The notes under the pieces are model-generated. The model was not told the DNA's origin. It did not search any database and saw only the letters and a list, made by a program, of their open reading frames with translations. 64,000 nt of DNA from Hamadaea tsunoensis DSM 44101 (GTDB taxonomy: Bacteria; Actinomycetota; Actinomycetes; Mycobacteriales; Micromonosporaceae), in the NCBI RefSeq assembly GCF_000428945.1, contig NZ_AUAX01000019.1:1-64000 (forward strand), written 5' to 3'. Shown one piece after another: positions 1 through 64,000 of the stretch (positions are counted from its first letter, which is position 1; every line of letters starts with the position of its first letter). Both the position numbers and the translations under genes were made by a program.

Positions 1-1
1 A

Positions 2-229
2 TGGACCCCTCGGGAGCTCCGCCACAGCTTCGTCTCGATCCTGTCGGCCGAGGGCATGACCATCGAGAGGATTGCCGAGCTGTGCGGTCACGCAGGTACT
101 CGGGTGACCGAGGCGGTCTATCGTCATCAGTTGCGACCCGTCCTGCTGGGAGCGGCGCAGGAGATGGACCGCATCTTCCGCCGGCCGAAGGAGGCGTCGC
201 GCGATGGGGGAGAGGCCCCGAGACCGTAG
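2..229 (+). CDS. Tyrosine recombinase/integrase, C-terminal fragment (5' end outside window)
   Basis: Reading from base 2, the frame encodes 75 residues that are the C-terminal catalytic part of a tyrosine recombinase. The motif RELRHSF carries the box-II Arg-His pair, LCGHAG carries the second His region, and VYRHQ carries the Tyr nucleophile. The rest of the gene lies upstream of the window. Family members cut and rejoin DNA at att sites. The gene stops 68 bases before the 3' end of a tRNA-Val gene on the opposite strand, the usual position for the integrase of an element inserted in a tRNA 3' end. Functional status cannot be judged from a fragment, but the visible catalytic residues are intact. 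Confidence 0.85.
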   Translation, partial: WTPRELRHSFVSILSAEGMTIERIAELCGHAGTRVTEAVYRHQLRPVLLGAAQEMDRIFRRPKEASRDGGEAPRP

Positions 230-257
230 TCACCCAGTTAGTCACTCGGGATACGAA

Positions 258-290
258 AGAGGCCACATCCATCGATCGGATGTGGCCTCT
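258..290. terminator. Perfect 13-bp hairpin between integrase and tRNA-Val
   Basis: An inverted repeat with arms 258-270 and 278-290 (AGAGGCCACATCC and its complement) and a 7-base loop lies between the integrase stop and the tRNA 3' end. It can terminate transcription from either side. No T-run follows, as is common for actinobacterial terminators. Confidence 0.6.
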
Positions 291-297
291 GACCTGG

Positions 298-369
298 TGG
301 GCGATACTGGGTTTGAACCAGTGACCTCTTCCGTGTCAAGGAAGCGCGCTCCCACTGCGCCAATCGCCC
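298..369 (-). tRNA. tRNA-Val(GAC)
   Basis: The minus strand folds as a tRNA: acceptor GGGCGAT pairs with ATCGCCC, the anticodon loop TTGACAC reads GAC, and the T loop is GGTTCAAACC. CCA follows directly in the genome (295-297). The 3' end faces the integrase fragment, so this gene is the probable attachment site of the element to the left. Confidence 0.93.
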
Positions 370-396
370 GTGCAACCCGGTTTCGCAACCGGACCG

Positions 397-467
397 AGGT
401 GGAGACGGGATTTGAACCCGTGTACACGGCTTTGCAGGCCGTTGCCTCGCCTCTCGGCCACTCCACC
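397..467 (-). tRNA. tRNA-Cys(GCA)
   Basis: The acceptor stem GGTGGAG/CTCCACC and an anticodon loop CTGCAAA (GCA) are visible on the minus strand. The discriminator base is U, as expected for Cys. CCA is not encoded. It lies 27 bases upstream of tRNA-Val on the same strand, probably as one transcript with tRNA-Gly. Confidence 0.93.
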
Positions 468-512
468 GTGGCTTTCCCGCGCCATCCGGTTTCCCGGCCG
501 ACGAAGGCTCCG

Positions 513-585
513 AGCGGATGACGAGATTCGAACTCGCGACCCTCACCTTGGCAAGGTGATGCGCTACCAGCTGCGCTACATCCGC
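513..585 (-). tRNA. tRNA-Gly(GCC)
   Basis: The minus strand gives acceptor GCGGATG/CATCCGC and anticodon loop TTGCCAA (GCC). The same sequence occurs again on the plus strand at 9736-9808, so the window holds two identical tRNA-Gly genes. It is the promoter-proximal gene of the Gly-Cys-Val cluster. Confidence 0.93.
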
Positions 586-720
586 GTACGGTCCGGGGCT
601 TGCGTCCCGCGCCGACTCGGAGAACTTTAGCGGGTCAAGTGGGGGCTTGCCAAACCGGATACCCCCGGGCGCGTCGTGACCTCCCCAACGCACCGCAAAC
701 CACGCGTCTGACCTGCGGAA

Positions 721-1833
721 TCAGGAAGGGCTGGCGGCCAGGCCGGAGCAGCGGGCGGCTGCGGCCATCCGGGAGGTCACCGTGGTCAGCCGGGATCCGG
801 TGGCCGGGGCGGGCTGCCCGGTCGAGGTGACGATGCCGGGCGTGACGTGGGTGGCGGTGACTCGCGTACCGGTGAGGGTGACGGTCAGCACTTCGGTGTC
901 GGAGCCGGGTGAGGTCGAGCCGCCGGTGTACCAGACGAAGTTGCCGAGGCCGTAGTGCACGTAGGTGGAGCCCATCCAGCCGCCGGCCAGGGGGACGTGG
1001 GCGTGCGTACCGACGATCATCGTGGCTCCGGCCGAGGCGAGGCGGTGGGCCAAGGTCGTCATCTCTGCTTTGGGGCAGTTGCTGCCTTCGACACCCCAGT
1101 GCATGAACACGATGACGACGTCGGCCTGCGCTTTCGCGTCGCGTACGGCCTGGGCGGCCCGGTCGAGGTCGTGGGCCATGGCGATGCCCGGGCGGGTGGC
1201 GGTGGGCGCCCAGCTCTCGGCCAGCGTGTGGATCTGCGACATCGCGAGCACCGCGATCTTCACACCCTTGATCGTCGTCATGAAGGGCCGATAAGCCTCG
1301 TCTTCCGTACGCCCGGCGCCGATCACCGGCATGTTCGCGGACTTCGCCGAGTCGAGGCTGTCGAGCAGGCCCACGCGACCGTAGTCGAGGGCGTGGTTGT
1401 TGCCGAGGGATGCCACGTCGACGCCGGCCGCTTGCAGGGCCGCGTACGCCGTCGCGGGAGCACGGAAGTGGAACTCCTTGGGTTCCGGCGTACCCCGGGT
1501 GGTGATGGCGGTTTCGAGGTTGACCACGGCGAGGTCGGCGGCGCTCAGGAGTGAGGTGAACGGGCCTACCGCGGTTTTCGGGTTCTTCAGCAGCGACGCG
1601 GTCTTGCCGGTGAAGTGGACGTCGCCGGCGAAGGCGAGGGTGATCTTCGGCGGCGGCCCGGTGAGGGAGGCGGACGGGCTGGGCTCGGCGGGCGGCGAGG
1701 CCGGCGGGGCCGAGGCGGACGGCGCCGGGGACGCCATGAACACGGGGTCCGTGGCGGTGCCGCAGGCGGCCAGCAGAAGGAGAGCCAACGACGCAACCAG
1801 AGCCCGTCTCACGCGCCGAGGGTACGGAAACAT
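721..1833 (-). CDS. CapA-family lipoprotein (PGA_cap metallophosphatase fold)
   Basis: This 370-residue protein has a basic N-terminus, a hydrophobic stretch and a lipobox ending at Cys24 (LLLLAAC), so it should be a membrane-anchored lipoprotein. A Ser/Pro/Ala linker (about 33-60) leads into a CapA-type domain. Its marks are FAGDVHFT, NLETAIT, LGNNHALDYG, MHWGVE and GTHAHV, the metal-ligand pattern of calcineurin-like PGA_cap proteins. CapA belongs to poly-gamma-glutamate export systems, but no capB/capC lies nearby, so the substrate is unknown; hydrolysis of an envelope polymer or phosphoester is possible. A close paralogue lies at 3866-4921. It is divergent from the dioxygenase gene, whose promoter sits just beyond its start. 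Confidence 0.85.
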   Translation of the reverse strand: MFPYPRRVRRALVASLALLLLAACGTATDPVFMASPAPSASAPPASPPAEPSPSASLTGPPPKITLAFAGDVHFTGKTASLLKNPKTAVGPFTSLLSAADLAVVNLETAITTRGTPEPKEFHFRAPATAYAALQAAGVDVASLGNNHALDYGRVGLLDSLDSAKSANMPVIGAGRTEDEAYRPFMTTIKGVKIAVLAMSQIHTLAESWAPTATRPGIAMAHDLDRAAQAVRDAKAQADVVIVFMHWGVEGSNCPKAEMTTLAHRLASAGATMIVGTHAHVPLAGGWMGSTYVHYGLGNFVWYTGGSTSPGSDTEVLTVTLTGTRVTATHVTPGIVTSTGQPAPATGSRLTTVTSRMAAAARCSGLAASPS

Positions 1834-1850
1834 GACCCGCGCCGCATTAC

Positions 1851-1879
1851 TTGAAGGTTCAACAATAAGGGGGTACGCT
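1851..1879 (+). promoter_or_regulatory. Promoter for leaderless dioxygenase mRNA
   Basis: A -35 box TTGAAG (1851-1856) and a -10 box TACGCT (1874-1879) are separated by 17 bases. The GTG start at 1886 follows after six bases, so transcription should begin at the start codon itself and the mRNA would be leaderless. Confidence 0.6.
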
Positions 1880-1885
1880 CTAAAC

Positions 1886-2740
1886 GTGAACGCGTACGAC
1901 GGCTTTCTCGCACAGGCGGCCCCTCTGAGCAGCGGGCAGCGGGTCTGGACCCCCCAGGACGGACCGCTGCCCGCCCTTTACCTGGGGCACGGCGCACCGC
2001 CGCTGCTCGACGACGAACTGTGGATGAGCCAGCTGTTCGGCTGGGCGCAGTCGATGCCCAAGCCGAAGGGCGTCCTGATCGTGAGCGCGCACTGGGAGCA
2101 TGCTCCGCTCAGCATCTCCGGCACCGCCGCCGGCACGCCGCTCGTCTACGACTTCGGCGGCTTCGAGCGGCGCTTCTACGAGATGACGTACCCGACGCCG
2201 GACGCGTCCGCGCTCGGTCGCAAGATCGCCTCGCTCCTGCCGGACACCACGGACCTGCACGAACACCGCAGCCGAGGGCTCGACCACGGCGCGTGGGTGC
2301 CGCTCAAGGTCATGCTGCCGCTGGCCGACGTACCGGTCGTGCAGCTCAGCCTGCCGACCCAGGATCCCGCCAAGCTCATGGACCTCGGCCGCCGGCTCGC
2401 GCCGCTCCGCGACGAGGGCATCCTGATCATCGGCTCCGGGTTCATGACGCACGGGCTGCCGTTCCTGCGGCGTACGGACTTCGCGCCGGGGAACCCGCCG
2501 CCGGGATGGTCGGCCGACTTCGACGCCTGGGCGGCCGAGGCGCTGGCCCGCGGCGACGTCGACACGCTCGCGGCCTACGCGAGCAAGGCCCCGGGCATGC
2601 CCTACGCGCACCCGACGGTGGATCACTACATTCCGCTGTTCGTGACGCTGGGGGCGGGGGAGCGTGCGGACGCGCCGGTCGAGACCGTGATCGAGGGGTT
2701 CTTCATCGGACTCTCCAAGCGCTCCTTCCAGGTGGTCTAG
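1886..2740 (+). CDS. DODA-type/LigB-family ring-opening dioxygenase
   Basis: The 284-residue product matches class III extradiol dioxygenases of the LigB/DODA type. Visible metal-site motifs are YLGHGAPPLL near the N-terminus, SAHWEH in the first third and RGLDHGAWVPL in the middle, which give the His ligands. Such enzymes open catecholic rings with O2 using non-haem iron (some bind zinc); the natural substrate here is unknown. I chose GTG at 1886 because a well-spaced promoter places the transcription start exactly there; an in-frame ATG at 1832 would lie upstream of that promoter. The gene is divergent from the CapA-like gene and is followed by repeat elements rather than another gene. Confidence 0.85.
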   Translation: MNAYDGFLAQAAPLSSGQRVWTPQDGPLPALYLGHGAPPLLDDELWMSQLFGWAQSMPKPKGVLIVSAHWEHAPLSISGTAAGTPLVYDFGGFERRFYEMTYPTPDASALGRKIASLLPDTTDLHEHRSRGLDHGAWVPLKVMLPLADVPVVQLSLPTQDPAKLMDLGRRLAPLRDEGILIIGSGFMTHGLPFLRRTDFAPGNPPPGWSADFDAWAAEALARGDVDTLAAYASKAPGMPYAHPTVDHYIPLFVTLGAGERADAPVETVIEGFFIGLSKRSFQVV

Positions 2741-2763
2741 TCTCAAAATCAAGATCAAATTCA

Positions 2764-2890
2764 TGTCCCGGGTTCGTCGATCTCACCTCCGCTCCTCGCG
2801 CGGGAGACCGGTCGGTCCCGTCACATGACGTGACGGGGCCTCCCTGCCAGCTGAGTGGGGCGACGCATCGTTCGCCGTCGTTCACTCCCG
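2764..2890 (-). repeat. Intergenic repeat block A, copy 1
   Basis: About 127 bases recur at 12414-12550, 40583-40719 and 50650-50783. The best conserved part contains GATCTCACCTCCGCTCCT and CGCGGGAGACC, followed by CAGSTGAGTGGGGCGA. This copy reads in the opposite sense to the copies at 40583 and 50650. It begins 24 bases after the dioxygenase stop. Its ORFs are not conserved between copies, so it is treated as non-coding. Confidence 0.7.
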
Positions 2891-2945
2891 CCCTTGTCTC
2901 GGCCGCATCCGCAAGATCAGGGATTGTTGCTTGATCATGTTGCGT

Positions 2946-2979
2946 CAATTCGGCAGGAGAGCGCTTTCTTGCCGAATTG
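2946..2979. repeat. 10-bp stem hairpin between TTGATCATG motifs
   Basis: The arms CAATTCGGCA (2946-2955) and TGCCGAATTG (2970-2979) pair perfectly around a 14-base loop. The motif TTGATCATG occurs on both sides (about 2932 and 2989), extending the symmetry. It lies in the gene-free 2741-3259 stretch; its role is unknown. Confidence 0.5.
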
Positions 2980-3158
2980 GTGTTACTTGATCATGCCCAA
3001 CCTGGCTCCGCTGCCGGAATAGCGCGACATGATCAGGGTGAATGAGCCATGGATACCGTCCACCTCGGACATTTGGGGAGAGGTTGCCGCCGCCCGCCGA
3101 GCAACGTTTCCCCCGACGGACTCCGTGCGCCCTGCTGCCCGAGGGCCGGAGTCTCGGC

Positions 3159-3239
3159 CAAGATCTGGTGTGGATCAGGGATCGCCACGTAATCATGGGC
3201 CATGATTCGGGTGTTTTCCCTGATCCAAGCGGGATCTTG
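3159..3239. repeat. Long-stem hairpin repeat C, copy 1 (degenerate left arm)
   Basis: The right half (CCCTGATCCAAGCGGGATC) matches the other C copies closely, while the left arm has diverged. The core GGGCCATGATTCGGGTG is kept. It sits between the convergent dioxygenase and kinase genes, 21 bases from the kinase stop, a position that suits a bidirectional terminator. Confidence 0.65.
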
Positions 3240-3259
3240 AGGTGGGGCGAGGGGTGGGG

Positions 3260-3856
3260 TCAGCGGGTGATGATGAGGTCTGCTCGGGGGCGGGTGGTCG
3301 CCACCAGGGCCGCGTTGGCCTCGTCGGAGCGGAGCACCCATTCCGATGCCGCCTCGGGGCTGAGGCCCTTGGCGAGCTGGCGCGAGATGAGGCCGGTGAC
3401 GCGTACGGCGGAGTCTTCCACGTCGGCGTACGCGGTCAGGTCCAGCAGGGGCGGCACCGCGTCCCAGAGGAGCAGGTAGTTGCCTTCCGTGACGATCACG
3501 CGGACGTCCGGCGGGATCGGGATCGAGCCCGCGATCGGCTCGTTCATCACGTGGTCGAACGAGGGCGCGTACACCGTCGTGTCCCGGTCGGTACGCAGCC
3601 GGCGCAGCAGCGCCACGTAGCCGTCGGCGTCGAACGTGTCGGGGGCGCCCTTGCGGTCGGCGCGGCCGAGGCGGTGCAGTTCGGCGTTGGCCAGGTGGAA
3701 GCCGTCCATCGGGACCATGACGGCCGACGGCAGCGCCGCGACCAGGCCGGCGGCGAGGGTGGTCTTGCCGGCGCCGGGCGGGCCGGCGATCCCGACGATG
3801 ATGCGGTCGGCGACGGCCGCGAGTTCGCGTACGCGGGCCAGCAGGGAATCGGGCAC
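3260..3856 (-). CDS. Nucleoside/nucleotide kinase family protein (P-loop)
   Basis: The 198-residue protein opens with a Walker A motif GPPGAGKTT at about residues 25-33, followed by MVPMDGFHL and later VIVTEGNYLLL, the layout of the uridine kinase/phosphoribulokinase group. Members phosphorylate small metabolites such as nucleosides, pantothenate or sugars; the substrate cannot be told from sequence. The start is GTG at 3856. It ends at the C hairpin and its start is 10 bases from the stop of the CapA-like gene on the same strand, so the two may be one transcript. Confidence 0.8.
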   Translation of the reverse strand: MPDSLLARVRELAAVADRIIVGIAGPPGAGKTTLAAGLVAALPSAVMVPMDGFHLANAELHRLGRADRKGAPDTFDADGYVALLRRLRTDRDTTVYAPSFDHVMNEPIAGSIPIPPDVRVIVTEGNYLLLWDAVPPLLDLTAYADVEDSAVRVTGLISRQLAKGLSPEAASEWVLRSDEANAALVATTRPRADLIITR

Positions 3857-3865
3857 GAGAGAAGG

Positions 3866-4921
3866 TTATTCAGCGACGGGCGCGGCCGACAGCCCGGAGC
3901 AGCCGACGACCCGGCGACGCTCGGCCAGGATGCGTTGCGCCGCCGCTCCCGAGACGGCCGCCGGTACGCCGGTCGTCCGGTCGATGTACGCGGGCGTCAC
4001 GGTTCCCGAGATGATCCGTCCGGACCGGATGGTCAACGTGAGCACCTCGGTGTCGTTGGTCGCCGCGTCGTTGCGCCACCAGACGAAGTTGCTCAGGCCG
4101 TAGTGCACGTACGTGTGGCGCAGCCAGCCGTCGCCGAGCAGGACGTGGGCGTGCGTACCGACGAGGGCGTCGGCTCCGGCGTCGGACAGGCGGCGGGCCA
4201 GGTCGCGCTGCTCGGCCGACGGGCACTCCTGGTACTCGGTTCCCCAGTGCAGGTACACGATGACCACATCGGCCCGCTTCTTGGCGGCGCGTACGGCGGC
4301 CACCGCCCGGTCCGTATCCCGCGCCATCGCGAGTCCCGACCGCGTGTCGGTCGCGCGCCACGCCTGCCAGAGCTCGCTCACCTGGCTCATCCCGAGGACG
4401 GCTATCCGCGTACCCCGGATGGTGAAGATCTGCGGCGCGAAGGCGGCGCCGGCGGTCGGGCCCGCACCCACGACGGGCATCCTGGCCTGGGCCGCGGCGG
4501 CGAGAGTGTCGGTGAGGCCGGCCCGGCCGTAGTCGAGCGCGTGGTTGTTGGCGATGGTGGTGACGTCGATGCCCGCGGCCTTCAGGGCCGCGAAGGCCCC
4601 GGCCGGCGCGCGGAAGTGGAACTGCTTGGGCTCGGGGGTCCCGCCGCTGGTCACCGCGGTCTCAAGATTGACCATCGCGAGGTCCGCGCCACCCATCAGC
4701 GCCGTCACACCCGGCATTCCCTGATCCAGTACGCCTGACGTGCGATCGGTGAAATGCACGTCCCCCGCGAACGCGACAGTGATCGGGCGGGCGGGCGACG
4801 GCGTGGCGGGTGCCGTCGGCGCGCCGGTCGGGGCCGCCGCCCGCGCCGTGCAGCCGGCCAGGGCGGCGGCCAGGAGGACGGCGACGAGCGAGGGCGCGAG
4901 GAGGCGGCGGTTTCCCGGCAT
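3866..4921 (-). CDS. CapA-family lipoprotein, second copy
   Basis: This 351-residue lipoprotein (lipobox LAGC, Cys24) is a paralogue of the protein at 721-1833. It shares VAFAGDVHFTD, NLETAVTSGGTPEPKQFHF, IANNHALDYGRAGL, YLHWGTE and GTHAHVLLGDGW. The ATG at 4921 is chosen because it places a standard lipoprotein signal at the N-terminus; the open frame runs on upstream only by chance. It is divergent from the TetR gene at 4979 with just 57 bases between, so the regulator may control it. The natural substrate is unknown. Confidence 0.85.
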   Translation of the reverse strand: MPGNRRLLAPSLVAVLLAAALAGCTARAAAPTGAPTAPATPSPARPITVAFAGDVHFTDRTSGVLDQGMPGVTALMGGADLAMVNLETAVTSGGTPEPKQFHFRAPAGAFAALKAAGIDVTTIANNHALDYGRAGLTDTLAAAAQARMPVVGAGPTAGAAFAPQIFTIRGTRIAVLGMSQVSELWQAWRATDTRSGLAMARDTDRAVAAVRAAKKRADVVIVYLHWGTEYQECPSAEQRDLARRLSDAGADALVGTHAHVLLGDGWLRHTYVHYGLSNFVWWRNDAATNDTEVLTLTIRSGRIISGTVTPAYIDRTTGVPAAVSGAAAQRILAERRRVVGCSGLSAAPVAE

Positions 4922-4966
4922 ACTGGATGCAACGACGCAACGCCCGGGGCGGGCACACCCATCGGC

Positions 4967-4972
4967 TACCGT
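4967..4972 (+). promoter_or_regulatory. -10 box of a leaderless TetR transcript
   Basis: TACCGT lies six bases before the GTG at 4979, the same spacing seen at 1886, 8899 and 32050. No ribosome binding site precedes the start, which supports a leaderless mRNA. Confidence 0.45.
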
Positions 4973-4978
4973 GGCGGC

Positions 4979-5575
4979 GTGACACGCAGACCCGCCGACG
5001 TGCGGCTGGACGAGCTGCTGCGCACGGCGGTGGACGTGATCGCGGAGCGCGGCCTGGCCAACACGCGTACCGGGGACGTCGCCCGGGCGGCCGGGGTGAG
5101 CCAGGCCCTCGTCTTCTACCACTTCTCCACAAAGGACTCGCTGCTCGCGCAGGCGTTCGCGTACGCGGCCGAGCTCGATCTCGCCGGGCTGACCGAGGTG
5201 CTGCGCTCGGACGCCCCGCCGCTGGCCAAGGTACGCACGATCGTCGACCTGTACGCGCCCAGCGGCAACTCCAAGGCCTGGACGATCTGGATCGACGGCT
5301 GGTCGGAAGGGCAGCGCAACGCCGAACTGGAGCGGGTGTCGCGCAACCTCGACCTGCGGTGGAAGGAAGCACTCGCCGAGGTCATCGCGGCCGGGGTCGC
5401 CGACGGGACGTTGCGCTGCACCGACCCGGTCAAGGCCGCCTGGCGGATCACCGCTCTCATCGACGGACTCGCCGTGCAGGTCACGGTCCACGACAACGTG
5501 ATCCCGGCCGGGCGCGTACTCGGCTGGATCCACGAGGCCGTGGACCGTGAACTGGGACTTCAGATCACTTCGTAG
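4979..5575 (+). CDS. TetR/AcrR-family transcriptional regulator
   Basis: The 198-residue protein has an N-terminal HTH ([20 protein letters not shown], about residues 29-48), typical of TetR regulators, then an alpha-helical ligand domain with aromatic-rich WTIWIDGW. Its architecture is like BetI-type regulators. The start is GTG, chosen because a -10 box ends seven bases upstream. It is divergent from the CapA-like gene and convergent with the RlpA-like gene, overlapping that gene's 3' end by 16 bases. The ligand is unknown; the CapA-like gene is the first candidate target. Confidence 0.85.
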
Positions 5576-6096
5576 CGGACGGTCGTCACACCCTTGCCCG
5601 GGTTCTCGATCGAGGCGAAGGCCGCCTTCGACAGGTCCAGGCACCGGCCGCTGACGTAGGGTCCGCGGTCGTTGATGCGTACCACGACCCATTTGCCGTT
5701 GCGGGGGTTCGTGACGCGTACGCGGGTGCCGAACTTCAGGCTCTTGTGCGCCGCGGTCAGCGCCCGCGGATCGAAGTGCTCGCCGGAGGCCGTGCCCTGC
5801 CCCTCGGCGTAGTAGGACGCCTCGCACGTGCCGCTCGGGGCGGCCTTGCGGGGCTTGGGGCTCGGCCGCGGCCGTGACCGGTCGGCGGGCTGGACCGCGA
5901 TCTCCTGGCGGCGGGCGACCACGGGGTCGGCCGTGGAGACCCCGGCATCGGCGGTGTTGGCCGGCTGCGCGGGGGCGCTCTGCTGGGTCAGCCCGACGAC
6001 GCCGATGACGGCGACGCCGAGCGCGGCGGCGGTGGCCAGGGGAGCCACGACAGGCCGCCTGCGCTGCACGTACGCGTGCCGGGCGCGGTAGGTCAC
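5560..6096 (-). CDS. RlpA-like secreted double-psi beta-barrel protein
   Basis: The C-terminal ~90 residues carry the RlpA barrel: [41 protein letters not shown] and [10 protein letters not shown]. RlpA proteins bind or cleave naked glycan strands of peptidoglycan; the catalytic DRGP-type region is present. With GTG at 6096 the protein is 178 residues and starts with a basic segment and a membrane span (about 18-36), then a Pro-rich linker. The frame stays open upstream, with a GTG at 6261 (234 codons) and an ATG at 6405, but that DNA holds a strongly structured leader, so I prefer the shorter protein. The true start is uncertain. Confidence 0.75.
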
Positions 6097-6199
6097 CGGG
6101 GCGCCTCGCCGGGGGAACTCGGCGCCGGGGAGGTGCGGGGCGGGCGGGTCGTTCGGGGTGTTGCCGGGTGGAGCGGTGCGGTTCCTGGCTGACCGGATC

Positions 6200-6440
6200 T
6201 TCTGTTCGCGGGTGAGGGGAGTCCTGCGAGCGGTCTGTCCTGCGGCATGTCTGCCGGCCACGGGTTCAACCTCTCTCGTCTCGGCCTCACCGGGGTCCCG
6301 GGCGGCGAACCACCCGGGCCGGTGAGTGACCGCTCGTCGCTGAGCGATCTCCCGGCCGACGGTAGCGACGGGGTTGCCGGAGTTGTCGCACCCGGCGTCC
6401 GTCACGCTCGCCGGGCGCGTCGCATACCCGACAATTCCTC
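6200..6440 (-). ncRNA. Structured 5' leader of the RlpA-like gene; candidate c-di-AMP (ydaO/yuaA) riboswitch
   Basis: On the minus strand GAGCGGTC (6338-6331) can pair with GACCGCTC (6236-6229), closing a domain. Inside it, CTCACCGG pairs with CCGGTGAG and CCGGGTGG with CCGCCCGG. The segments GGGACCCCGGTGAGG and TTGAACCCGTGGCCGG resemble, from memory, conserved parts of the ydaO class, which often precedes rlpA-like and other wall-hydrolase genes in actinobacteria. The match is by eye only and boundaries are approximate. If it is not that class, it is still an unusually long structured leader. Confidence 0.45.
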
Positions 6441-6480
6441 TTGTCTCCGGGGTGTCGGGACCTTCTTCGGGCTTGTGCGG

Positions 6481-6545
6481 GCCGCCCTGGCTAAGGGGGC
6501 CGCCCTGGCTTGTCGCCCTGGCTAAGGGGTCGCCCTGGCTGGAGG
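6481..6545. repeat. Short direct repeats (CGCCCTGGCTAAGGGG units)
   Basis: Four imperfect copies of a unit close to GCCGCCCTGGCTAAGGGG follow one another. They begin a gene-free stretch that runs to 7437. No function can be proposed. Confidence 0.6.
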
Positions 6546-6716
6546 GTCGTCCTGTAGGGGGAGGTCGGGGTGCCGGCCGGGTCGGTGATCGTCAGCGGGT
6601 GGGATGTAGTTTTCGGGCCTGGTCCCTCGATCGTTTGCGGCTGGGATGTCGGTAGGGGCCGGTTTTCTACATCTGGGGCGCTTTGGATCTTGGGTGCGGG
6701 CTGGATTTCTACAGCT

Positions 6717-6786
6717 CAGCCGCTGTGGATCACGTCCAGGCCGTTCCGTGGCCGCCAGTCGTCCGCGATGCGGGAAGGATCTTCCG
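6717..6786 (+). repeat. Intergenic repeat block Q, copy 1
   Basis: About 70 bases starting CAGCCGCTGTGGATCACGTC and ending GATGCGGGAAGGATCTTCCG recur at 12951-13020 (opposite strand) and 40286-40342. In each case block P follows in the same relative position. No conserved reading frame is seen. Confidence 0.65.
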
Positions 6787-6813
6787 CCAGCTGGACCGCG
6801 GTCGCTGTTTTCT

Positions 6814-6960
6814 TGATCGTTTGCGGGTGAAGTGTCATTTCGAGCCCACATTGCATGATCGTTTACGCGTCTGGTGCGACCAGGGGCCGTCTACGCACCC
6901 CGGAACCGTAAATGATCATGCAGGCGTCGGCCGTTTTCACACCTCACCCGTAAACGATCG
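6814..6960 (+). repeat. Palindromic repeat block P, copy 1
   Basis: The left arm starts TTGATCGTTTGCGGGTGAAG and contains TGCATGATCGTTTACG. The right arm is its imperfect reverse complement, with AAATGATCATGCA and ACCTCACCCGTAAACGATCG. The arms are about 50 bases, the core about 40. Copies occur at 12778-12923, 40371-40516 and 50444-50588. It could fold as a cruciform or long RNA hairpin. Confidence 0.75.
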
Positions 6961-7106
6961 CCCCTCTGGCGGGCAGACGGACGCCCACTGGGTTGCCGAG
7001 CCGGCGACTGTGATCAACGCGCTGATCATGAGGCGAGTGGTGACCATCTTCGCCTTCGCTCACTGGGTGATCGAATGCGTCTGAGCAGTGAATCCGGGGA
7101 TCTTTG

Positions 7107-7172
7107 CTTGATCAAATGCGGCCGAGAAGCGGCTGGGTGGCCATGCGCGCATCAGGGCCGCATTCGATCAAG
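7107..7172. repeat. Inverted repeat, 17-bp arms
   Basis: The arms CTTGATCAAATGCGGCC (7107-7123) and GGCCGCATTCGATCAAG (7156-7172) are complementary with one mismatch, around a 32-base GC-rich loop. It lies just before the 17-base tandem array. Confidence 0.6.
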
Positions 7173-7205
7173 GCGTCGCGGCGCTTTCGACATCCCAACC
7201 GCTTT

Positions 7206-7359
7206 CGATCACGCCGAGCCGCCGATCACACCGAGCCGCCGATCACGCCGAGCCGCCGATCACACCGAGCCGCCGATCACACCGAGCCGCCGATCACACC
7301 GAGCCGACGGGCACACCCGAGCCGGCGATCACACCGAGGCGCTGATCATGCCGAGCAGC
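7206..7359. repeat. Tandem array of nine 17-base units
   Basis: The unit CGATCACACCGAGCCGC is repeated nine times; six units are near-identical and the last three drift, one being 18 bases long. There are no spacers, so it is not a CRISPR array. A 17-base unit is not a multiple of three. The array lies 79 bases beyond the stop of the DUF2637-type gene. The half motif CGATCA recurs in neighbouring repeats. Iterons, a protein-binding array or a structural array are all possible. Confidence 0.8.
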
Positions 7360-7437
7360 GTGGCGTCGTCGTCGTGCCTGGACGGTCGACGCCGGCCAAT
7401 TCTCGACAAGCACTCTTCATGATCGGCGAGGGTGTGG

Positions 7438-8799
7438 TCAGACGGAGAGGCGGCGGCGTACCCGGCGGCCGTCGTTGGTCTCCTGGACGTACTGCTCCAG
7501 GTAGCGGTGGAGCTGGGCGTCGTCGATGTTCGGGAAGCGGTCGGCCAGGGCGCCGATGATCTCGCCCGTCCGCATGCCCTCGTCGCCCTGCGTGATGGCG
7601 TCGAGCGCCTCGTAGATCGAGTTACGCAGCGGGCCGCCGGCCGACCGGACCGTTCCATCCGTCGGCAGTACGCCGGTCAGCTGCTCCCGGATGCCGCTCA
7701 TCAGCTCGGGGACGGCCGACACCGGCCGCTCGACGGGCGTGATCGAGGTCGGCGGCACCGAGATCGGCGGCTCGAACGTGGCCGGCTCGGAGAACGAGGG
7801 CAGCGGCGCCGGCCGCAGCGGATCGTCGCGGTCGAACGGCGGCGTCACCCGATCGAGGACCGTGCCCGAGCCGTTGATCGGCGTGGTCGCGATCGACCGG
7901 TTGAGCTGGGGTTCCGCCGTGCGGGGCGCGGGCGGCTTGGGCGGCGCGACCTTCGGCGTGGCGGCGGCCGGGCCCGCGATCGCCGGCGTGTGCTGATGCC
8001 ACGGCAGGACGCCGAACCGGTACGCGTCGGCGTGGGTGACCCGCCACGGCGGCACGACGTGCTTCTGGCCGGTGAGGTCGGGGCGGGGCTGCTTCGAGCG
8101 GCGGGCGCGGCGTTCGGCGATCCGCGCGGCCGTGGCCGAGCGGTGGTAGAGCCGGTCGGCGCGGGCCATGTCCATGGCGGTCGCCGGGTCGGACACGCCC
8201 TCGCCGAGCGCCAGGTACCAGGCGCGGAACGTCTCGCGGGGGCGCAGCACCCAGCGGACCGGCCGGTAGCGGGGGAGCGGGTCTTCGATCATCCCGGCCG
8301 CGCGCAGCCGGTCGCGCAGTGCCCGCCGGGTCTTCGCCCGCCACAGGACGACGGTCAGGACCGAGGCCGTCGCGTAGACCATGGCGGCCTCGGGATGCCC
8401 GATGGCGTTGGCGTGCATGACCTGCATGGTCACGGCGCCGGCGGTGACCACCCAGACGAGTGTCCACAGTCCGCCGGCGGAGTCGCCGGCCAGCGCGGTC
8501 TGGTTGGCGAGCAGCATCAGGGCGACGGCGGTGGCCTCGATGATGAGGAAGACCACGTACCTTTCCGGACCGTGCATGCCGAGGTAGAGCTCGGCGAACC
8601 CGGCCTGGCCGAGCGCCGCGCCGTAGGAGGCCGCGACGGCGACCACCGTCAGCAGCGTGTTGATCCAGAAGTTCGTGCTCTTGTTCTGCTGGAACACTGG
8701 CCACTGCCGCGCCGCACGGATGGCGGAGACGGCACCCGTCGGGTGCTGTCCGTTGATCCGCGCACCGTTGGTGTGGTCGGGGGTGGGTCTCTCGGTCAC
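7438..8799 (-). CDS. Multi-pass membrane protein with DUF2637-like domain and long cytosolic tail
   Basis: The 453-residue protein begins with about 45 polar residues, then four hydrophobic spans (roughly 45-160) resembling DUF2637, a domain seen in actinobacterial plasmid and element-borne proteins. A basic, Pro-rich region follows, and the last ~65 residues (RNSIYEALDAI, then IGALADRFPNIDDAQLHRYL) look like a winged-helix-type module. The GTG at 8799 has a GGGAGG ribosome site eight bases upstream. Function is unknown; DUF2637 proteins near transfer genes suggest a membrane scaffold, but no transfer gene is seen here. It is divergent from the DUF2127-type gene. Confidence 0.75.
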   Translation of the reverse strand: MTERPTPDHTNGARINGQHPTGAVSAIRAARQWPVFQQNKSTNFWINTLLTVVAVAASYGAALGQAGFAELYLGMHGPERYVVFLIIEATAVALMLLANQTALAGDSAGGLWTLVWVVTAGAVTMQVMHANAIGHPEAAMVYATASVLTVVLWRAKTRRALRDRLRAAGMIEDPLPRYRPVRWVLRPRETFRAWYLALGEGVSDPATAMDMARADRLYHRSATAARIAERRARRSKQPRPDLTGQKHVVPPWRVTHADAYRFGVLPWHQHTPAIAGPAAATPKVAPPKPPAPRTAEPQLNRSIATTPINGSGTVLDRVTPPFDRDDPLRPAPLPSFSEPATFEPPISVPPTSITPVERPVSAVPELMSGIREQLTGVLPTDGTVRSAGGPLRNSIYEALDAITQGDEGMRTGEIIGALADRFPNIDDAQLHRYLEQYVQETNDGRRVRRRLSV

Positions 8800-8898
8800 C
8801 GCGACATCCTCCCAGAGGGCACCGACAATGCGACAGGCATTCTGCCTCGCAGAATTGATCTCCGCACACCGGTGGACGCCGTGGGGTACCTTTCCGCC

Positions 8899-9687
8899 GT
8901 GGACTGGAACCTGCGTAGCTGCGGCCGCAAAGGGCACGTGACCTATGCGCCCACCGAGGATGACCTGCGGCAGAAGCTGCACGCGCACACCCCGGTGGGC
9001 CAGGCGTGGCGGTGCCTCAGATGTGGCACATTCGTCCTCGGCGACCCGCGCGGGTCGGGCCCGGCGTCGGCCGCCCCGATCGTGTTGCGCGGCCGGGCCC
9101 TGCGCGACGCCGTCATCCTGCGGCTGCTGGCCTGCGAGCGGTTCATCAAGGGCCTGCTCGTGCTGGCCGCGGCGTACGGGGTGTTCCGGTTCCGCAAGAA
9201 CCAGGACGCCGTGCAGAAGGCGTTCAATGAGGACCTCCCGCTGCTCAAGCCGATCGCCGAGAAGATCCACTACAACCTGGAGGGCTCGGCGATCGTCCAC
9301 ACGCTGCGTACGGTGATCGAGGCGCAGTCCAAGGCGCTCCTCTGGATCGCCCTCGGCCTCGTGGTCTACGGCACCCTCCAGCTCATCGAGGGCACCGGCC
9401 TGTGGCTGCTCAAGCGCTGGGGCGAGTACTTCGCCGTCGTGGCGACGTCGCTGTTCATCCCGATCGAGATCTACGAGCTCACCGAGCGGGTCACCTGGGT
9501 ACGCGTCGGAGCGCTGCTCATCAACATCGCGGCGGTCGTCTACATCCTGCTGTCGAAGCGGCTCTTCGGTCTGCGGGGCGGCGCGAAGGCGTACCACGCG
9601 GAGCGGGAGGAGCAGAGCCTGCTGGAGGTCGAGGACGCCACCGAGCAGGTCAAGCTGCGCGCCGTGCCCCGGCGTGCGGCCGGCTGA
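8899..9687 (+). CDS. DUF2127-type membrane protein with N-terminal zinc-ribbon-like segment
   Basis: The 262-residue protein starts with WNLRSCGRKGHVTYAP and WRCLRCGTFVLG, giving a Cys-Gly-x-x-x-His and a Cys-x-x-Cys that could bind a metal. The rest matches the DUF2127 pattern: LACERFIKGLLVLAAAYGV, then three more membrane spans with GLWLLKRWGEYFAVVATS and IPIEIYEL. The start GTG follows a -10 box TACCTT by six bases and has no ribosome site, so the mRNA is probably leaderless. It is divergent from the DUF2637-type gene, 99 bases away. Function unknown. Confidence 0.8.
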   Translation: MDWNLRSCGRKGHVTYAPTEDDLRQKLHAHTPVGQAWRCLRCGTFVLGDPRGSGPASAAPIVLRGRALRDAVILRLLACERFIKGLLVLAAAYGVFRFRKNQDAVQKAFNEDLPLLKPIAEKIHYNLEGSAIVHTLRTVIEAQSKALLWIALGLVVYGTLQLIEGTGLWLLKRWGEYFAVVATSLFIPIEIYELTERVTWVRVGALLINIAAVVYILLSKRLFGLRGGAKAYHAEREEQSLLEVEDATEQVKLRAVPRRAAG

Positions 9688-9735
9688 CCGGTCGGCTATA
9701 GTTTCTCGGGTCGGCGCGGGTCACCGGGTCGGCGT

Positions 9736-9808
9736 GCGGATGTAGCGCAGCTGGTAGCGCATCACCTTGCCAAGGTGAGGGTCGCGAGTTCGAATCTCGT
9801 CATCCGCT
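9736..9808 (+). tRNA. tRNA-Gly(GCC), second copy
   Basis: The sequence equals the tRNA-Gly gene at 513-585 but lies on the plus strand: acceptor GCGGATG/CATCCGC and anticodon GCC. It stands alone between the DUF2127-type gene and folP2. Confidence 0.93.
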
Positions 9809-9817
9809 CTTCTCCTT

Positions 9818-9848
9818 CGAGGCGTCGACGTACATCGTCGGCGCCTCG
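9818..9848 (+). terminator. Hairpin after tRNA-Gly
   Basis: The arms CGAGGCGTCGACG and CGTCGGCGCCTCG pair imperfectly around a short loop ten bases after the tRNA. A T-rich run precedes the stem rather than following it. Probable tRNA terminator. Confidence 0.5.
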
Positions 9849-9909
9849 ACTCGTTCCGGCGGCTGAGCACGTTTTCCGGGGGCTGAGCGTGCTGGTAGCG
9901 TCACCCGTC

Positions 9910-10803
9910 GTGACGATCTTTCTGCCCGAGCTGATCGAGCCCCGCCGCACCATCGCCGGGCGTACGTACGACTTCGACCGGGAAGTCGCCGTCATGGCCG
10001 TGGTGAACCGGACACCCGACTCGTTCTTCGACAAAGGCGCCACGTACGCGCTCGACAAGGCCGTCGAGGCCGTCGACGCGGCCGTCTCCGCCGGGGCGGA
10101 CTGGGTGGACATCGGCGGCGTGAAGTTCTCGCCGGACGGGCCCGCGGTGAGCGCCGACGAGGAGCTGGAACGCGTACTGCCGGTGGTCGAGGCGGCCGCC
10201 CGGCACGCGCGCGTCGCGATCTCGGTGGACACGTTCCGCCACGACGTCGCCAAGGCGGCCATCGCGGCCGGCGCGCACATCGTCAACGACACCACCGGGC
10301 TGCACGACCCGTCGCTGGCGGATCTGGTGGCGGCGAACCCGCACACCCAATTGATCATCACGCACAGCATCGCGGCGCCGCGTACGCACCACCCGAAGCC
10401 GCAGTACGCGGACGTCGCCGCAGACATCGCGGCGTTCCTGCGCGATCGGGTGGGGGTGGCGCTCGGCCGGGGCGTCCGCCCAGAGCAGATCATCATCGAC
10501 CCCGGCCACGACCTGAACAAGAACACCTTGCACACGCTGGAACTGACGCGCCGGCTGCCCGAGATCGCCGCGGTCGGCTATCCGATGCTGGCCGCCGTCT
10601 CGAACAAGGATTTCGTCGGCGAGACCCTCGACCGGCCGCAGGGCGAGCGCCTCGAAGGTTCGCTGGCGGCCGAGGCGATCGCGATCGTGCTGGGGGCCCG
10701 GATCGTCCGGATGCACAACGTCAGGGCCGCGGCCGACGTCGCCCGGATGACCGAAGCGATCCTCGGTTGGCGCGCGCCCGCGTACCTTCTGCATAACATG
10801 TGA
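9910..10803 (+). CDS. folP2: Dihydropteroate synthase paralogue, FolP2 type
   Basis: The 297-residue protein has the dihydropteroate synthase barrel: VMAVVNRTPDSFFDKG (pterin-binding segment 1), DIGGVKFSP, NDTTGLHDP and IDPGHDLNKN. In catalytic enzymes the second motif is DIGGESTRPG; the change to DIGGVKFSP is the mark of the actinobacterial FolP2 branch, which is thought not to serve folate synthesis. GTG at 9910 is the likely start; an upstream in-frame GTG near 9888 is possible. The stop overlaps the GTG of the next gene, so the RibD-like reductase is probably translationally coupled. Gene symbol is by branch similarity, not certainty. Confidence 0.8.
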   Translation: MTIFLPELIEPRRTIAGRTYDFDREVAVMAVVNRTPDSFFDKGATYALDKAVEAVDAAVSAGADWVDIGGVKFSPDGPAVSADEELERVLPVVEAAARHARVAISVDTFRHDVAKAAIAAGAHIVNDTTGLHDPSLADLVAANPHTQLIITHSIAAPRTHHPKPQYADVAADIAAFLRDRVGVALGRGVRPEQIIIDPGHDLNKNTLHTLELTRRLPEIAAVGYPMLAAVSNKDFVGETLDRPQGERLEGSLAAEAIAIVLGARIVRMHNVRAAADVARMTEAILGWRAPAYLLHNM

Positions 10804-11453
10804 TCATGCGCAGAATCTGGCCCGACCCCGCCGACCTGGACGAGACCGGGTTGGCGGCGGCGTACGCGCAGGCTCCCGGCGTACGCGTGAACTTCGTGGC
10901 ATCGGTGGACGGGGCCGCGACGCTGGCGGGACGCTCCGGTGGCCTCGGCAATCCCGCCGACCAGCGGGTGATGGGCGTGTTGCGGGAGGCGGCGGACGTA
11001 GTGCTCGTGGGCGCGGGGACGGTCCGCGCCGAGGGCTACGACTTCGTACGCCCGCACATGGCGATCGTGTCGCGCACACTCGACCTGGACCCGGACGAGT
11101 TCGCCGAGGCCACCGTGATCACTGTTTCGAGCGCCCCGGCGGAGCGCCGCTCGCGTTTTCGGGATGTGGTGCTGGCCGGGGACGTCGACGTCGACGGCGC
11201 CCAAGCGGTACGCGCCCTCCAGGAACGCGGCCTCGGCCGCATCCTCTGCGAAGGCGGCCCGCATCTGCTCGGGACCCTGGAGGCGGCGGGCGTGGTGGAC
11301 GAGTTCTGCCTGACCCTCAGCCCGACGCTGGCCGGGCCGGGGGCCACGCGGGTCACCGCCGGTGCCCCGACGACGCCGCAGGGCATGCGCCTGGCGCACG
11401 CCCTGACCGACGACGAGATGCTCTTCCTGCGCTACGAGCGGATCATCAGCTGA
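10800..11453 (+). CDS. Pyrimidine reductase family protein (RibD C-terminal domain)
   Basis: The product (217 residues from GTG at 10800, or 215 from ATG at 10806) is a stand-alone RibD-C/dihydrofolate reductase-fold protein. Motifs are VNFVASVDGAATLAGRSGG at the N-terminus, DVVLVGAGTVRAEGY in the middle and ILCEGGPHLLG for the NADPH site. Stand-alone members reduce flavin or deazaflavin precursors or related pterin-like compounds; the substrate here is not known. Overlap with folP2 indicates one operon, which suggests a shared pterin- or flavin-like pathway. Its 3' end overlaps the convergent YpfJ-type gene by eight bases. Confidence 0.8.
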   Translation: MIMRRIWPDPADLDETGLAAAYAQAPGVRVNFVASVDGAATLAGRSGGLGNPADQRVMGVLREAADVVLVGAGTVRAEGYDFVRPHMAIVSRTLDLDPDEFAEATVITVSSAPAERRSRFRDVVLAGDVDVDGAQAVRALQERGLGRILCEGGPHLLGTLEAAGVVDEFCLTLSPTLAGPGATRVTAGAPTTPQGMRLAHALTDDEMLFLRYERIIS

Positions 11454-12345
11454 AGGTGTCGCACGCCTTCGGATCACCGGTCGTGTACCCCTTGAGCAGC
11501 CAGTCGTGGCGCTGCTGGGCGGTGCCGTGGGTGAACTTCGACTCGTCGATTCGCCCGCCGGACTGCTGCTGGATCTTGTCGTCGCCGATCGACGCCGCCG
11601 CCTGCAGCGCCTGATCGAGATCCTGCTGCGTGACGCTCGTGAAGATCGGCTTGCCGGACGCCGTCTTCGTCTCCGTGGCGTGCTTCGCCCAGACCCCCGC
11701 GTAGCAGTCGGCCTGGAGTTCCAGCTTCACCGACAGCTGGTTGGCCGCGCCGGGATCGCTCTGCTGCTGCTTGTTCACGTCGGCCTCGGTGCCGAGCAGG
11801 TCCTGCACGTGGTGCCCGTACTCGTGGGCGAGCACGTACGGCTGGGCGAACTGCCCCTTCGCGCCGAACCGCGAAGCCAGTTCGTCGTAGAAGGTCAGAT
11901 CGATGTAGACCCGCTTGTCCTCCGGGCAGTAGAACGGCCCGACCCCGCTGTCGGCCTGACCGCAGCCGGTGTTCACGGCCTGCGAGAAGAAGACCGTGTT
12001 CACCTTCTGGTAGGGCTGGCTGTAGACGTCCGGCAACTCGGTCTGCCAGAAGGCCTGAATCGAATTGATGTACAGGATGTTGCGGCAGTCCTCGTTCTTC
12101 GTTCGATCCGGATTCGTCGTCGCGCACTCCTGCTGCACCGTGGAGTTGTCGCCGCTGCCGTCGCCACCGCCGCCGCCACCGAGGACGTTGACGCCGGTGA
12201 TGCCGCCGATCACGAGCAGGGCCAAGGTGACCAGGGTGCCGATCAGGCCGCCGCCCATCCGGAACCCGCCGCCGCCCCCGCCGCCGGATCCGCGTACGTC
12301 GGTGACCTGACTGGTATCAACATCAGCGTTTTCGTTGAGGGACAT
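11446..12345 (-). CDS. YpfJ-family neutral zinc metallopeptidase-like membrane protein
   Basis: The 299-residue protein begins MSLNENADVDTSQVTDVRG, the conserved N-terminus of this family, followed by a Gly-rich loop and one membrane span (about 34-55). The external domain carries HEYGHH (174-179) and ELQADCYAGVWA, a zinc-protease-like site. Paired cysteines (74/87, 128/140) could form disulphides. The family is widespread and its substrate is unknown. The ATG at 12345 is preferred over the longer open frame because of the family N-terminus. It is convergent with, and overlaps, the RibD-C gene. Confidence 0.88.
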   Translation of the reverse strand: MSLNENADVDTSQVTDVRGSGGGGGGGFRMGGGLIGTLVTLALLVIGGITGVNVLGGGGGGDGSGDNSTVQQECATTNPDRTKNEDCRNILYINSIQAFWQTELPDVYSQPYQKVNTVFFSQAVNTGCGQADSGVGPFYCPEDKRVYIDLTFYDELASRFGAKGQFAQPYVLAHEYGHHVQDLLGTEADVNKQQQSDPGAANQLSVKLELQADCYAGVWAKHATETKTASGKPIFTSVTQQDLDQALQAAASIGDDKIQQQSGGRIDESKFTHGTAQQRHDWLLKGYTTGDPKACDTFS

Positions 12346-12413
12346 GGCGGGTCTATTCCCGCTTTCCGAGATCCTCAAAATCAGGATCCAATGCAAGATC
12401 TTTAAGATCTTTT

Positions 12414-12550
12414 TGTCCCGGGTCCGTCGATCTCACCTCCGCTCCTCACGCGGGAGACCGTTCCGGCCCCTCCGCTGCGCTCCGAGGCCTCCACTGCCAG
12501 GTGAGTGGGGCGAGCATCCATCGCCGCCGTTCGGTCACCGTTTCACCCTG
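12414..12550 (-). repeat. Intergenic repeat block A, copy 2
   Basis: It matches the A copy at 2764-2890 and, reversed, those at 40583 and 50650. Here A, B, P and Q occur together in the reversed order over 12414-13063. It lies upstream of the YpfJ-type gene. An AAGATCTTTAAGATCTTTTT segment just before it (about 12395-12414) adds a small palindrome. Confidence 0.7.
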
Positions 12551-12575
12551 ACCCTGGTTCGCTGCCACCTCCTGC

Positions 12576-12594
12576 CTTTGTCGCGACTGTCCGA
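12576..12594 (-). repeat. Block B motif
   Basis: The reverse strand reads TCGGACAGTCGCGACAAAG. Six copies of this motif (consensus ATCGGACAGTCGSGACAAAG) occur in the window, all in gene-free repeat clusters. The others are at 12730, 13040, 40201, 40550 and 50614. Confidence 0.7.
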
Positions 12595-12619
12595 CTTGTG
12601 CCCAGCTGCTCTCGCTGCT

Positions 12620-12696
12620 CTCGACGATCTTGCGCGAATGTCCCAAATCCGCGGCATATGCCCGGAATGCCAGTACATTCGCGCAAGATCGTCGAG
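12620..12696. repeat. Perfect 22-bp inverted repeat with 33-base loop
   Basis: The arms 12620-12641 and 12675-12696 are exact reverse complements (starting CTCGACGATCTTGCGCGAAT). The loop holds a smaller palindrome GGCATATGCC. It is inserted between two B motifs of the repeat cluster. Such perfect symmetry suggests recent origin or selection. Confidence 0.8.
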
Positions 12697-12729
12697 AAGG
12701 GGGGCGTCGGCCAGCCTCGGCGTGCTGGG

Positions 12730-12753
12730 CTTTGTCGTGACTGTCCGATATGG
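12730..12753 (-). repeat. Block B motif
   Basis: The reverse strand reads CCATATCGGACAGTCACGAC then AAAG. It lies 24 bases from the left arm of P copy 2 and keeps the P-B order in reverse. Confidence 0.7.
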
Positions 12754-12777
12754 ATGTCCGGTCAGTCGCCGGCGGGG

Positions 12778-12923
12778 TGATCGTTTGCGGCTCAGGTGTG
12801 AATGTGGCCGCCGACTGCATGATCGATTGCGGTTTTGGAGCACGCTGACCGCCTCTGGCTACACCTGATCCGTAAACGATCATGCAGATCGAGCCGGAAT
12901 TACGCCTCAGCCGTAAATGATCA
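12778..12923 (-). repeat. Palindromic repeat block P, copy 2
   Basis: The left arm begins TGATCGTTTGCGGCTCAGGT and the right arm ends CTCAGCCGTAAATGATCA. Inner arms are GACTGCATGATCGATTGCGG and CCGTAAACGATCATGCAGATC. The core, read on the minus strand, contains CAGGTGTAGCCAGAGGCGGTC, close to the core of the copy at 40371. Confidence 0.75.
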
Positions 12924-12950
12924 AGGAATCGGCGGCGCCGGCCCACCGGC

Positions 12951-13063
12951 CGGAAGATCATTCCCGCATCACGGGAGCTGGCCGGGGACCGAACGGGTTG
13001 GACATGATCCACAGCGGCCGAGATGTCACAACTCGAACCCTGTATCGGACAGTCGGGACAAAG
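12951..13063 (-). repeat. Block Q copy 2 followed by a B motif
   Basis: The segment 12951-13020 is the reverse complement of the Q block at 6717-6786 with moderate divergence. A further B motif (ATCGGACAGTCGGGACAAAG) follows at 13040-13063. Together with P, B and A it completes the composite element of this gene-free stretch (12346-13120), in which I see no gene. Confidence 0.65.
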
Positions 13064-13120
13064 TCGGAGTGGGTCTGCCCGCGGGCTCGCCATGGATGAT
13101 CATGCGTGCCGACGGCCGGA

Positions 13121-14644
13121 TCAGAAGTGGTGGCGCAGGCGGAGGTGCTTGGGGCGGCCGTCGGGATCGCAGACGAGCTGCTGGATCACCTTGGCCGCCG
13201 GCTTGCGCCATGTCGTCAGCGACGGCGGATCGTACCTGCGCAGCTGGCCCGCCGGGCGGACGCCGGAACGGCCGGACTCGTGCCAGGCGTCGAGTTCCGC
13301 GGCGGACTTCGCGAACGCGGCGAAGCTCGACATCGGGTCGAGCAGGTCGCCGTCGTCGCCGTCGACCCGGCCGAGGTGCTCTCGCTGCAACTGCAGGCGG
13401 AGGTCCCGGGGGAAGCCGTCCGGCTCGTAGACCGCGCAGGACAGTTCGCTGTCGTAGGTCCACGAGCGCAGGTTGAAGTTGTCGGAGCCGACCGTCGACC
13501 ACGTGTCGTCGATGACGCAGACCTTGGCGTGGACGTAGATCGGCGTACCGGTGGGGTTTTCGAGGGTGTAGCAGGCGACCCGGTCGCCCCCGGCCTTGCG
13601 CAGCAGCGCCATCGCGCGGCGGCGGCCGTAGAGTTCGGCCTCCGAGACCAGCCCGTGCGCCGAGTCCGGGTACCGGGGCAGGACCGCGACGAGGTGCAGG
13701 TCGGGATGCGTACGCAGGGCGTCGGCGAACGGCCGGGCCACCTCGGTCGACCAGAGGTACTGGTCCTCGATGTAGATCAGCCGGCTGGCCCGGGGCAGCG
13801 CCTTGAGGTACGCCCGCGCGATGCTCCGCTCTCCCCGGGGCGCGAACGGATATCGCAGCCGCGGATACGTGCGCAGCACTTGGAGCGGCACGGAACCGGC
13901 CTCCGGTGGCGGCGGCGTACGCCGGGCGGTCGTCGCCGGTGTGTTGCGGCGCCGGTCGAGGGTGTCGCGTAGCCGCCGCAAGGGATGGCGGGTCAGTTCG
14001 GCCGGATCGTTCCAGCGCTCCCGGAAGACGGTTTCCACATCGGACACCGCCGGTCCGCGGATTTCCAGTTGCACGTCGTGCCACGGTGGACGCTCCCCGT
14101 ACGCCGGATTCATCGGCAGTGTCTGGGGGTCACCGTCATGGTCGGCCGAATCGCCGCGGCTGTGACAGACGTCGATGCCGCCGACGAAGGCGACATCGGA
14201 TTCGGGGCGCTCCGGACTGCGTACGACGAAAAGCTTCTGGTGGTGTGAACCGCCCACTTTCACGCGCATGTCGAGCAGGCAGTCGCCACCGGCGGCCTGA
14301 ATGGCGTCGACGAGTTCGCGGTTGGGCTCGGCGGAGAAGGCGAGGCGCTCGGCGTGCGAGCGCCAGACGAGGCCCTGAATGACGACGCCGCGGCCCGCGG
14401 CGGCCGTCAGGACCTCGGCGAACGCGGTGCCGGGGCCGTCGAGGAGCTGGTCGAGGTCGGCCCGCCAGTCGGTGAACAGGATGGTGTCGCCACGGCGGGT
14501 GCCCGTGACGGCCTGGTGCAGCGCCCGGAAATAGGTACGCCCGTGGACCAGTGCGCGCACGGCATTGCCGGCGGTGAACGGCTCTATCGTGGACGCCGGA
14601 TTGCCGCGTTCGGCCCGGCTGAGGAACCAGTCTTCGGCGGTCAC
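13121..14644 (-). CDS. Phospholipase D-family protein
   Basis: The 507-residue protein has two PLD half-sites. The first is GGSHHQKLFVVR (His135, Lys137), where the usual following Asp is displaced. The second is complete: YVHAKVCVIDDTWSTVGSDN (His372, Lys374, Asp379). Both halves are needed for a PLD active site, which works through a phosphohistidine on phosphodiesters such as phospholipids or nucleic acids. There is no signal peptide, so it should act in the cytoplasm or at the membrane's inner face. The GTG start overlaps the stop of the upstream regulator gene as GTGA, so the two form an operon. Confidence 0.85.
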   Translation of the reverse strand: MTAEDWFLSRAERGNPASTIEPFTAGNAVRALVHGRTYFRALHQAVTGTRRGDTILFTDWRADLDQLLDGPGTAFAEVLTAAAGRGVVIQGLVWRSHAERLAFSAEPNRELVDAIQAAGGDCLLDMRVKVGGSHHQKLFVVRSPERPESDVAFVGGIDVCHSRGDSADHDGDPQTLPMNPAYGERPPWHDVQLEIRGPAVSDVETVFRERWNDPAELTRHPLRRLRDTLDRRRNTPATTARRTPPPPEAGSVPLQVLRTYPRLRYPFAPRGERSIARAYLKALPRASRLIYIEDQYLWSTEVARPFADALRTHPDLHLVAVLPRYPDSAHGLVSEAELYGRRRAMALLRKAGGDRVACYTLENPTGTPIYVHAKVCVIDDTWSTVGSDNFNLRSWTYDSELSCAVYEPDGFPRDLRLQLQREHLGRVDGDDGDLLDPMSSFAAFAKSAAELDAWHESGRSGVRPAGQLRRYDPPSLTTWRKPAAKVIQQLVCDPDGRPKHLRLRHHF

Positions 14645-15534
14645 GCCGCCGCCATTGCCCCCACGGCCGCCGGCGCAAACGTGCGCGGGTCCGGGATGAT
14701 CCGCGGCGCGACCGTGGCCAGCCGCTCGTACGCCGACCGTGAAGCGGCGTTCAGCGGCGTGTAGACGGTCATGCGGGTGCCGCGGCGGTCGGTGAGCCAG
14801 GTGTGCACGACCTCGGTGTCGATGTCGCCGACCTCACGGTGGTGGATGTGCTTCACCATGTTGTCCATGCCCGCGACCTCCTGGCGCTCCCAGAGCTCGC
14901 GGAACTCCGTCGAGTACTCCTCCAACTGGCGCAGCAGCCGCTGCCACGCGGGGTCGGTGAGGTCGGCGGCGGCCGCCGCGCGCATCTTGGCGACCAGCCT
15001 CGGCGCGTTCTTCTCCCAGTCGCCCATGAGATGGCGCCACTCGGGATCCGCGAAGTAGAGGAACAGCGTGTTCTGCATGCACACGGGCAGCTGCCGATAG
15101 TCGCCCACCATCGCGATGTAGGTGTCATTGCCGGCCAGGATCTCCCAATGTGGACCGGCCACCACGGCCGGAATCGGCGAGATCTGGTCGAGCATGACCC
15201 GGATGGCGGGGGAGACCTGCGGCGGCTGGTCGGCGAGGTGCGGTTCGGGCAGCTCGGCCAGGGCGAACAGGTGCGCCTGCTCGACGTCGTTCAGCTGCAG
15301 TACGCGCGCCACGGCGTTCATGACCTGCGCGGAGGCGTTGATGTCGCGGCCCTGCTCCAGCCAGGTGTACCAGGTGACGCCGATGCCGGACAGCAGCGCG
15401 ACCTCCTCCCGGCGCAGCCCCGGCGTACGCCGCCGCAGCCCGGGGGCCATGCCGACCATCTCGGGTGTCGTACGCTCGCGCCGGGACCGGATGAACTCGC
15501 CCAGAGCGCGACGCCGTTCCGCTGCCTGGCTCAT
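14641..15534 (-). CDS. XRE-family regulator with MmyB-like ligand domain
   Basis: The 297-residue protein has an N-terminal HTH: TPGLRREEVALLSGIGVTWY then TWLEQGRDINAS, typical of this actinobacterial group. The C-terminal half (from about 110) matches the MmyB-like domain, including a VAGPHWEILAGNDTY segment and a closing DTEVVHTWLTDRRGTRMTVY. Such proteins often sit divergent from transporters or oxidoreductases that they repress. Here the divergent gene is an MFS pump, and three direct repeats lie between. The PLD gene is downstream in the same operon. Confidence 0.87.
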   Translation of the reverse strand: MSQAAERRRALGEFIRSRRERTTPEMVGMAPGLRRRTPGLRREEVALLSGIGVTWYTWLEQGRDINASAQVMNAVARVLQLNDVEQAHLFALAELPEPHLADQPPQVSPAIRVMLDQISPIPAVVAGPHWEILAGNDTYIAMVGDYRQLPVCMQNTLFLYFADPEWRHLMGDWEKNAPRLVAKMRAAAAADLTDPAWQRLLRQLEEYSTEFRELWERQEVAGMDNMVKHIHHREVGDIDTEVVHTWLTDRRGTRMTVYTPLNAASRSAYERLATVAPRIIPDPRTFAPAAVGAMAAA

Positions 15535-15559
15535 CGAGAGATCCCCCGTTCGATGCGTT

Positions 15560-15616
15560 CCTGGTGCTGCCGGTACTTGCCTGGTGCTGCCGGTACTTTC
15601 CTGGTGCTGCCAGTAA
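15560..15616. promoter_or_regulatory. Three direct repeats of 20 bases, likely regulator operator
   Basis: The unit TCCTGGTGCTGCCGGTACTT is repeated with an exact 20-base period at 15560, 15580 and 15600 (the last diverges after 13 bases). It occupies the gap between the divergent XRE regulator and MFS genes. A 20-base period is about two helix turns, so bound dimers would line up on one face. Confidence 0.65.
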
Positions 15617-15669
15617 CAGTATCAGCGCGCTCTAGGTACCAGGTTGCGAGCGGGTCAAAGCTGATCATC

Positions 15670-17085
15670 ATGACGATGTTGCAAGAAGTCACCACTCCGG
15701 TCACGCCGGCGGCGAAGGCGCCGTGGCGGGCGCTGCCGGTGCTCCTGCTCGGGGCGTTCCTGCCGATGCTCGACGCGTTCATCGTCAACATCGCGCTCGC
15801 CACGATCGGGCGTACGCTCGCCGCCGGTCCGGCCGCGCTGGAGCTCACCGTGTCCGGCTACGGCGTCGCGTACGCGTGCACACTCGTGGCGGGCGGCCGG
15901 CTCGGGGACCGCTTCGGCCGTCGGCGGCTGTTCCTGATCGGCCTCGCCGCCTTCGTGATCACGTCGGCCGCCTGCGGGCTCGCCCCGACGGTCGGGGTGC
16001 TGATCGCTTTCCGCGTACTCCAGGGTTTCGCGGCGGCCATGCTCTACCCGCAGGTCCTGGCCTCGATCCAGGCCGGCTTCACCGGACCCGACCGGGCCCG
16101 CGCGCTCGGCTTCTTCGGCGCGATCGCGGGGATCGCCAGCGCCGCGGGCCAGCTGCTCGGCGGCGCGCTGCTGGCCGCCGACGTCGCGGGCCTGTCCTGG
16201 CGGCCGATCTTCCTGGTCAACGTGCCGATCGGGGTCCTCGCCCTGATCCTTGCCGCGCGGCTGATCCCGGAAACCCGCTCCACGTCCCACGCCCGCGTCG
16301 ACACCCTCGGCGCCGTCGTGCTCGCCCTGGCCATCGCGTTCCTGCTGGTCCCGCTCACGCTCGGCCGCGCGGCCGGCTGGCCGGTGTGGACCTGGGTCAG
16401 CCTCGGCCTCGTCGTGCCCGCGCTCTACTGCTTTCACCTCATCCAAGTACGCGTAGAGCGGCGCTCGGGTGATCCACTATTGCCGCCCAGCCTGCTGCGT
16501 CTCCCGCTGGCTCGCCGGGCGCTCGTGGCCATCACGCTGTTCGCGGTGCTGATCGGCGGTTTCCTGTTCACGACCTCGATCACGATGCAAGTGGCGCACG
16601 ACTTCGGCCCGTTCGTGGCCGGCCTGACGATGGCGCCCTGCGCGACGGTGTTCCTGCTGGCCTCGTTGCGCGTCGGCGGCTGGGTCGCCCGGTGGGGCGT
16701 ACGCGTCCTCGCCATCGGCGCGCTGCTGTTCGCGGCGGGGCTGAGCGGCTTCGCCGCGGCGGTGGCCGTCCTCGGTGATCGGCTGACCGCCGTGTGGATC
16801 GCCGTCCCGCTGGTCGTCGTCGGCCTCGGCTGGGCCATGGTGCTCGTACCGCTGATCGGTTCCGTGCTGGCCGGCCTGCCCGCCGACCGGGCCGGGCTCG
16901 CCGGCGGCGTGCTGTCGACGGCCATGCAGATCGGCCTGGCGCTGGGCGCGTCGGTCCTCGGCTCGGCGCTGTTCGGCCTGGCCGACGCGTTCTCCTGGCG
17001 GGTCGCCACGGTGGGCGCGCTCGGGTGCTGCGTCGCGCTCGCCCTCGCCACCGCGTACGCGGTCACCCGCCTACGCCCGTCCTGA
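15670..17085 (+). CDS. MFS drug-efflux transporter, DHA2 (14-span) type
   Basis: The 471-residue protein has about 14 hydrophobic spans. Signature motifs are LPMLDAFIVNIALATIG in span 1 (the DHA2 motif), GGRLGDRFGRRRLFLIG (motif A) between spans 2 and 3, and FRVLQGFAAAMLYPQ. Members pump out drugs and dyes in exchange for protons. ATG at 15670 is taken; ATG at 15676 is equally possible. The divergent XRE regulator and the 20-base repeats upstream suggest ligand-controlled expression. A C hairpin follows 15 bases after the stop. Confidence 0.9.
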   Translation: MTMLQEVTTPVTPAAKAPWRALPVLLLGAFLPMLDAFIVNIALATIGRTLAAGPAALELTVSGYGVAYACTLVAGGRLGDRFGRRRLFLIGLAAFVITSAACGLAPTVGVLIAFRVLQGFAAAMLYPQVLASIQAGFTGPDRARALGFFGAIAGIASAAGQLLGGALLAADVAGLSWRPIFLVNVPIGVLALILAARLIPETRSTSHARVDTLGAVVLALAIAFLLVPLTLGRAAGWPVWTWVSLGLVVPALYCFHLIQVRVERRSGDPLLPPSLLRLPLARRALVAITLFAVLIGGFLFTTSITMQVAHDFGPFVAGLTMAPCATVFLLASLRVGGWVARWGVRVLAIGALLFAAGLSGFAAAVAVLGDRLTAVWIAVPLVVVGLGWAMVLVPLIGSVLAGLPADRAGLAGGVLSTAMQIGLALGASVLGSALFGLADAFSWRVATVGALGCCVALALATAYAVTRLRPS

Positions 17086-17100
17086 CCCGCCGCCCACCTC

Positions 17101-17181
17101 CAAGATCCCGCTTGGATCACGGTTTTCACCCGAATCTTGGGCCATGATTCGGGTGATTTCCCTGATCCAAACGGGATCTTG
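17101..17181. repeat. Long-stem hairpin repeat C, copy 2
   Basis: The arms CAAGATCCCGCTTGGATCAC.. and ..CCTGATCCAAACGGGATCTTG pair over more than 30 bases with few mismatches, with a core AATCTTGGGCCATGATT. It lies between the convergent MFS and SixA genes. Four rough repeats of GTCTTGGGGCGCCGGG follow to about 17236. Confidence 0.75.
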
Positions 17182-17235
17182 GGGCGCCGGGTCTTGGGGC
17201 GCGGGGGTCTTGGGACGCCGGGGTCTTGGGGCGGG

Positions 17236-17736
17236 TCAGTCGGCGCGGCTGGTGTGGGTGGCCTTGAGCGGGGCCCGGTCGCCGGGCGACCAGCCGTCCG
17301 GCAGTTCGTGCACGGCGATCCCGCTTGTACGCAAGCCGTCCGAGTCCGCCTGGCCCTCGGGGTCGAGGCGTACGGACAGCTGGGAGATGGTCGGGTTGTG
17401 GCCGATCAGCACGATCGTCGGCCCCTCGTCGGCCGCGGCCCCGGCGATCACTTCGAGGGCCTCGTCCACGCCCCCGTCGTAGAGGTCGCGCTCATAGCGG
17501 ACGGTCGGTGAACCGGCCTCGCCGATCGCGATCGCGACCGAGTGCCACGTCTGTCGCGTACGCCGGGCCGGTGAGCAGAGCACCAGGTCGGGGACGTGAT
17601 CGCTGGACAGCAGCCAGGCACCGGCGGCCGCGGCGTCGGCGTGACCCCGTTCGGTGAGCGGTCGGTCGGGATCGGCTACGCCGTTCGGCCGGTCGGCCTT
17701 GGCGTGACGCAGGAGCACGAGTGTGCGGGCCGTCAT
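17236..17736 (-). CDS. SixA-type histidine phosphatase
   Basis: The 166-residue protein has the histidine-phosphatase signature LVLLRHAKAD at its N-terminus (phospho-accepting His) and VLIGHNPTISQL near the C-terminus (second His). SixA enzymes dephosphorylate phosphohistidine, as in phosphorelay proteins; small members may act on other phosphates. ATG at 17736 is chosen because it places the RHA motif at residues 10-12 as in the family; the open frame upstream is not conserved in type. It is divergent from a hypothetical gene at 17847. Confidence 0.85.
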   Translation of the reverse strand: MTARTLVLLRHAKADRPNGVADPDRPLTERGHADAAAAGAWLLSSDHVPDLVLCSPARRTRQTWHSVAIAIGEAGSPTVRYERDLYDGGVDEALEVIAGAAADEGPTIVLIGHNPTISQLSVRLDPEGQADSDGLRTSGIAVHELPDGWSPGDRAPLKATHTSRAD

Positions 17737-17846
17737 GTGCCACAGCTTGCCGCAGCGACCGGTTCCGCGCATCCGGAACGCGCCCGTATCCGGCGGAAAA
17801 CCCCGAAACGAACGCCCGGCGCCCGTCCGGGCGTCAAGATGGCTAC

Positions 17847-18248
17847 GTGGGGGATCGGACACTCGGGGCCGGCGTCGCGATCGATCGGATCGACGCGTGG
17901 CTCGCGGACGCGTACCTCGACTGGTCGGCTGTCTGCGATCTCGGCGGCCAGCTGCTCGTCGGCGGCAATCGGCTGGGCCGGGTCGGCTCCCGCTGCGTAC
18001 GCTTCCCGATCCGGTTCGTCTTCCACGAGGTGGCCGACTGGGAGATCGCCGATCCCGACGGCCGCCGCGGACTGCTCGTCGACGACCTCGACTTCGACGC
18101 CGACCGGTGCGGGATCCTGCTCTCGGGCCCGCTGCCCGGCTACCTGTTCGTGCGTACGCCGAGCCGTCACGTCACCGTCCAGACCTCTTCGCGCCGGCTG
18201 CGTACGCCGGCCTGGGCCTGCCCGTTAAGTGAACGATCCGCGTTGTGA
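17847..18248 (+). CDS. Hypothetical protein, 133 residues
   Basis: I do not recognise this protein. It starts GTG (VGDRTLGAG), has no membrane span or signal peptide, and is rich in Asp and aromatic residues in the middle (FPIRFVFHEVADWEIADPDG, then LLVDDLDFDAD). The strand-like pattern suggests a small beta-rich fold. Codon use and GC at third positions fit a real gene. It is divergent from sixA, 110 bases away, and lies just before the pst operon leader. Confidence 0.6.
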   Translation: MGDRTLGAGVAIDRIDAWLADAYLDWSAVCDLGGQLLVGGNRLGRVGSRCVRFPIRFVFHEVADWEIADPDGRRGLLVDDLDFDADRCGILLSGPLPGYLFVRTPSRHVTVQTSSRRLRTPAWACPLSERSAL

Positions 18249-18347
18249 TCTAGGCCTCGAACGCCCCGGCAAGGGCGGACAGCCTAGTGCAGCCGTTCAC
18301 AAACCGGACGAAATCCGGCTACCCACGTCACCTTCCCTGGTCGACCT

Positions 18348-18365
18348 GTTCACCGTGGGTTCACC
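18348..18365 (+). promoter_or_regulatory. PHO box (PhoP operator) upstream of pstS
   Basis: Two GTTCACC heptamers at 18348 and 18359 have the 11-base period of actinobacterial PHO boxes, with a further related GTTCACA at 18294. PhoP-P binds such direct repeats and turns on pst under phosphate starvation. The phoR/phoP genes are not in the window. Confidence 0.75.
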
Positions 18366-18484
18366 AGACGCAGGGTGACCGGCTACCTCACGCGCTTAGG
18401 TTTCGAAACCAGCCGGGCAGAAAAGCTCCGGCCCGGACCCCTTTCCCTGGGGGGCCGGCGACTCCCCTCGAAAGGGACAAGCTC

Positions 18485-19594
18485 GTGAAGCTCAAGCGGC
18501 ACGGCATCCTGGCCGGTGTCATGCTGACCGCGGCGCTCGCGCTCGCGGCGTGCGGTTCTGACAACAACACTGACAGCCCCACGGCTGGCTCCTCTTCTTC
18601 CGGCGCCAGCGCCGACTGTGCCACGGGCAAGCTCACCGCTCAGGGCTCGACCGCCCAGACCAACGCCGTCGCCCAGTGGGTCAAGGACTTCCAGGCGAAG
18701 TGCAGCGGCGCCACCGTCGACTACCAGGGCACCGGCTCGGGTGCGGGTATCCAGGCGTTCGGCGGCGGCACGGCCGACTTCGCCGGCTCGGACTCGCCGA
18801 TGAAGGCCGCCGACGAGCAGCCGAAGGCCGACGCGCGCTGCGGCACCGGCAACAAGGCGATCCACCTGCCCATGGTCATCGGGCCGATCGCGGTCGTCAC
18901 CAACCTCAGCGGCGTGACCGACCTGCAGTTCAGCGCCTCCACGCTGGCGAAGATCTACTCGGGCAAGATCACCACCTGGGACGACGCCGCCATCAAGGCC
19001 GACAACCCGGGCGCGACCCTGCCGGGCACGAAGATCACCGCGATCCACCGCCAGGACTCGTCGGGCACCAACGACAACTTCACCAAGTACCTGTCGAAGG
19101 CCGCCGCCGCGGACTGGACCTACGACCACGCCAAGGACTGGAAGGCCCCGGGCGGCCAGGGTGAGACCAAGAGCGACGGCGTGAGCACCGCGGTCGCCAA
19201 GACCGACGGCGCCATCGCGTACGTCGAGTGGTCGTTCGCGATCGCCAACAACCTGCACATGGCGAAGATCAAGAACGCGTCCGGCGAGTTCACCGCCCTG
19301 TCGGCCGATTCGGCCGGCAAGACCATCGCCTCGGCGAAGGTCGACGGCACGGGCAACGACCTCAAGATGACGATCGACTACAACACCCCGGCCGCGGGCG
19401 CGTACCCGATCGTGCTGGTGACCTACGAGATCGTCTGCGAGAAGGGCAACCAGGCGGACAAGCTCCCGCTGCTGAAGTCCTTCCTCGGCTACGCCGCCGG
19501 TGACGGCCAGGCCACGCTGACCCGGCTGGGCTACGCGCCGCTGCCGAGCGACGTGCAGGCCAAGGTCGCCGCGAGCGTCAAGGCTCTCGCCTGA
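18485..19594 (+). CDS. pstS: Phosphate ABC transporter substrate-binding lipoprotein PstS
   Basis: The 369-residue protein has a lipoprotein signal ending LALAAC (Cys23), a Ser/Thr-rich tether and a phosphate-binding domain with GSTAQTNAVAQW, YQGTGSGAGIQAF, FAGSDSPMK and the binding loop RQDSSGTNDNFTKYL. It captures phosphate outside the membrane and passes it to PstCA. GTG at 18485 follows an AAGGGA ribosome site. It heads the pstSCAB operon, preceded by a PHO box, with a GC-rich hairpin before pstC that probably lets pstS be made in excess. Confidence 0.95.
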   Translation: MKLKRHGILAGVMLTAALALAACGSDNNTDSPTAGSSSSGASADCATGKLTAQGSTAQTNAVAQWVKDFQAKCSGATVDYQGTGSGAGIQAFGGGTADFAGSDSPMKAADEQPKADARCGTGNKAIHLPMVIGPIAVVTNLSGVTDLQFSASTLAKIYSGKITTWDDAAIKADNPGATLPGTKITAIHRQDSSGTNDNFTKYLSKAAAADWTYDHAKDWKAPGGQGETKSDGVSTAVAKTDGAIAYVEWSFAIANNLHMAKIKNASGEFTALSADSAGKTIASAKVDGTGNDLKMTIDYNTPAAGAYPIVLVTYEIVCEKGNQADKLPLLKSFLGYAAGDGQATLTRLGYAPLPSDVQAKVAASVKALA

Positions 19595-19622
19595 CCCGCT
19601 GACGGGCTCGACCGAGCAACCG

Positions 19623-19652
19623 CCCGGCCGGATGTGAACGCATCCGGCCGGG
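19623..19652 (+). terminator. Attenuator-like hairpin between pstS and pstC
   Basis: The arms CCCGGCCGGATG and CATCCGGCCGGG (12 bp, loop 6) lie 28 bases after pstS and 60 bases before pstC. There is no T-run. It would stop part of the transcription or protect the pstS mRNA end. Confidence 0.65.
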
Positions 19653-19712
19653 CACATCGATGAGAAGCCCACAACCGCATCCGGATTCTTCGCCCGATTG
19701 ATGTGAGTGACT

Positions 19713-20792
19713 ATGAACCCTCCCAGCCTGCCCGGCTCGACCCAGTCGGCGGAGCCACCCGAGCGCGAGCAGTCGCCCTGGGGCCCCGAGCGGCGGCTTC
19801 CGGAGTCCACCCCCGCCGCCGACGCGGCGACCACCCGGGCCCAGGAGGCACGCGTGCCCGTTGATCTCGGCCGTCGCAAGTCCCTGAACGGCGAGAAGCT
19901 CTTCCGGTGGCTCACCACCGGTTCCGGCGCCGCGGTGCTGGTCATCATCGTCGCCATCGCGGTCTTCCTGATCGCCAAGGCGATCCCGGCCATCCAGGGT
20001 GACAAGGTCAACTTCCTCACGGAGAAGACCTGGCAGGTTCCGGACCGGGTGTTCGGCGTGGCCGCGCTGGCCTTCGGCACCGTGTACACCGCCGTGATCG
20101 CGCTGATCATCGCGGTGCCCGTCGCCCTCGGCATCGCGCTCTGCCTGTCGCACTACGCGCACCGCACCGTCGCGACCACCCTCGGCTTCGTCATCGACCT
20201 GCTCGCCGCGGTGCCCAGCATCGTCTTCGGCCTCTGGGGCCGCGAGTACCTCATCGACCCGGTACGCGACCTGTCGGCCTGGCTGCACAAGTACTTCGGC
20301 TGGATCCCGATCTTCGGCAGCGACGGCCCCTACGGCAAGTCGATCCTGCTCGGTTCGCTGGTCCTGGCCATCATGATCCTGCCGATCATCACGGCCCTGT
20401 CGCGCGAGGTCTTCCAGCAGACGCCGAAGATGAACGAGGAGGCCGCGCTGGCCCTGGGCGCCACGAAGTGGGAGATGATCCGCACCGCGGTCCTGCCCTA
20501 CGGCCGCCCGGGCCTGATCGCCGCGACGATCCTCGGCCTCGGCCGGGCGCTCGGCGAGACGATCGCGCTGGCCATGACCCTCGGCGGCACCTTCGTCATC
20601 AGCTGGGACGTCGTGGAGGTCGGCGGCAACACGATCGCGGCGAACATCGCCAACCACTTCGGCGAGGCCGACGACTTCGGCCGGGGCGCGCTCATCGCCT
20701 CCGGTCTGGTGCTGTTCGCCATCACCCTGGTGGTCAACGTGACCGCCCGCGTCATCATCTACCGCCGCCGTGAGTTCCGGAGCGCGCTATGA
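19713..20792 (+). CDS. pstC: Phosphate ABC transporter permease PstC
   Basis: The protein is 359 residues, with a long polar N-terminus of about 65 residues rich in Pro and Glu, then six membrane spans. The family marks are [10 protein letters not shown] and the cytoplasmic coupling loop [23 protein letters not shown], followed by [14 protein letters not shown]. It forms the membrane channel with PstA. ATG at 19713 is chosen; GTG at 19707 is also possible. Its stop overlaps the pstA start as ATGA. Confidence 0.95.
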
Positions 20793-21862
20793 CGACCATC
20801 TCGACCCCGGGCATCGGCACCGACCTGCGTGGCCGGCGCCTGCCGAAGTGGGCACCCTGGGCCATCGCCGCCGGTGCGGCGGTCCTGAGCTACCTCGCGA
20901 TCTACCTGGGCGGCCTGCTCGACGGCGGCTGGGTGCTGACCGCCGTCGTCGCGGTGCTGCTGTACCTCGTGCTGCTGGCCGCGGTCGCGACCGGCGTCGA
21001 GGGCAGCCGGGCGGCCCGCAACCGGGTGGCCACCTCGCTGATCTACTCCGCCTTCGTGCTCGCCCTGCTGCCGCTGCTGTCCGTCGTGTACACGCTGGTC
21101 AGCAAGGGCGTCAGTCGGATCGACGCGGACTTCTTCACGCACTCGATGAACGGCATCACCGCCTTCGACGCCAACGGCGGCGCGTACCACGCCATGATCG
21201 GTACGCTCGAACAGGTCGGTCTGGCCGCGCTGATCTCGGTCCCGCTGGGCGTCGCCGCGGCGGTGTACATCGTCGAGTACGGCCGGGGCAAGCTGGCGAC
21301 GGCGATCCGGTTCTTCGTCGACGTCATGACCGGCATCCCGTCGATCATCGCCGGCCTCTTCGTGCTGGCGTTCTACGTGTTCGGCATGTACAAGTTCTTC
21401 AACCACGGCCAGGGCGGCTACTCGGGCTTCGCGGCCTCGCTGGCCCTGGTGGTGCTGATGCTGCCGACCGTCACCCGGTCCTGCGAGGAGATGCTGCGCC
21501 TGGTACCGGACGCGCTGCGCGAGGGCTCGTACGCGCTCGGTATCGCCAAGTGGAAGACCGTGATGAGGGTGGTCCTCCCGACGGCCCTGCCGGGCATCGT
21601 GACCGGCGTGATGCTGGCGGTGGCCCGGGCGGCCGGCGAGACGGCCCCGGTGCTGCTGGTCTCCGGCGGCTTCAACTCGATCAACTTCAACCCGTTCTCG
21701 GGCAACCAGTCGTCGCTGGCGATCTACATCTGGGACCAGGCCGGTGCGGCCAGCCAGTACGCGCCCGCCCGCGCCTGGTCGGCGGCCCTGACCCTGGTCG
21801 CCTTCGTCCTGACCCTGACCATCGTGGCGAAGCTCCTCGCCCGTCGCAGCAAGCTGAAGTAG
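20789..21862 (+). CDS. pstA: Phosphate ABC transporter permease PstA
   Basis: The 357-residue permease has two N-terminal spans before the usual six. Family marks are [16 protein letters not shown], the coupling loop [20 protein letters not shown] and [15 protein letters not shown]. It pairs with PstC to carry phosphate inward. The start overlaps pstC by four bases and the stop is 14 bases before pstB, so translation is coupled within the operon. Confidence 0.95.
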
Positions 21863-21876
21863 GTAGGAAGACAACC

Positions 21877-22653
21877 ATGGCCAAGCGCATCGAAGCGGTG
21901 GGAGTTACCGCGTACTACGGCACCTTCAAGGCCATCGAGGACATCACGATGACCATCGAGCCGCGGTCGGTCACCGCGCTGATCGGCCCCTCGGGCTGCG
22001 GCAAGTCGACCTTCCTGCGGTCGATCAACCGGATGCACGAGGTGCTGCCCGGTGCCCGCGTCGAGGGCCGGCTGACCCTCGACGGCAACGACATCTACGA
22101 GCGCAACGTCGACGTCACCGCCGTACGCCGGAACATCGGCATGGTGTTCCAGCGGCCGAACCCGTTCCCGACGATGTCCATCTTCGACAACGTCGTCGCC
22201 GGGCTGAAGCTCAACGGCGTACGCAAGAAGTCGCTGCTGGACGACGCGGCGGAGAAGGCGCTCAAGTCGGCGAACCTGTGGGACGAGGTCAAGAACCGGC
22301 TCGGCAAGCCCGGCGCGGGCCTGTCCGGCGGCCAGCAGCAGCGGCTGTGCATCGCGCGGACCATCGCGGTGCAGCCGGCGGTCGTGCTCATGGACGAGCC
22401 CTGCTCCGCCCTCGACCCGATCTCGACGGGCGCGATCGAGGACCTCATCTTCGAGCTCAAGAACGAGTACACGATCATCATCGTCACGCACAACATGCAG
22501 CAGGCCGCCCGGGTCAGCGACCGGACCGCCTTCTTCTCGATCTCGCAGACCGGCGACCCGGGCCGCCTGATCGAGCACGACGTGACGTCGAAGATCTTCA
22601 CGAATCCGCGGGAGAAGCGAACCGAGGATTACATCACCGGCCGCTTCGGGTGA
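21877..22653 (+). CDS. pstB: Phosphate ABC transporter ATPase PstB
   Basis: The 258-residue ATPase has Walker [10 protein letters not shown] (about 36-44), the Q-loop [12 protein letters not shown], signature [13 protein letters not shown], Walker [14 protein letters not shown] and the switch [11 protein letters not shown], all typical of PstB. It powers the PstCA channel on the cytoplasmic face. ATG at 21877 follows the ribosome site GTAGGAAG. A response-regulator-like gene starts only four bases after its stop. Confidence 0.95.
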
Positions 22654-22656
22654 CCT

Positions 22657-23325
22657 GTGACCCTGCTTCTCGTCGCCGATCCTGACCCAGCTCTGGTGGC
22701 GGGCGTCTCAGCCGAGCTGGAAGACCATGCGGTACGCGTGATCACATCGACGGACGGAGCGGAGGCGCTGCTCATCGCGGGGGCAGAACATCCGGACGCG
22801 GTACTCGCCGCGACCGCGCTGCCGACGATCGGAGGCGCCGCCTTCGTGCGGACCCTCGCGTCGCGTACAGGGATCCCGGTCGTCCTCGGAGTCTCGGCGG
22901 GTGACGGGCCGGCGGCGGCCGAAGCGCTCGCCGCCGGGGCCGCCGCCTGCGTGGCGCGACCGTACCGGGTGAGTGAGCTGCTGCCGATCCTGCTCGCGCT
23001 GCGCCCGGCCGAGGCGACCGGCCCGGTGCTCCAGGTGGGTACGCTGCGCCTGGACCCGGCGAGCCTGTCGGTGCAGTACGCCGACCGCCCGGTACGCCTG
23101 CCCATGCGCGAGCTGCGCCTGCTGCAGCTGCTGATGTCCAACGCGGACAAGGTGGTGACCCGGGAGCAGATCCACGACGCGGTGTGGGGCGGCGTGCAGA
23201 ACTCGAACACGGTGACGGTGCACGTCCAGCGGCTGCGCCAGCGGCTGGGCGACGATCAGCACGATCCCCGGCTGATCCTCACCATCCGCGGCGTCGGCTA
23301 CCGGCTGGTGCCGCCGGCCGCCTGA
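22657..23325 (+). CDS. OmpR-type winged-helix regulator with degenerate receiver domain
   Basis: The 222-residue protein keeps the receiver plus winged-helix layout. The N-terminal half starts LLLVADPDP, but the phosphorylation site region reads VLAATALPTIGG where receivers have VLLDLMLPGMDG, so the acceptor Asp is Ala. The conserved Lys before Pro is Arg (VARPYR). The C-terminal half (about 125-222) is a full winged helix: LPMRELRLLQLLMSN, VTREQIHDAVWGG, NTVTVHVQRLRQRLG, TIRGVGYRL. It probably acts without phosphorylation. The GTG start lies four bases after pstB, so it is part of the pst operon. Its 3' end overlaps the convergent gene by 28 bases. Confidence 0.85.
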   Translation: MTLLLVADPDPALVAGVSAELEDHAVRVITSTDGAEALLIAGAEHPDAVLAATALPTIGGAAFVRTLASRTGIPVVLGVSAGDGPAAAEALAAGAAACVARPYRVSELLPILLALRPAEATGPVLQVGTLRLDPASLSVQYADRPVRLPMRELRLLQLLMSNADKVVTREQIHDAVWGGVQNSNTVTVHVQRLRQRLGDDQHDPRLILTIRGVGYRLVPPAA

Positions 23326-24086
23326 GCGCTGGTGAGGAACTCCGTCAGCGCCGCACCGTGCAACACCCGTAAGTCGTAGGGATCCGGGCCGGGAAGTGCC
23401 GTGGTCAGCACGCGTACGTCCCGGTCCGCCCCGACCAGCAGCAGGTTGCTGCGGGTCACCCCGCGCAGCACCTCCGTCTCGGCCACCACCGCGGTGTCGC
23501 GGAACTGCGCGCGAACCGAGGCGGCCAGGCCCTGCACGAAGAAGAGCGGCCGCCCGTCGATCACGTTCGCCACGTACAGGCCGCCCGGCGCCAGCGCCTC
23601 GTGCGCCAACCTTACGAAGGTGGGCGTCGTCACGTGCTGAGGCACCGCCGCGCCGGTGAAGATGTCCGCGATGATCACGTCGTACGCCTCCGCCGGCCCG
23701 TCCCGCAGGAAGTCCAGCGCGTCGGCGATCACGATGTCGACTCCTGCGTCCGGATGCAGCGGCAGGCGGGTCTGGACGATGTCGGACAGCAGGGCGTCCA
23801 CCTCGACGACGGTCTGCTCCGAACCCGGCCGCAGCAGCGACAGCACCCGCGGCAGGGACATCGCGCCCCCGCCCAGATGCAGTACGCGCAGCGGAATCCC
23901 GCCCGGCATCAGCAGATCGATGATCTCGACGGTCCGGCGTACGTAGTCGAACGCGATGAGGACCGGGTCGGCGAGGTTGACGTGCGACTGGGGCATGCCG
24001 TTGAGCACCAGCGTCCAGGCGTCCGGCTCGTCGGGATCGGGTACCAGCTCGACGAGGCCGTTCTCGACGGCAAACGCTTCCCCCAC
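23298..24086 (-). CDS. Spermidine synthase-like methyltransferase-fold protein
   Basis: The 262-residue protein has a Rossmann fold of the spermidine synthase type: VLHLGGGAMSLPRVLS (nucleotide-binding Gly loop), VVEVDALLSDIV, IVIADALDFLRDG and VIIADIFTGAAVPQH. In true spermidine synthases the last motif is a DxxDP type; here it is ADIFTGA, seen in actinobacterial fused-like proteins that are probably not polyamine enzymes. A fully confident substrate call is not possible. There is no signal peptide or membrane span in this version. Confidence 0.75.
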   Translation of the reverse strand: MGEAFAVENGLVELVPDPDEPDAWTLVLNGMPQSHVNLADPVLIAFDYVRRTVEIIDLLMPGGIPLRVLHLGGGAMSLPRVLSLLRPGSEQTVVEVDALLSDIVQTRLPLHPDAGVDIVIADALDFLRDGPAEAYDVIIADIFTGAAVPQHVTTPTFVRLAHEALAPGGLYVANVIDGRPLFFVQGLAASVRAQFRDTAVVAETEVLRGVTRSNLLLVGADRDVRVLTTALPGPDPYDLRVLHGAALTEFLTSAQAAGGTSR

Positions 24087-24184
24087 GGAGGCCAGCGTAG
24101 CGGCACCCCTCTCGCCGTTTTGTCATACCCACGGCCGAGCATGGGTAGGTTGATGTGAACGAGCTATGACGGGAGTCGACCCGA

Positions 24185-24904
24185 ATGATTGCCGAACTCA
24201 AGACCGTGGTGCTGGACGGCCCCGACATCGCCGGGCTGTCCGCCTTCTACCGCGGCCTGGCCGGCTGGACCGAGGCGTACGGCGACGACGAGTGGATCAC
24301 CCTGACCACGAGCGACGGCTGGCGCGTGGGGCTGCAGCTCGCCCCCGACCACATCTCGCCGAAGTGGCCCGATCCGGCCCACCCCCAGCAGGCACACCTC
24401 GACCTGCGCGTACCGGACCTGGCGGCGGCGACGGCGAAGGCGGTCGAGCTGGGCGCGACCGTGCTGCGCGAGAACGAGACGTGGAACACCCTCGCCGACC
24501 CGGCCGGACACCCGTTCGACCTGGTCGCCAGGCCGGACGACCAGGTCGTCACGGTGGCCGGCGTGATGCTGGACTGCCCGGACGCCAAGGTGCTGAGCCA
24601 CTTCTACGCCGAGGTCACCGGCAAGCCGCTCACCTACGAGGCCGACGGCATGGCCATGATCGGCAACGACGGCGAGCAGCCGCTGATGTTCCAGCAGATC
24701 GAGGAGTACCAGGCGCCGCGCTGGCCCGACCCGGCGTACCCGCAGCAGTACCACCTCGACTTCCTCGTGGACGACGTCGAGGCGGCCGAGCCCCAGGTGC
24801 TGGCGCTCGGCGCGACCAGGCTGCCCGGCGAGGGCGGCAACTGGCGCGTCTACGCCGACCCCGCCGGCAAGCCGTTCTGCCTGACCTGGAAGGCGCCCGA
24901 GTAG
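24185..24904 (+). CDS. VOC-family protein with two glyoxalase-like domains
   Basis: The 239-residue protein contains two VOC modules of similar sequence (about 6-115 and 123-236). Each ends with a DPAGHPFDLV or DPAGKPFCLTW segment, and each has a (W)PDPAxPQQxHLD motif, a repeat typical of these actinobacterial proteins. VOC proteins include dioxygenases, glyoxalases and antibiotic-binding proteins; this tandem type is usually of unknown function. ATG at 24185 follows a weak GGGAG site. Confidence 0.85.
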   Translation: MIAELKTVVLDGPDIAGLSAFYRGLAGWTEAYGDDEWITLTTSDGWRVGLQLAPDHISPKWPDPAHPQQAHLDLRVPDLAAATAKAVELGATVLRENETWNTLADPAGHPFDLVARPDDQVVTVAGVMLDCPDAKVLSHFYAEVTGKPLTYEADGMAMIGNDGEQPLMFQQIEEYQAPRWPDPAYPQQYHLDFLVDDVEAAEPQVLALGATRLPGEGGNWRVYADPAGKPFCLTWKAPE

Positions 24905-24916
24905 CCGCCGAGCGGC

Positions 24917-25339
24917 TCAGGAGATGGCGGCGCAGACGATCCCGGCGATCGCCAGGTTCGCCGCGCTGCTGACCCACACCGCCGGGTGAGGCTCGGGGTC
25001 GACGATGATCGCCCCGAGCTTCCCCGGCGTCAGCACGTCGACCAGCAGGAACGCGCCAGCCATGAGCAGCAGGCCGAGGACGCCGTAGACCGCGGTGGAC
25101 ACCAGCCCGACCCAGAACTCGTCGTACGTGGTGATGATCGAGGTGAACGCGATCGCGCCCACGCCGAGCAGTGCCGAGCTCAGGTACGCGGCCGCGTTCC
25201 GGTTGCGCTCGCTCCAGATCTGGTGCCGCAGCGGCCCCGGTGTCAGCAGGTCGACCAGGAGAAATCCGCCCGTCAGCAGCACCACGCCCACAGCTGTGAA
25301 CGCGACCGAGCCGACCAGTCCGTCGAGGAGATGCGTCAT
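24917..25339 (-). CDS. DUF350 membrane protein (YjfL-like)
   Basis: The 140-residue protein has four membrane spans arranged as two similar halves, each with a GGFLLVDLLTPG or GAFLLVDVLTPG motif, the DUF350 repeat. Function is not established. It is divergent from a small protein gene and an ATP-grasp gene, and this grouping matches the yjfL/yjfM/yjfC-type sets of other bacteria. The gap of 60 bases probably holds both promoters. Confidence 0.85.
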   Translation of the reverse strand: MTHLLDGLVGSVAFTAVGVVLLTGGFLLVDLLTPGPLRHQIWSERNRNAAAYLSSALLGVGAIAFTSIITTYDEFWVGLVSTAVYGVLGLLLMAGAFLLVDVLTPGKLGAIIVDPEPHPAVWVSSAANLAIAGIVCAAIS

Positions 25340-25399
25340 GGCGCGACAGGCTAGTTGACCCGTTCAACTCTTTGCGACCCCCCTGTACGCTCGCCGGTC

Positions 25400-25717
25400 A
25401 TGAAACATCCAGCGGGGAACCCTCGGGTGGGCGCCAAGCCCACGACGGAACGAAGACGGAGTCAGTACGTCGCGTACGGGATCATGGGCGCGGTCGTGCT
25501 GGCGTGCTGCGGCAGCGCCGGCTACCAGACGTTCTTCCAGCGCAAGACCTGCGTGGACCCGCGTACCTACCAGCGGATCGATCAGACGTACTGCGGCTCC
25601 GGCGGCACCGGCCGCTGGTACTACGGCGGCTCCGGCGGCCGGGGCATCGGCTCCAAGGTCAACGGAGGCTCCTTCGAACGCGGTGGCTTCGGCGGCCACT
25701 TCGGCGGCGGCAGCTGA
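25400..25717 (+). CDS. Small membrane-anchored Gly-rich protein, partner of the ATP-grasp gene
   Basis: The 105-residue protein has a basic N-terminus, one membrane span (about 24-42), a short part with three Cys (ACCG and KTCVDP, YCGS) and a tail of Gly with Phe, Tyr and Arg (GGFGGHFGGGS). The Gly-rich, Cys-containing layout recalls the DUF1190/YgiB-type partner of YgiC/YjfC ATP-grasp proteins, though sequence similarity is weak. Its stop is two bases before the next start, so the two are one operon. Confidence 0.7.
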   Translation: MKHPAGNPRVGAKPTTERRRSQYVAYGIMGAVVLACCGSAGYQTFFQRKTCVDPRTYQRIDQTYCGSGGTGRWYYGGSGGRGIGSKVNGGSFERGGFGGHFGGGS

Positions 25718-25719
25718 TC

Positions 25720-26898
25720 GTGAAACGCGTCACCTGCACCCCCCGGCCCGATTGGCGTACGACCGTCGAATCGCAGGGCCTCCTGTACGCCGTCATCCCC
25801 GACGACAACGGCCAGCCGGCCACGTACTGGGACGAATCGGCGTACTACGAGTTCACCTCGGCGGAGATCGACGACCTGGAGGAGACGGTCGCCGAACTGC
25901 ACGAGATGTGCCTCGACACGGTCGCGGCGGTCATCGCCGACCGCCGGTACGCCGAATACGCCATCACCGACAAGCGTGTGATCGCCCTGATCGAGCGCTC
26001 CTGGGCGAACCGGGCCGAGGAGATCAGCCTGTACGGCCGCTTCGACCTGCGCTACGACGGCTCGGGCCCGGCCAGAATGCTGGAATACAACGCGGACACG
26101 CCGACCTCGCTCCTCGAAGCTGCCGGCCCCCAATGGTTCTGGCTCGAAGAACTGCACCCCGACGCCGACCAGTGGAACTCGCTGCACGAACGCCTCGTCG
26201 ACGCCTGGCGCGCCTGGACCTGGCGGCTGTCGGCCGGGCCGGTCCACTTCGCGTACACCCTGGCGGACGAGATCGGCGAAGACTTCATGACCGCCACCTA
26301 CCTGCAAGAATGCGCCGAACAGGCGGGGCTGCACGGAGTCACCCTGCCGGTCGAGGAGATCGGCTGGGACCCGGCCGGCCGCTTCGTCGACCAGCAGGAC
26401 CGCGACATCAAGACCATCTTCAAGCTCTACCCGTGGGAATGGCTGGTCACCGACAGCTTCGGCGGCCGCGCACTCGACCTCGCGCTGTCCGGCCGCGGCC
26501 CCCGCTGGATCGAGCCCGCCTGGAAGATGCTCCTGTCGAACAAGGCCCTCCTGGCCCTGCTCTGGGAGCGCTACCCGGGACACCGCAACCTGCTCCCGGC
26601 GTACCTGGACGGGCCCCGGGACCTCGCCGTCCACGGCTACGTCGCCAAACCGCTCCTCGGCCGCGAAGGAGCCGGCGTACGCATCACCACGCCCGGCTTC
26701 ACCGTCGGCGACCCGGCGCAGGACGACGGGCCGGTCTGCTACCAGGCCTTCCACGCCCTCCCCGAATTCGGCGGCCAGCGCCCGGTCCTCGGCGCCTGGG
26801 TGGTCGACGGCGAGCCCGCCGGCCTGGGCATCCGCGAGACGCCGGGGTTGATCACCGACGTGTCGGCAAGATTCGTGCCACACCTCATCGCGGGGTGA
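25720..26898 (+). CDS. Glutathionylspermidine synthase-family ATP-grasp protein (YjfC/YgiC-like)
   Basis: The 392-residue protein fits the GSP-synthase C-terminal ATP-grasp family. Visible marks are RFDLRYDGSGPARMLEYNADTP, EIGEDFMTATYL, IKTIFKLYPWEW, EPAWKMLLSNKALLALLWE and VAKPLLGREGAGV near the ATP site. Family members link an amine to a peptide carboxylate using ATP; the YjfC/YgiC branch has no proven substrate. GTG at 25720 follows the stop of the upstream small protein. A tRNA-Val gene follows 45 bases downstream. Confidence 0.88.
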   Translation: MKRVTCTPRPDWRTTVESQGLLYAVIPDDNGQPATYWDESAYYEFTSAEIDDLEETVAELHEMCLDTVAAVIADRRYAEYAITDKRVIALIERSWANRAEEISLYGRFDLRYDGSGPARMLEYNADTPTSLLEAAGPQWFWLEELHPDADQWNSLHERLVDAWRAWTWRLSAGPVHFAYTLADEIGEDFMTATYLQECAEQAGLHGVTLPVEEIGWDPAGRFVDQQDRDIKTIFKLYPWEWLVTDSFGGRALDLALSGRGPRWIEPAWKMLLSNKALLALLWERYPGHRNLLPAYLDGPRDLAVHGYVAKPLLGREGAGVRITTPGFTVGDPAQDDGPVCYQAFHALPEFGGQRPVLGAWVVDGEPAGLGIRETPGLITDVSARFVPHLIAG

Positions 26899-26942
26899 AT
26901 GTGCAACGACGGACCGGATCAGGTACAGTTCGTACGCGCTGA

Positions 26943-27014
26943 GGGCGATTAGCTCAGCGGGAGAGCACTTCGTTCACACCGAAGGGGTCACTGGTTCGAT
27001 CCCAGTATCGCCCA
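26943..27014 (+). tRNA. tRNA-Val(CAC)
   Basis: Acceptor GGGCGAT/ATCGCCC, D arm TTAGCTCAGCGGGAGAGC, and anticodon loop TTCACAC (CAC) are visible. CCA is not encoded. The 3' half is close to that of tRNA-Val(GAC) at 298-369. Confidence 0.93.
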
Positions 27015-27032
27015 CCGAAGAAACTGCACGTC

Positions 27033-27069
27033 AAACGCTCCTTGCGCCGATCTGGCGTAAGGAGCGTTT
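27033..27069. terminator. Strong terminator hairpin after tRNA-Val
   Basis: The arms AAACGCTCCTTGCGCC (27033-27048) and GGCGTAAGGAGCGTTT (27054-27069) pair over 16 bases with one G-T, loop of five, followed by T. The A-start and T-end allow termination in both directions, serving the tRNA and the convergent regulator gene. Confidence 0.85.
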
Positions 27070-27083
27070 TCGGTTGGCCGCGG

Positions 27084-27815
27084 TTACCTGCCTTCGTCGC
27101 TTGCGGTGCCCTGCTCCTTGCGGCGGGCCCAGTCCTCGGCTGCCGTGAGCATGGTCTGGCCGAGATGGCCGAGGAGGTCGCTGGTGTCGGTCAGGCGCGC
27201 ACCTGCGGGCGTGGCGGACCCGAGGATCGCGGCGCCCTGGGCGGCGAACTGGGCCAGGGCGATGTTCTGCTGGGCGCTGGCGATCCACGATCGGTACCAG
27301 ACGTCGCCGTTGACGTGGTAGCGATCGTGGCGGGCGCCCGGCTCGCGCTCGCGCCGGGTCAGCTGCGCCTGTTCCAGATCGCCGATCGCCTTCGAGATCG
27401 TGGCCGGGCTGACGTTGAGCTGGGCGACGAGGTCGGCGGCGGTGAGGCTGCCATCGTCGGTTGTGTACAGACAGGCGAGGATGCCGGCGGCTACTCGGCC
27501 CAGTCCTGTTTGGGCGCTTACCTCGGTGAGCTGCGCCCGGAAAGTGCGGACGGCTTCGGGGTCGCGGCCGAACGCGGCCGCCCCCGCGATCGGTGCGTGA
27601 GGCGTGGCGGCGGGCTGGCGCTGGGCACGGGCGGCGGCGGTGTGGTGGGCGCGGTCGGCCTGGTAGGTCCGCGGGCCGCCGTTGCGCTGCACCTCACGGG
27701 TGATCGTCGAGGTGGGACGGGACAGCTCGCGGGCGATCTCCGCGTAGCCCAGCCGGCGGGCCAGGCCGGCGGCGATGCGGCGGCGGTCCTGCAGGGTGAG
27801 CCGTTCTCCAGGCAT
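27084..27815 (-). CDS. Regulator with IS30-like HTH fused to a GbsR/MarR-type winged helix
   Basis: The 243-residue protein starts with an HTH as in IS30 transposases (LTLQDRRRIAAGLARRLGYA then IARELSRPTSTITREVQRNG, about residues 5-45). The middle is a MarR/GbsR-type winged helix (GSLTAADLVAQLNVSPATIS, ERREREPG-like wing). A catalytic transposase domain is absent, so this is a regulator, not an IS. ATG at 27815 is chosen; an upstream ATG at 27863 would run into the operator area. It is divergent from a membrane protein gene, with a perfect 14-bp palindrome between. Confidence 0.82.
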   Translation of the reverse strand: MPGERLTLQDRRRIAAGLARRLGYAEIARELSRPTSTITREVQRNGGPRTYQADRAHHTAAARAQRQPAATPHAPIAGAAAFGRDPEAVRTFRAQLTEVSAQTGLGRVAAGILACLYTTDDGSLTAADLVAQLNVSPATISKAIGDLEQAQLTRREREPGARHDRYHVNGDVWYRSWIASAQQNIALAQFAAQGAAILGSATPAGARLTDTSDLLGHLGQTMLTAAEDWARRKEQGTASDEGR

Positions 27816-27873
27816 GCGCCGAGTATGCCGCCGCCCTCGCCTCGTCGCAACAATGCCGAGCATTAAGCGACAT

Positions 27874-27887
27874 ATCGTTGCAACGAT
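27874..27887. promoter_or_regulatory. Perfect palindrome ATCGTTGCAACGAT, likely operator
   Basis: The 14-base palindrome is in the gap between the HTH regulator and the membrane protein. A second partial copy, CGTTGCAA, is at 27911-27918, and GTCGCAACA and TGCAACT lie at either side. This suits cooperative binding by the divergent regulator. Confidence 0.6.
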
Positions 27888-27969
27888 TTGATGGGAACTA
27901 GCTCTACAAACGTTGCAATCATGAGGATTCAGGATTGCCCGAACACTGAATGCAACTTAGCTTTTGGTC

Positions 27970-28956
27970 ATGACTGCTTTCCTGAAGCCCTGGCGCACCT
28001 GGCACCGCCCCCTGATGATCAACGTGTCCCTCATGCTCCTGCTCGTCGTGATCGCCGCCGTCGGGATCGTCGTCGACGACCGCGTCCTGCTCGGCGAGCC
28101 GGTGTGGGTGAAGCCGCTGAAGTTCGGGCTGGCCTTCACCCTCTACTCTGGTGCCCTCGCCTGGCTGCTGACCAAGCTGCGCAGGGCCCCCCGCCTCGGC
28201 TGGTGGACCGGCACCGTCTTCGCCTTCGCCGCGACTCTGGAGGTCGCCGGAATCACCGTGCAGGCAGCCCGCGGCACCTTCAGCCACTTCAACGCCAACT
28301 TCGCCGACCCTGTCACCGTCGCCATGACCCAGCTGTTCACCTACGGCGTCGCGGCCATCTTCCTCGCCCAGCTGGTGATCGCCGGAGTCGTACTCGCGCA
28401 GCGCTCCCTGTCCCGGCCGCTGACGCGGGCCATCCGCTACGGAATCAGCCTGGCCACCCTCGGCATGCTCGTCCCGGTCTGGTGGATGGTGACCAACGCC
28501 CACGAGCGAACCGTCACCGACGCCAACGGCACGAAGATCACGATGTACCAGGGGCACGGCGTCGGCGACCTCGACGGCCACGGGATGTTCCTGACCGACT
28601 GGAGCACCACCGGCGGCGACTTCCGCGTACCGCACTTCGTCGGCTTGCACGCCATCCACATCCTGCTGCTGACCGCCTTCGTCCTCGGCCGCCTCGCCCA
28701 CAGGATCCCTGCACTGCGCGACGAGACCGTCCAGGCCCGTTTGATGATCGTCGCCGGCCTCGCGTACGCCGGGCTGTTCGCGGTCCTGGTATGGCAGACC
28801 GGACGGGGGCAGTCGCTGATCCATCCGGACGGTGCGACGCTGCTGGGCTTCGGAGGCGTCGCCGCCGTCGCCGTTGCCGGCACCGCGCTGGTACTGGGCC
28901 GCCGAAGCCCAGCAGCGCCGCGGCAGGTCCTGGTGGAGCAAGCGGCTCGTGGATAA
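27970..28956 (+). CDS. Multi-span membrane protein of unknown function
   Basis: The 328-residue protein has about eight hydrophobic spans. A hydrophilic outer loop (about 175-225) carries HGVGDLDGHGMFLTDWST and precedes FVGLHAIHILLLT, with several His in or next to spans that could bind haem or metal. Another notable stretch is EPVWVKPLKFGLAFTLYS. I do not recognise the family. ATG at 27970 is the likely start. The divergent regulator and the palindromes between them indicate specific control. Confidence 0.75.
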   Translation: MTAFLKPWRTWHRPLMINVSLMLLLVVIAAVGIVVDDRVLLGEPVWVKPLKFGLAFTLYSGALAWLLTKLRRAPRLGWWTGTVFAFAATLEVAGITVQAARGTFSHFNANFADPVTVAMTQLFTYGVAAIFLAQLVIAGVVLAQRSLSRPLTRAIRYGISLATLGMLVPVWWMVTNAHERTVTDANGTKITMYQGHGVGDLDGHGMFLTDWSTTGGDFRVPHFVGLHAIHILLLTAFVLGRLAHRIPALRDETVQARLMIVAGLAYAGLFAVLVWQTGRGQSLIHPDGATLLGFGGVAAVAVAGTALVLGRRSPAAPRQVLVEQAARG

Positions 28957-29033
28957 GGCCGCGTCACTACGGGGAGGATCATCCGCTTCGCGTAGACGAC
29001 CGTGCAGTGTGAAAGAGCTGTTCCGCAGCATCC

Positions 29034-29528
29034 TTAGCGGGACGCAGGACCCTTGCGTAGCTCGGCGATCCTGGCGCGGGTGTCGGCAGGCGATTCCGGG
29101 TGCGCGCGCTCGACCTCGGCCCGCACGTCGGCCACGGACCGGCCGGCGAGTTCCCGACGCCAGGCGAGGTCGGCGCCCCGCATCGCCTGGGCGAACGCGC
29201 AGGACTGCCGGTAGTCGACGCCCGCGTGCTGCCCCGGGCCCTTGTCGAGGATCTGGTCGCACCGGAACAGGTCCTCGGCCCCTTCGATCGCGGTCACGAC
29301 GTCCAGCAGCGAGATCGCCTCGGCGGCCCGGCCCAGTCGGAAACCGCCTCGCGGGCCGGGCGTCGACGTCAGGATCCCGGCGCGAGCCAGGGCTTGGAGC
29401 TGCTTGTTCAGGTACGCCGGCGGCAGCTCGTAGAACGCCGCGAGGGTGTCGGTCGGCACCGGGGTGTCCAGCCAGCTCAGGTTGAGGCATGTGTGCAAGG
29501 CCCATTCGACGCCCTGGCTCATCCGCAT
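29034..29528 (-). CDS. Rrf2-family transcriptional regulator
   Basis: The 164-residue protein has the Rrf2 layout: SQGVEWALHTCLNLSW, TDTLAAFYELPPAYLNKQLQ as the recognition helix region, then GPRGGFRLGRAAEAISLLDV as the wing. Cysteines at about 95 and 114 (FRCDQI, RQSCAFA) could bind a cluster or act as thiol switches, but the classical three-Cys IscR set is not complete. Its start overlaps an operator: a -10-like TAGAGT ends just before the ATG, so the mRNA is likely leaderless and autoregulated. It is divergent from a cupin gene. Confidence 0.87.
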   Translation of the reverse strand: MRMSQGVEWALHTCLNLSWLDTPVPTDTLAAFYELPPAYLNKQLQALARAGILTSTPGPRGGFRLGRAAEAISLLDVVTAIEGAEDLFRCDQILDKGPGQHAGVDYRQSCAFAQAMRGADLAWRRELAGRSVADVRAEVERAHPESPADTRARIAELRKGPASR

Positions 29529-29530
29529 AT

Positions 29531-29609
29531 CTGGACTCTACATGTCCAGAACTTGTGACGGCGGCCACGATCATCTTGTGCGGAGGAATCCTGGACATCT
29601 AATGTCCAG
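29531..29609. promoter_or_regulatory. Two matching Rrf2-type operators
   Basis: The sites CTGGACTCTACATGTCCAG (29531-29549) and CTGGACATCTAATGTCCAG (29591-29609) have identical CTGGAC/GTCCAG arms with seven-base centres, 60 bases apart. The first overlaps the Rrf2 promoter, the second lies upstream of the cupin gene. Both flank with ATAT. Confidence 0.75.
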
Positions 29610-29616
29610 ATATCAC

Positions 29617-29667
29617 GTTCGAGCACAACGGAAGTTCGAGCACAGCAGAAGTTCGAAAACAGCGAAG
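29617..29667 (+). repeat. Three tandem 17-base units in the cupin leader
   Basis: The unit GTTCGAGCACAACGGAA is repeated with small changes at 29617, 29634 and 29651, ending at the AAGGAG ribosome site. It could tune leader length or bind a protein. Confidence 0.65.
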
Positions 29668-29676
29668 GAGCCCCCG

Positions 29677-30147
29677 ATGACCCTCGTACGCGCAGCCCAG
29701 GCCGAAGTCCTCGACGCCGACCCGACGAGCGTGATCACCCTGCTGTTCGATCACGAACACACCGGCGGCGCTCTCACCAGCAACCGCACGCTGCTGAAGG
29801 ACGGCACCGAGGGCGCCCCGCCGCACCGGCACACCCACTCCGGCGAGCTGTTCTTCATCCTCGACGGGGCCTTGGAGATGCTCGTCGGAGAGGAGCTGCG
29901 TACCCTGCACAAGGGCGACGCGCTCTTCGTCGCGCCGAACACGACCCACGCCTTCGCCCCGGCGCCCGGGCACGATGCCGACTTCCTGGTCGTGATCACT
30001 CCGGGCAAGCCGCGGTTCGACTACTACCGCCTCCTCGACCGGGTGCACAACGGTGAGGCCACCTGGCAGCAGGTCGGCGAGACCCAGGACCTCTACGACA
30101 ACCACTACGCCGAGAGTCCCGTGTGGGCGGACCGCGCGGCCGAGTAG
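29677..30147 (+). CDS. Cupin-domain protein
   Basis: The 156-residue protein has the two cupin motifs: GAPPHRHTHSGELFFILDG (with His, His, His and Glu as metal ligands) and GDALFVAPNTTHAFAP. It could be a small dioxygenase, isomerase or sensor; the substrate is unknown. ATG at 29677 follows AAGGAG. The divergent Rrf2 regulator and shared operator type make it the probable regulated target. Confidence 0.87.
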   Translation: MTLVRAAQAEVLDADPTSVITLLFDHEHTGGALTSNRTLLKDGTEGAPPHRHTHSGELFFILDGALEMLVGEELRTLHKGDALFVAPNTTHAFAPAPGHDADFLVVITPGKPRFDYYRLLDRVHNGEATWQQVGETQDLYDNHYAESPVWADRAAE

Positions 30148-30200
30148 GGCTCCGGCCCGTCCGACCAGGACCGGCGGCCGAAGTGGGCCGCCGGTCCCGC

Positions 30201-31898
30201 CTACTTGGTGCGTTTGCGGGCGGCGAACGACTCCCGGCGTACCGTGAGCTTCTTGCCCTTGACGGTGCTGTTGCGCAACGCGCTGATCACGTCGTCGGCC
30301 GCCCCGGCGGGCACCTCGACCAGCGAGAAGCGGTCGGTGATCTCGATCGCCCCGATGTCGCGCCCGCTGAGTCCTGCCTCGTTGGCGATCGCGCCGACGA
30401 GGTCCTGGGGGCGGATGTTCGCCCGCCGTCCGAGGCCGAAGAACAGCTTCACGGTGCCACCGCCGCCCGAGCGGGGGGCGCTCTTGCCGCCGCGTCGTTC
30501 GGGTTCGTCGCGCCGCGGCTTGCGACTGACCGAGTCGGACTGGTCGGGGATCTCCTGCTCGTCGATCTCGTTGCCGCTGCTCTGGTGCGCGAGCTGCACC
30601 GCCGCGAGCGCGATGTCGACGATGTCGAATTCGTCGCCGAGCGACTCGACCACGACCCGGAACTGCTCCAGGCCGTCCCCGGCGACCAGAGCCTCCTGCA
30701 GGGCGGCGCGGGTCATCTCGAGCCGCCGCGTACGCAGATCCGCGACCGTGGGCAGCTTCTCGATCGTGAAGCGTTGCTTGGTGGTCTGCTCGATCGTCTT
30801 GAGCATGCGGTGCTCGCGCGGCTCGGCGAGGGTGATCGCCACGCCTTCGCGGCCGGCGCGCCCGACGCGGCCGATGCGGTGGACGTACGCCTCGGCGGCC
30901 GAGGGCACGTTGTAGTTGACCACGTGGGTCAGCAGGTCGATGTCGAGGCCGCGCGCGGCGACGTCGGTGGCGATGAGCAGGTCGGTGGTGCCGGCCCGCA
31001 TCCGGGCCATCACCCGGTCGCGCTGGTCCTGGCTCATGCCGCCGTGCAGCGGCTCGGCACGGTAGCCGCGGCCGTTGAGCGTCTCCGTGAGCTGGTCCAC
31101 CTCTTCCCGGGTGCGGCAGAAGACGATCGCCGCCGCCGGCGACTCGGTGTCGAGGATCCGGCCCAACGCTGCGGGCTTGTGTGCGCGGGCAACCATGTAC
31201 GCGCTCTGGCGGACCTTCGGGGCCTCGCCGGGAGTCGTCTCCTGCCGGCCCATCTCGATGCGTACCGGGTCGCGCAGGTAGCGCCGGGCCAGGGCGGCGA
31301 TCCGCGCGGGCATGGTGGCCGAGAAGAGCACGGTCTGCCGCTGGTCGCTGGTCTCGTCGAGGATCGCCTCGATGTCCTCGACGAAGCCCATGTCCAGCAT
31401 CTCGTCGGCCTCGTCGAGCACCACCGTCGTGACCTCGCCGAGGTCCAGCGTGCCGCGGTTGATGTGGTCGATGGCCCGGCCCGGCGTGGCGATGATGACG
31501 TCGACGCCGCGCGACAGCGCCTGCAGCTGCCGCCCGATCGGCTGGCCGCCGTAGATCGGCAGCACCCGGACGCCCAGGTCGCGACCGTAGCGGTGGAACG
31601 CCTGGGAGACCTGCACGGCGAGTTCCCGGGTGGGCACCAGCACCAGCGCCACCGGTTTGACTCCCCGGTCACCTTCGGCGAGCCGCTGCAGGATCGGCAG
31701 CGCGAACGCCGCGGTCTTGCCCGTGCCGGTGGCCGCCTGGCCGAGCACGTCGCTGCCGGCCGCGATCGGCGGGATCGACTCGCGCTGGATCGGCGTCGGC
31801 TCCTCGTAGCCGAGATCCGCCAGGGCCTTGAGCAGCTCCGACCGCAGTGCCAGATCGGCGAAGGACACCGATTCCTGCGACTGGCTCATCGCCATCAT
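30201..31898 (-). CDS. DEAD-box RNA helicase with C-terminal DbpA-type RNA-binding domain
   Basis: The 565-residue protein has the full helicase set: Q motif EEPTPIQRESIP, Walker A ATGTGKT (56-62), PTRELAVQV, ATPGRAIDH, DEAD, SAT, then IVFCRTREEVDQLTE, ATDVAARGLDID and HRIGRVGRAGREG. After a charged linker (about 455-495) comes a DbpA-like RNA-binding domain (KLFFGLGRRANIRPQDLVGA) and a basic tail. It matches the DeaD/CsdA type used in ribosome assembly and cold or stress response. It stands alone, convergent with the cupin gene. Confidence 0.93.
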   Translation of the reverse strand: MMAMSQSQESVSFADLALRSELLKALADLGYEEPTPIQRESIPPIAAGSDVLGQAATGTGKTAAFALPILQRLAEGDRGVKPVALVLVPTRELAVQVSQAFHRYGRDLGVRVLPIYGGQPIGRQLQALSRGVDVIIATPGRAIDHINRGTLDLGEVTTVVLDEADEMLDMGFVEDIEAILDETSDQRQTVLFSATMPARIAALARRYLRDPVRIEMGRQETTPGEAPKVRQSAYMVARAHKPAALGRILDTESPAAAIVFCRTREEVDQLTETLNGRGYRAEPLHGGMSQDQRDRVMARMRAGTTDLLIATDVAARGLDIDLLTHVVNYNVPSAAEAYVHRIGRVGRAGREGVAITLAEPREHRMLKTIEQTTKQRFTIEKLPTVADLRTRRLEMTRAALQEALVAGDGLEQFRVVVESLGDEFDIVDIALAAVQLAHQSSGNEIDEQEIPDQSDSVSRKPRRDEPERRGGKSAPRSGGGGTVKLFFGLGRRANIRPQDLVGAIANEAGLSGRDIGAIEITDRFSLVEVPAGAADDVISALRNSTVKGKKLTVRRESFAARKRTK

Positions 31899-32037
31899 CT
31901 CCTGCCCTGTAGACGCAACAGGGTATTGTCCCAGGTCATCATCGCAGCCCTGCCGTCAGGCCACTGCTCGATCGTCAGGTACCGGCGGGCGTACCGGTTG
32001 TCGATACGTGGTCGATGGTCCGTTTCATCGCGATGAC

Positions 32038-32043
32038 TAGTAT
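32038..32043 (+). promoter_or_regulatory. -10 box for leaderless ECF41 gene
   Basis: TAGTAT is followed after six bases by the GTG at 32050. No ribosome site is present. A convincing -35 box is not seen. Confidence 0.45.
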
Positions 32044-32049
32044 CGGATC

Positions 32050-32994
32050 GTGCCCTTGACCGCCGAGGACGTCGACCGGTTCGAGGCCTCCCGCCCGCGC
32101 CTGGAGGCCATCGCGTACCGGCTGCTCGGCTCGGCGGCGGAGGCGGAGGACGTCGTGCAGGAGACGTTCCTGCGCTGGCACGCCACGGACGTCGGGCGCA
32201 TCGAGGTCCCCGAGGCCTGGCTGACCAAGGTTCTCACCAACCTCTGCCTCAACCAGCTCACCTCCGCGCGCGTACGCCGGGAGACGTATGTCGGGCAATG
32301 GCTTCCGGAGCCGCTGCTGGCCGGGGACCCCATGCTCGGCCCGGCCGACACCGCCGAGCAGCGCGAATCCGTCTCGTACGCCGTCCTCGCCCTCATGGAG
32401 CGGCTGTCGCCCAACGAGCGGGCGGTGTACGTGCTGCGCGAGGCGTTCGACTACTCGCACCGGGAGATCGCGGACATCCTCGACGTCAGCGAGGCCGCCA
32501 GCCAGCAGATCTTCCACCGGGCGAAGAAGCACGTCGCGGACGGCCCGGCACGTACCGAGATCGACGCGGCCACGGCCCGGCGGATCGTCGAGGAGTTCCT
32601 GGCCGCCGCCGTCAGCGGCCGGACCGAGCCGCTCGTACGCCTGCTCACCTCAGACGCCGTGTCGATCGGCGACGGCGGGGGGAAGATCCCGGCGCGGGCC
32701 AAGGTGGTCGAGGGTGCCGTCGCGGTGGCGAAGTTCCTGCGGGGCCTGTTCCAGCCCGCCGAGGCCAAACGGGCCGTGATCGGCGGCTCGCCGGGTGTCT
32801 ACATCTCGTCCGCCAACGGCGATCCCGCCGTCGTGGCGGTCCTCGACGGCCGGGTCGTCGGCATCATGTGCCTGGAGATCACCGCCGACGGCATCGCCGG
32901 GTTCCGCAACCAGGTCAACCCCGACAAGCTCGAACGCGCGACCGCTCACTGGGCGGCCGCCGATCACGGGGAACCCCTGTTCGTCGCGTACTGA
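32050..32994 (+). CDS. ECF41-type RNA polymerase sigma factor (SigJ-like)
   Basis: The 314-residue protein has sigma region 2 (RLLGSAAEAEDVVQETFLRW) and region 4 (HREIADILDVSEAASQQIFH), then a C-terminal SnoaL-like domain of about 130 residues. All three ECF41 hallmarks are present: WLPEP (84-88) between regions 2 and 4, DGGGK (208-212) and NPDKL (290-294). In this group the C-terminal domain replaces an anti-sigma factor and adjusts activity. The next gene is an NAD(P)/FAD oxidoreductase, the typical ECF41 partner. The start is GTG at 32050, probably leaderless. Confidence 0.93.
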   Translation: MPLTAEDVDRFEASRPRLEAIAYRLLGSAAEAEDVVQETFLRWHATDVGRIEVPEAWLTKVLTNLCLNQLTSARVRRETYVGQWLPEPLLAGDPMLGPADTAEQRESVSYAVLALMERLSPNERAVYVLREAFDYSHREIADILDVSEAASQQIFHRAKKHVADGPARTEIDAATARRIVEEFLAAAVSGRTEPLVRLLTSDAVSIGDGGGKIPARAKVVEGAVAVAKFLRGLFQPAEAKRAVIGGSPGVYISSANGDPAVVAVLDGRVVGIMCLEITADGIAGFRNQVNPDKLERATAHWAAADHGEPLFVAY

Positions 32995-33086
32995 TCGGCG
33001 AGTGATCCGCTTCACAGCCGTTCCTGTCAGGAAACCGTGGGCCGCCCGGTTCAAGGGGCGAAACCACCTGAGACAGGAGCACGGAA

Positions 33087-34283
33087 ATGTCACATCGCAT
33101 CATCGTCCTCGGGGCCGGCTACAGCGGAGCCATCGCCGCCGGCCGGCTCGCCAAGCGCCTGCACCGTGAGGACGTCGCCATCACCCTCGTCAACGCCGAA
33201 CCCGACTTCGTGGAACGCGTACGCATGCACCAGCTGGCGACCGGCCAGGACCTCACTCCCCGGCCGTTCGCCGAGATGTTCGCCGGTACCGGTGTCGAGC
33301 TGAAGCTGGCGAAGGTGACCGGCGTCGACGTCGACCACAAGACCGTCGCCGTCGTCGACGAGAACGGTGCCGGGCAGCTGTCCTACGACACGCTCGTCTA
33401 TGCCCTCGGCAGCGGCTGGAACACTCGGGGCGTACCGGGAACCGCCGAGCACGCGTACGAGCTCGCGAGCCGCCCCGGCGCGCTCCGGCTGCGCGAGCGC
33501 CTGGCCCGCCTCGGCGCCGGGCAGCGGGTGGTCGTCGTCGGCGGCGGGCTGACCGGGCTGGAGGCCGCGACCGAGATCGCCGAAGCCCGCCCGGACCTCG
33601 ACGTGGCGCTCGCCGCCCGTGGTGAGCTCGGCGACTGGCTCTCGCCCAACGGCCGCCGGCATCTGCGCAAGGTCGTCGGCAAGCTGGGGATCACGGTCCA
33701 CGAGCACGCCGCCGTCACCGGCGTCGAGGCCGGCCGGGTCGCCCTCGCCGAGGGCGAGGCCATCCCGGCCGAAGTCACCGTCTGGACCACGGGCTTCGCG
33801 GTCCACCCGATCGCCCAGGCGACGGACCTGCGGGTCACCGGCGCCGGCCGCATCGTGGTCGACGAGACCATGCGTTCCGTCTCCCACCCCGACGTGTACG
33901 CGATCGGCGACGCCGCCTCGGCCATGGGCGCGGGGAACAAGCCGCTGCGGATGTCGTGCGCCTCGGGTACGCCGATGGCCTGGCAGGCCGCCGACGCGAT
34001 CGCGGCCCGCCTGACCGGCCGGAAGATCCCGAAGGCGCCGCTCGGCTACTTCAACCAGTGCATCTCGCTCGGCCGCAAGGAGGGGCTGATCCAGTACGTC
34101 ACCTCCGACGACCGGGCGGTGCGGGCGGTCCTGACCGGCCGGTTCGCCGCGCTCTACAAGGAGCTCGTCTGCAAGGGCGCGGCCTGGGGCGTCGCCCACC
34201 CGACGCTGGGGCTGCCGGTCCGGCGCCACCGCGTCACGCGGGAGCAGGTCACGTCGGGCGAGGCCGTTCGGGCGGTCGCATAG
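33087..34283 (+). CDS. NAD(P)/FAD-dependent oxidoreductase, ECF41 partner
   Basis: The 398-residue protein has two dinucleotide folds: IIVLGAGYSGAIAAGRLAKR at the N-terminus for FAD and VVVVGGGLTGLEAATEIAE in the middle for NAD(P)H, and the FAD-contact segment VYAIGDAASAMG. It resembles type II NADH dehydrogenases and related quinone reductases but has no clear membrane anchor. ATG at 33087 follows AGGAG. Its place after the ECF41 gene, 92 bases away, matches the known partnership, so it is probably transcribed by that sigma factor. Confidence 0.9.
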   Translation: MSHRIIVLGAGYSGAIAAGRLAKRLHREDVAITLVNAEPDFVERVRMHQLATGQDLTPRPFAEMFAGTGVELKLAKVTGVDVDHKTVAVVDENGAGQLSYDTLVYALGSGWNTRGVPGTAEHAYELASRPGALRLRERLARLGAGQRVVVVGGGLTGLEAATEIAEARPDLDVALAARGELGDWLSPNGRRHLRKVVGKLGITVHEHAAVTGVEAGRVALAEGEAIPAEVTVWTTGFAVHPIAQATDLRVTGAGRIVVDETMRSVSHPDVYAIGDAASAMGAGNKPLRMSCASGTPMAWQAADAIAARLTGRKIPKAPLGYFNQCISLGRKEGLIQYVTSDDRAVRAVLTGRFAALYKELVCKGAAWGVAHPTLGLPVRRHRVTREQVTSGEAVRAVA

Positions 34284-34339
34284 CCGCACGCACTTCGCCG
34301 GGCATGCAACCCCGCGATGCACGGCAGCGTAGATAACGC

Positions 34340-34834
34340 ATGACGTGGACGTCGGAGTTCTCCGACTATTTCGCCGCCCGGGCCGGGCGGTTAAGGCGGG
34401 TCGCGTACGCGCTCTGCGGCGACTGGCATCTCGCGGAAGACCTCGTCCAGCAGGCGTTCCTTCAGCTGTACCGGCACTGGAAACGGTTGGACCCTACGAC
34501 GATCGACGCGTACGCGCGCCGGACGCTCATCAACGCGTACCTCTCGATGCAGCGCAAGCGCCGCCACGAGCTGGTGACGGCGGACCTGCCCGAGCCGCCG
34601 CCGGGGTCGGGTGTGGACGTCGCCGCGCGGCTGGACATGCGGCGGGCCCTGGACACGTTGCCGCCCCGGCAGCGGGTGCTGGTCGTCCTGCGCCACCTGG
34701 AGGACGTCTCGGTCGCGGAGGCGGCGGAGATCCTCGGCATCGCCGAGGGAACCGTGAAGAGCCAGACGGCACACGGCCTGGCGAAGCTGCGCGGGGCGCT
34801 CGGCGCCGCGCCGATCGTGGGAGAACTCGGATGA
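34340..34834 (+). CDS. SigE-family ECF sigma factor, first of two
   Basis: The 164-residue protein has sigma region 2 (RVAYALCGDWHLAEDLVQQA) and region 4 (SVAEAAEILGIAEGTVKSQT), as in actinobacterial SigE-family (SigM-like) short sigma factors. Its stop overlaps the next start as ATGA. The next gene encodes a single-span membrane protein that is the likely regulator. A -10-like TAGATA ends five bases before the ATG, so the mRNA may be leaderless. Confidence 0.9.
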   Translation: MTWTSEFSDYFAARAGRLRRVAYALCGDWHLAEDLVQQAFLQLYRHWKRLDPTTIDAYARRTLINAYLSMQRKRRHELVTADLPEPPPGSGVDVAARLDMRRALDTLPPRQRVLVVLRHLEDVSVAEAAEILGIAEGTVKSQTAHGLAKLRGALGAAPIVGELG

Positions 34835-35679
34835 GCGCCGACGAGCTGTACGCGTACGTCACGACGGACGAGCCGTCCATGGTTCTGACCGCGGACAGGG
34901 TGCTGGCGCTGGGCCGGCGCCGGAAGCGCAACCGGTTGCTCGGCTCGATCGGCGGCGGCACGGCGGTCGCTGTGGCGGCGCTGGTCTTCTGGGCGCAGCT
35001 GCCGGGGCCGGCCGACCCGGTGGTACCGGCGGCCGCCTGCCTGCGGGAGGTGCCGGTCGACCGGCAGGCGGCGGGTGACGTGACCGTCGACCCGCTGGCC
35101 TCCTCGACACGCCCGCCGACCCCCGCGACGGTAACCGACCAGATGCTGAACCAGGTCGGCTGCACGATGGTCCACGCGGTGAAACGCCTGCTCCCCGGTA
35201 CGCGTTTCTATCCACACGAGGTCCGCGCGGCGGCTGCCTTCCAGCCGTTCTGGTTCGGCCCTGACCACCCGCGTAACGATCAGGACGGCGGGATCGAATC
35301 GGTCGGCCGGGTACCAGGTCTGGGCCTGATCGCCGTGGTCGTGGGTGACCGCGACTCCAGCAACCCGCCACCGACGCAGGAAGAACTCCGAACGGACTCC
35401 TCCTGGCAGAAGCGCCAGAACGTCGAGCGGACGCAGTTCGCCGACGGCTCGGTGCTCCTGAGCTACCAGGAATTCACCACATTGGACGACCTGGTCCTCA
35501 TGAAGCAGCGCATCGTCGAGTTCTGGACCGGACACACCCATGTCCTTGCCACGTCCACCGACCTCCTGGTGGCCGCTTTCGCGGACGCCACCCCCAACTC
35601 CGTCTCGGGTACGCCGCCGCTCACCATCGCCCAGCTGGAAGAACTGGCTCAGGACCCGGGCTTCGCCGTCTTCGGCTGA
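34831..35679 (+). CDS. Single-span membrane protein, probable partner of the SigE-type factor
   Basis: The 282-residue protein has a short cytoplasmic N-terminus (about 37 residues, with ADRVLALGRRRKRNR), one membrane span (about 38-60) and a long outer domain with Cys (AACLREVP and VGCTMVHA) that may form a disulphide. There is no zinc-binding anti-sigma HxxxCxxC motif. Position and topology suggest an anti-sigma or sensor role, but this is inference. It overlaps the sigma gene by four bases. Confidence 0.75.
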   Translation: MSADELYAYVTTDEPSMVLTADRVLALGRRRKRNRLLGSIGGGTAVAVAALVFWAQLPGPADPVVPAAACLREVPVDRQAAGDVTVDPLASSTRPPTPATVTDQMLNQVGCTMVHAVKRLLPGTRFYPHEVRAAAAFQPFWFGPDHPRNDQDGGIESVGRVPGLGLIAVVVGDRDSSNPPPTQEELRTDSSWQKRQNVERTQFADGSVLLSYQEFTTLDDLVLMKQRIVEFWTGHTHVLATSTDLLVAAFADATPNSVSGTPPLTIAQLEELAQDPGFAVFG

Positions 35680-35758
35680 ACAACGGAAACTTCTCCGGAT
35701 AGGTCTGGGGGTGCCACGCGTCTGTAGAGGTGAGACAAAGAACCGCGAAGGGAAGAGC

Positions 35759-36274
35759 GTGGAAGATGACGCCAGGACGAGGTTCGCAGAGTTCGCGGCG
35801 GCGCGTACGCCGGCCCTGATCCGGGTGGCCTACCTGCTGACCGGGGACCAGCACTCGGCCGAGGACCTGGTCCAGTCGGCGCTCGCCAAGACCTACGCCC
35901 GGTGGAGCCGGCTGCGGCACGCGGATCCCGAGGGATACGTGCGCACGGCCATGCACCGGGAGCAGATCAGCTGGTGGCGACGGCTGGCGACGATGCGCCG
36001 GTCGATGCCCGCCGTGGTGTCCGACGGGGTGGTCTCCGACCACAGCGCGGACACCGACCTGCGGCTGGCGCTGCGGGACGCGCTGCGGCGCCTACCGCCG
36101 GCCCAGCGCTCCGTCATCGTCCTGCGTTACTTCGAAGATCTCACCGAGAGCCAGGTCGCAGAGATTCTGGGTTGTTCCGTCGGCACTGTCCGAAGCCGGA
36201 ACAACCGGGCTGTGACGCGGCTGCGGGAACTACTGCCGGCCGCCGAATTCTCGCTGGAGACGATCACGCCATGA
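35759..36274 (+). CDS. SigE-family ECF sigma factor, second of two
   Basis: The 171-residue protein has region 2 (RVAYLLTGDQHSAEDLVQSA then YVRTAMHREQISWWRR) and region 4 (LTESQVAEILGCSVGTVRSR), typical of the SigE family. GTG at 35759 follows a GAAGGGAAGA ribosome site. It is a paralogue of the sigma factor at 34340, 79 bases downstream of that operon. Its stop overlaps the next start as ATGA. Confidence 0.92.
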   Translation: MEDDARTRFAEFAAARTPALIRVAYLLTGDQHSAEDLVQSALAKTYARWSRLRHADPEGYVRTAMHREQISWWRRLATMRRSMPAVVSDGVVSDHSADTDLRLALRDALRRLPPAQRSVIVLRYFEDLTESQVAEILGCSVGTVRSRNNRAVTRLRELLPAAEFSLETITP

Positions 36275-36654
36275 GCACACCCTTCGAGGCTCTCCTCCGT
36301 TCCACCCTGTCCGAGATCGCCGAGGAGGCAATCCCTGTGAACCTGACAAGCCGCGCCCACGCCCAGGCCGAGAAGAGGCGTACCGTCCGGGTGATCACGA
36401 TCGCGGTCACCGCCGGTGTCGCGGTGCTGATCGGTACCCCGCTCGCCTTCGCCGCCGCCGAGCACGCGGTCACACCGGCCGCGCCGTCGCCCTCGCCGTC
36501 GGCGATCGTGACGCCGACGGTGAAGCCGACCCCGTCGGACTACCCGACGGCGGCCCCCTCGCCCTCCAGCCCGGGCAACCTCCCGTCCCCGTCGCCCTCC
36601 GACCCCGGGAACTTCCCGTCGCCGTCCCCGTCGCCCAAACACCACAAGCACTAG
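36271..36654 (+). CDS. Small membrane protein with Pro/Ser-rich outer tail, partner of the second SigE-type factor
   Basis: The 127-residue protein has a cytoplasmic N-terminus of about 38 residues, one membrane span (about 39-60) and a low-complexity tail of Pro, Ser and Thr (repeats such as SPSPS and PGNLPSP/PGNFPSP) that probably crosses the wall. It ends KHHKH. The layout fits a membrane-bound partner of the co-transcribed sigma factor. No known domain is seen. Confidence 0.72.
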   Translation: MSTPFEALLRSTLSEIAEEAIPVNLTSRAHAQAEKRRTVRVITIAVTAGVAVLIGTPLAFAAAEHAVTPAAPSPSPSAIVTPTVKPTPSDYPTAAPSPSSPGNLPSPSPSDPGNFPSPSPSPKHHKH

Positions 36655-36690
36655 AACAGCTGGCCCTGAAACAGCTCGGTGCCAACCTCC

Positions 36691-36723
36691 GGGCGGTCTG
36701 AATCGATCTTCAGACCGCCCTTT
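36691..36723 (+). terminator. Intrinsic terminator after the SigE operon
   Basis: The arms GGGCGGTCTGAA and TTCAGACCGCCC pair over 12 bases with a six-base loop, followed by TTT. It starts 36 bases after the stop. Confidence 0.88.
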
Positions 36724-36777
36724 CGCGTACGCCTGCCGGCCGTCTCGACAGCGTGCGGCCATGATCCCTAAACTCCG

Positions 36778-37665
36778 GTGCTCGTGACCCTCCGTAAAGC
36801 AAGCCTGCTCGGCGCCGTGCTTCTCCTGCTCACGGCCTGCTCGCCGGCCACCACTCCGGTCTCGTGGTCGGTTCCGCCGTCTCCGTCTCCGTCCGCGTCT
36901 TCGTCGCCGTCGGCGTCGCGGGCCGTGCCGCCGCGGGCGGGCACCTGCCACGCGCGGGCCGTGGACCAGACGGCCGGCAGCGCGGACAACGAGGCGGTCG
37001 ACTGCGCCGGCGGCCATCTCGCGGAGACCGTCTACGTCGGCCAGGTGACCGGCGCCGAGGCGAGTCCGCCGGTGCTGACGCGGTCGGCCACCGGGGCCTC
37101 GGCCGCCGGCCAGTCCCGGCTGTACGCGAAGTGTGACCAGCAGGCGACGGCGTACATGGGGCATGTGTGGGTGGATCCGCGGCTCGACCTGCGGGTCGTC
37201 CTCCCGGACGCGGCCGGGTGGCAGGCCGGTGCCCGGTGGTTTCGCTGCGATCTCGTCCAGCGTGAGCCGATGACCGACGCCCGGCTGGACGAGGCCCGGT
37301 CCGGCAGTCTGAAGGCGCATCCGCTGCCCCCGCTGTGCTTCAACCGGGACGCGAACGACACCTGGAACCCGGTCACGTGCACGACTATCCACACCGGCGA
37401 GTACGTCGGCGCCTTCCTGCACGCGCCGGCCGCCTCGGACCCGCTGAACGCCGACTCCGACGCCGTCTTCCAGCGCTGCTACGGCGTCGCCGCGGCGTAC
37501 ATGAAGGTGAGCGGGTCGCGTGCCGAGGAACTCGTCAGCATGTCGGCGGTCTACCAGGACGACTTCGAGTTCTGGCCGTCCGGCCGCCGGTACGTCGGCT
37601 GCTTCGTCGTGGCGGACAAGCTCGTCAACGGCACCGTCGCGGGGCGTGGCGGCAAGGGCCTCTAA
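36778..37665 (+). CDS. Septum-formation-family lipoprotein
   Basis: The 295-residue protein has a lipobox ending LLLLTAC (Cys21) and a Ser/Pro linker, then an outer domain with six well-spaced Cys (GTCHARA, VDCAGGH, AKCDQQ, FRCDL, LCFN and VTCTTIH) and two more near the end. The arrangement of CxxA/CxGxH segments matches the septum-formation (DUF4190-linked) family of actinobacteria, whose role in division is only suggested. GTG at 36778 or 36784 is the start; a TAAACT -10-like box lies just upstream. Confidence 0.7.
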   Translation: MLVTLRKASLLGAVLLLLTACSPATTPVSWSVPPSPSPSASSSPSASRAVPPRAGTCHARAVDQTAGSADNEAVDCAGGHLAETVYVGQVTGAEASPPVLTRSATGASAAGQSRLYAKCDQQATAYMGHVWVDPRLDLRVVLPDAAGWQAGARWFRCDLVQREPMTDARLDEARSGSLKAHPLPPLCFNRDANDTWNPVTCTTIHTGEYVGAFLHAPAASDPLNADSDAVFQRCYGVAAAYMKVSGSRAEELVSMSAVYQDDFEFWPSGRRYVGCFVVADKLVNGTVAGRGGKGL

Positions 37666-37775
37666 CGGACCGGGGCGCCGGTGGCGCGGGACGCGATGAG
37701 GCCTCGTCGGCGTACGCCGGTGATAGGAAGAGGGCGTGAGCTGCGTGAAGGTCCGGTGACATGTAGGGTAGATTC

Positions 37776-37804
37776 TTGACTCGTTCCAGAAAACGGGCAA
37801 GACT
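37776..37804 (+). promoter_or_regulatory. katG promoter with FurA-like box
   Basis: TTGACT and AAGACT are spaced by 17 bases. The -35 region lies in TTCTTGACTCGTTCCAGAA, an interrupted palindrome that resembles, from memory, FurA boxes ahead of actinobacterial furA-katG operons. The leader to the katG start is about 90 bases. Confidence 0.6.
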
Positions 37805-37812
37805 CGGGGTGA

Positions 37813-40116
<2,304 letters not shown>

Positions 40117-40121
40117 TCCTT

Positions 40122-40155
40122 CGCTCGGGCCGGCCCGCCAGGGTCGGCCCGAGCG
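40122..40155 (+). terminator. katG terminator hairpin
   Basis: The arms CGCTCGGGCCG (40122-40132) and CGGCCCGAGCG (40145-40155) pair perfectly with a 12-base loop, starting six bases after the stop, with CCTTTC after it. Confidence 0.8.
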
Positions 40156-40200
40156 CGCCTTTCACCACGATCTTCGCCTCGCGACCGGAAACCATTCCTC

Positions 40201-40719
40201 CATATCGGACAGTCGCGACAAAGCCAGGCGGAATATGGGCCGCGCTCGGCGGCAGGGGTGCTTTCCTCGCAGGTCGGTCGCGTTCGATCATGTCCTGCCC
40301 GTGCGGCCGCGACGTCCTGCCGCGATGCGGGAACGATCTTCCATTTCGCAAGATGCTGCTGTTGATTTCGTGATCATTTACGGCTGAGGTGTGTTTTCAA
40401 GCCCTCCCCGCATGATTGTTTACGCGTCAGGTGTAGCCAGGGGCGGTCAGCGTGCTCCGGAGCCGTAATTGATCATGCATCGAGTGGCTGTTTTACACCT
40501 GGGCCGTAAACGATCACCCGCGCCGACTAGCCGACTGGCGTCACGCCTCCATATCGGACAGTCGCGACAACGCCAGAGGCGAAGGGTGAAGCGGTGACCG
40601 AACCGCGGTGAAGGATGCTTCGCCCCACTCACCTGGCAGTGGAGGCCTCGGAGCGAAGCGGAGGGGTCGGAACGGTCTCCCGCGCGAGGAGCGGAGGTGA
40701 GATCGACGAACCCGGGACG
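40201..40719 (+). repeat. Composite intergenic repeat B-Q-P-B-A
   Basis: The whole gap after katG is built from repeat blocks in order: B (40201-40222), Q (40286-40342), P palindrome (40371-40516), B (40550-40570) and A (40583-40719). The P arms are GTGATCATTTACGGCTGAGG and, reversed, GTGATCGTTTACGGCCCAGG. Block A ends ten bases from the stop of the hydrolase gene. I see no gene in it. Confidence 0.78.
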
Positions 40720-40728
40720 AAATGCCTT

Positions 40729-41571
40729 TCAAGATTGTTTCTCGGCCAGGGCGGCGATGCGGCCGATGATGTCCGGCCACAGTTCCTCGGGCAGGTTGTG
40801 CCCCATCCCCGGGTGCGCGACGTACGCCGCCCCCGGGATCTGCCGGGCGGTGTCGTGGCCGGCCGCGACGCGGACCAGGGGATCTTCGGCGCCGTGGAAG
40901 ACGAAGGCCGGGCAGGTGATCGTCGACAACGCGGGTACGCGGAGTCTGCGCATCGCGGTCGTCTGGCGTTGCGTGGTCAGCGGGTCGCGCGGGTGGCGGT
41001 CGTAGCTGACCCCGGCGGCCTCGCGGGCCCAGGTCTCGGGGAACCGGTAGCCGGGCGAGCCGACGGCACGGTAGACCGCGACGATGTTGTCGATCTCCTG
41101 CTCGCGGGTCTTGGCCTGGGGGAGGCGGGCGAGCTTGGCGATGGTGCCGAGCCGGACGTAGCGGATCATCGACAGCAGGCCGGCGGTGACGGGCGCGCCC
41201 ATGCCGGAGGTCATCGTGCGGACGCGTTCGGGGTGCAGGAGGGTCAGCGCCTGGGCGAGGCCGGCCCCCATGGACGCGCCGAAGACGTGGGCGCTGCGCC
41301 AGCCGACCGCGTCCATGACCGCGAGCGCGTCGTCGACCATGTCCTGGCCGGTGTACTTGTCGCCACGGGCGAAATGGGTCGACAGGCCGGTGTCGCGGTT
41401 GTCGAAGCGGACGACGGCGAAGCCGCGGTCGACGAACTGTCGGCAGAAGGCGTCCGGCCACCAGTTCATCTGGAAGTCCAGGCCCATGATCATGAGCAGC
41501 GGTACGCCCCGCGCGGGGTCGCCCAGCACCTCGTAGGCGATCTTCACGTCCTTGTTGCGGGCGTACTCCAC
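40729..41571 (-). CDS. Alpha/beta hydrolase
   Basis: The 280-residue protein has the fold's marks: VPLLMIMGLDFQMNWW (oxyanion region), nucleophile elbow FGASMGAGLAQ (Ser near residue 99), FVFHGAEDPLVRV (acid) and HPGMGHNLPEE (catalytic His). It resembles DhaA- or esterase-like cytosolic hydrolases. The substrate is unknown. GTG at 41571 has an AGGACG-like site. It is divergent from a TetR gene with two matching sites between, so that regulator very likely controls it. Confidence 0.88.
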   Translation of the reverse strand: MEYARNKDVKIAYEVLGDPARGVPLLMIMGLDFQMNWWPDAFCRQFVDRGFAVVRFDNRDTGLSTHFARGDKYTGQDMVDDALAVMDAVGWRSAHVFGASMGAGLAQALTLLHPERVRTMTSGMGAPVTAGLLSMIRYVRLGTIAKLARLPQAKTREQEIDNIVAVYRAVGSPGYRFPETWAREAAGVSYDRHPRDPLTTQRQTTAMRRLRVPALSTITCPAFVFHGAEDPLVRVAAGHDTARQIPGAAYVAHPGMGHNLPEELWPDIIGRIAALAEKQS

Positions 41572-41586
41572 GACGTCCTCCTGTGT

Positions 41587-41662
41587 TTTTGCAATGCGGT
41601 CGCATCGCCAAACTCAGCGTAGCCGTGTGGATCACCGTTTTGCAATACAATCGCATGGCTAA
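41587..41662. promoter_or_regulatory. Two matching operator-like sites between hydrolase and TetR genes
   Basis: The sites are near-identical: TTTTGCAAT-4-TCGCATCGCCAA (41587-41611) and TTTTGCAAT-4-TCGCATGGCTAA (41638-41662). The inner half-sites GCAAT and ATCGC/TCGCA are partly symmetric. Their centres are 51 bases apart, about five helix turns. Confidence 0.65.
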
Positions 41663-41702
41663 CTGGTGGCACATGCGCATCGCGGACCGAAGGGAGGAAC
41701 CG

Positions 41703-42311
41703 GTGCCCAAGCAGGTCGATCATGTGGAGCGGCGGCAGGCGCTGGCTCAGGCCGTGTACGCCGTCATCGGCGAGCAGGGCATCGAGGCGGTCAGCCTGCG
41801 GGACGTGGCCCGGCAGGCGGGCGTCTCGATGGGGGCGGTGCAGCACTACTTCGACACCAAGGCGGAGATGCTCCTGTTCGCGCTCAGCCATATGCGGGAG
41901 CGGGTCGGCCGGCGGCTGGCGGCCGAGATGGCCCTGCTGCCGCAGCCGGCCACCCGGCGGGACACGGTCCGGCACGCCCTGCGGGCGATGATGCCGGTCG
42001 ACGGGCCGAGCCGGGAGGAGGCGACCGTCAACGTCGCCTTCTTCACGTACGCGACCGTCGACCCGGCGTACGCCGACCAGCTCCGAGATGGGTACGCGCA
42101 CGTGCTCGACCTGATGCGGTCCTGGCTGCGGGCCGCGGCGGACGCCGGCGAGCTGCGCCGGGGCGTCGACCCGGCGGCGGCCGCGACCACGCTCTACGTG
42201 CTGACCCAGGGATTCGTCGGGCCGCTGCTCATCGGCGTCTTCGACGGGGACGAGGCCATGGCCCTGATCGACCGGTCGCTGGACCAGATCTTCCGGCCGG
42301 GACCGGGGTGA
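41703..42311 (+). CDS. TetR/AcrR-family transcriptional regulator
   Basis: The 202-residue protein has an N-terminal HTH (VSLRDVARQAGVSMGAVQHYF, about residues 29-49) and a C-terminal BetI-type ligand domain. GTG at 41703 is chosen because a GGGAGG site lies eight bases upstream; in-frame starts upstream would overlap an operator. The divergent hydrolase gene is the probable target, and the hydrolase may act on the ligand. Confidence 0.88.
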   Translation: MPKQVDHVERRQALAQAVYAVIGEQGIEAVSLRDVARQAGVSMGAVQHYFDTKAEMLLFALSHMRERVGRRLAAEMALLPQPATRRDTVRHALRAMMPVDGPSREEATVNVAFFTYATVDPAYADQLRDGYAHVLDLMRSWLRAAADAGELRRGVDPAAAATTLYVLTQGFVGPLLIGVFDGDEAMALIDRSLDQIFRPGPG

Positions 42312-42459
42312 TCTTCCGGCCGCCCATCGGGGTGATCTTCCGGCCGCAACCGGCGCTGTAGCCAAACCCTGTGATCGAACCCTGACTAGGGGTAAGAAAG
42401 TCCGCCGACCCTTCTGAACCGGGCGAAACCTGCGTAGTCTCCCGCTGGGAGGTTTCCGC

Positions 42460-44031
42460 GTGCGTACTCAGCCCCGTCTGCGGCCGGTTCGCCGGATCCG
42501 GATCGCGCTGCGCAGTGCCGCCGTCGTGCTGGTGATCGTCGCCGGATTGGCGGCCTGGCTCGCCGGCCCGGCCGCGAGTCCCCTCACCGGAGACCGCAGC
42601 GCCGCCGACGTGGGCCCGTGCCTGCGGGCGCCGGCACCCCGTGAGCTGCGCGGCCTGTGGATCACCACCGTCCGCAACTCGGACTGGCCGAGCAAGCCGG
42701 GTCTGCCCGAGGAAACCGTCAAGGCCGAGTTCATCGGCTGGCTCGATCTCGCCGTCAGGCTCAACTTCAACGCGGTCTACGTCCATGTGCGGCCGAGTGG
42801 CGACGCTTTCTGGCCCTCGGCGTACGCGCCCTGGTCGTATTGGCTCACCGGGCGCAAGGACGGCGCCGATCCGGGCTGGGACCCGATGGCCTTCATGGTC
42901 GGCGAGGCGCACAAGCGCAATCTCGAATTCCATGCCTGGTTCAATCCCTACAAGGCGAGCCAGGACGCCACCGCCGCGCAGCTGCCGCCGGGCGATCCGG
43001 CTCTCGCGCATCCGGAATGGCTCGTCACGTACCCGCCGACGGGCGGCGATCGGCGGCTCTACTTCGATCCCGGAATCCCGGCCGCGCGGACGTTCGTGGA
43101 GGACTCGATCCTCGAAGCGGTCGGCAAGTACGACATCGACGGAGTCCACTTCGACGACTTCTTCTATCCGTATCCCGGCAACGGCGGCGGCTTCCCGGAC
43201 AGCGCCTCCTTCGCGGCGTACGGCAACGGCATGGGCCGCGACGACTGGCGACGGCACAACGTCGACCTGCTGGTCCAGGAGATGAGCACCCGGATCAAGG
43301 CGCTCAAGCCGTGGGTGAAGTTCGGCATCAGCCCGTTCGGGATCTGGCGCAACAACACCTCGGACCCGGCCGGCTCGGCGACGAAAGGGCTGGAGGCCTA
43401 CAGCGCCATCTACGCCGACACCCGCCACTGGGTCCAGGCCGGCTGGCTCGACTACATCGCGCCCCAGCTCTACTGGAACATCGGTTACAGCGTCGCGAAC
43501 TTCACCGTCCTGCTGAAGTGGTGGGAGGACGTCGTGAAGGGGACGCGTACGGACCTCTACATAGGACTCGCGGACTACCGGGTCGGCCAGTCGGGCGCCT
43601 GGAAAGACCCGGCCCAGCTCGACCGCCAGCTCACTCTCATCGAGGCGCCCGGCGGCGCCGCCGGCGCCATTCACTTCACCGCCTCGGACCTGCGCGCGAA
43701 CCGGCTCGGCTCGGTCACCCGCTACGTCAGGGCCCATTACCCGACGCCCGCGCTCGTCCCGCTGATGGGCCAGCTCCAGCATCAGCGGCTTTCCTATCCA
43801 CCGGTACGCGCAGCCGGCGACACCGGATCCGTCACGTGGTCGCCACCGCACGGATCCGATCAGCCGGCGAGTTACGCGGTCTACCGTGCGGTGAAGCCGA
43901 ACGACCCGGCGACCCTCGTCGCGGTGGTACGCGCGACCGGCGGCCGCCAGACGTGGACCGACCCGGCCGCCGGGCGGGCCGACCACTACTGCGTCACGGC
44001 GTTGGACCGCCTGGGGAATGAGACTTCCTGA
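42460..44031 (+). CDS. Secreted or anchored family-10-like glycosyl hydrolase (GHL10/YngK type)
   Basis: The 523-residue protein has a basic N-terminus and a signal anchor (about 17-36). The catalytic part (about 60-400) matches GHL10-type proteins: [64 protein letters not shown] and [12 protein letters not shown]. The Asp-rich [11 protein letters not shown] is the probable active site. A fibronectin-III-like domain closes the C-terminus. Its substrate is unknown; relatives are linked to wall glycans. It overlaps the convergent next gene by 38 bases. GTG at 42460 has a GGGAGG site. Confidence 0.87.
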
Positions 44032-44575
44032 CCGTCTGCAGGAGACCGTGCACGAAGGTGAGCTTGTGGCCGTCCGCGTACGCCTGCCATTGCGAGGGCG
44101 CCTCGGGCTGCGTCTCCCGGGCGCCGGGGTAGTTCGCGAGGACGTCGCCGACGACGCAGGACCACGGGGCCAGCCGCTCGACCGGCGGCAGTGCGGGGAC
44201 GGGGGAGTCCGGGCGGCGTACGAGCCAGCTGTGCAGGATCTGGCCGCCGAACCCGGTCATCGCCTCGAACCGCAGGTCCGGCCACAGTCCCGGCAACGGC
44301 CACGCGTACGCGGTGAAGGTGACGTCGCCGTACGGTTGCGCGTACTCGTCGTCGGGCGGGCCGAGAACCGCCTTGTACAGCGACAGTCCTTGGGGGCCGC
44401 GCCGCGTACGCAGCAACGACTGCCACCGGTTGTGCGCGGCCATGTATTCGGCGTGGGTCGCGCCCATCTCCCCATAGGCCTCGATGACGAGTTCGGGGCA
44501 GAAGTCGGCCATGCGGCGCAGCAGCATCAGCTGGAACTCGCGGCGGGCGAAACCAAGCACGCGAAACCGTACCAT
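43994..44575 (-). CDS. Hypothetical protein, 193 residues
   Basis: I do not recognise the family. The protein has no signal peptide or clear membrane span. It contains [20 protein letters not shown] and [14 protein letters not shown], with several Trp and Pro, suggesting a compact beta-rich fold. An alternate start at 44527 (MLLRRMADF) is possible. It is convergent with the glycosyl hydrolase gene, overlapping its last 38 bases, and the long C hairpin is 22 bases upstream of its start. Confidence 0.65.
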
Positions 44576-44596
44576 TTCAGCTGGTAGACCGGCCCG

Positions 44597-44675
44597 TTGA
44601 TCCCGTTTGGATCAGGTATTTCACCCGAATCTTGGGCCATGATCCGGGTGAAATACCTGATCCAAACGGGATCAA
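44597..44675. repeat. Long-stem hairpin repeat C, copy 3: perfect 31-bp stem
   Basis: The arms 44597-44627 and 44645-44675 are exact reverse complements (starting TTGATCCCGTTTGGATCAGG) around a 17-base loop that contains CTTGGGCCATGATC. It lies 61 bases after the sulfatase stop and just upstream of a hypothetical gene on the same strand. Confidence 0.85.
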
Positions 44676-44735
44676 GGGACGGGGGCCAGGGGACGGGATC
44701 AAGGGCCGGGGGTCAGGGGCCGCGGAGTGGGCGGG

Positions 44736-46217
44736 CTAGACGTGGGCGGCGGTCCAGCAGGTGTCGTGGGTGTGGCAGTTGATCAGCCCGGCCAGCGCCG
44801 CGTGCAGGGCCGAGCGCCGGGCGGCGGTCAGCGTACCGGCGATGTTGTCCAGCTGGTCCGGGTCGGCGACGCGGTCGTAGTACTCGATCTCGCCGGTCGT
44901 GTACTCGACGTAGGTGTAGGTCGCGGTGCGCAGGGCTTCGTAGGTCGTCGGGTTCCCGTTGCGCTGGGTCTGCGCGTCGGGGTCGTCCGGCGCGGTGTTC
45001 GGCCCGTGGTGCTCGATCAGCGAGCCCGTCCGCCAGGCGGGCGCCGCCTCGCCGTGGATCAGGTTCACCAGGCTCCGGCCGTCCACATCGGATCCGACGT
45101 CCGCTCCGCCGAGGCGCTGGAACGTCGGCGCCAGGTCGATGTTCTGCACCACCTCGGTACGCGTGACCCCCGCCGGAACGCCCGGCCCCGCGACGACCAG
45201 CGGTACGCGGATGTCGGTGTCGAACGCGGTCTGCTTGCCGCCGGTGAGCCGGTACTCGCCCATGTGGAATCCGTTGTCGGAGCTGAAGACGAGGTAGGTG
45301 TTGTCCGCGACCCCGCTCGCGGTCAGCTGCGCCCGGAGGTTCGCGATGAGCCGGTCGACCGCCTGGACGGCCTGGGCCCGCTTGCGGAAGTTGGTGTCCA
45401 TCGTGGACTTCTCGGCGGCGGTGAGCGGCGGGTTGGACGCGAGCCACGCGGGCGCGTTCGCCGGCGTCGTGTCGTACGCGGCCGGCCGCGGCGCGGTCAG
45501 CCCCGGGAACTTGTCGAGGTCTTGATTCGCCGGCGTGAACGGCGAATGCGGCGCGAACGTCGCCACCTCCAGCAGGAACGGCTTGCCGGCCGCGGCGGAC
45601 TGCTGGATGAACGCCTTTCCCTTGCGGGACAACACTCCCGTCAGGTAGTCGGCCGGATCGGCGCCGTAGTGCACGACACTGTGGTTCTCGTTGAGGTCGT
45701 AGTTGTACTCCGGGTACCCGTTGCCCGCGACGTCCCACTCCGACCAGCCCGGCGGGATGTAGGGCTGGGTCCCGCCCTGGGTGTCGGCGGGCTGGTAGCC
45801 GTTGAGGTACTTGCCGAGGAAGCCGGTCGCGTACCCCTGGGCCTGCAGCGCGGTCGCGAACGTGTGCTGCTCGTTGCCGCGGCCCTTGAAGGTGGCGAAC
45901 CCGCCGTCGCCACCGCCGTTGGTGAAGACCCCGGTGTCGTGCGGGAACTTGCCCGTGAAGATCGAGGACCGGGACGGGCAGCAGAGCGAGTCGGTCACGG
46001 TGTAGTTCGTGAAGGTCACCCCGTCGCGCTGCAACTGCTGCACCTGCGAGAGGTAGGGGACCAGGTTCCAGGCCAGGTCGTCGGTCAGGATGAAGACGAT
46101 GTTGGGCGGCGGGGCGGCGGCGGCCTCGGGCGCGGGGACGGCGCGCGCCGGGGTCACGGCCGCGAGCACGGCCACTCCCACGGCACCGAAAGCCGCGAGG
46201 CGGCGAATAGTACGCAT
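44736..46217 (-). CDS. Secreted sulfatase
   Basis: The 493-residue protein has a signal peptide (MRTIRRLAAFG, ending near AVPAPEAAA) and the sulfatase domain. NIVFILTDDLAW gives metal ligands, and SLCCPSRSSIFTGKFPH holds the C-x-P-x-R motif with Cys79 for formylglycine. VFSSDNGFHMGEYRLTGGK completes the metal site, and LLEVATFAPHSPF the anion site. It removes sulphate from an outer substrate, perhaps a polysaccharide. ATG at 46217 gives the proper signal peptide. A C hairpin is the probable terminator. Confidence 0.92.
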   Translation of the reverse strand: MRTIRRLAAFGAVGVAVLAAVTPARAVPAPEAAAAPPPNIVFILTDDLAWNLVPYLSQVQQLQRDGVTFTNYTVTDSLCCPSRSSIFTGKFPHDTGVFTNGGGDGGFATFKGRGNEQHTFATALQAQGYATGFLGKYLNGYQPADTQGGTQPYIPPGWSEWDVAGNGYPEYNYDLNENHSVVHYGADPADYLTGVLSRKGKAFIQQSAAAGKPFLLEVATFAPHSPFTPANQDLDKFPGLTAPRPAAYDTTPANAPAWLASNPPLTAAEKSTMDTNFRKRAQAVQAVDRLIANLRAQLTASGVADNTYLVFSSDNGFHMGEYRLTGGKQTAFDTDIRVPLVVAGPGVPAGVTRTEVVQNIDLAPTFQRLGGADVGSDVDGRSLVNLIHGEAAPAWRTGSLIEHHGPNTAPDDPDAQTQRNGNPTTYEALRTATYTYVEYTTGEIEYYDRVADPDQLDNIAGTLTAARRSALHAALAGLINCHTHDTCWTAAHV

Positions 46218-46320
46218 ACCGACAATCCTGGTGGAAAGTTGTGATCCGTCGGCCAACAAAATGTCAGAGATCCATGAATAGGAACCCGAGCGCTACATCG
46301 AACGGTTCGGGCGTACGTGC

Positions 46321-47007
46321 TCAGGCGCGTGTCCTCCTGAGCCGGGCGTAGACCGCCAGCACGACCGCCGACCAGGCGATCCCCCACAGCGTCGGCCACA
46401 GCAGCGCCGCGAAGTCGGTCGGGTCGGCCGCGGTCACCCGGGCGGCGGGCATCAGCGGCGGGGCCAGGAACGGCACCGGCGAGTTCTTGAGCCCCAGCAC
46501 GATCGCGAGCAGCGAACCGCCGACGAGCGCCAGCGCACCCCATCCCGCGTTGCGCAGGAGCGCCCGGCTCGACAGGGCGCCGATCCCGACCGCGGGCGGC
46601 ACGACGAGCAGGTGCGCCCAGAGCCCGGCGATCAGCTGGGCGGCGAGCGTACCGTGCTCGGGGGGCTTGATGCCGCCGATGATCCAGGGCAGCCCCAGGG
46701 CGATGACGATCGCGCCGAGCGCGGCGACGCCGGCCACGACCAGGCCGGCGGCCAGTTCACCCCCGGCCGAGCCGACCGCGACCCGGGCCAGCCGGCGCTG
46801 CACGTCCGGCTCGCCGTCGAGGATGATCTTCGTCTGCCAGGCGATCATCGGGAAGATCACGACCGAGGTGAACGCGTACGCCTCGCCGGCCGTCGCGGCC
46901 CCGCCGCCGTAGGCGATGCCGATCAGGGCCACCGCGCACAGCAGCGGGGCCAGCGCCCGGCCCGATCGCAGGAACGCGCGCAAACGCATGTACGCCAACG
47001 CTTTCAC
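46321..47007 (-). CDS. ABC transporter permease (probable exporter)
   Basis: The 228-residue protein has six hydrophobic spans and no other domain. It begins VKALAYMRLRAFLRSGRALAPLL. GTG at 47007 overlaps the stop of the ATPase gene as GTGA, so the pair is an operon. The small size and lack of binding protein point to export or a two-component ABC exporter. No substrate can be named. Confidence 0.82.
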   Translation of the reverse strand: MKALAYMRLRAFLRSGRALAPLLCAVALIGIAYGGGAATAGEAYAFTSVVIFPMIAWQTKIILDGEPDVQRRLARVAVGSAGGELAAGLVVAGVAALGAIVIALGLPWIIGGIKPPEHGTLAAQLIAGLWAHLLVVPPAVGIGALSSRALLRNAGWGALALVGGSLLAIVLGLKNSPVPFLAPPLMPAARVTAADPTDFAALLWPTLWGIAWSAVVLAVYARLRRTRA

Positions 47008-47735
47008 GACTGAACCGTCCGCTCCGGCTCGCGTACCCGCAGAATGTTGTGGCCCTGGGCGCGCCAGGCGGCGACCGCGACGGCGACCTGGTGTGCGGGC
47101 ACCGAGATCTCGACGACGCAGTCGGCGGCCTGCGTCTCGCGGACCGCGAGTGTTCCGTCCACAAGGGACCAAACGGTGGCCTCGGGCAGCTTCGCGGTCT
47201 CGCCGCGGTGGTCGCTGACGAGCGTGCGGCCGCCCGCCGCCGCGACCTCGCGCACCAGCTCAGGGACCAGATCGCGGGTGGCGACGTCGAGCCCCTCCCA
47301 CGGTTCGTCGAGCACGAGCAGCTCCGGCTCGCCGATCATGGCCTGCGCGAGCCCGACCTTCTGCGCGGTGCCCTTGCTCAGATCCTTGAGATCCACATCG
47401 GCGTACGCGGAGAGCCCCAGCCGTTCCAGCCACGCGTCGACGGAGCCGGACCCGTGGCCGAGGACGGCGCTCATGTGCCGCAGGTAGCGGCGGGTGGTGA
47501 ACGGCTGGTCGGCCGGGAACTTCTCCGGCACCCAGCCGACCCGGCGCGGCCGGTCGACGACCCGGCCCCGAGTCGGCGTCAGTACGCCCGCCAGCACCTG
47601 CAGCAGCGTCGACTTGCCGGCGCCGTTGCGGCCGGCGAGGACGACGACCTCGCCCGGGCCGAGGGAGGCGGAGATGCCTTGGAGCACCCAGGGGCCGGAC
47701 CGCGCGTAGCGCAACCAGAGATCCTCACACCGCAT
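47004..47735 (-). CDS. ABC transporter ATPase
   Basis: The 243-residue protein has Walker A LAGRNGAGKST (about 34-44), signature LSKGTAQKVGLAQA, Walker B LLVLDEPWEG and switch region SDHRGE. The signature is LSKGT, not LSGGQ, and the switch His is kept as DHR. The C-terminal ~45 residues form an extra beta domain. Its partner is the permease in the next, overlapping gene. Confidence 0.9.
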   Translation of the reverse strand: MRCEDLWLRYARSGPWVLQGISASLGPGEVVVLAGRNGAGKSTLLQVLAGVLTPTRGRVVDRPRRVGWVPEKFPADQPFTTRRYLRHMSAVLGHGSGSVDAWLERLGLSAYADVDLKDLSKGTAQKVGLAQAMIGEPELLVLDEPWEGLDVATRDLVPELVREVAAAGGRTLVSDHRGETAKLPEATVWSLVDGTLAVRETQAADCVVEISVPAHQVAVAVAAWRAQGHNILRVREPERTVQS

Positions 47736-47772
47736 GCGCGAGAGGTTCTCACAGCTTCCTGAAAGGTGCCTG

Positions 47773-48015
47773 TCACCCGGCCCGCCACGTGGCGGCGTCG
47801 ATGCTGATCAGGTCCTCGTCGGCGGGCTCGTCCTCCCAGGGCGCCCACTCGATCCGGAACCCCTGGCGCAGCCGCTGCGCCACCGCGTACGCGACCCCGC
47901 CGACGTCCTCCTGGCGGATGCGGCCCTGGCGGATCATCAGCTGGGCGTAGATCTCGTTGGCGATCTCGTTGCGCAGCCTGCCCAGCTCCTCGGGGAGGTC
48001 GTCGTCGTGGCTCAT
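47773..48015 (-). CDS. Small hypothetical protein, 80 residues
   Basis: The protein is acidic and polar, with a helical start (EELGRLRNEIANEIYAQLMI) and a middle part QEDVGGVAYAVAQRLRQGFR. No membrane span is seen. I do not recognise the family. It lies 37 bases upstream of the ABC ATPase gene on the same strand and may be co-transcribed. Third-position GC fits a real gene. Confidence 0.62.
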   Translation of the reverse strand: MSHDDDLPEELGRLRNEIANEIYAQLMIRQGRIRQEDVGGVAYAVAQRLRQGFRIEWAPWEDEPADEDLISIDAATWRAG

Positions 48016-48130
48016 GTCGTCAGCGTGGTCTTCTACCCCCGGGTAGGCAATCGCCCGCCTACTTCCTCACAACCCTCGTTCTTCCCGGCAACCCTCGTTT
48101 GCCGCCGTCCCGGTCGGGGGAGTGGTCGGT

Positions 48131-49274
48131 GTGCTTCCCCCCAAGCAGGCTTCCGCCGCGCGTACCACCGCCGTCGTCCTGGGCATGGTCCTGCTGACCG
48201 TCCTCGTGCTCGGCGTCGTCTACGAGGCGCGGCGCGTACTGATCTGGATCATCGTGGCCGGCTTCTTCGCGGTCGCGCTGTACCCCGTGACCAACTGGGT
48301 CGAGCGGCGGGCCGTCTGGATCAGACGCTGGCTGTCCACCCTGCTGGTGTTCCTCGGGGTGTGGACGGTCCTCGGCGGGCTGATCACCCTCATGGTCATG
48401 CCGCTCGTCAACCAGGGCGGCCAGCTGACGACCCAGCTGCCGGACATCGTGCACAGCACCCCAGGAGGGCCGCGGGCCGCTCGGCGACCTGCTCCGGCGT
48501 ACGCACCTGCTGGGCTTCGTGCAGAGCCACGACGACCAGGTCCGCGAATGGGTCACGGGGCTGAACGGCTCGGCCCTGCACTACGTCCAGTCCGTCGCGT
48601 CCGGCGTCGTCGGCACGATCACGATCTTCGTGCTCGCGTACCTGATGGTGCTGGAGGGGCCGATCATCATCGACGCCTGCCTGGCCCTGTTCGACGACGA
48701 GGCCGCCGCCCGCATCCGCCGCGTCGGCCACGACTGCGCCCGCACGATCACCGGCTACATCAGCGGCAACCTGCTCATCAGCCTGATCGCGGGCACCCTG
48801 ACCTACATCGTGCTGCTGATCCTGCACGTGCCGTTCGCCGGGCTCATCGCGCTGTTCGTGGCCATCACCGACCTCATCCCGCTCATCGGGGCGGCCCTCG
48901 GGGCGATCGTCGCGATCCTCGCGGCCCTCACGCACTCGGTGAGCGCCGCCGTGATCCTGCTCGTCTTCTTCGTCATCTACCAACTCGTCGAGAACCACCT
49001 GCTGCAGCCGCTGATCTTCGCGCGTACGGTGAACCTCAACCCGCTGACCGTCCTGGTGGCGATCCTGGTGGCGGGCGAGCTGGCCGGGGTGCTCGGCGCG
49101 CTGCTCGCGATCCCGCTCGCGGGGATCGCGCAGGTGATCGTCCGGGACGTGTGGGACACGCGGCGAGGCCGGCTCAAGCCCGAACCGACTACAGGGCCGG
49201 CAGAGGATTCCCCCGAGACGCCCCGGCAAACATCGGGCGCGCGTGACGAGAGCCGCTCGGTGCCGGTCGTTTAA
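48131..49274 (+). pseudogene. AI-2E/PerM-family permease, broken by a single-base frameshift
   Basis: The two halves are in different frames. The first codes from GTG at 48131 (or 48122) to about LPDIVHST and has three membrane spans. The second, from about 48465, continues EGRGPLGDLLRRTHLLGFVQ and has the rest, with the family marks TGYISGNLLISLIAG, VAITDLIPLIGAALG, YQLVENHLLQPLIF and LGALLAIPL. Removing one C from the CCCC run at 48459-48462 restores one reading frame of about 380 residues. This may be a real mutation or a sequencing error. A ribosome site GGGGGAG precedes 48131. Confidence 0.85.
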
Positions 49275-49303
49275 CCCGCGCGCCGCTGGGCACCGCTTCC
49301 GGC

Positions 49304-49930
49304 ATGACACTGGTTCTCGGGCGTACGCACCGGCGGTATCGCAGCCTCCTGCGGCTGGCCGGCACCCACCTGGCCGCCGACGCCGGCAGCGTGGCCGTCA
49401 CCGCGCTCGTGGCCGGGTGGCTGGCGTTCGTCCGGCTGCCGCAGGCCCATCCCGGCCGGGCCGCGTCCGCGTACGCGCTGGCGGCCATGGCCGGGCTGAT
49501 CGTGCTGGCCGGTTCCGTGGCGGCGCACGAACTCGCGTACGCGTACGCCGCCCGCCGGTCCGGTATGGACGCGGGCCGGCTGATGTACGACCTGACCAGC
49601 ATCCGGGCGGCCCGGGGCACGGCCGAGGAGCGCTGGGCGGGCTCGACCGCCAGCATCATCCTGTGTGGACTGTTCGGTACGGCGGCCGCCGCGGCGTTCA
49701 TCGGCGGCGTCGACGGGATGGCGGTGACCGTGCTCAACCACGCCGGTCTGGTCAACCTGCTTCTGGCCGTGCTCACCGCCGTGGTGCGAGCGCGTCGGAC
49801 CCGCCGCTCACCGAGGCCGGCCCCGCACGCGGAGGAGGCGGCCACCGAGATCCTTCAGCTGAAGGCGATCGGGAATCCCACGTCGAAGACCACGTCGTCC
49901 ATCGCCGCCGACGGGAAGTCCGTCCAGTAG
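49304..49930 (+). CDS. Hypothetical membrane protein with a degenerate HExxH-like motif
   Basis: The 208-residue protein has about four membrane spans. The third region reads SVAAHELAYAYAARRSGMDAG, which resembles the start of M50 site-2 proteases (HExxH..RR.G), but the second His is Tyr, so proteolysis is unlikely. The last ~50 residues are polar and overlap the convergent GyrI-like gene by 76 bases, so the true C-terminus may be shorter in function. Family assignment is only a hint. Confidence 0.55.
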   Translation: MTLVLGRTHRRYRSLLRLAGTHLAADAGSVAVTALVAGWLAFVRLPQAHPGRAASAYALAAMAGLIVLAGSVAAHELAYAYAARRSGMDAGRLMYDLTSIRAARGTAEERWAGSTASIILCGLFGTAAAAAFIGGVDGMAVTVLNHAGLVNLLLAVLTAVVRARRTRRSPRPAPHAEEAATEILQLKAIGNPTSKTTSSIAADGKSVQ

Positions 49931-50364
49931 GTCTCCCGGGGCGCCGCGACGATCGCGTACCCGTTGGCCGTGATCCAGCGGTCGATCGCGGCGTACACCT
50001 CGCCGAGGCCGCCGGTCACCACCGTCTCCTTCGTGACCCGGACGTACGCCTCCCGATGCGCCGGAACGGTCCGGACCGGTACACCCGCCGGCGCCGCCGC
50101 GTCCGCACGCAGGGGAGCGCAGACCTCGACGGTCACCGGTCCCTCGTGCGGGTCGCCCTCGTAGATCGCGACGAACACCGGTTCGTCGTCGAACGCGCCC
50201 CGCTCCAGGTACGCCAGCTCGGCCGTGCCCGCCGCGGCGTCGCCCGCGCCGCGGTGGACGTCGGCCATGGCCTCGGGCAGCCACTTCTCCAGTCCGGCCT
50301 GGTCGACGTCGCGGCTCTCGGTGACGACGACGAGGGCGGGGACGTCGCGTACGGATATCTGCAT
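49855..50364 (-). CDS. GyrI-like small-molecule-binding protein
   Basis: The 169-residue protein matches the stand-alone GyrI-like/SOUL ligand domain: an N-terminal VPALVVVTESRDVDQAGL, a middle VTVEVCAPLRADAAAPAGV, and the C-terminal GGLGEVYAAIDRWITANGY then AAPRETYWTDF. Such proteins bind or hydrolyse small hydrophobic molecules and are often ligand sensors without the HTH. No operon partner is seen. The upstream gap (50365-50952) is made of repeats. Confidence 0.82.
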   Translation of the reverse strand: MQISVRDVPALVVVTESRDVDQAGLEKWLPEAMADVHRGAGDAAAGTAELAYLERGAFDDEPVFVAIYEGDPHEGPVTVEVCAPLRADAAAPAGVPVRTVPAHREAYVRVTKETVVTGGLGEVYAAIDRWITANGYAIVAAPRETYWTDFPSAAMDDVVFDVGFPIAFS

Positions 50365-50443
50365 GCGTCGAGCATGAACCTTCCCCCAGGGACAGGGTCA
50401 ACTCGCCTCGACCTCGTCGGCTGGGCAGAGGTCGTCGATTTGC

Positions 50444-50783
50444 TGATCGTTTGCGGCTGAGGTGTAAATCCGACCCGATCTGCATGATCGTTTACGTCTC
50501 CGGAGCGCGTTGACCGGCCTTTGCGACACCAGGCGCGTAATTGATCATGCAGATCGGCCCGGATTTGACACCCCAGCCGCAAATGATCGCCCACCCGCCG
50601 ATCCAGTCAGCCCCATATCGGACAGTCGGGACAAAAGCTGGAGTGCAGGGATGAGACGGTGACCGGGGGGCGGTGAAGGATGCGTCGCCCACTCACCTGG
50701 CAGTGGAGTCCCCGGAGCGCAGCGACAGGGCGGAACGGTCTCCCGCGTGAGGAGCGGAGGTGAGATCGGCGAACCCGGCACAA
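50444..50783 (+). repeat. Composite intergenic repeat P-B-A
   Basis: Block P (50444-50588) has the best preserved arms of the four copies: the left arm starts TGATCGTTTGCGGCTGAGGT, and the right arm reads back as GATCATTTGCGGCTGGGGT. The core is reversed relative to the copy at 40371. Then come B (50614-50635) and A (50650-50783). Block Q is absent. No gene is seen. Confidence 0.78.
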
Positions 50784-50807
50784 AAGATCTTGACCGTGAG
50801 TCGATGC

Positions 50808-50848
50808 CCAAGATTCGGGTGTTTTCCCTGATCCAAGCCGGATCTTGG
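50808..50848. repeat. Long-stem hairpin repeat C, half copy
   Basis: Only the right half is present: AAGATTCGGGTGTTTTCCCT and GATCCAAGCCGGATCTTGG. It cannot form the full stem. It abuts block A and lies about 100 bases before the ricin-domain gene. Confidence 0.7.
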
Positions 50849-50952
50849 GGGCGGGGAGGACTTTCTTCAAGCCTTGTATTGACTTACGTACTATCAGCAG
50901 AATAGCGTGCGGTCGATCTGTTACTTAACTTTCCTGTCAGGGAGGTTGACCC

Positions 50953-53130
50953 ATGCGACCGAACAGGATGCGGCTCCGCCCGCTGCGCCTGCTCGCCGTC
51001 CTCGCCGTCTCGGCCCTCGCGGCCGCGACCGGCTTCATCGCGCTGACCAGCGGCACCGCCCTTGCCGCCGGTACCGGCGCCATCACCGGCTACGGCGGCA
51101 AGTGCGTCGACGTGGCCGGCGCCAGCTCCGCCAACGGCACAGCGGTGCAGCTCTACACGTGTAACGGCACTGCCGCCCAGACCTGGACCGTCGGTTCCGA
51201 CGGGACCGTGCGCGCCCTGGGCAAGTGCATGGACGTGACCTCCGCCGGCACGGCCGACGGAACCAAGATTCAGCTGTGGGACTGCAACGGCACCGGTGCC
51301 CAGCAGTGGACCCCCTCGGGTCTTGAGCTGATCAACGCCGCTTCCGGCAAGTGCCTCGACGCGACCGGGCCCAGCTCGGCCGACGGGACGCGGCTGCAGA
51401 TCTGGGCCTGCGCCAACAGCGCCAACCAGCAGTGGAACCTGCCCGGCGGCTCGACGCCGAGCCCGACGCCCACCGGCACCGGCGGCGGCACGACGAACCC
51501 GGACTTCGGCCCCAACGTCTTCGTGTTCGACCCGTCCATGTCGAGCTCGACGATCCAGTCGCGGCTCAACTCCACGTTCAACTCCCAGCAGACCAACCAG
51601 TTCGGCACCCAGCGGTACGCCCTGCTGTTCAAGCCGGGCACGTACAGCAACGACGTGAACGTGGGCTTCTACACGCAGGTGGCCGGCCTCGGGTTCTCGC
51701 CCGACAACGTGACCATCAACGGAGCCGTCCACGCCGAGGCGGACTGGTTCCAGGGCAACGCCACGCAGAACTTCTGGCGGGACGCCGAGAACCTGTCGGT
51801 CAGCCCGTCGTCGGGCACCGACCGCTGGGCCGTATCCCAGGCCGCGCCCTACCGCCGCATGCACGTACGCGGCAACCTCGCACTCGACGACGGCGGCTGG
51901 TCGTCGGGCGGCTGGATCTCCGACACCAAGGTGGACGGGCAGATCCAGTCCGGTTCGCAGCAGCAGTGGATCACGCGTAACTCCCAGGAGGGCTCGTGGT
52001 CGGGCTCGAACTGGAACATGGTGTTCGTCGGCGTACAGGGTGCTCCGGGGCAGTCGTTCCCGAACCCGCCCTACACCACCGTCGGCAGCGCCCCCGTCGT
52101 ACGCGAGAAGCCGTTCCTCTACGTGGACGGCGCCGGCGCGTACAACGTGTTCGTGCCGGGGATCCGGACGAACGCGGTCGGCACCACGTGGTCGGGCGCG
52201 ACCCCGCCCGGGCAGTCGCTGCCGCTGAGCCAGTTCCAGATCATCAAGCCCGGCGACTCGGCCGCGACGATGAACTCGGCGCTGGCCGCGGGTAAGAACC
52301 TGCTCGTCACGCCGGGTGTCTACCACCTCAACCAGACCCTCAACGTGACCCGCCCCGACACGGTCATCCTCGGTCTGGGCCTGGCCACGCTGATCCCGGA
52401 CGGCGGCATCACGGCGCTCAGCGTCGCCGACGTCGACGGGGTGAAGCTGGCCGGCCTGCTCGTCGACGCCGGTACCACCAACTCCGGCGTACTGGCGGAG
52501 ATCGGGCCGTCGGGCTCCTCGGCCGACCACTCCGGCAACCCGACCACGCTCTCCGACGTGTTCTTCCGCGTCGGCGGCGCCGGGGTCGGCAAGGCGAGCG
52601 TCAGCCTGCGGATCAACAGCAACAACGTGATCATCGATCACAGCTGGATCTGGCGGGCCGACCACGGCAGCGGCGTGGGCTGGACGTCCAACACCGCGGC
52701 CAACGGGCTCGTGGTCAACGGCAACAACGTGACCGCGTACGGGCTGTTCGTCGAGCACTACCAGCAGTACCAGGTCATCTGGAACGGCAACGGCGGACGC
52801 ACGTACTTCTTCCAGAACGAGATCCCGTACGACGTGCCCAACCAGTCGAGCTGGATGAACGGCTCGACCCAGGGGTACGCCGCGTACAAGGTGGGCGCGT
52901 CGGTGACCTCGCACGAGGCGTGGGGGCTGGGCAGCTACTGCTACTTCAGCAGCAACCCGAGCGTCGTGCTGGCCCACTCGTTCGAGGTGCCCGCGGTGTC
53001 CGGGGTCAAGTTCCACGACCTGGTGACGGTCTCGCTCGGCGGCACCGGCACGATCAGCCACATCATCAACAACACCGGTGGGCCGTCGAACTCCGGCACC
53101 AACGTGGCCAACCTGGTGAACTTCCCGTAA
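50953..53130 (+). CDS. Secreted ricin-B lectin plus right-handed beta-helix protein
   Basis: The 725-residue protein has a long signal peptide (cut near residue 38, TALA-AGTGA). It is followed by a ricin-B lectin (about 40-165) with three repeats, each with a KCxDxxG and QxW pattern (KCVDVAG, KCMDVTS, KCLDATG). A Pro/Thr linker leads to a beta-helix (about 180-725) with LLFKPGTYSNDVNVG, RMHVRGNLAL, WIWRADHGSGVGW and GLFVEHYQQYQVIW. Relatives are loosely annotated as adenylyl cyclase or glucanase; a polysaccharide-active enzyme is the best guess. The substrate is unknown. Confidence 0.85.
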   Translation: MRPNRMRLRPLRLLAVLAVSALAAATGFIALTSGTALAAGTGAITGYGGKCVDVAGASSANGTAVQLYTCNGTAAQTWTVGSDGTVRALGKCMDVTSAGTADGTKIQLWDCNGTGAQQWTPSGLELINAASGKCLDATGPSSADGTRLQIWACANSANQQWNLPGGSTPSPTPTGTGGGTTNPDFGPNVFVFDPSMSSSTIQSRLNSTFNSQQTNQFGTQRYALLFKPGTYSNDVNVGFYTQVAGLGFSPDNVTINGAVHAEADWFQGNATQNFWRDAENLSVSPSSGTDRWAVSQAAPYRRMHVRGNLALDDGGWSSGGWISDTKVDGQIQSGSQQQWITRNSQEGSWSGSNWNMVFVGVQGAPGQSFPNPPYTTVGSAPVVREKPFLYVDGAGAYNVFVPGIRTNAVGTTWSGATPPGQSLPLSQFQIIKPGDSAATMNSALAAGKNLLVTPGVYHLNQTLNVTRPDTVILGLGLATLIPDGGITALSVADVDGVKLAGLLVDAGTTNSGVLAEIGPSGSSADHSGNPTTLSDVFFRVGGAGVGKASVSLRINSNNVIIDHSWIWRADHGSGVGWTSNTAANGLVVNGNNVTAYGLFVEHYQQYQVIWNGNGGRTYFFQNEIPYDVPNQSSWMNGSTQGYAAYKVGASVTSHEAWGLGSYCYFSSNPSVVLAHSFEVPAVSGVKFHDLVTVSLGGTGTISHIINNTGGPSNSGTNVANLVNFP

Positions 53131-53163
53131 GCCTGTCCCGGTAGACCTTGCTCCACCATGGAC

Positions 53164-53196
53164 GGTCGGGAGCCGCGCTGGGGGCGGCTCCCGACC
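53164..53196. terminator. Perfect 13-bp hairpin between convergent genes
   Basis: The arms GGTCGGGAGCCGC (53164-53176) and GCGGCTCCCGACC (53184-53196), loop of seven, lie 34 bases after the ricin gene stop and just beyond the stop of the DUF4236-like gene. Bidirectional terminator. Confidence 0.85.
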
Positions 53197-53206
53197 TAAC
53201 ATGCCT

Positions 53207-53380
53207 TTAGTTCTTGTCCTGCTTCCAGGACAGCGGGCCCGGCAGGTCCACGCGGTGCGCACGGGTCTTGGAGTTCCACGACCAGCGGCCCAGCTTGAAA
53301 CTCCACGAGGAGAAGCCCTTCTGCGTGAAGTTCAGGATCAGGGGTCCGATCTTCCATCGCTTGCGTAGCAGCACGGCCAT
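53207..53380 (-). CDS. DUF4236-like small protein, 57 residues
   Basis: The protein starts MAVLLRKRWKIGPLILNFTQ and goes on with KGFSSWSFKLGRWSWN. That is the DUF4236 pattern (Arg-Lys-x-x-x-x-Gly-Pro then alternating hydrophobic strands). Many members are fused to other domains; this is a stand-alone version. Function is unknown. ATG at 53380 is chosen over the longer open frame because the family begins there. The strong hairpin follows its stop. Confidence 0.72.
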   Translation of the reverse strand: MAVLLRKRWKIGPLILNFTQKGFSSWSFKLGRWSWNSKTRAHRVDLPGPLSWKQDKN

Positions 53381-53554
53381 CGCCGGGTCTCCTTCGATCG
53401 TCCTGCATGGGGTGCCGTCGGCATTCCCCTCTGGACGATCCGGCAAACATGTGTGCTATCCGCCACGCGCATCGCTTCGTGCAACCGGCCGCCGTGTCAC
53501 CTCCGCCTTCCCCCACGACAGAGGGTGACGGACGACGCGACGGGTGGGTGCGGC

Positions 53555-53671
53555 ATGACCAAGGACTTCCAACGAGTGGGTCCCGTCGACCGCCTTCTTC
53601 TGGGCCTCGCGTTCGCCTGGCAGGCGCTCGTCTCGCTCGCGTACGCGCTGCGGCGCCGCCGCTGGAGATGA
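53555..53671 (+). CDS. Possible small membrane protein, 38 residues
   Basis: The ORF MTKDFQRVGPVDRLLLGLAF continues to a basic end (LRRRRWR). It has one hydrophobic stretch (about 13-31) flanked by charged residues, typical of tiny single-span proteins. A GGTGGG stretch lies upstream. It is short and may be chance, but composition and stop position fit a gene before the hairpin at 53698. Confidence 0.4.
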   Translation: MTKDFQRVGPVDRLLLGLAFAWQALVSLAYALRRRRWR

Positions 53672-53697
53672 GTAGTCGGGCACTTCTTGACCCGGGT

Positions 53698-53735
53698 GTC
53701 CTGTGAGGAGCGAATCGCAGCGCTCCCCACAGGAC
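53698..53735. terminator. 15-bp hairpin after the mannanase gene
   Basis: The arms GTCCTGTGAGGAGCG (53698-53712) and CGCTCCCCACAGGAC (53721-53735) pair with one mismatch. It lies 19 bases beyond the mannanase stop, on the minus strand side. Confidence 0.8.
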
Positions 53736-53753
53736 GATCTCGCATCTTCCGAG

Positions 53754-55418
53754 CTAAGCCGTGGCGCAGGCCACGCCGTTGAGCTTGAAGCCCGTCGGGG
53801 TCGGGCTCGAAGGCCCGTTCCCGGTGTACGCGGGACTCCACGTCGCCCCCGGGGCCAGACTGGTCGCCCAGCCCGGAGCCTGGACGGTGAAGGTCGGCGA
53901 CGCGAACGACCACGTCCCGTTCCACCCGTTGCCCAGGGAGACCCCGGACGGCGCCGTGAAGGTCAGCGTCCAGTTGGCGAAGGTCGTGCTGCCGGTGTTC
54001 TTCAACGTGACCGTCGCGTTGAACCCCGTTCCCCACGAGTTGTCCACGTGGTACGTGGCCAGGCACGAGGTTCCCGCCGAACCGGTGGGGGAGGTCGACG
54101 GCGAGGGCGACACCGACGGCGACGCCGACGCCGAGGGTGACGGCGAAGCGGAGCGCGTCGGGGACGGCGACAGCGACAGCGACACGGTCGGGACCGGCGA
54201 AGCGGACGACGAGGGCGGCGTACCGGTGGACTTGGCGGTCATGTTCGCCGAATGCTGGCGGAACACGGACAGCTGCGCCGCACCGTACACCGTGTCGAAC
54301 CCGCCACCCCCGGAACCGTCCTTGTACCACCAGAAAGCGTCACCGTCGCCGTCGGCCGCCTCGAAGTCGGTGTAGATCTGGCTCCACCAGTTCGTCCAGT
54401 CCTGGTGGACGTTCCACTCGCCCATGAAGAAGGGCTTGCCGACCACGTTGTGCGAGTCGCTGATCCAGGCCCGGATCAGGGTCTTGGTCTTCGGGATGTC
54501 CAGCCCCGCCCAGCCCTCGTCCGGGTACGGGTGGGCGGAGGTGAAGTCGATGTACGGCGACTGCTGGATGTAGACGAACGGGTTGCCCTCGTCGCCGCCG
54601 AAGCCGTACTTGGTGCCGTGGCCTTCCAGCCCGGCGTCGAGCAGGTGGTTGGGGTCGATGCTCTTCACGTAGGCGCCCATCTCGTCGACCCAGGCCCGCA
54701 GGGTCGCCCCGCTGACGTTCTCGTCGGCGCTGACGTCCTGGTAGCGCGGCTCGTTCATGAGCTCCCAGGCGAAGATGGACGGGTCGTCCTTGTACTTGAC
54801 GCCGCTGTAGTGGTTGACCCGGTTGAGCGCGTAGTTCACGTAGTTCTTGTACTGGGTGAAGCAGCCGGGGCACTGCGCCTTGTTGAAGAACTTGGCCCGG
54901 CCGGGCTGGCCGCCGGACAGCCCTTCCCAGGACAGCCGCGTGTCGATCCCCCCGTACGCCTCCCAGTAGTTCTCGAAGACGGGGATCAGCATGATCGAGT
55001 GCGCCTTGGCCGACTGGATCACGTAGTCGAACAGCGCGAACTGCTGATCGTTGTAGACGCCCTTGGCCGTCTCGAAGCCGTGCCAGCTCTCGTGGCTGAA
55101 CATCCACAGCCGTAGCACGCTGACCTTGTCGGACTGCAGGTGCGCCATGTGCGCGTCGATCCGCGCCTTGTCCATGTACTGGGTCTCGGTGTCGCCGTAG
55201 CTGCCGCCGTAGGTGAACACGTCGTAGGTGTTCGCGCCGGCGAAGTAGAACGGCTTGCCGTTGAAGCAGAAGTGTATGCCGCAGCGCTGCGCGAACGCGG
55301 ACGTCGCGGCGCCGGCGGGCCGGCTGGTGAAGACGAGGCCGGCCATCAGCACGGCCGCCACGATCGCGACGACGAGCGCCGCCGGGCGCAGGTGCCGTGC
55401 GACGGATGGAGAGGTCAT
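53754..55418 (-). CDS. Secreted GH5-type beta-mannanase with C-terminal CBM2
   Basis: The 554-residue protein has a signal peptide (cut near residue 38), then a GH5 catalytic domain (about 45-400): FYFAGANTYDVFTYGG, FAWELMNEPRY with acid/base Glu223, and FFMGEWNVHQDW with nucleophile Glu334. A Ser/Pro linker (about 400-450) leads to a CBM2 cellulose-binding domain (about 452-554; CLATYHVDNSWGTGFN, NWTLTF and GWNGTWSF). The first 400 residues fit endo-1,4-beta-mannanases of the GH5 mannan branch. It cuts mannan outside the cell. The divergent ABC importer and beta-mannosidase complete the pathway. A shared operator lies at its promoter. Confidence 0.88.
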   Translation of the reverse strand: MTSPSVARHLRPAALVVAIVAAVLMAGLVFTSRPAGAATSAFAQRCGIHFCFNGKPFYFAGANTYDVFTYGGSYGDTETQYMDKARIDAHMAHLQSDKVSVLRLWMFSHESWHGFETAKGVYNDQQFALFDYVIQSAKAHSIMLIPVFENYWEAYGGIDTRLSWEGLSGGQPGRAKFFNKAQCPGCFTQYKNYVNYALNRVNHYSGVKYKDDPSIFAWELMNEPRYQDVSADENVSGATLRAWVDEMGAYVKSIDPNHLLDAGLEGHGTKYGFGGDEGNPFVYIQQSPYIDFTSAHPYPDEGWAGLDIPKTKTLIRAWISDSHNVVGKPFFMGEWNVHQDWTNWWSQIYTDFEAADGDGDAFWWYKDGSGGGGFDTVYGAAQLSVFRQHSANMTAKSTGTPPSSSASPVPTVSLSLSPSPTRSASPSPSASASPSVSPSPSTSPTGSAGTSCLATYHVDNSWGTGFNATVTLKNTGSTTFANWTLTFTAPSGVSLGNGWNGTWSFASPTFTVQAPGWATSLAPGATWSPAYTGNGPSSPTPTGFKLNGVACATA

Positions 55419-55500
55419 CGGTTCTCCTCAGGGTGGGCGTTCCCGGGGGGTGAGGTGACCCTTCCGGACTGTCCACACCGGGTGGAGACCTGCGTAAACA

Positions 55501-55549
55501 GAACCGGTTAAGTCACGGTGACTCTATGCGTACGCCGTCCTTGACGCAA
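55501..55549 (-). promoter_or_regulatory. Mannanase promoter and operator
   Basis: On the minus strand, TTGCGT (55549-55544), 17 bases, then TAGAGT (55526-55521) form the promoter. ACTTAACCGGTTC follows seven bases later (about 55513-55501). The same site follows the importer promoter. It is at the transcription start, so a bound repressor would block it. Confidence 0.68.
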
Positions 55550-55561
55550 GTCTTCATGGTC

Positions 55562-55624
55562 GCTTAACCGGCCGTTGACACCCTGGGAGCGCGCCCATAG
55601 AGTGTCGCTACTTATCCGGTTCAG
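55562..55624 (+). promoter_or_regulatory. Mannan importer operon promoter with operator sites
   Basis: TTGACA (55575-55580) and TAGAGT (55598-55603) are 17 bases apart. ACTTATCCGGTTC (55610-55622) follows the -10, and CTTAACCGG (55563-55571) lies just upstream of the -35. The -10 and operator match those of the mannanase promoter. Confidence 0.72.
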
Positions 55625-55651
55625 TCCACGCCACGTCCCGCGGAGGAATAG

Positions 55652-56926
55652 ATGAAACGGTTGATGACGCGGTCGTTGAGGGCGACCGCCGTCGGTGCCC
55701 TGGCGCTCGTTCTGGTGGCCGCGTGCAGCGGCAAGAGCACGCAGACCGAGTCGAAGGGCGACGTCACTCTGAAGATCAATTTCTGGGGTGACTTCGGGCT
55801 GACCCAGCTCAAGCCGAAGTACGAGGCGAGCCACCCGGGCATCAAGATCGTCCTCAACTCCGGCGAATACAACGCGCAGCACGAGGACCTGCAGAAGAAG
55901 CTCGTCGCCGGGTCCGGCGCCGCCGACATCGCGGCGATCGACGAGGGCTTCATCGTCCAGTTCCGCAGCCAGGCCGACAAGTTCGTGAACCTGCTGGACT
56001 ACGGGGCCGGCAAGTACCAGGACAAGTACCTCGGCTGGAAGTGGAAGCAGTCGCTGTCGGCCGACGGCAAGACCCAGATCGGCCTCGGCACCGATGTCGG
56101 CGGCCAGGCGATGTGCTACCGCACCGACCTCTTCGCGGCCGCGGGCCTGCCCACCGACCGGGACAAGGTCTCGGCCCTGTGGAAGACCTGGGACGACTTC
56201 ATCGCGGTCGGCAAGCAGTACACGGCGAAGACCGGCAAGAAGTTCGTCGACAACGCCACCAACGTCTTCAACCCCGTGCTGGCGCAGCAGCCGGTCGGCT
56301 TCTACGACAGCAGCGAGAACCTGCAGATGGACGGCGGCCCGAAGATCGCCTTCGACGCCTCCGTCAACACCATCAAGGCGGGCCTGTCGGCCAACCTCGC
56401 CAGCTTCTCGGCCGGCTGGGACCAGGGCTTCGTCAACGGCAGCTTCGCCGTGCTGGCCTGTCCCGCCTGGATGCTGGGCCACATCAAGGACACCGCGCCG
56501 GGCACCAGCGGCAAGTGGGACATCGCCGCGATCCCCGGCGGCGGCGGCAACTGGGGCGGCTCGTTCCTGACCGTCCCCAAGCAGGGCAAGCACGTCAAGG
56601 AGGCGTACGACCTGCTCGAATGGCTCATCCAGCCGGAGCAGCAGATCGAGATCTTCAAGGAGGTCGGCAACCTGCCCTCGCAGCCGGCGCTCTACAAGGA
56701 TCCCGCCATCCTCGACTTCAAGAACCCGTTCTTCAACAACGCCCCGGTCGGCCAGATCTTCTCTGGCACGGCCGAAGGCCTCCAGCCGCAGTACCTCGGC
56801 AAGAAGGCCGGCCCGACCCGGGTCGCGGTGGAGAACGTGCTGAACCAGATCCAGAGCGGGCAGGTCAAGCCGGACGACGGCTGGGCCGACGCGATCAAGG
56901 AGGCCGACAAGGCCGCCAAGGCCTGA
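55652..56926 (+). CDS. Sugar ABC transporter substrate-binding lipoprotein (mannan oligosaccharides, inferred)
   Basis: The 424-residue protein has a lipobox ending LVAAC (Cys25) and a family-1 solute-binding fold: TLKINFWGDFGLTQLKPKYE, GSGAADIAAIDEGF, WKWKQSLSADGKTQIGLGTD and AWMLGHIKDTAPG. It captures oligosaccharides for the two permeases. The sugar is inferred to be manno-oligosaccharides because of the neighbouring mannanase and beta-mannosidase. ATG at 55652 follows GCGGAGGA. Confidence 0.88.
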   Translation: MKRLMTRSLRATAVGALALVLVAACSGKSTQTESKGDVTLKINFWGDFGLTQLKPKYEASHPGIKIVLNSGEYNAQHEDLQKKLVAGSGAADIAAIDEGFIVQFRSQADKFVNLLDYGAGKYQDKYLGWKWKQSLSADGKTQIGLGTDVGGQAMCYRTDLFAAAGLPTDRDKVSALWKTWDDFIAVGKQYTAKTGKKFVDNATNVFNPVLAQQPVGFYDSSENLQMDGGPKIAFDASVNTIKAGLSANLASFSAGWDQGFVNGSFAVLACPAWMLGHIKDTAPGTSGKWDIAAIPGGGGNWGGSFLTVPKQGKHVKEAYDLLEWLIQPEQQIEIFKEVGNLPSQPALYKDPAILDFKNPFFNNAPVGQIFSGTAEGLQPQYLGKKAGPTRVAVENVLNQIQSGQVKPDDGWADAIKEADKAAKA

Positions 56927-57030
56927 TCCTCAAGACCCCTCGCAGGTGGGGAGGGGTGGGCGCCGAAATTCCTTGCGGGACGCAGGCGCCCACCCCGCAC
57001 TCCCGCCGCCCACCCCTGGAGGTTCCCGTC

Positions 57031-58020
57031 ATGGTCTCGGTGACGTCCCTGCCGGAAGCGCCCGGCACCGAGCGCCCGCCGGCCCGCAAGCGCAGCTGGC
57101 GCCACCGGCTGCTGCGGTTCGACCTGCATTACACGCCGTACCTGCTCATCGCGCCGTTCTTCCTGCTGTTCCTCGTGTTCGGCCTGTTCCCGACGATCTT
57201 CAACGGCGTCGTCGCGTTCCGGAACTGGCGGCTGGACGACCCCGAGCACGCCGGTTGGGCCGGCTGGGACAACTTCGCGAAGCTCTTGTCCGACTCCGAC
57301 TTCTGGAACGCTCTCTACAACACCTTCGGCATCTTCGCGCTGTCGACGATCCCGCAGCTGTTCCTCGCGATCGTCATCGCCTCGGTGCTCAACCGCCGGC
57401 TGCGGGCGCAGACCTTCTTCCGGGTCGGCGCGCTGATGCCCTACATCACGCCGGTGACGGCCTCGACGCTCGTCTTCGACGTGGTGTTCGCCCGGGACAA
57501 CGGCATCGCCAACTGGGTGCTGCAGGTGCTCGGCTACCACCCGGACACCCCGCTGGACTGGCACGCGACCAAGCTGAGCTCCTGGATCGCGATCGCCACG
57601 ATGGTCAACTGGAAGTGGACCGGCTACAACGCCCTGCTCTACCTGTCGGCGATGCAGTCGATCCCGCGCGACGTCTACGAGGCCGCCGCGCTGGACGGGG
57701 CCGGGCCGTGGCGTACGTTGTGGCGGATCACGGTGCCGATGATCCGGCCGGTCGTGATCTTCACGGTGGTGCTGTCGACCATCGGCGGGCTGCAGCTGTT
57801 CACCGAGCCGATGCTGTTCGAGCAGAATCCGCAGGCCGCCACGGGCGGCGCGGGCGGGCAGTGGCAGACCATCGCGCAGCTCATCTACAAGGTCGGCTGG
57901 AAGAACCTCAACCTGGGCTACGCCGCCGCCATGTCCTGGGCGCTGTTCCTGATCATCGTGATCATCGCGGCGGCCAACGCGCTCATCACCAACCGGCTCG
58001 GAGGGGGACGCTCGAAATGA
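57031..58020 (+). CDS. Sugar ABC transporter permease 1
   Basis: The 329-residue permease has six spans. It has the coupling loop EAAALDGAGPWRTLWRITVPMI (EAA motif) and belongs to the MalF type. It begins with a cytoplasmic tail rich in Arg, then LLIAPFFLLFLVFGLFPTIFN. ATG at 57031 follows a GGAGG site. Its stop overlaps the next start as ATGA. It brings in oligosaccharides delivered by the lipoprotein upstream. Confidence 0.93.
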   Translation: MVSVTSLPEAPGTERPPARKRSWRHRLLRFDLHYTPYLLIAPFFLLFLVFGLFPTIFNGVVAFRNWRLDDPEHAGWAGWDNFAKLLSDSDFWNALYNTFGIFALSTIPQLFLAIVIASVLNRRLRAQTFFRVGALMPYITPVTASTLVFDVVFARDNGIANWVLQVLGYHPDTPLDWHATKLSSWIAIATMVNWKWTGYNALLYLSAMQSIPRDVYEAAALDGAGPWRTLWRITVPMIRPVVIFTVVLSTIGGLQLFTEPMLFEQNPQAATGGAGGQWQTIAQLIYKVGWKNLNLGYAAAMSWALFLIIVIIAAANALITNRLGGGRSK

Positions 58021-58913
58021 GCAGCGAAACGATGACCGCGCCGGCCCGCCGGCGCGTACGCGCGCGGGCGACGGGCCGGGCCCCGCAGGACACCCGGGCC
58101 GGCCTGTGGTCCTACCTGTGGCTGCTGATCCTGCTGGCCTTCTCGGCGTTCCCGCTCTACTGGATGTTCGTCATCGCGACGAGCACCGAGGAGGCCGTCA
58201 GCAAGAGCCCGCCGGTCCTGCTGCCGGGCGGCCACCTGCTGACCAACATCGAGGAGGTCTTCTCCCTCCAGGACGTCTACTTCACGGCGTCGCTGATCAA
58301 CAGCGCCATCGTCGCGGTGACGGTGACCGTGTCGCAGCTGTTCTTCTGCTCGCTGGCCGGATTCGCCTTCGCGAAGCTGCGCTTCCGGGGCAGCCGGGCG
58401 CTGCTGCTGATGGTCGTGCTCACCCTCACGATCCCCAACCAGCTCGGCGTGGTCGCGCTGTACATCGTCATGGGCAAGCTCGGCTGGAACGGGACCCTGC
58501 TCGCCGTGATCGCCCCCGGCCTGGTCAGCGCGTTCGGCGTCTTCTACATGCGGCAGTTCATCCTCACCAGCGTGCCGGACGAGCTGGTGGAGGCGGCCCG
58601 GGTGGACGGCGCGACGACGATGCGCGTCTACTGGAGCGTGGTGCTGCCCGCGATCCGGCCCGCCCTGGCCGTGCTCGGCCTGCTGACCTTCGTGGCGACC
58701 TGGAACGACTTCCAGTGGCCCCTGATCACGCTCGGCGGGACCGATTTCCCCACCTCCATGGTGGCTCTCTCGGACCTGGCCAGCGGAAACTATGTACTCT
58801 ACCGACGGGTGCTCTCGGGCGCCCTGATCGCAACCCTGCCACTGCTGATCACCCTCTTCGTCGGGGGCCGTCAGATCGTGCGCGGAATCATGGAAGGCGC
58901 GGTGAAGAATTGA
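58017..58913 (+). CDS. Sugar ABC transporter permease 2
   Basis: The 298-residue permease is of MalG type: LLAFSAFPLYWMFVIATSTE, the EAA loop EAARVDGATTMRVYWSVVLPAI, and a C-terminus ending FVGGRQIVRGIMEGAVKN. It overlaps permease 1 by four bases and the beta-mannosidase TTG start by four. No ATPase gene is in the operon, so a shared MsiK-type ATPase elsewhere is expected, as in other actinobacterial sugar importers. Confidence 0.93.
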   Translation: MSSETMTAPARRRVRARATGRAPQDTRAGLWSYLWLLILLAFSAFPLYWMFVIATSTEEAVSKSPPVLLPGGHLLTNIEEVFSLQDVYFTASLINSAIVAVTVTVSQLFFCSLAGFAFAKLRFRGSRALLLMVVLTLTIPNQLGVVALYIVMGKLGWNGTLLAVIAPGLVSAFGVFYMRQFILTSVPDELVEAARVDGATTMRVYWSVVLPAIRPALAVLGLLTFVATWNDFQWPLITLGGTDFPTSMVALSDLASGNYVLYRRVLSGALIATLPLLITLFVGGRQIVRGIMEGAVKN

Positions 58914-61318
58914 GCTCCGTCCGCAACCTGCACGACGGATGGACGCTCGCGGTCCAGCCCGGCGCGGCGGCCCCCGAGTTCCTCACGGGGCGTAGCGTCG
59001 CCGCCACGGTGCCCGGGTGCGTACACACGGATCTGCTCGCGAGCGGGCTGATCCCCGACCCCTACCTCGACGACAACGAGACCAGGCTGGGCTGGATCGG
59101 CCGGTCGGCGTGGACCTACACCACCGCCTTCGAGTGGTCGCCGGACGCTGACCGTGTCGACCTGCTGTGCGCGGGGCTCGACACCGTCGCCACGGTCACC
59201 CTGAACGGGCACGAACTGGGGCGTACCGCCAACATGCACCGTTCCTACCGGTTCGAGGTCCGCGACCTGCTGCGGCCCGGCCGCAACGAGCTGTCAGTGC
59301 ACTTCGATTCGGCGTACGCGTACGCGCAGGAGCAGCAGGCCCGGCTGGGCGACCGGCCGAACGCGTACCCCGAGCCGTTCAACTTCATCCGCAAGATGGC
59401 CTGCAATTTCGGCTGGGACTGGGGGCCGACCCTGGTGACGGCCGGCATCTGGCAGCCGATCTCGTTGCACTCGTGGAACACGGCGCGGCTGGCCGAGGTA
59501 CGCCCGAACGTGGCCCTCGACGGCACCGACGGTGTCGTCGACGTGTCCTACGAGCTGGAGCGGCTGGACGGCGTACCCCTGAATGTGGTTGTGGAGATCG
59601 CGGGTGTGACCGTGGTGGGCGAGGTGACCGCGGACAGCGGGACCGTGCGCGTGCGGGTGCCCGCCCCGGACCGCTGGTGGCCGCGCGACCTCGGCGACCA
59701 GCCGCTGTACGCGCTGACGGTGACCCTCCGGGCGGGCGACGCGGAGCTGGACCGGTGGGAGCGGAAGGTCGGCTTCCGCGACCTGGTCGTCGACCGCACG
59801 GACGACGGGTTCGCGCTGGTGGTGAACGGCCGGCCGACCTTCGCGCGAGGCGTGAACTGGATCCCGGACGACGCGTTCGTGACCCGGGTGAGCCGGGAGC
59901 GGCTCGCGACGCGGCTGCGGCAGGCGGTCGGCGCCAACGTCAACTTCGTCCGGGTCTGGGGCGGCGGCCGGTACGAGTCGGCGGACTTCTACGAGCTGTG
60001 CGACGAGCTGGGCCTGCTGGTGATGCAGGACTTCCTGTTCGCGTGCGCGGCCTACCCGGAGGAGGAACCGTTCCGCTCGGAGGTGGCCGCCGAAGCCCGT
60101 GAGCAGGTCGTACGCCTCGCCCCGCACCCGAGTCTCGCGCTGTGGGCGGGCAACAACGAGAACATCTGGGGGCACGAGGACTGGGACTGGAAGGAGCCGC
60201 TGGCCGGGAAGACGTGGGGCGCCGGCTTCTACTTCGACCTGCTTCCGTCCATTGTGGCCGATGCCGACCCGGGCCGGTTCTACTGGCCGGGCAGCCCCTG
60301 GTCCGGCGACCGCGACCGGCACCCGAACCTGGCCGAGGCCGGGACGATGCACATCTGGGACGTCTGGAACCAGCTCGACTACACGCACTACCGGGATCAC
60401 CGGCCGCGGTTCGTGGCCGAGTTCGGCTACCAGGCCCCGCCCGCGTACGCGACGCTGACCCGGGCACTGCACGACCGCCCGCTGGCCCCCGATTCGCCCG
60501 GGATGGCGCACCACCAGAAGGCGGCCGACGGCGACCTGAAACTGCGCCGGGGTCTCGACGCCCATCTGCCGGTCCCCGCCGACTTCGACGACTGGCTGTA
60601 CTACACGCAGCTCAACCAGGCGCGCGCGATCCAGCTCGGGGTCGAGTACTTCCGGTCGCTGCGGCCGTACTGCATGGGCGCGGTCGTGTGGCAGCTGAAC
60701 GACTGCTGGCCGGTGACGTCCTGGTCCGCCGTGGACGGCGACGGCCGCCGCAAACCCCTCTGGTACGCCCTGCGCCGGGCGTTCGCCGACCGGCTGCTCA
60801 CCGTCCAGCCCGGCCCCGAAGGCCTCTCGGTGTTCGCGGTCAACGACGGCGCCTCGGCCTGGGACACCAGCGTGACGATCGCGCGGCGGTCGTTCGACGG
60901 CAAGGTGCTCGCCACGGCGGAACTGCCGGTCGCCCTGGCCGCCGGGTCCTCGACGCGGTTCACCCTGCCGGCCGAACTGTCCACTCCGGACGAGGTCACC
61001 GCCGAGTGCGTCGTCGTGTCGGCGGCCGGAGCCGAGCGGGCCTGGTGGTTCTTCGCCGAGGACCGCGACGTCGACTACGCCCCGGCGTCGTACGAAGCCG
61101 TGGTCGTGGGGGATCCGGGAACCTGGAAGGTGATGGTGACCGCCCGGACGTTCCTGCGGGATCTGGCGCTGTTCGCCGACCGGCTGGACCCGTCGGCCGA
61201 GGTGGACGAGCAGCTGGTGTCGCTGTTCCCGGGCGAGACGGCGACGTTCACGGTCACGGGCGGGGCGCTGGAGCCGTCGGACCTGCTCACCGCCCCGGTC
61301 CTGCGCACCGTCAACTGA
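58910..61318 (+). CDS. Glycoside hydrolase family 2, beta-mannosidase
   Basis: The 802-residue protein has the GH2 layout: a jelly-roll (NLHDGWTLAVQPG, VPGCVHTDLLASGLI), an immunoglobulin-like domain, and the barrel. The catalytic acid/base Glu is in LWAGNNENIWGHEDW and the nucleophile Glu in RFVAEFGYQAPP. PEPFNFIRKMACNFGWDWGP is a beta-mannosidase marker. With no signal peptide it acts inside the cell, releasing mannose from imported oligosaccharides. TTG at 58910 overlaps the previous stop; no other start fits. A C hairpin follows. Confidence 0.92.
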   Translation: MSSVRNLHDGWTLAVQPGAAAPEFLTGRSVAATVPGCVHTDLLASGLIPDPYLDDNETRLGWIGRSAWTYTTAFEWSPDADRVDLLCAGLDTVATVTLNGHELGRTANMHRSYRFEVRDLLRPGRNELSVHFDSAYAYAQEQQARLGDRPNAYPEPFNFIRKMACNFGWDWGPTLVTAGIWQPISLHSWNTARLAEVRPNVALDGTDGVVDVSYELERLDGVPLNVVVEIAGVTVVGEVTADSGTVRVRVPAPDRWWPRDLGDQPLYALTVTLRAGDAELDRWERKVGFRDLVVDRTDDGFALVVNGRPTFARGVNWIPDDAFVTRVSRERLATRLRQAVGANVNFVRVWGGGRYESADFYELCDELGLLVMQDFLFACAAYPEEEPFRSEVAAEAREQVVRLAPHPSLALWAGNNENIWGHEDWDWKEPLAGKTWGAGFYFDLLPSIVADADPGRFYWPGSPWSGDRDRHPNLAEAGTMHIWDVWNQLDYTHYRDHRPRFVAEFGYQAPPAYATLTRALHDRPLAPDSPGMAHHQKAADGDLKLRRGLDAHLPVPADFDDWLYYTQLNQARAIQLGVEYFRSLRPYCMGAVVWQLNDCWPVTSWSAVDGDGRRKPLWYALRRAFADRLLTVQPGPEGLSVFAVNDGASAWDTSVTIARRSFDGKVLATAELPVALAAGSSTRFTLPAELSTPDEVTAECVVVSAAGAERAWWFFAEDRDVDYAPASYEAVVVGDPGTWKVMVTARTFLRDLALFADRLDPSAEVDEQLVSLFPGETATFTVTGGALEPSDLLTAPVLRTVN

Positions 61319-61374
61319 CCCGCCCTACCCCGCCCGCCCTGCCCTGCCCTGCCCGCCCTGCCCCGCCCGCGCCT

Positions 61375-61455
61375 CAAGATCGCGTTTGGATCAGGGAAAT
61401 CACCCGAATCTTGGTCCATGATTCGGGTGAAAAACCTGATCCAAGCGGGATCTTG
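61375..61455. repeat. Long-stem hairpin repeat C, copy 4
   Basis: The arms start CAAGATCGCGTTTGGATCAG and end CCTGATCCAAGCGGGATCTTG, with a core CACCCGAATCTTGGTCCATG then ATTCGGGTG. Stem identity is high with a few mismatches. It lies between the convergent beta-mannosidase and DUF3291 genes. A C-rich stretch precedes it (61321-61370). Confidence 0.78.
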
Positions 61456-61515
61456 GGGGCCGCGCGGCAGCGCGGCGGGGCGGGCGCGTCACGGCGGCGC
61501 GGCCCCGGGGGTGGG

Positions 61516-61953
61516 TCACGGTTCGTGGAAGTCCTTGAAGGTGAAGGCCTGCGGGCCGGGCCCGTCGCGCCGCAGCAGTTCCAGCCGCTGTACGCCCTCG
61601 GCGGCGGTCGGCAGCCGGTCCTCCGGGACCCACCACATCACTGAGTACAGCTCCGCCATGCGGGTGAACCATTCCCGTCGCCGTTGCAGCACGGCCAGGT
61701 GCCGGCTGCGGTAGACGAAGTTCCACAGATCCTCGCGCGTACGCCAGACGGACATGTTGATCAGCAGGTCGTCGCCGAAGTCGTGCTGGTACACCGCTCT
61801 CGGGTCGGTGTCGGACTCCTTGAGCCGCCACACGAAGCCGGGGGCGGCGTCGGCCAGGTCGTTGATCGGCTCCAGCAGCGCCACGAAGTCCGCCAGCTCG
61901 GCCGACGAGATCGGCGCCACGAGGCGGGCGATGTTGATCTGCGCCAGATGCAT
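61516..61953 (-). CDS. DUF3291 protein
   Basis: The 145-residue protein starts MHLAQINIARLVAPISSAEL and has APGFVWRLKES, NMSVWRTREDLWNFVY and YSVMWWVPEDR, typical of the DUF3291 family, a dimeric alpha/beta barrel like monooxygenases. Function is unknown. It lies 32 bases downstream of a regulator gene on the same strand, so the two may be one operon. Confidence 0.86.
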   Translation of the reverse strand: MHLAQINIARLVAPISSAELADFVALLEPINDLADAAPGFVWRLKESDTDPRAVYQHDFGDDLLINMSVWRTREDLWNFVYRSRHLAVLQRRREWFTRMAELYSVMWWVPEDRLPTAAEGVQRLELLRRDGPGPQAFTFKDFHEP

Positions 61954-61985
61954 GGGAGGAGCAGACCACGCGTACGGAGTCTATG

Positions 61986-62612
61986 TCAATCCTGATTGGT
62001 TTTAGAAAGCGCGACGCAGCACTCGCCGGGTCGCGGGTCCAGCTCCGCGGTCGCGTCCGGGCCCGCGATCCCTTGGCACAGCGCCAGATTCATCGCGCAC
62101 ACCAGCAGCGGCTGGTCCTCGGCCACCGGATGGAACGGGCAGTTGCGCAGGCGTACGCGTCGATCCTCCTCATAGGGCTCGTAACCGCGGGCCCGCAGCG
62201 TGTCCAGCCAGCCGCCGGGGCTGTGCAGCCGCTCGCCGGACGCGCGCGCAGCCGCCACCGCGCGGTCGTCGGCGTCGAGGTCGTGGACCACCGCCGCGAG
62301 CAGCGTGGCGAGGTCGCTGTGGTCGCGCTCGGGCAGCGTGACCTTGCGAGGTGTACGCGCCCGCGAGTACACCTTCGCCGGCCGGCCGCCACCGGGACCG
62401 GCGGGTGCCGCCGACAGCCGCGCGAATCCGGTGTCCAGCAGCCCCGCGTCGACGAGCTTGTCGAGATGGAAGGCGGCCAGCGTACGCGAGATGCCGGTGT
62501 GCTCGGCGGCCTCGTTGCGACCGACCGGCCGGCCCTGGCCCGCGACGTACTCGTAGAGCGTCCGGCGGACCGGATCGTGCAGGGTCGCCACCGCGCCGAG
62601 ATCGTCGTTCAC
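61986..62612 (-). CDS. HTH regulator with Cys-rich C-terminus (SufR-like)
   Basis: The 208-residue protein has an ArsR/SufR-type winged helix (DPVRRTLYEYVAGQGRPVGR, then HTGISRTLAAFHLDKLVDAG) and a C-terminal part with five Cys: RNCPFHP, LLVCAMNLALCQG and GECCVAL. Such spacing suggests an Fe-S or metal ligand set. It is probably a redox or metal-sensitive repressor. GTG at 62612 is chosen as it begins just before the HTH. It is divergent from the LCP gene, 88 bases away. Confidence 0.82.
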   Translation of the reverse strand: MNDDLGAVATLHDPVRRTLYEYVAGQGRPVGRNEAAEHTGISRTLAAFHLDKLVDAGLLDTGFARLSAAPAGPGGGRPAKVYSRARTPRKVTLPERDHSDLATLLAAVVHDLDADDRAVAAARASGERLHSPGGWLDTLRARGYEPYEEDRRVRLRNCPFHPVAEDQPLLVCAMNLALCQGIAGPDATAELDPRPGECCVALSKTNQD

Positions 62613-62700
62613 CCTGGCAGTCTGCCTCCTCGAAGTCCGCTCACGCCAACCCCGCGCGGGGCGCCGGGAGGGCGTAGAGTTCCGGCCCGGGGAGGTACGC

Positions 62701-63825
62701 ATGTCGCGTTCGGTCCGTCTCGGTGTCATCATCGCGGCCATCGTCGTCCTGCTGGGCGGGGGTGCGTACGCGGCCGTCGTGCTGACGCGCGATCACATCG
62801 ACAAGGCGATCCCGCAGACCGACCTGTTCGGGCCGAGCGAGTCCCCGGCGGGTTCGCCGTCGCCGGCCGGCAGCCCGTCGCCGCTGCCCGGGTCGGACCT
62901 GAAGGGCCCGCTGAACATCCTCATCCTGGGGCTGGACACGCGCGAGTCGATCCCGACGTGGTTCCCGCGTACGGACGCGATCATGATCCTGCACGTCGAC
63001 AAGGATCTGCAGCACGCCTGGCTGACCTCGCTGCCGCGCGACCTCGTCGTGAACATCCCGGCGTTCGCCCCGGCCAGGTTCTCCGGCAGCAAGACGAAGA
63101 TCAACGCGGCGATGGCGTTCGGGTCGCGCGTACCGGGGCAGAACCGGCCCAACATCGCGCAGGGGTTCCAGCTGACGGCCAAGGCGGTGAGCGCGTACAC
63201 CGGCATCGCGCGGTTCGACGCCGGCGCGATCCTCACCTTCCACGGCCTGATGCGGCTGGTCGACGCGCTCGGCGGGATCGACCTCTACGTCGACCAGAAG
63301 ACGACCTCGATCCACCGCCAGCCCAACGGCCTGCCCCGGCCCGAGTGCGGTCACTGCCCGCACGGTTACACCGGCCCGCAGATGACCTACCCGGTCGGGC
63401 AGACGCACATGAACGGCTGGATGGCGCTGGACTACGCGCGGACCCGCTACATCGACGGCGGTGACTACACTCGCCAGCGCCACCAGCGCCAGCTCATCGA
63501 GGCCATCGTCGGCAAGGCCATGAGCACCGACGTGTTCACCAACCCGGCCGCCTTCCAGAAGATCTTCGACGCCCTCGGCGGCACGCTCACCTTCGACGGC
63601 CGCGGCCGCAAGCCGAGTGAGTTCGCGTACGCGCTGCGGCACCTGTCCCCGTCCGCGATCAGCCAGGTGGGCTTCCCGGGCAGCGGGGTCTACAGCGGAT
63701 CGAGCTATCTGGGTGAAAAGCTGGACGGGTCGCAGGTGTCCTACTTCGCGGCCCTGAAGCAGGACAACCTGGCGGCCTGGGTGACGGCGCACGCCAAGTT
63801 GGTCAATGTAGGGTCCCATATCTGA
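62701..63825 (+). CDS. LytR-CpsA-Psr (LCP) family wall-polymer ligase
   Basis: The 374-residue protein has a signal anchor (about 7-29), a Ser/Pro linker and an LCP domain: LNILILGLDTRESIPTWFPR with TDAIMILHVD, LTSLPRDLVV, and NGWMALDYARTRYIDGGDYT plus RQRHQRQLIEAI. The Arg and Asp residues of these motifs bind the polyprenyl pyrophosphate. LCP enzymes attach glycopolymers to peptidoglycan outside the membrane. A Cys pair (ECGHC) is unusual. ATG at 62701 follows GGGGAGG. Confidence 0.93.
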   Translation: MSRSVRLGVIIAAIVVLLGGGAYAAVVLTRDHIDKAIPQTDLFGPSESPAGSPSPAGSPSPLPGSDLKGPLNILILGLDTRESIPTWFPRTDAIMILHVDKDLQHAWLTSLPRDLVVNIPAFAPARFSGSKTKINAAMAFGSRVPGQNRPNIAQGFQLTAKAVSAYTGIARFDAGAILTFHGLMRLVDALGGIDLYVDQKTTSIHRQPNGLPRPECGHCPHGYTGPQMTYPVGQTHMNGWMALDYARTRYIDGGDYTRQRHQRQLIEAIVGKAMSTDVFTNPAAFQKIFDALGGTLTFDGRGRKPSEFAYALRHLSPSAISQVGFPGSGVYSGSSYLGEKLDGSQVSYFAALKQDNLAAWVTAHAKLVNVGSHI

Positions 63826-63872
63826 TCTGAACCGAGTTGCCCCGGATGGCACGTATGTGATGAAGTCCGGGG

Positions 63873-64000
63873 ATGGTGGAACTGACGCCGAGTCAGACGG
63901 CCGCGCTGGCCCACGTCCGCGATCAGGCGAACGCCCGCCGGCAGGCCGATCTCGACCGCCTCGCCGACCTGCCCGACCTGCGGCTTTTCATCTCCCGCGT
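63873..64000 (+). CDS. Start of an unidentified gene (3' end outside window)
   Basis: From ATG at 63873 the frame gives MVELTPSQTAALAHVRDQAN and stays open to the window end (42 codons). It is helical and Ala/Arg/Leu-rich, with no family I can recognise. It follows the LCP gene after 47 bases with a GGGGA site seven bases upstream. Too little is visible to assign a role. Confidence 0.5.
   Translation, partial: MVELTPSQTAALAHVRDQANARRQADLDRLADLPDLRLFISR

Follow-up and report, generated by a model that had tools for sequence, protein, structure and literature searches.

Hamadaea tsunoensis belongs to the Micromonosporaceae, a family known for antibiotic producers. The window analysed here, a stretch of 64,000 nucleotides of its genome, carries short repeated blocks designated Q, P, B and A, which the initial annotation had read as one modular dispersed element lying on both strands at five sites. 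We searched the window with a covariance model of the A module (A CM; built from 97 own-genome copies, including three window copies and excluding the one at 12411), a P/Q profile of 37 units that all came from outside the window, and a scan for B cores. The element was present at all five sites (Table 1), with the block order kept, and reversed at 12414-13063, as had been claimed. The main P/Q profile matches lay at 12723-13035, 40651-40267, 6987-6685 and 50715-50415 (E 1e-91 to 1.6e-62), besides weaker second-strand and neighbouring matches, and the profile matched nothing in 10 Markov-shuffled windows. The A CM gave four strong matches and a fifth and last one at E 0.064.

Table 1. Positions of the element's modules, and of one accompanying palindrome, in the window
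Feature	Position	Strand	Evidence or remark
AT-rich tail of A module	2741..2764	-	starts right after TAG 2738-2740 closing + strand ORF 1397-2740
A module standing alone, with k part, GTCACGTCATGTGAC-type hairpin, A core and initial tail bases	2761..2899	-	A CM E 3.5e-33
Q-P unit, no B or A	6685..6987	+	P/Q profile E 3e-80
A module, reversed, left end of focal element; core edge 12415	12411..12548	-	A CM E 2.9e-39
B block adjoining A module	12576..12599	-	
Palindrome, apparently separate; 23-nt arms 12619-12641 and 12675-12697	12619..12697	.	
Extra B block	12730..12753	-	
P: rigid nested palindrome, four TGATCGTTTACG-like motifs (>> <<)	12763..12936	-	P/Q profile
Q block	12937..13035	-	P/Q profile; consensus
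B core, opposite orientation, outer end of focal element	13044..13061	+	B-core scan
Leading B core	40204..40221	+	B-core scan
Q-P unit	40246..40524	+	P/Q profile E 7.6e-87
B core	40553..40570	+	B-core scan
A module	40584..40722	+	A CM E 1.3e-40
P unit	50415..50610	+	P/Q profile
B core	50617..50634	+	B-core scan
A module with AAAAGATCTTGA tail	50649..50785	+	A CM E 1.2e-34

The site at 2764 had been listed as A alone; A is there, together with its k-hairpin part, and the ORF that ends beside it was missed by our own codon-usage gene script. At the focal site the AT-rich tail lies on the left, toward the start of a zinc-peptidase gene (ATG ending 12345). The 22-bp palindrome noted within this site is present with somewhat longer arms, and it looks like a separate dispersed palindrome because it is seen again past the tail of another copy (L069). 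The short tail of the third A module runs into the stop codon (40729-40731) of a convergent alpha/beta-hydrolase gene, and half of another palindrome comes after the fourth A module.

No transposase or conserved frame had been seen, and none was found; the suggested MITE-, REP- or RNA-like kind was apt. A Pfam search of six ORFs overlying three of the window sites gave a single match with E <0.1, below its cut-off. Rfam reported five tRNAs only in the whole window, and across 12 loci, at E up to 0.5, its sole match was p27_CRE, below its gathering score.

Genome-wide architecture

In a pattern scan of the H. tsunoensis genome (9.48 Mb, 68 contigs) that allowed up to two mismatches, we counted 221 A cores and 328 B cores, about equally divided between the strands; reversed-pattern controls for both cores gave 0. 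The block order was found again at sites far beyond the five in the window, in agreement with a single modular element. About 110 A copies, at about half of the 221 places, were read individually, and no gene was predicted between their paired A ends. In its fullest form the element is built as a symmetric inverted repeat, A'-k'-B'-p>p>-p<p<-B-k-A, that measures ~740 bp between outer A cores (for example L016, L019 and L027), in place of the ancestral Q-P-B-A element of about 500 bp that had been proposed. At its centre lies P, a nested palindrome of rigid geometry: in all 40 units found, its motifs are spaced 41-42, 50-51 and 41-42 nt apart. Truncated copies are numerous, down to a terminal A-k module of ~110-140 bp, and the A module is also found standing without P/Q. 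The description of the copies as eroding fits poorly: 340 kb of contig 8, taken whole, held 13 matches to the own-dialect A CM at 107-167 bits and one weak match at 39 bits, and the core is nearly constant.

Module order is fixed around a variable internal part, as in the BOX repeats of pneumococcus, and the element is short, non-coding and present in many copies, as in a MITE, with its 221 A cores and no coding family over cut-off in the six ORFs. Decayed coding genes, for which the initial annotation had allowed, did not come true: decayed genes or chance repeats are extremely improbable given the empty reversed-pattern controls, the Pfam result and the single A copy of 14 that lies within a predicted gene in the contig 8 sample. 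The symmetric full-length copies, with inverted A at both ends, could point to a classic DDE-transposon MITE, in which terminal inverted repeats are accompanied by target duplications and A forms the terminus. However, single-A copies are many, and a presence/absence site in Asanoa (below) has one A and no recognised duplication; we regard this reading as very unlikely.

The elements look unevenly distributed across the genome. Contig 2 (565 kb) was without an exact A core, though size-neighbour contigs were listed with exact cores, and inexact A cores occurred in two of the five 20-kb stretches of it that we read.

The A module: core, hairpin and tail

The 97-copy alignment gave the layout of the A module as k part, hairpin, core CGGTCTCCCGCGNGAGGAGCGGAGGTGAGATCGACGAACCCGGGAC and tail. 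The core, of ~45 nt, is almost invariant, and 135-nt A units have a median pairwise identity of 86% (800 random pairs). Copies L031-L090 were fetched by exact A-core match, so that their core constancy is partly a matter of selection; L002-L030 supplied a less biased set of 37 copies, retrieved because they resembled the window element as a whole, and in these core conservation was nearly equal.

The hairpin varies from copy to copy, with 46 distinct segments that include GCGNAGC loops (all four N), GTCACGAAGTGAC and GGCCCCCAGGGCC. Among distinct segments of at least 14 nt, 17 of the 51 from H. tsunoensis and 26 of the 47 from other genomes folded at z <= -2 (medians -1.49 and -2.50), with 39 foreign rows yielding no segment under the script's rule. 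RNAalifold placed 24 pairs in the A module, 6 of them changed on both sides, and G.T pairs were common in own-genome stems; in L131, L168 and L228 the hairpin was almost absent. Foreign copies carried CCCG[AG]G downstream in 108 of 119 cases. The base Y of TC[Y]G, which precedes GCGGGAG, and the base R of CCCG[R]G formed a Watson-Crick match in all 107 foreign copies judged (C-G 66, T-A 41, T.G or C.A 0), a count in which related copies are not independent, the script permitted only A or G at R, 11 motif-less copies were not judged and one unrelated hit was left out. One congener copy had T with G at these positions.

A hairpin retained while its sequence changes, the frequent G.T pairs and the agreement between two distant core positions all favour the main rival to a mobile-element reading, namely that the A module works mainly as an RNA element at gene 3' ends (a bidirectional terminator, or a processing or stability structure) that is selected, its spread being secondary. 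Against it stand the three copies in which the hairpin is nearly absent, the lack of an Rfam match to the element in the window or at the 12 loci, and an edge with no obvious U-tract as judged by eye.

HDV-like ribozymes are characterised by P1/P2/P3 pairing, an L3 loop and a double pseudoknot. We considered and rejected such a ribozyme: the reverse strand of own copies has a UCCUCGC loop, but the P2-like pairing shows no covariation, and the 5' part that would be cleaved off is conserved (by eye, 97-copy alignment).

The tail is 82% AT over its first 5 nt and reaches background level by ~35 nt (111 copies). It consists mostly of GAWYTT hexamers, with 57 of 83 successive spacings exactly 6. 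The tail word occurred within 50 nt in 100/111 own tails versus 7/111 in a control stretch; corresponding counts were 24/66 for the Asanoa-type CCCGGG class (controls 6 and 6), 3/25 for the Asanoa-type CCCGAG class (controls 1 and 0) and 0/16 for Dactylosporangium-type copies. By these counts the tail is strong in H. tsunoensis and weak in Asanoa, and the Dactylosporangium-type copies that were read lack it. We also asked whether it could be a pre-existing insertion target. In 578,630 own bases, chosen largely around A, 83 of 131 tail-word occurrences adjoin A, and the tail is therefore more likely part of the element. A coding tail was likewise rejected: the first GATCTT shared a single phase in 71 of 95 tails, yet descent from a small number of ancestral tail types could account for this, and reading frames 0 and 2 were similarly open (47 and 54 of 111 open over 40 codons).

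Gene-end placement and orthologous sites

Genes were called on either side of 103 copies, by our own codon-usage script rather than a standard annotator. The outer A edge faced a gene 3' end in 73 of these, at a median of 31 nt from the stop codon and within 48 nt in 55 of the 73. The other 30 faced a gene start (median 93.5 nt). In the contig 8 sample, A was found in 6/52 convergent, 4/52 divergent and 1/184 tandem gaps (convergent gaps versus the rest, Fisher p 0.006), and convergent placement is thus enriched, not exclusive. In six short copies (L035, L037, L043, L047, L048 and L068) the element starts at or near the upstream stop codon, and the spacer is therefore almost wholly element. 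Linkage of A to a particular gene was rejected, since the 362 predicted proteins beside A included no recurrent neighbour (the largest cluster had 2 members), as expected for elements moved in trans.

We then compared orthologous sites. In 60 flank-matched comparisons of Asanoa and Dactylosporangium loci, the element was at the same place in 52 and not in 8, where the loci had been fetched as element carriers and several of the 8 are second alignments of the same pair. The core was better kept than its surroundings in these alignments, a pattern more suggestive of selection or gene conversion than of parasitic DNA that evolves neutrally, and in the L240/L243 pair the hairpin had been swapped for another type at the same site. 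Across a stretch that is syntenic in six Asanoa genomes and totals 458 kb, we placed 22 elements, many of which lacked a usable flank on one or both sides in the other genomes. One site was clean. Here the element lies within 125, 132 and 332 nt between convergent stop codons in G021, G136 and G134, while without the element these two genes have a 7-nt overlap in G132 and G133 and lie 16 nt apart in G135. The element at this site has a single A, the genomes differ in the final codons of the right-hand gene, and no target duplication was recognised. At a second site G132 alone of 4 genomes compared carries the element, with an unclear left border. From one clean empty site alone, gain and loss cannot be separated. 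The congener stretches that we fetched had no synteny useful for own-genome sites.

The facing of the outer edge toward gene 3' ends fits a selected 3'-end RNA role, but the 30 copies that face a gene start and the absence of the element at orthologous gene pairs of close relatives do not. Taken with the hairpin evidence above, we consider such a role, as the chief explanation of the A module, rather unlikely. Mobile and selected gene-end roles may both hold, for different copies.

Relatives, a candidate mobile family and accompanying repeats

The own-dialect A-core pattern was absent from three congeners, and 2 of 57 other relatives had one inexact match each; the own-dialect A CM likewise found no match in 270 kb of the three congeners or 60 kb of Asanoa. 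With the best 9 candidates per genome scored, distant A CM matches of the same architecture occurred in 9 of 354 family genomes, including H. tsunoensis itself; two of the matches (L121 and L123) look like chance. A derived pattern gave 14-36 copies in all six genomes of g19 (Asanoa; controls 0-1), 15, 14 and 6 in three of seven g59 genomes (the other four 0-2), 9 in G027 (controls 2 and 1) and, in most of the other 96 genomes with matches, counts at control level. From the shared dialect we infer that g59 is Dactylosporangium. The named matches are to four Asanoa species, two Dactylosporangium and one Virgisporangium, and single hits in five unrelated or undefined records (L166, L175, L180, L192 and L222) look like chance. 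The A module thus occurs in three other genera of the Micromonosporaceae with the same architecture in differing sequence versions, and congener copies are sparse. In the congener copies, a box of the GGCAG type and a hairpin are accompanied by CGGGAGCRRCGG and, mostly, GGACCTGGG.

Copy number is very unequal. With 113 candidates scored in each, a mixed model (R2) gave at least 113 matches in H. tsunoensis and 103 in Asanoa G021. The three congeners gave 2, 3 and 2 matches and G020 and G024 a single match each; R2 matched nothing in the remaining 33 of the 40 genomes. Inverted A pairs were found in H. tsunoensis, Asanoa G136 and congener G002. The P/Q query matched 60 of 354 family genomes, with short matches (25-47 nt) outside H. 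tsunoensis; at element length, with 2 candidates scored per genome, P/Q was found in this genome only. Judged by these searches, the A module appears to be the more widely spread part, and P/Q to be confined at element length to this genome. Plasmid and phage collections gave no match, and a search of viral contigs with a neighbouring gene found no relative. In Asanoa ishikariensis (L214:1908-2312) we observed a tandem of hairpin, A core and tail with an 81-bp period, and in L161 repeated A-tail pieces.

We think it probable that these copies form a family of non-autonomous small mobile elements of the Micromonosporaceae, BOX/REP-like and moved in trans by a putative enzyme. The moving unit would carry the A module, with its box TGGCAG, replaceable hairpin and ~45-nt core ending CCCGRG, and, in some lineages, an outer-edge tail that is rich in AT and built of GAWYTT. 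In folded form, the A end would be recognised by a trans-acting, transposase-like recombinase; folding would matter for movement, and insertions would persist chiefly between stop codons, the cheapest place. In the H. tsunoensis lineage, A-k-B ends may have come to flank a palindromic P/Q cassette, giving ~740-bp composites that presumably move as units and lose parts. SINE-like retroposition, suggested by variable inner ends and a simple-repeat tail, was rejected, as RVT_1 (PF00078) had 0 matches at E up to 0.001 in the genome. A broader version of the proposal is speculative and, in our view, doubtful: a family-wide new class of mobile 3'-end elements that need a folded single strand, in which a putative recombinase would read the core, the hairpin would be exchanged as a cassette and the AT hexamer tail added at insertion, seeding convergent spacers, some copies being kept as gene-end structures.

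By analogy, the element would work most like BOX of Streptococcus pneumoniae. In the excerpted text of PMC3049150, BOX consists of boxA, a variable boxB and boxC, spans 67-637 bp with predicted stem-loops, has terminal inverted repeats (TIRs) and target duplications, is over-represented between convergent genes, and is held to be non-autonomous and to have spread mainly in one burst. The two are alike, by description and not by sequence, in being modular and stem-loop forming, in their convergent-gene bias and in a lineage burst. They differ in that no TIRs or target duplications of the BOX sort were recognised here, and in that here one module is common to several genera in different sequence versions, its hairpin being exchangeable and an AT hexamer tail occurring in certain lineages. 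Pneumococcal SPRITE also lies near gene 3' ends, where it is suggested to have been co-opted as a terminator; however, the same excerpts describe it as AT-rich, with an 18-bp duplex followed by a uridine-rich tract, and mention no modules (PMC3049150).

High copy number, extragenic position near gene 3' ends, mosaics with palindromes and alternating orientation are shared with REP/BIME sequences and their RAYT transposases, as excerpted from PMC3733652 and PMC2817692. Yet the element fails on two defining points, the Y1 transposase and the tagged palindrome. Y1_Tnp (PF01797) had 0 matches at E up to 0.001 in the H. tsunoensis genome, while the same search was positive in 5 of 14 control genomes. 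By eye, no GTAG or CGTC tag, as defined in the excerpts of PMC3733652, ends the palindrome in the 97-copy alignment; CGTC is present internally on the reverse strand, not as a tagged terminus. The conserved ~45-nt unit with a hairpin also differs from REP's palindrome of 20-40 nt (PMC3733652, excerpted). Membership of a REP/RAYT system is accordingly highly improbable.

Within open-licence PMC text we found no report of such an element in the Micromonosporaceae, and it is apparently a small mobile element undescribed so far. If so, many intergenic spacers in some members of the family are largely made of it. The natural series of no spacer, spacer with element and composite would allow tests of how repeats create gene-end regions and of whether they become terminators, and because hairpins are swapped freely while the core stays fixed, the recognition rule can be tested directly.

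Other repeats were seen alongside the element. A second dispersed palindrome of ~84-94 bp (CAAGATCCCGCTTGGATCAGGG...CCTGATCCAAACGGGATCTTG) lies at 3159-3242, 17101-17184, 44596-44679 and 61375-61458 of the window, with the half copy at 50806-50855, and its motif occurs in 15 of 288 intergenic gaps of the contig 8 sample. A third, with GATCTTGACGGATG-like ends, was found in or near composites (L064, L077, L078, L085, L017, L018 and L008). Positions 7189-7359 hold a tandem array with a 17-bp unit, CGATCACACCGAGCCGC, and the adjoining 7056-7216 has a weak likeness to the P unit. Finally, 930-1547 and 4078-4695 are duplicated pieces, 3148 bp apart and 71-86% identical, perhaps paralogous genes.
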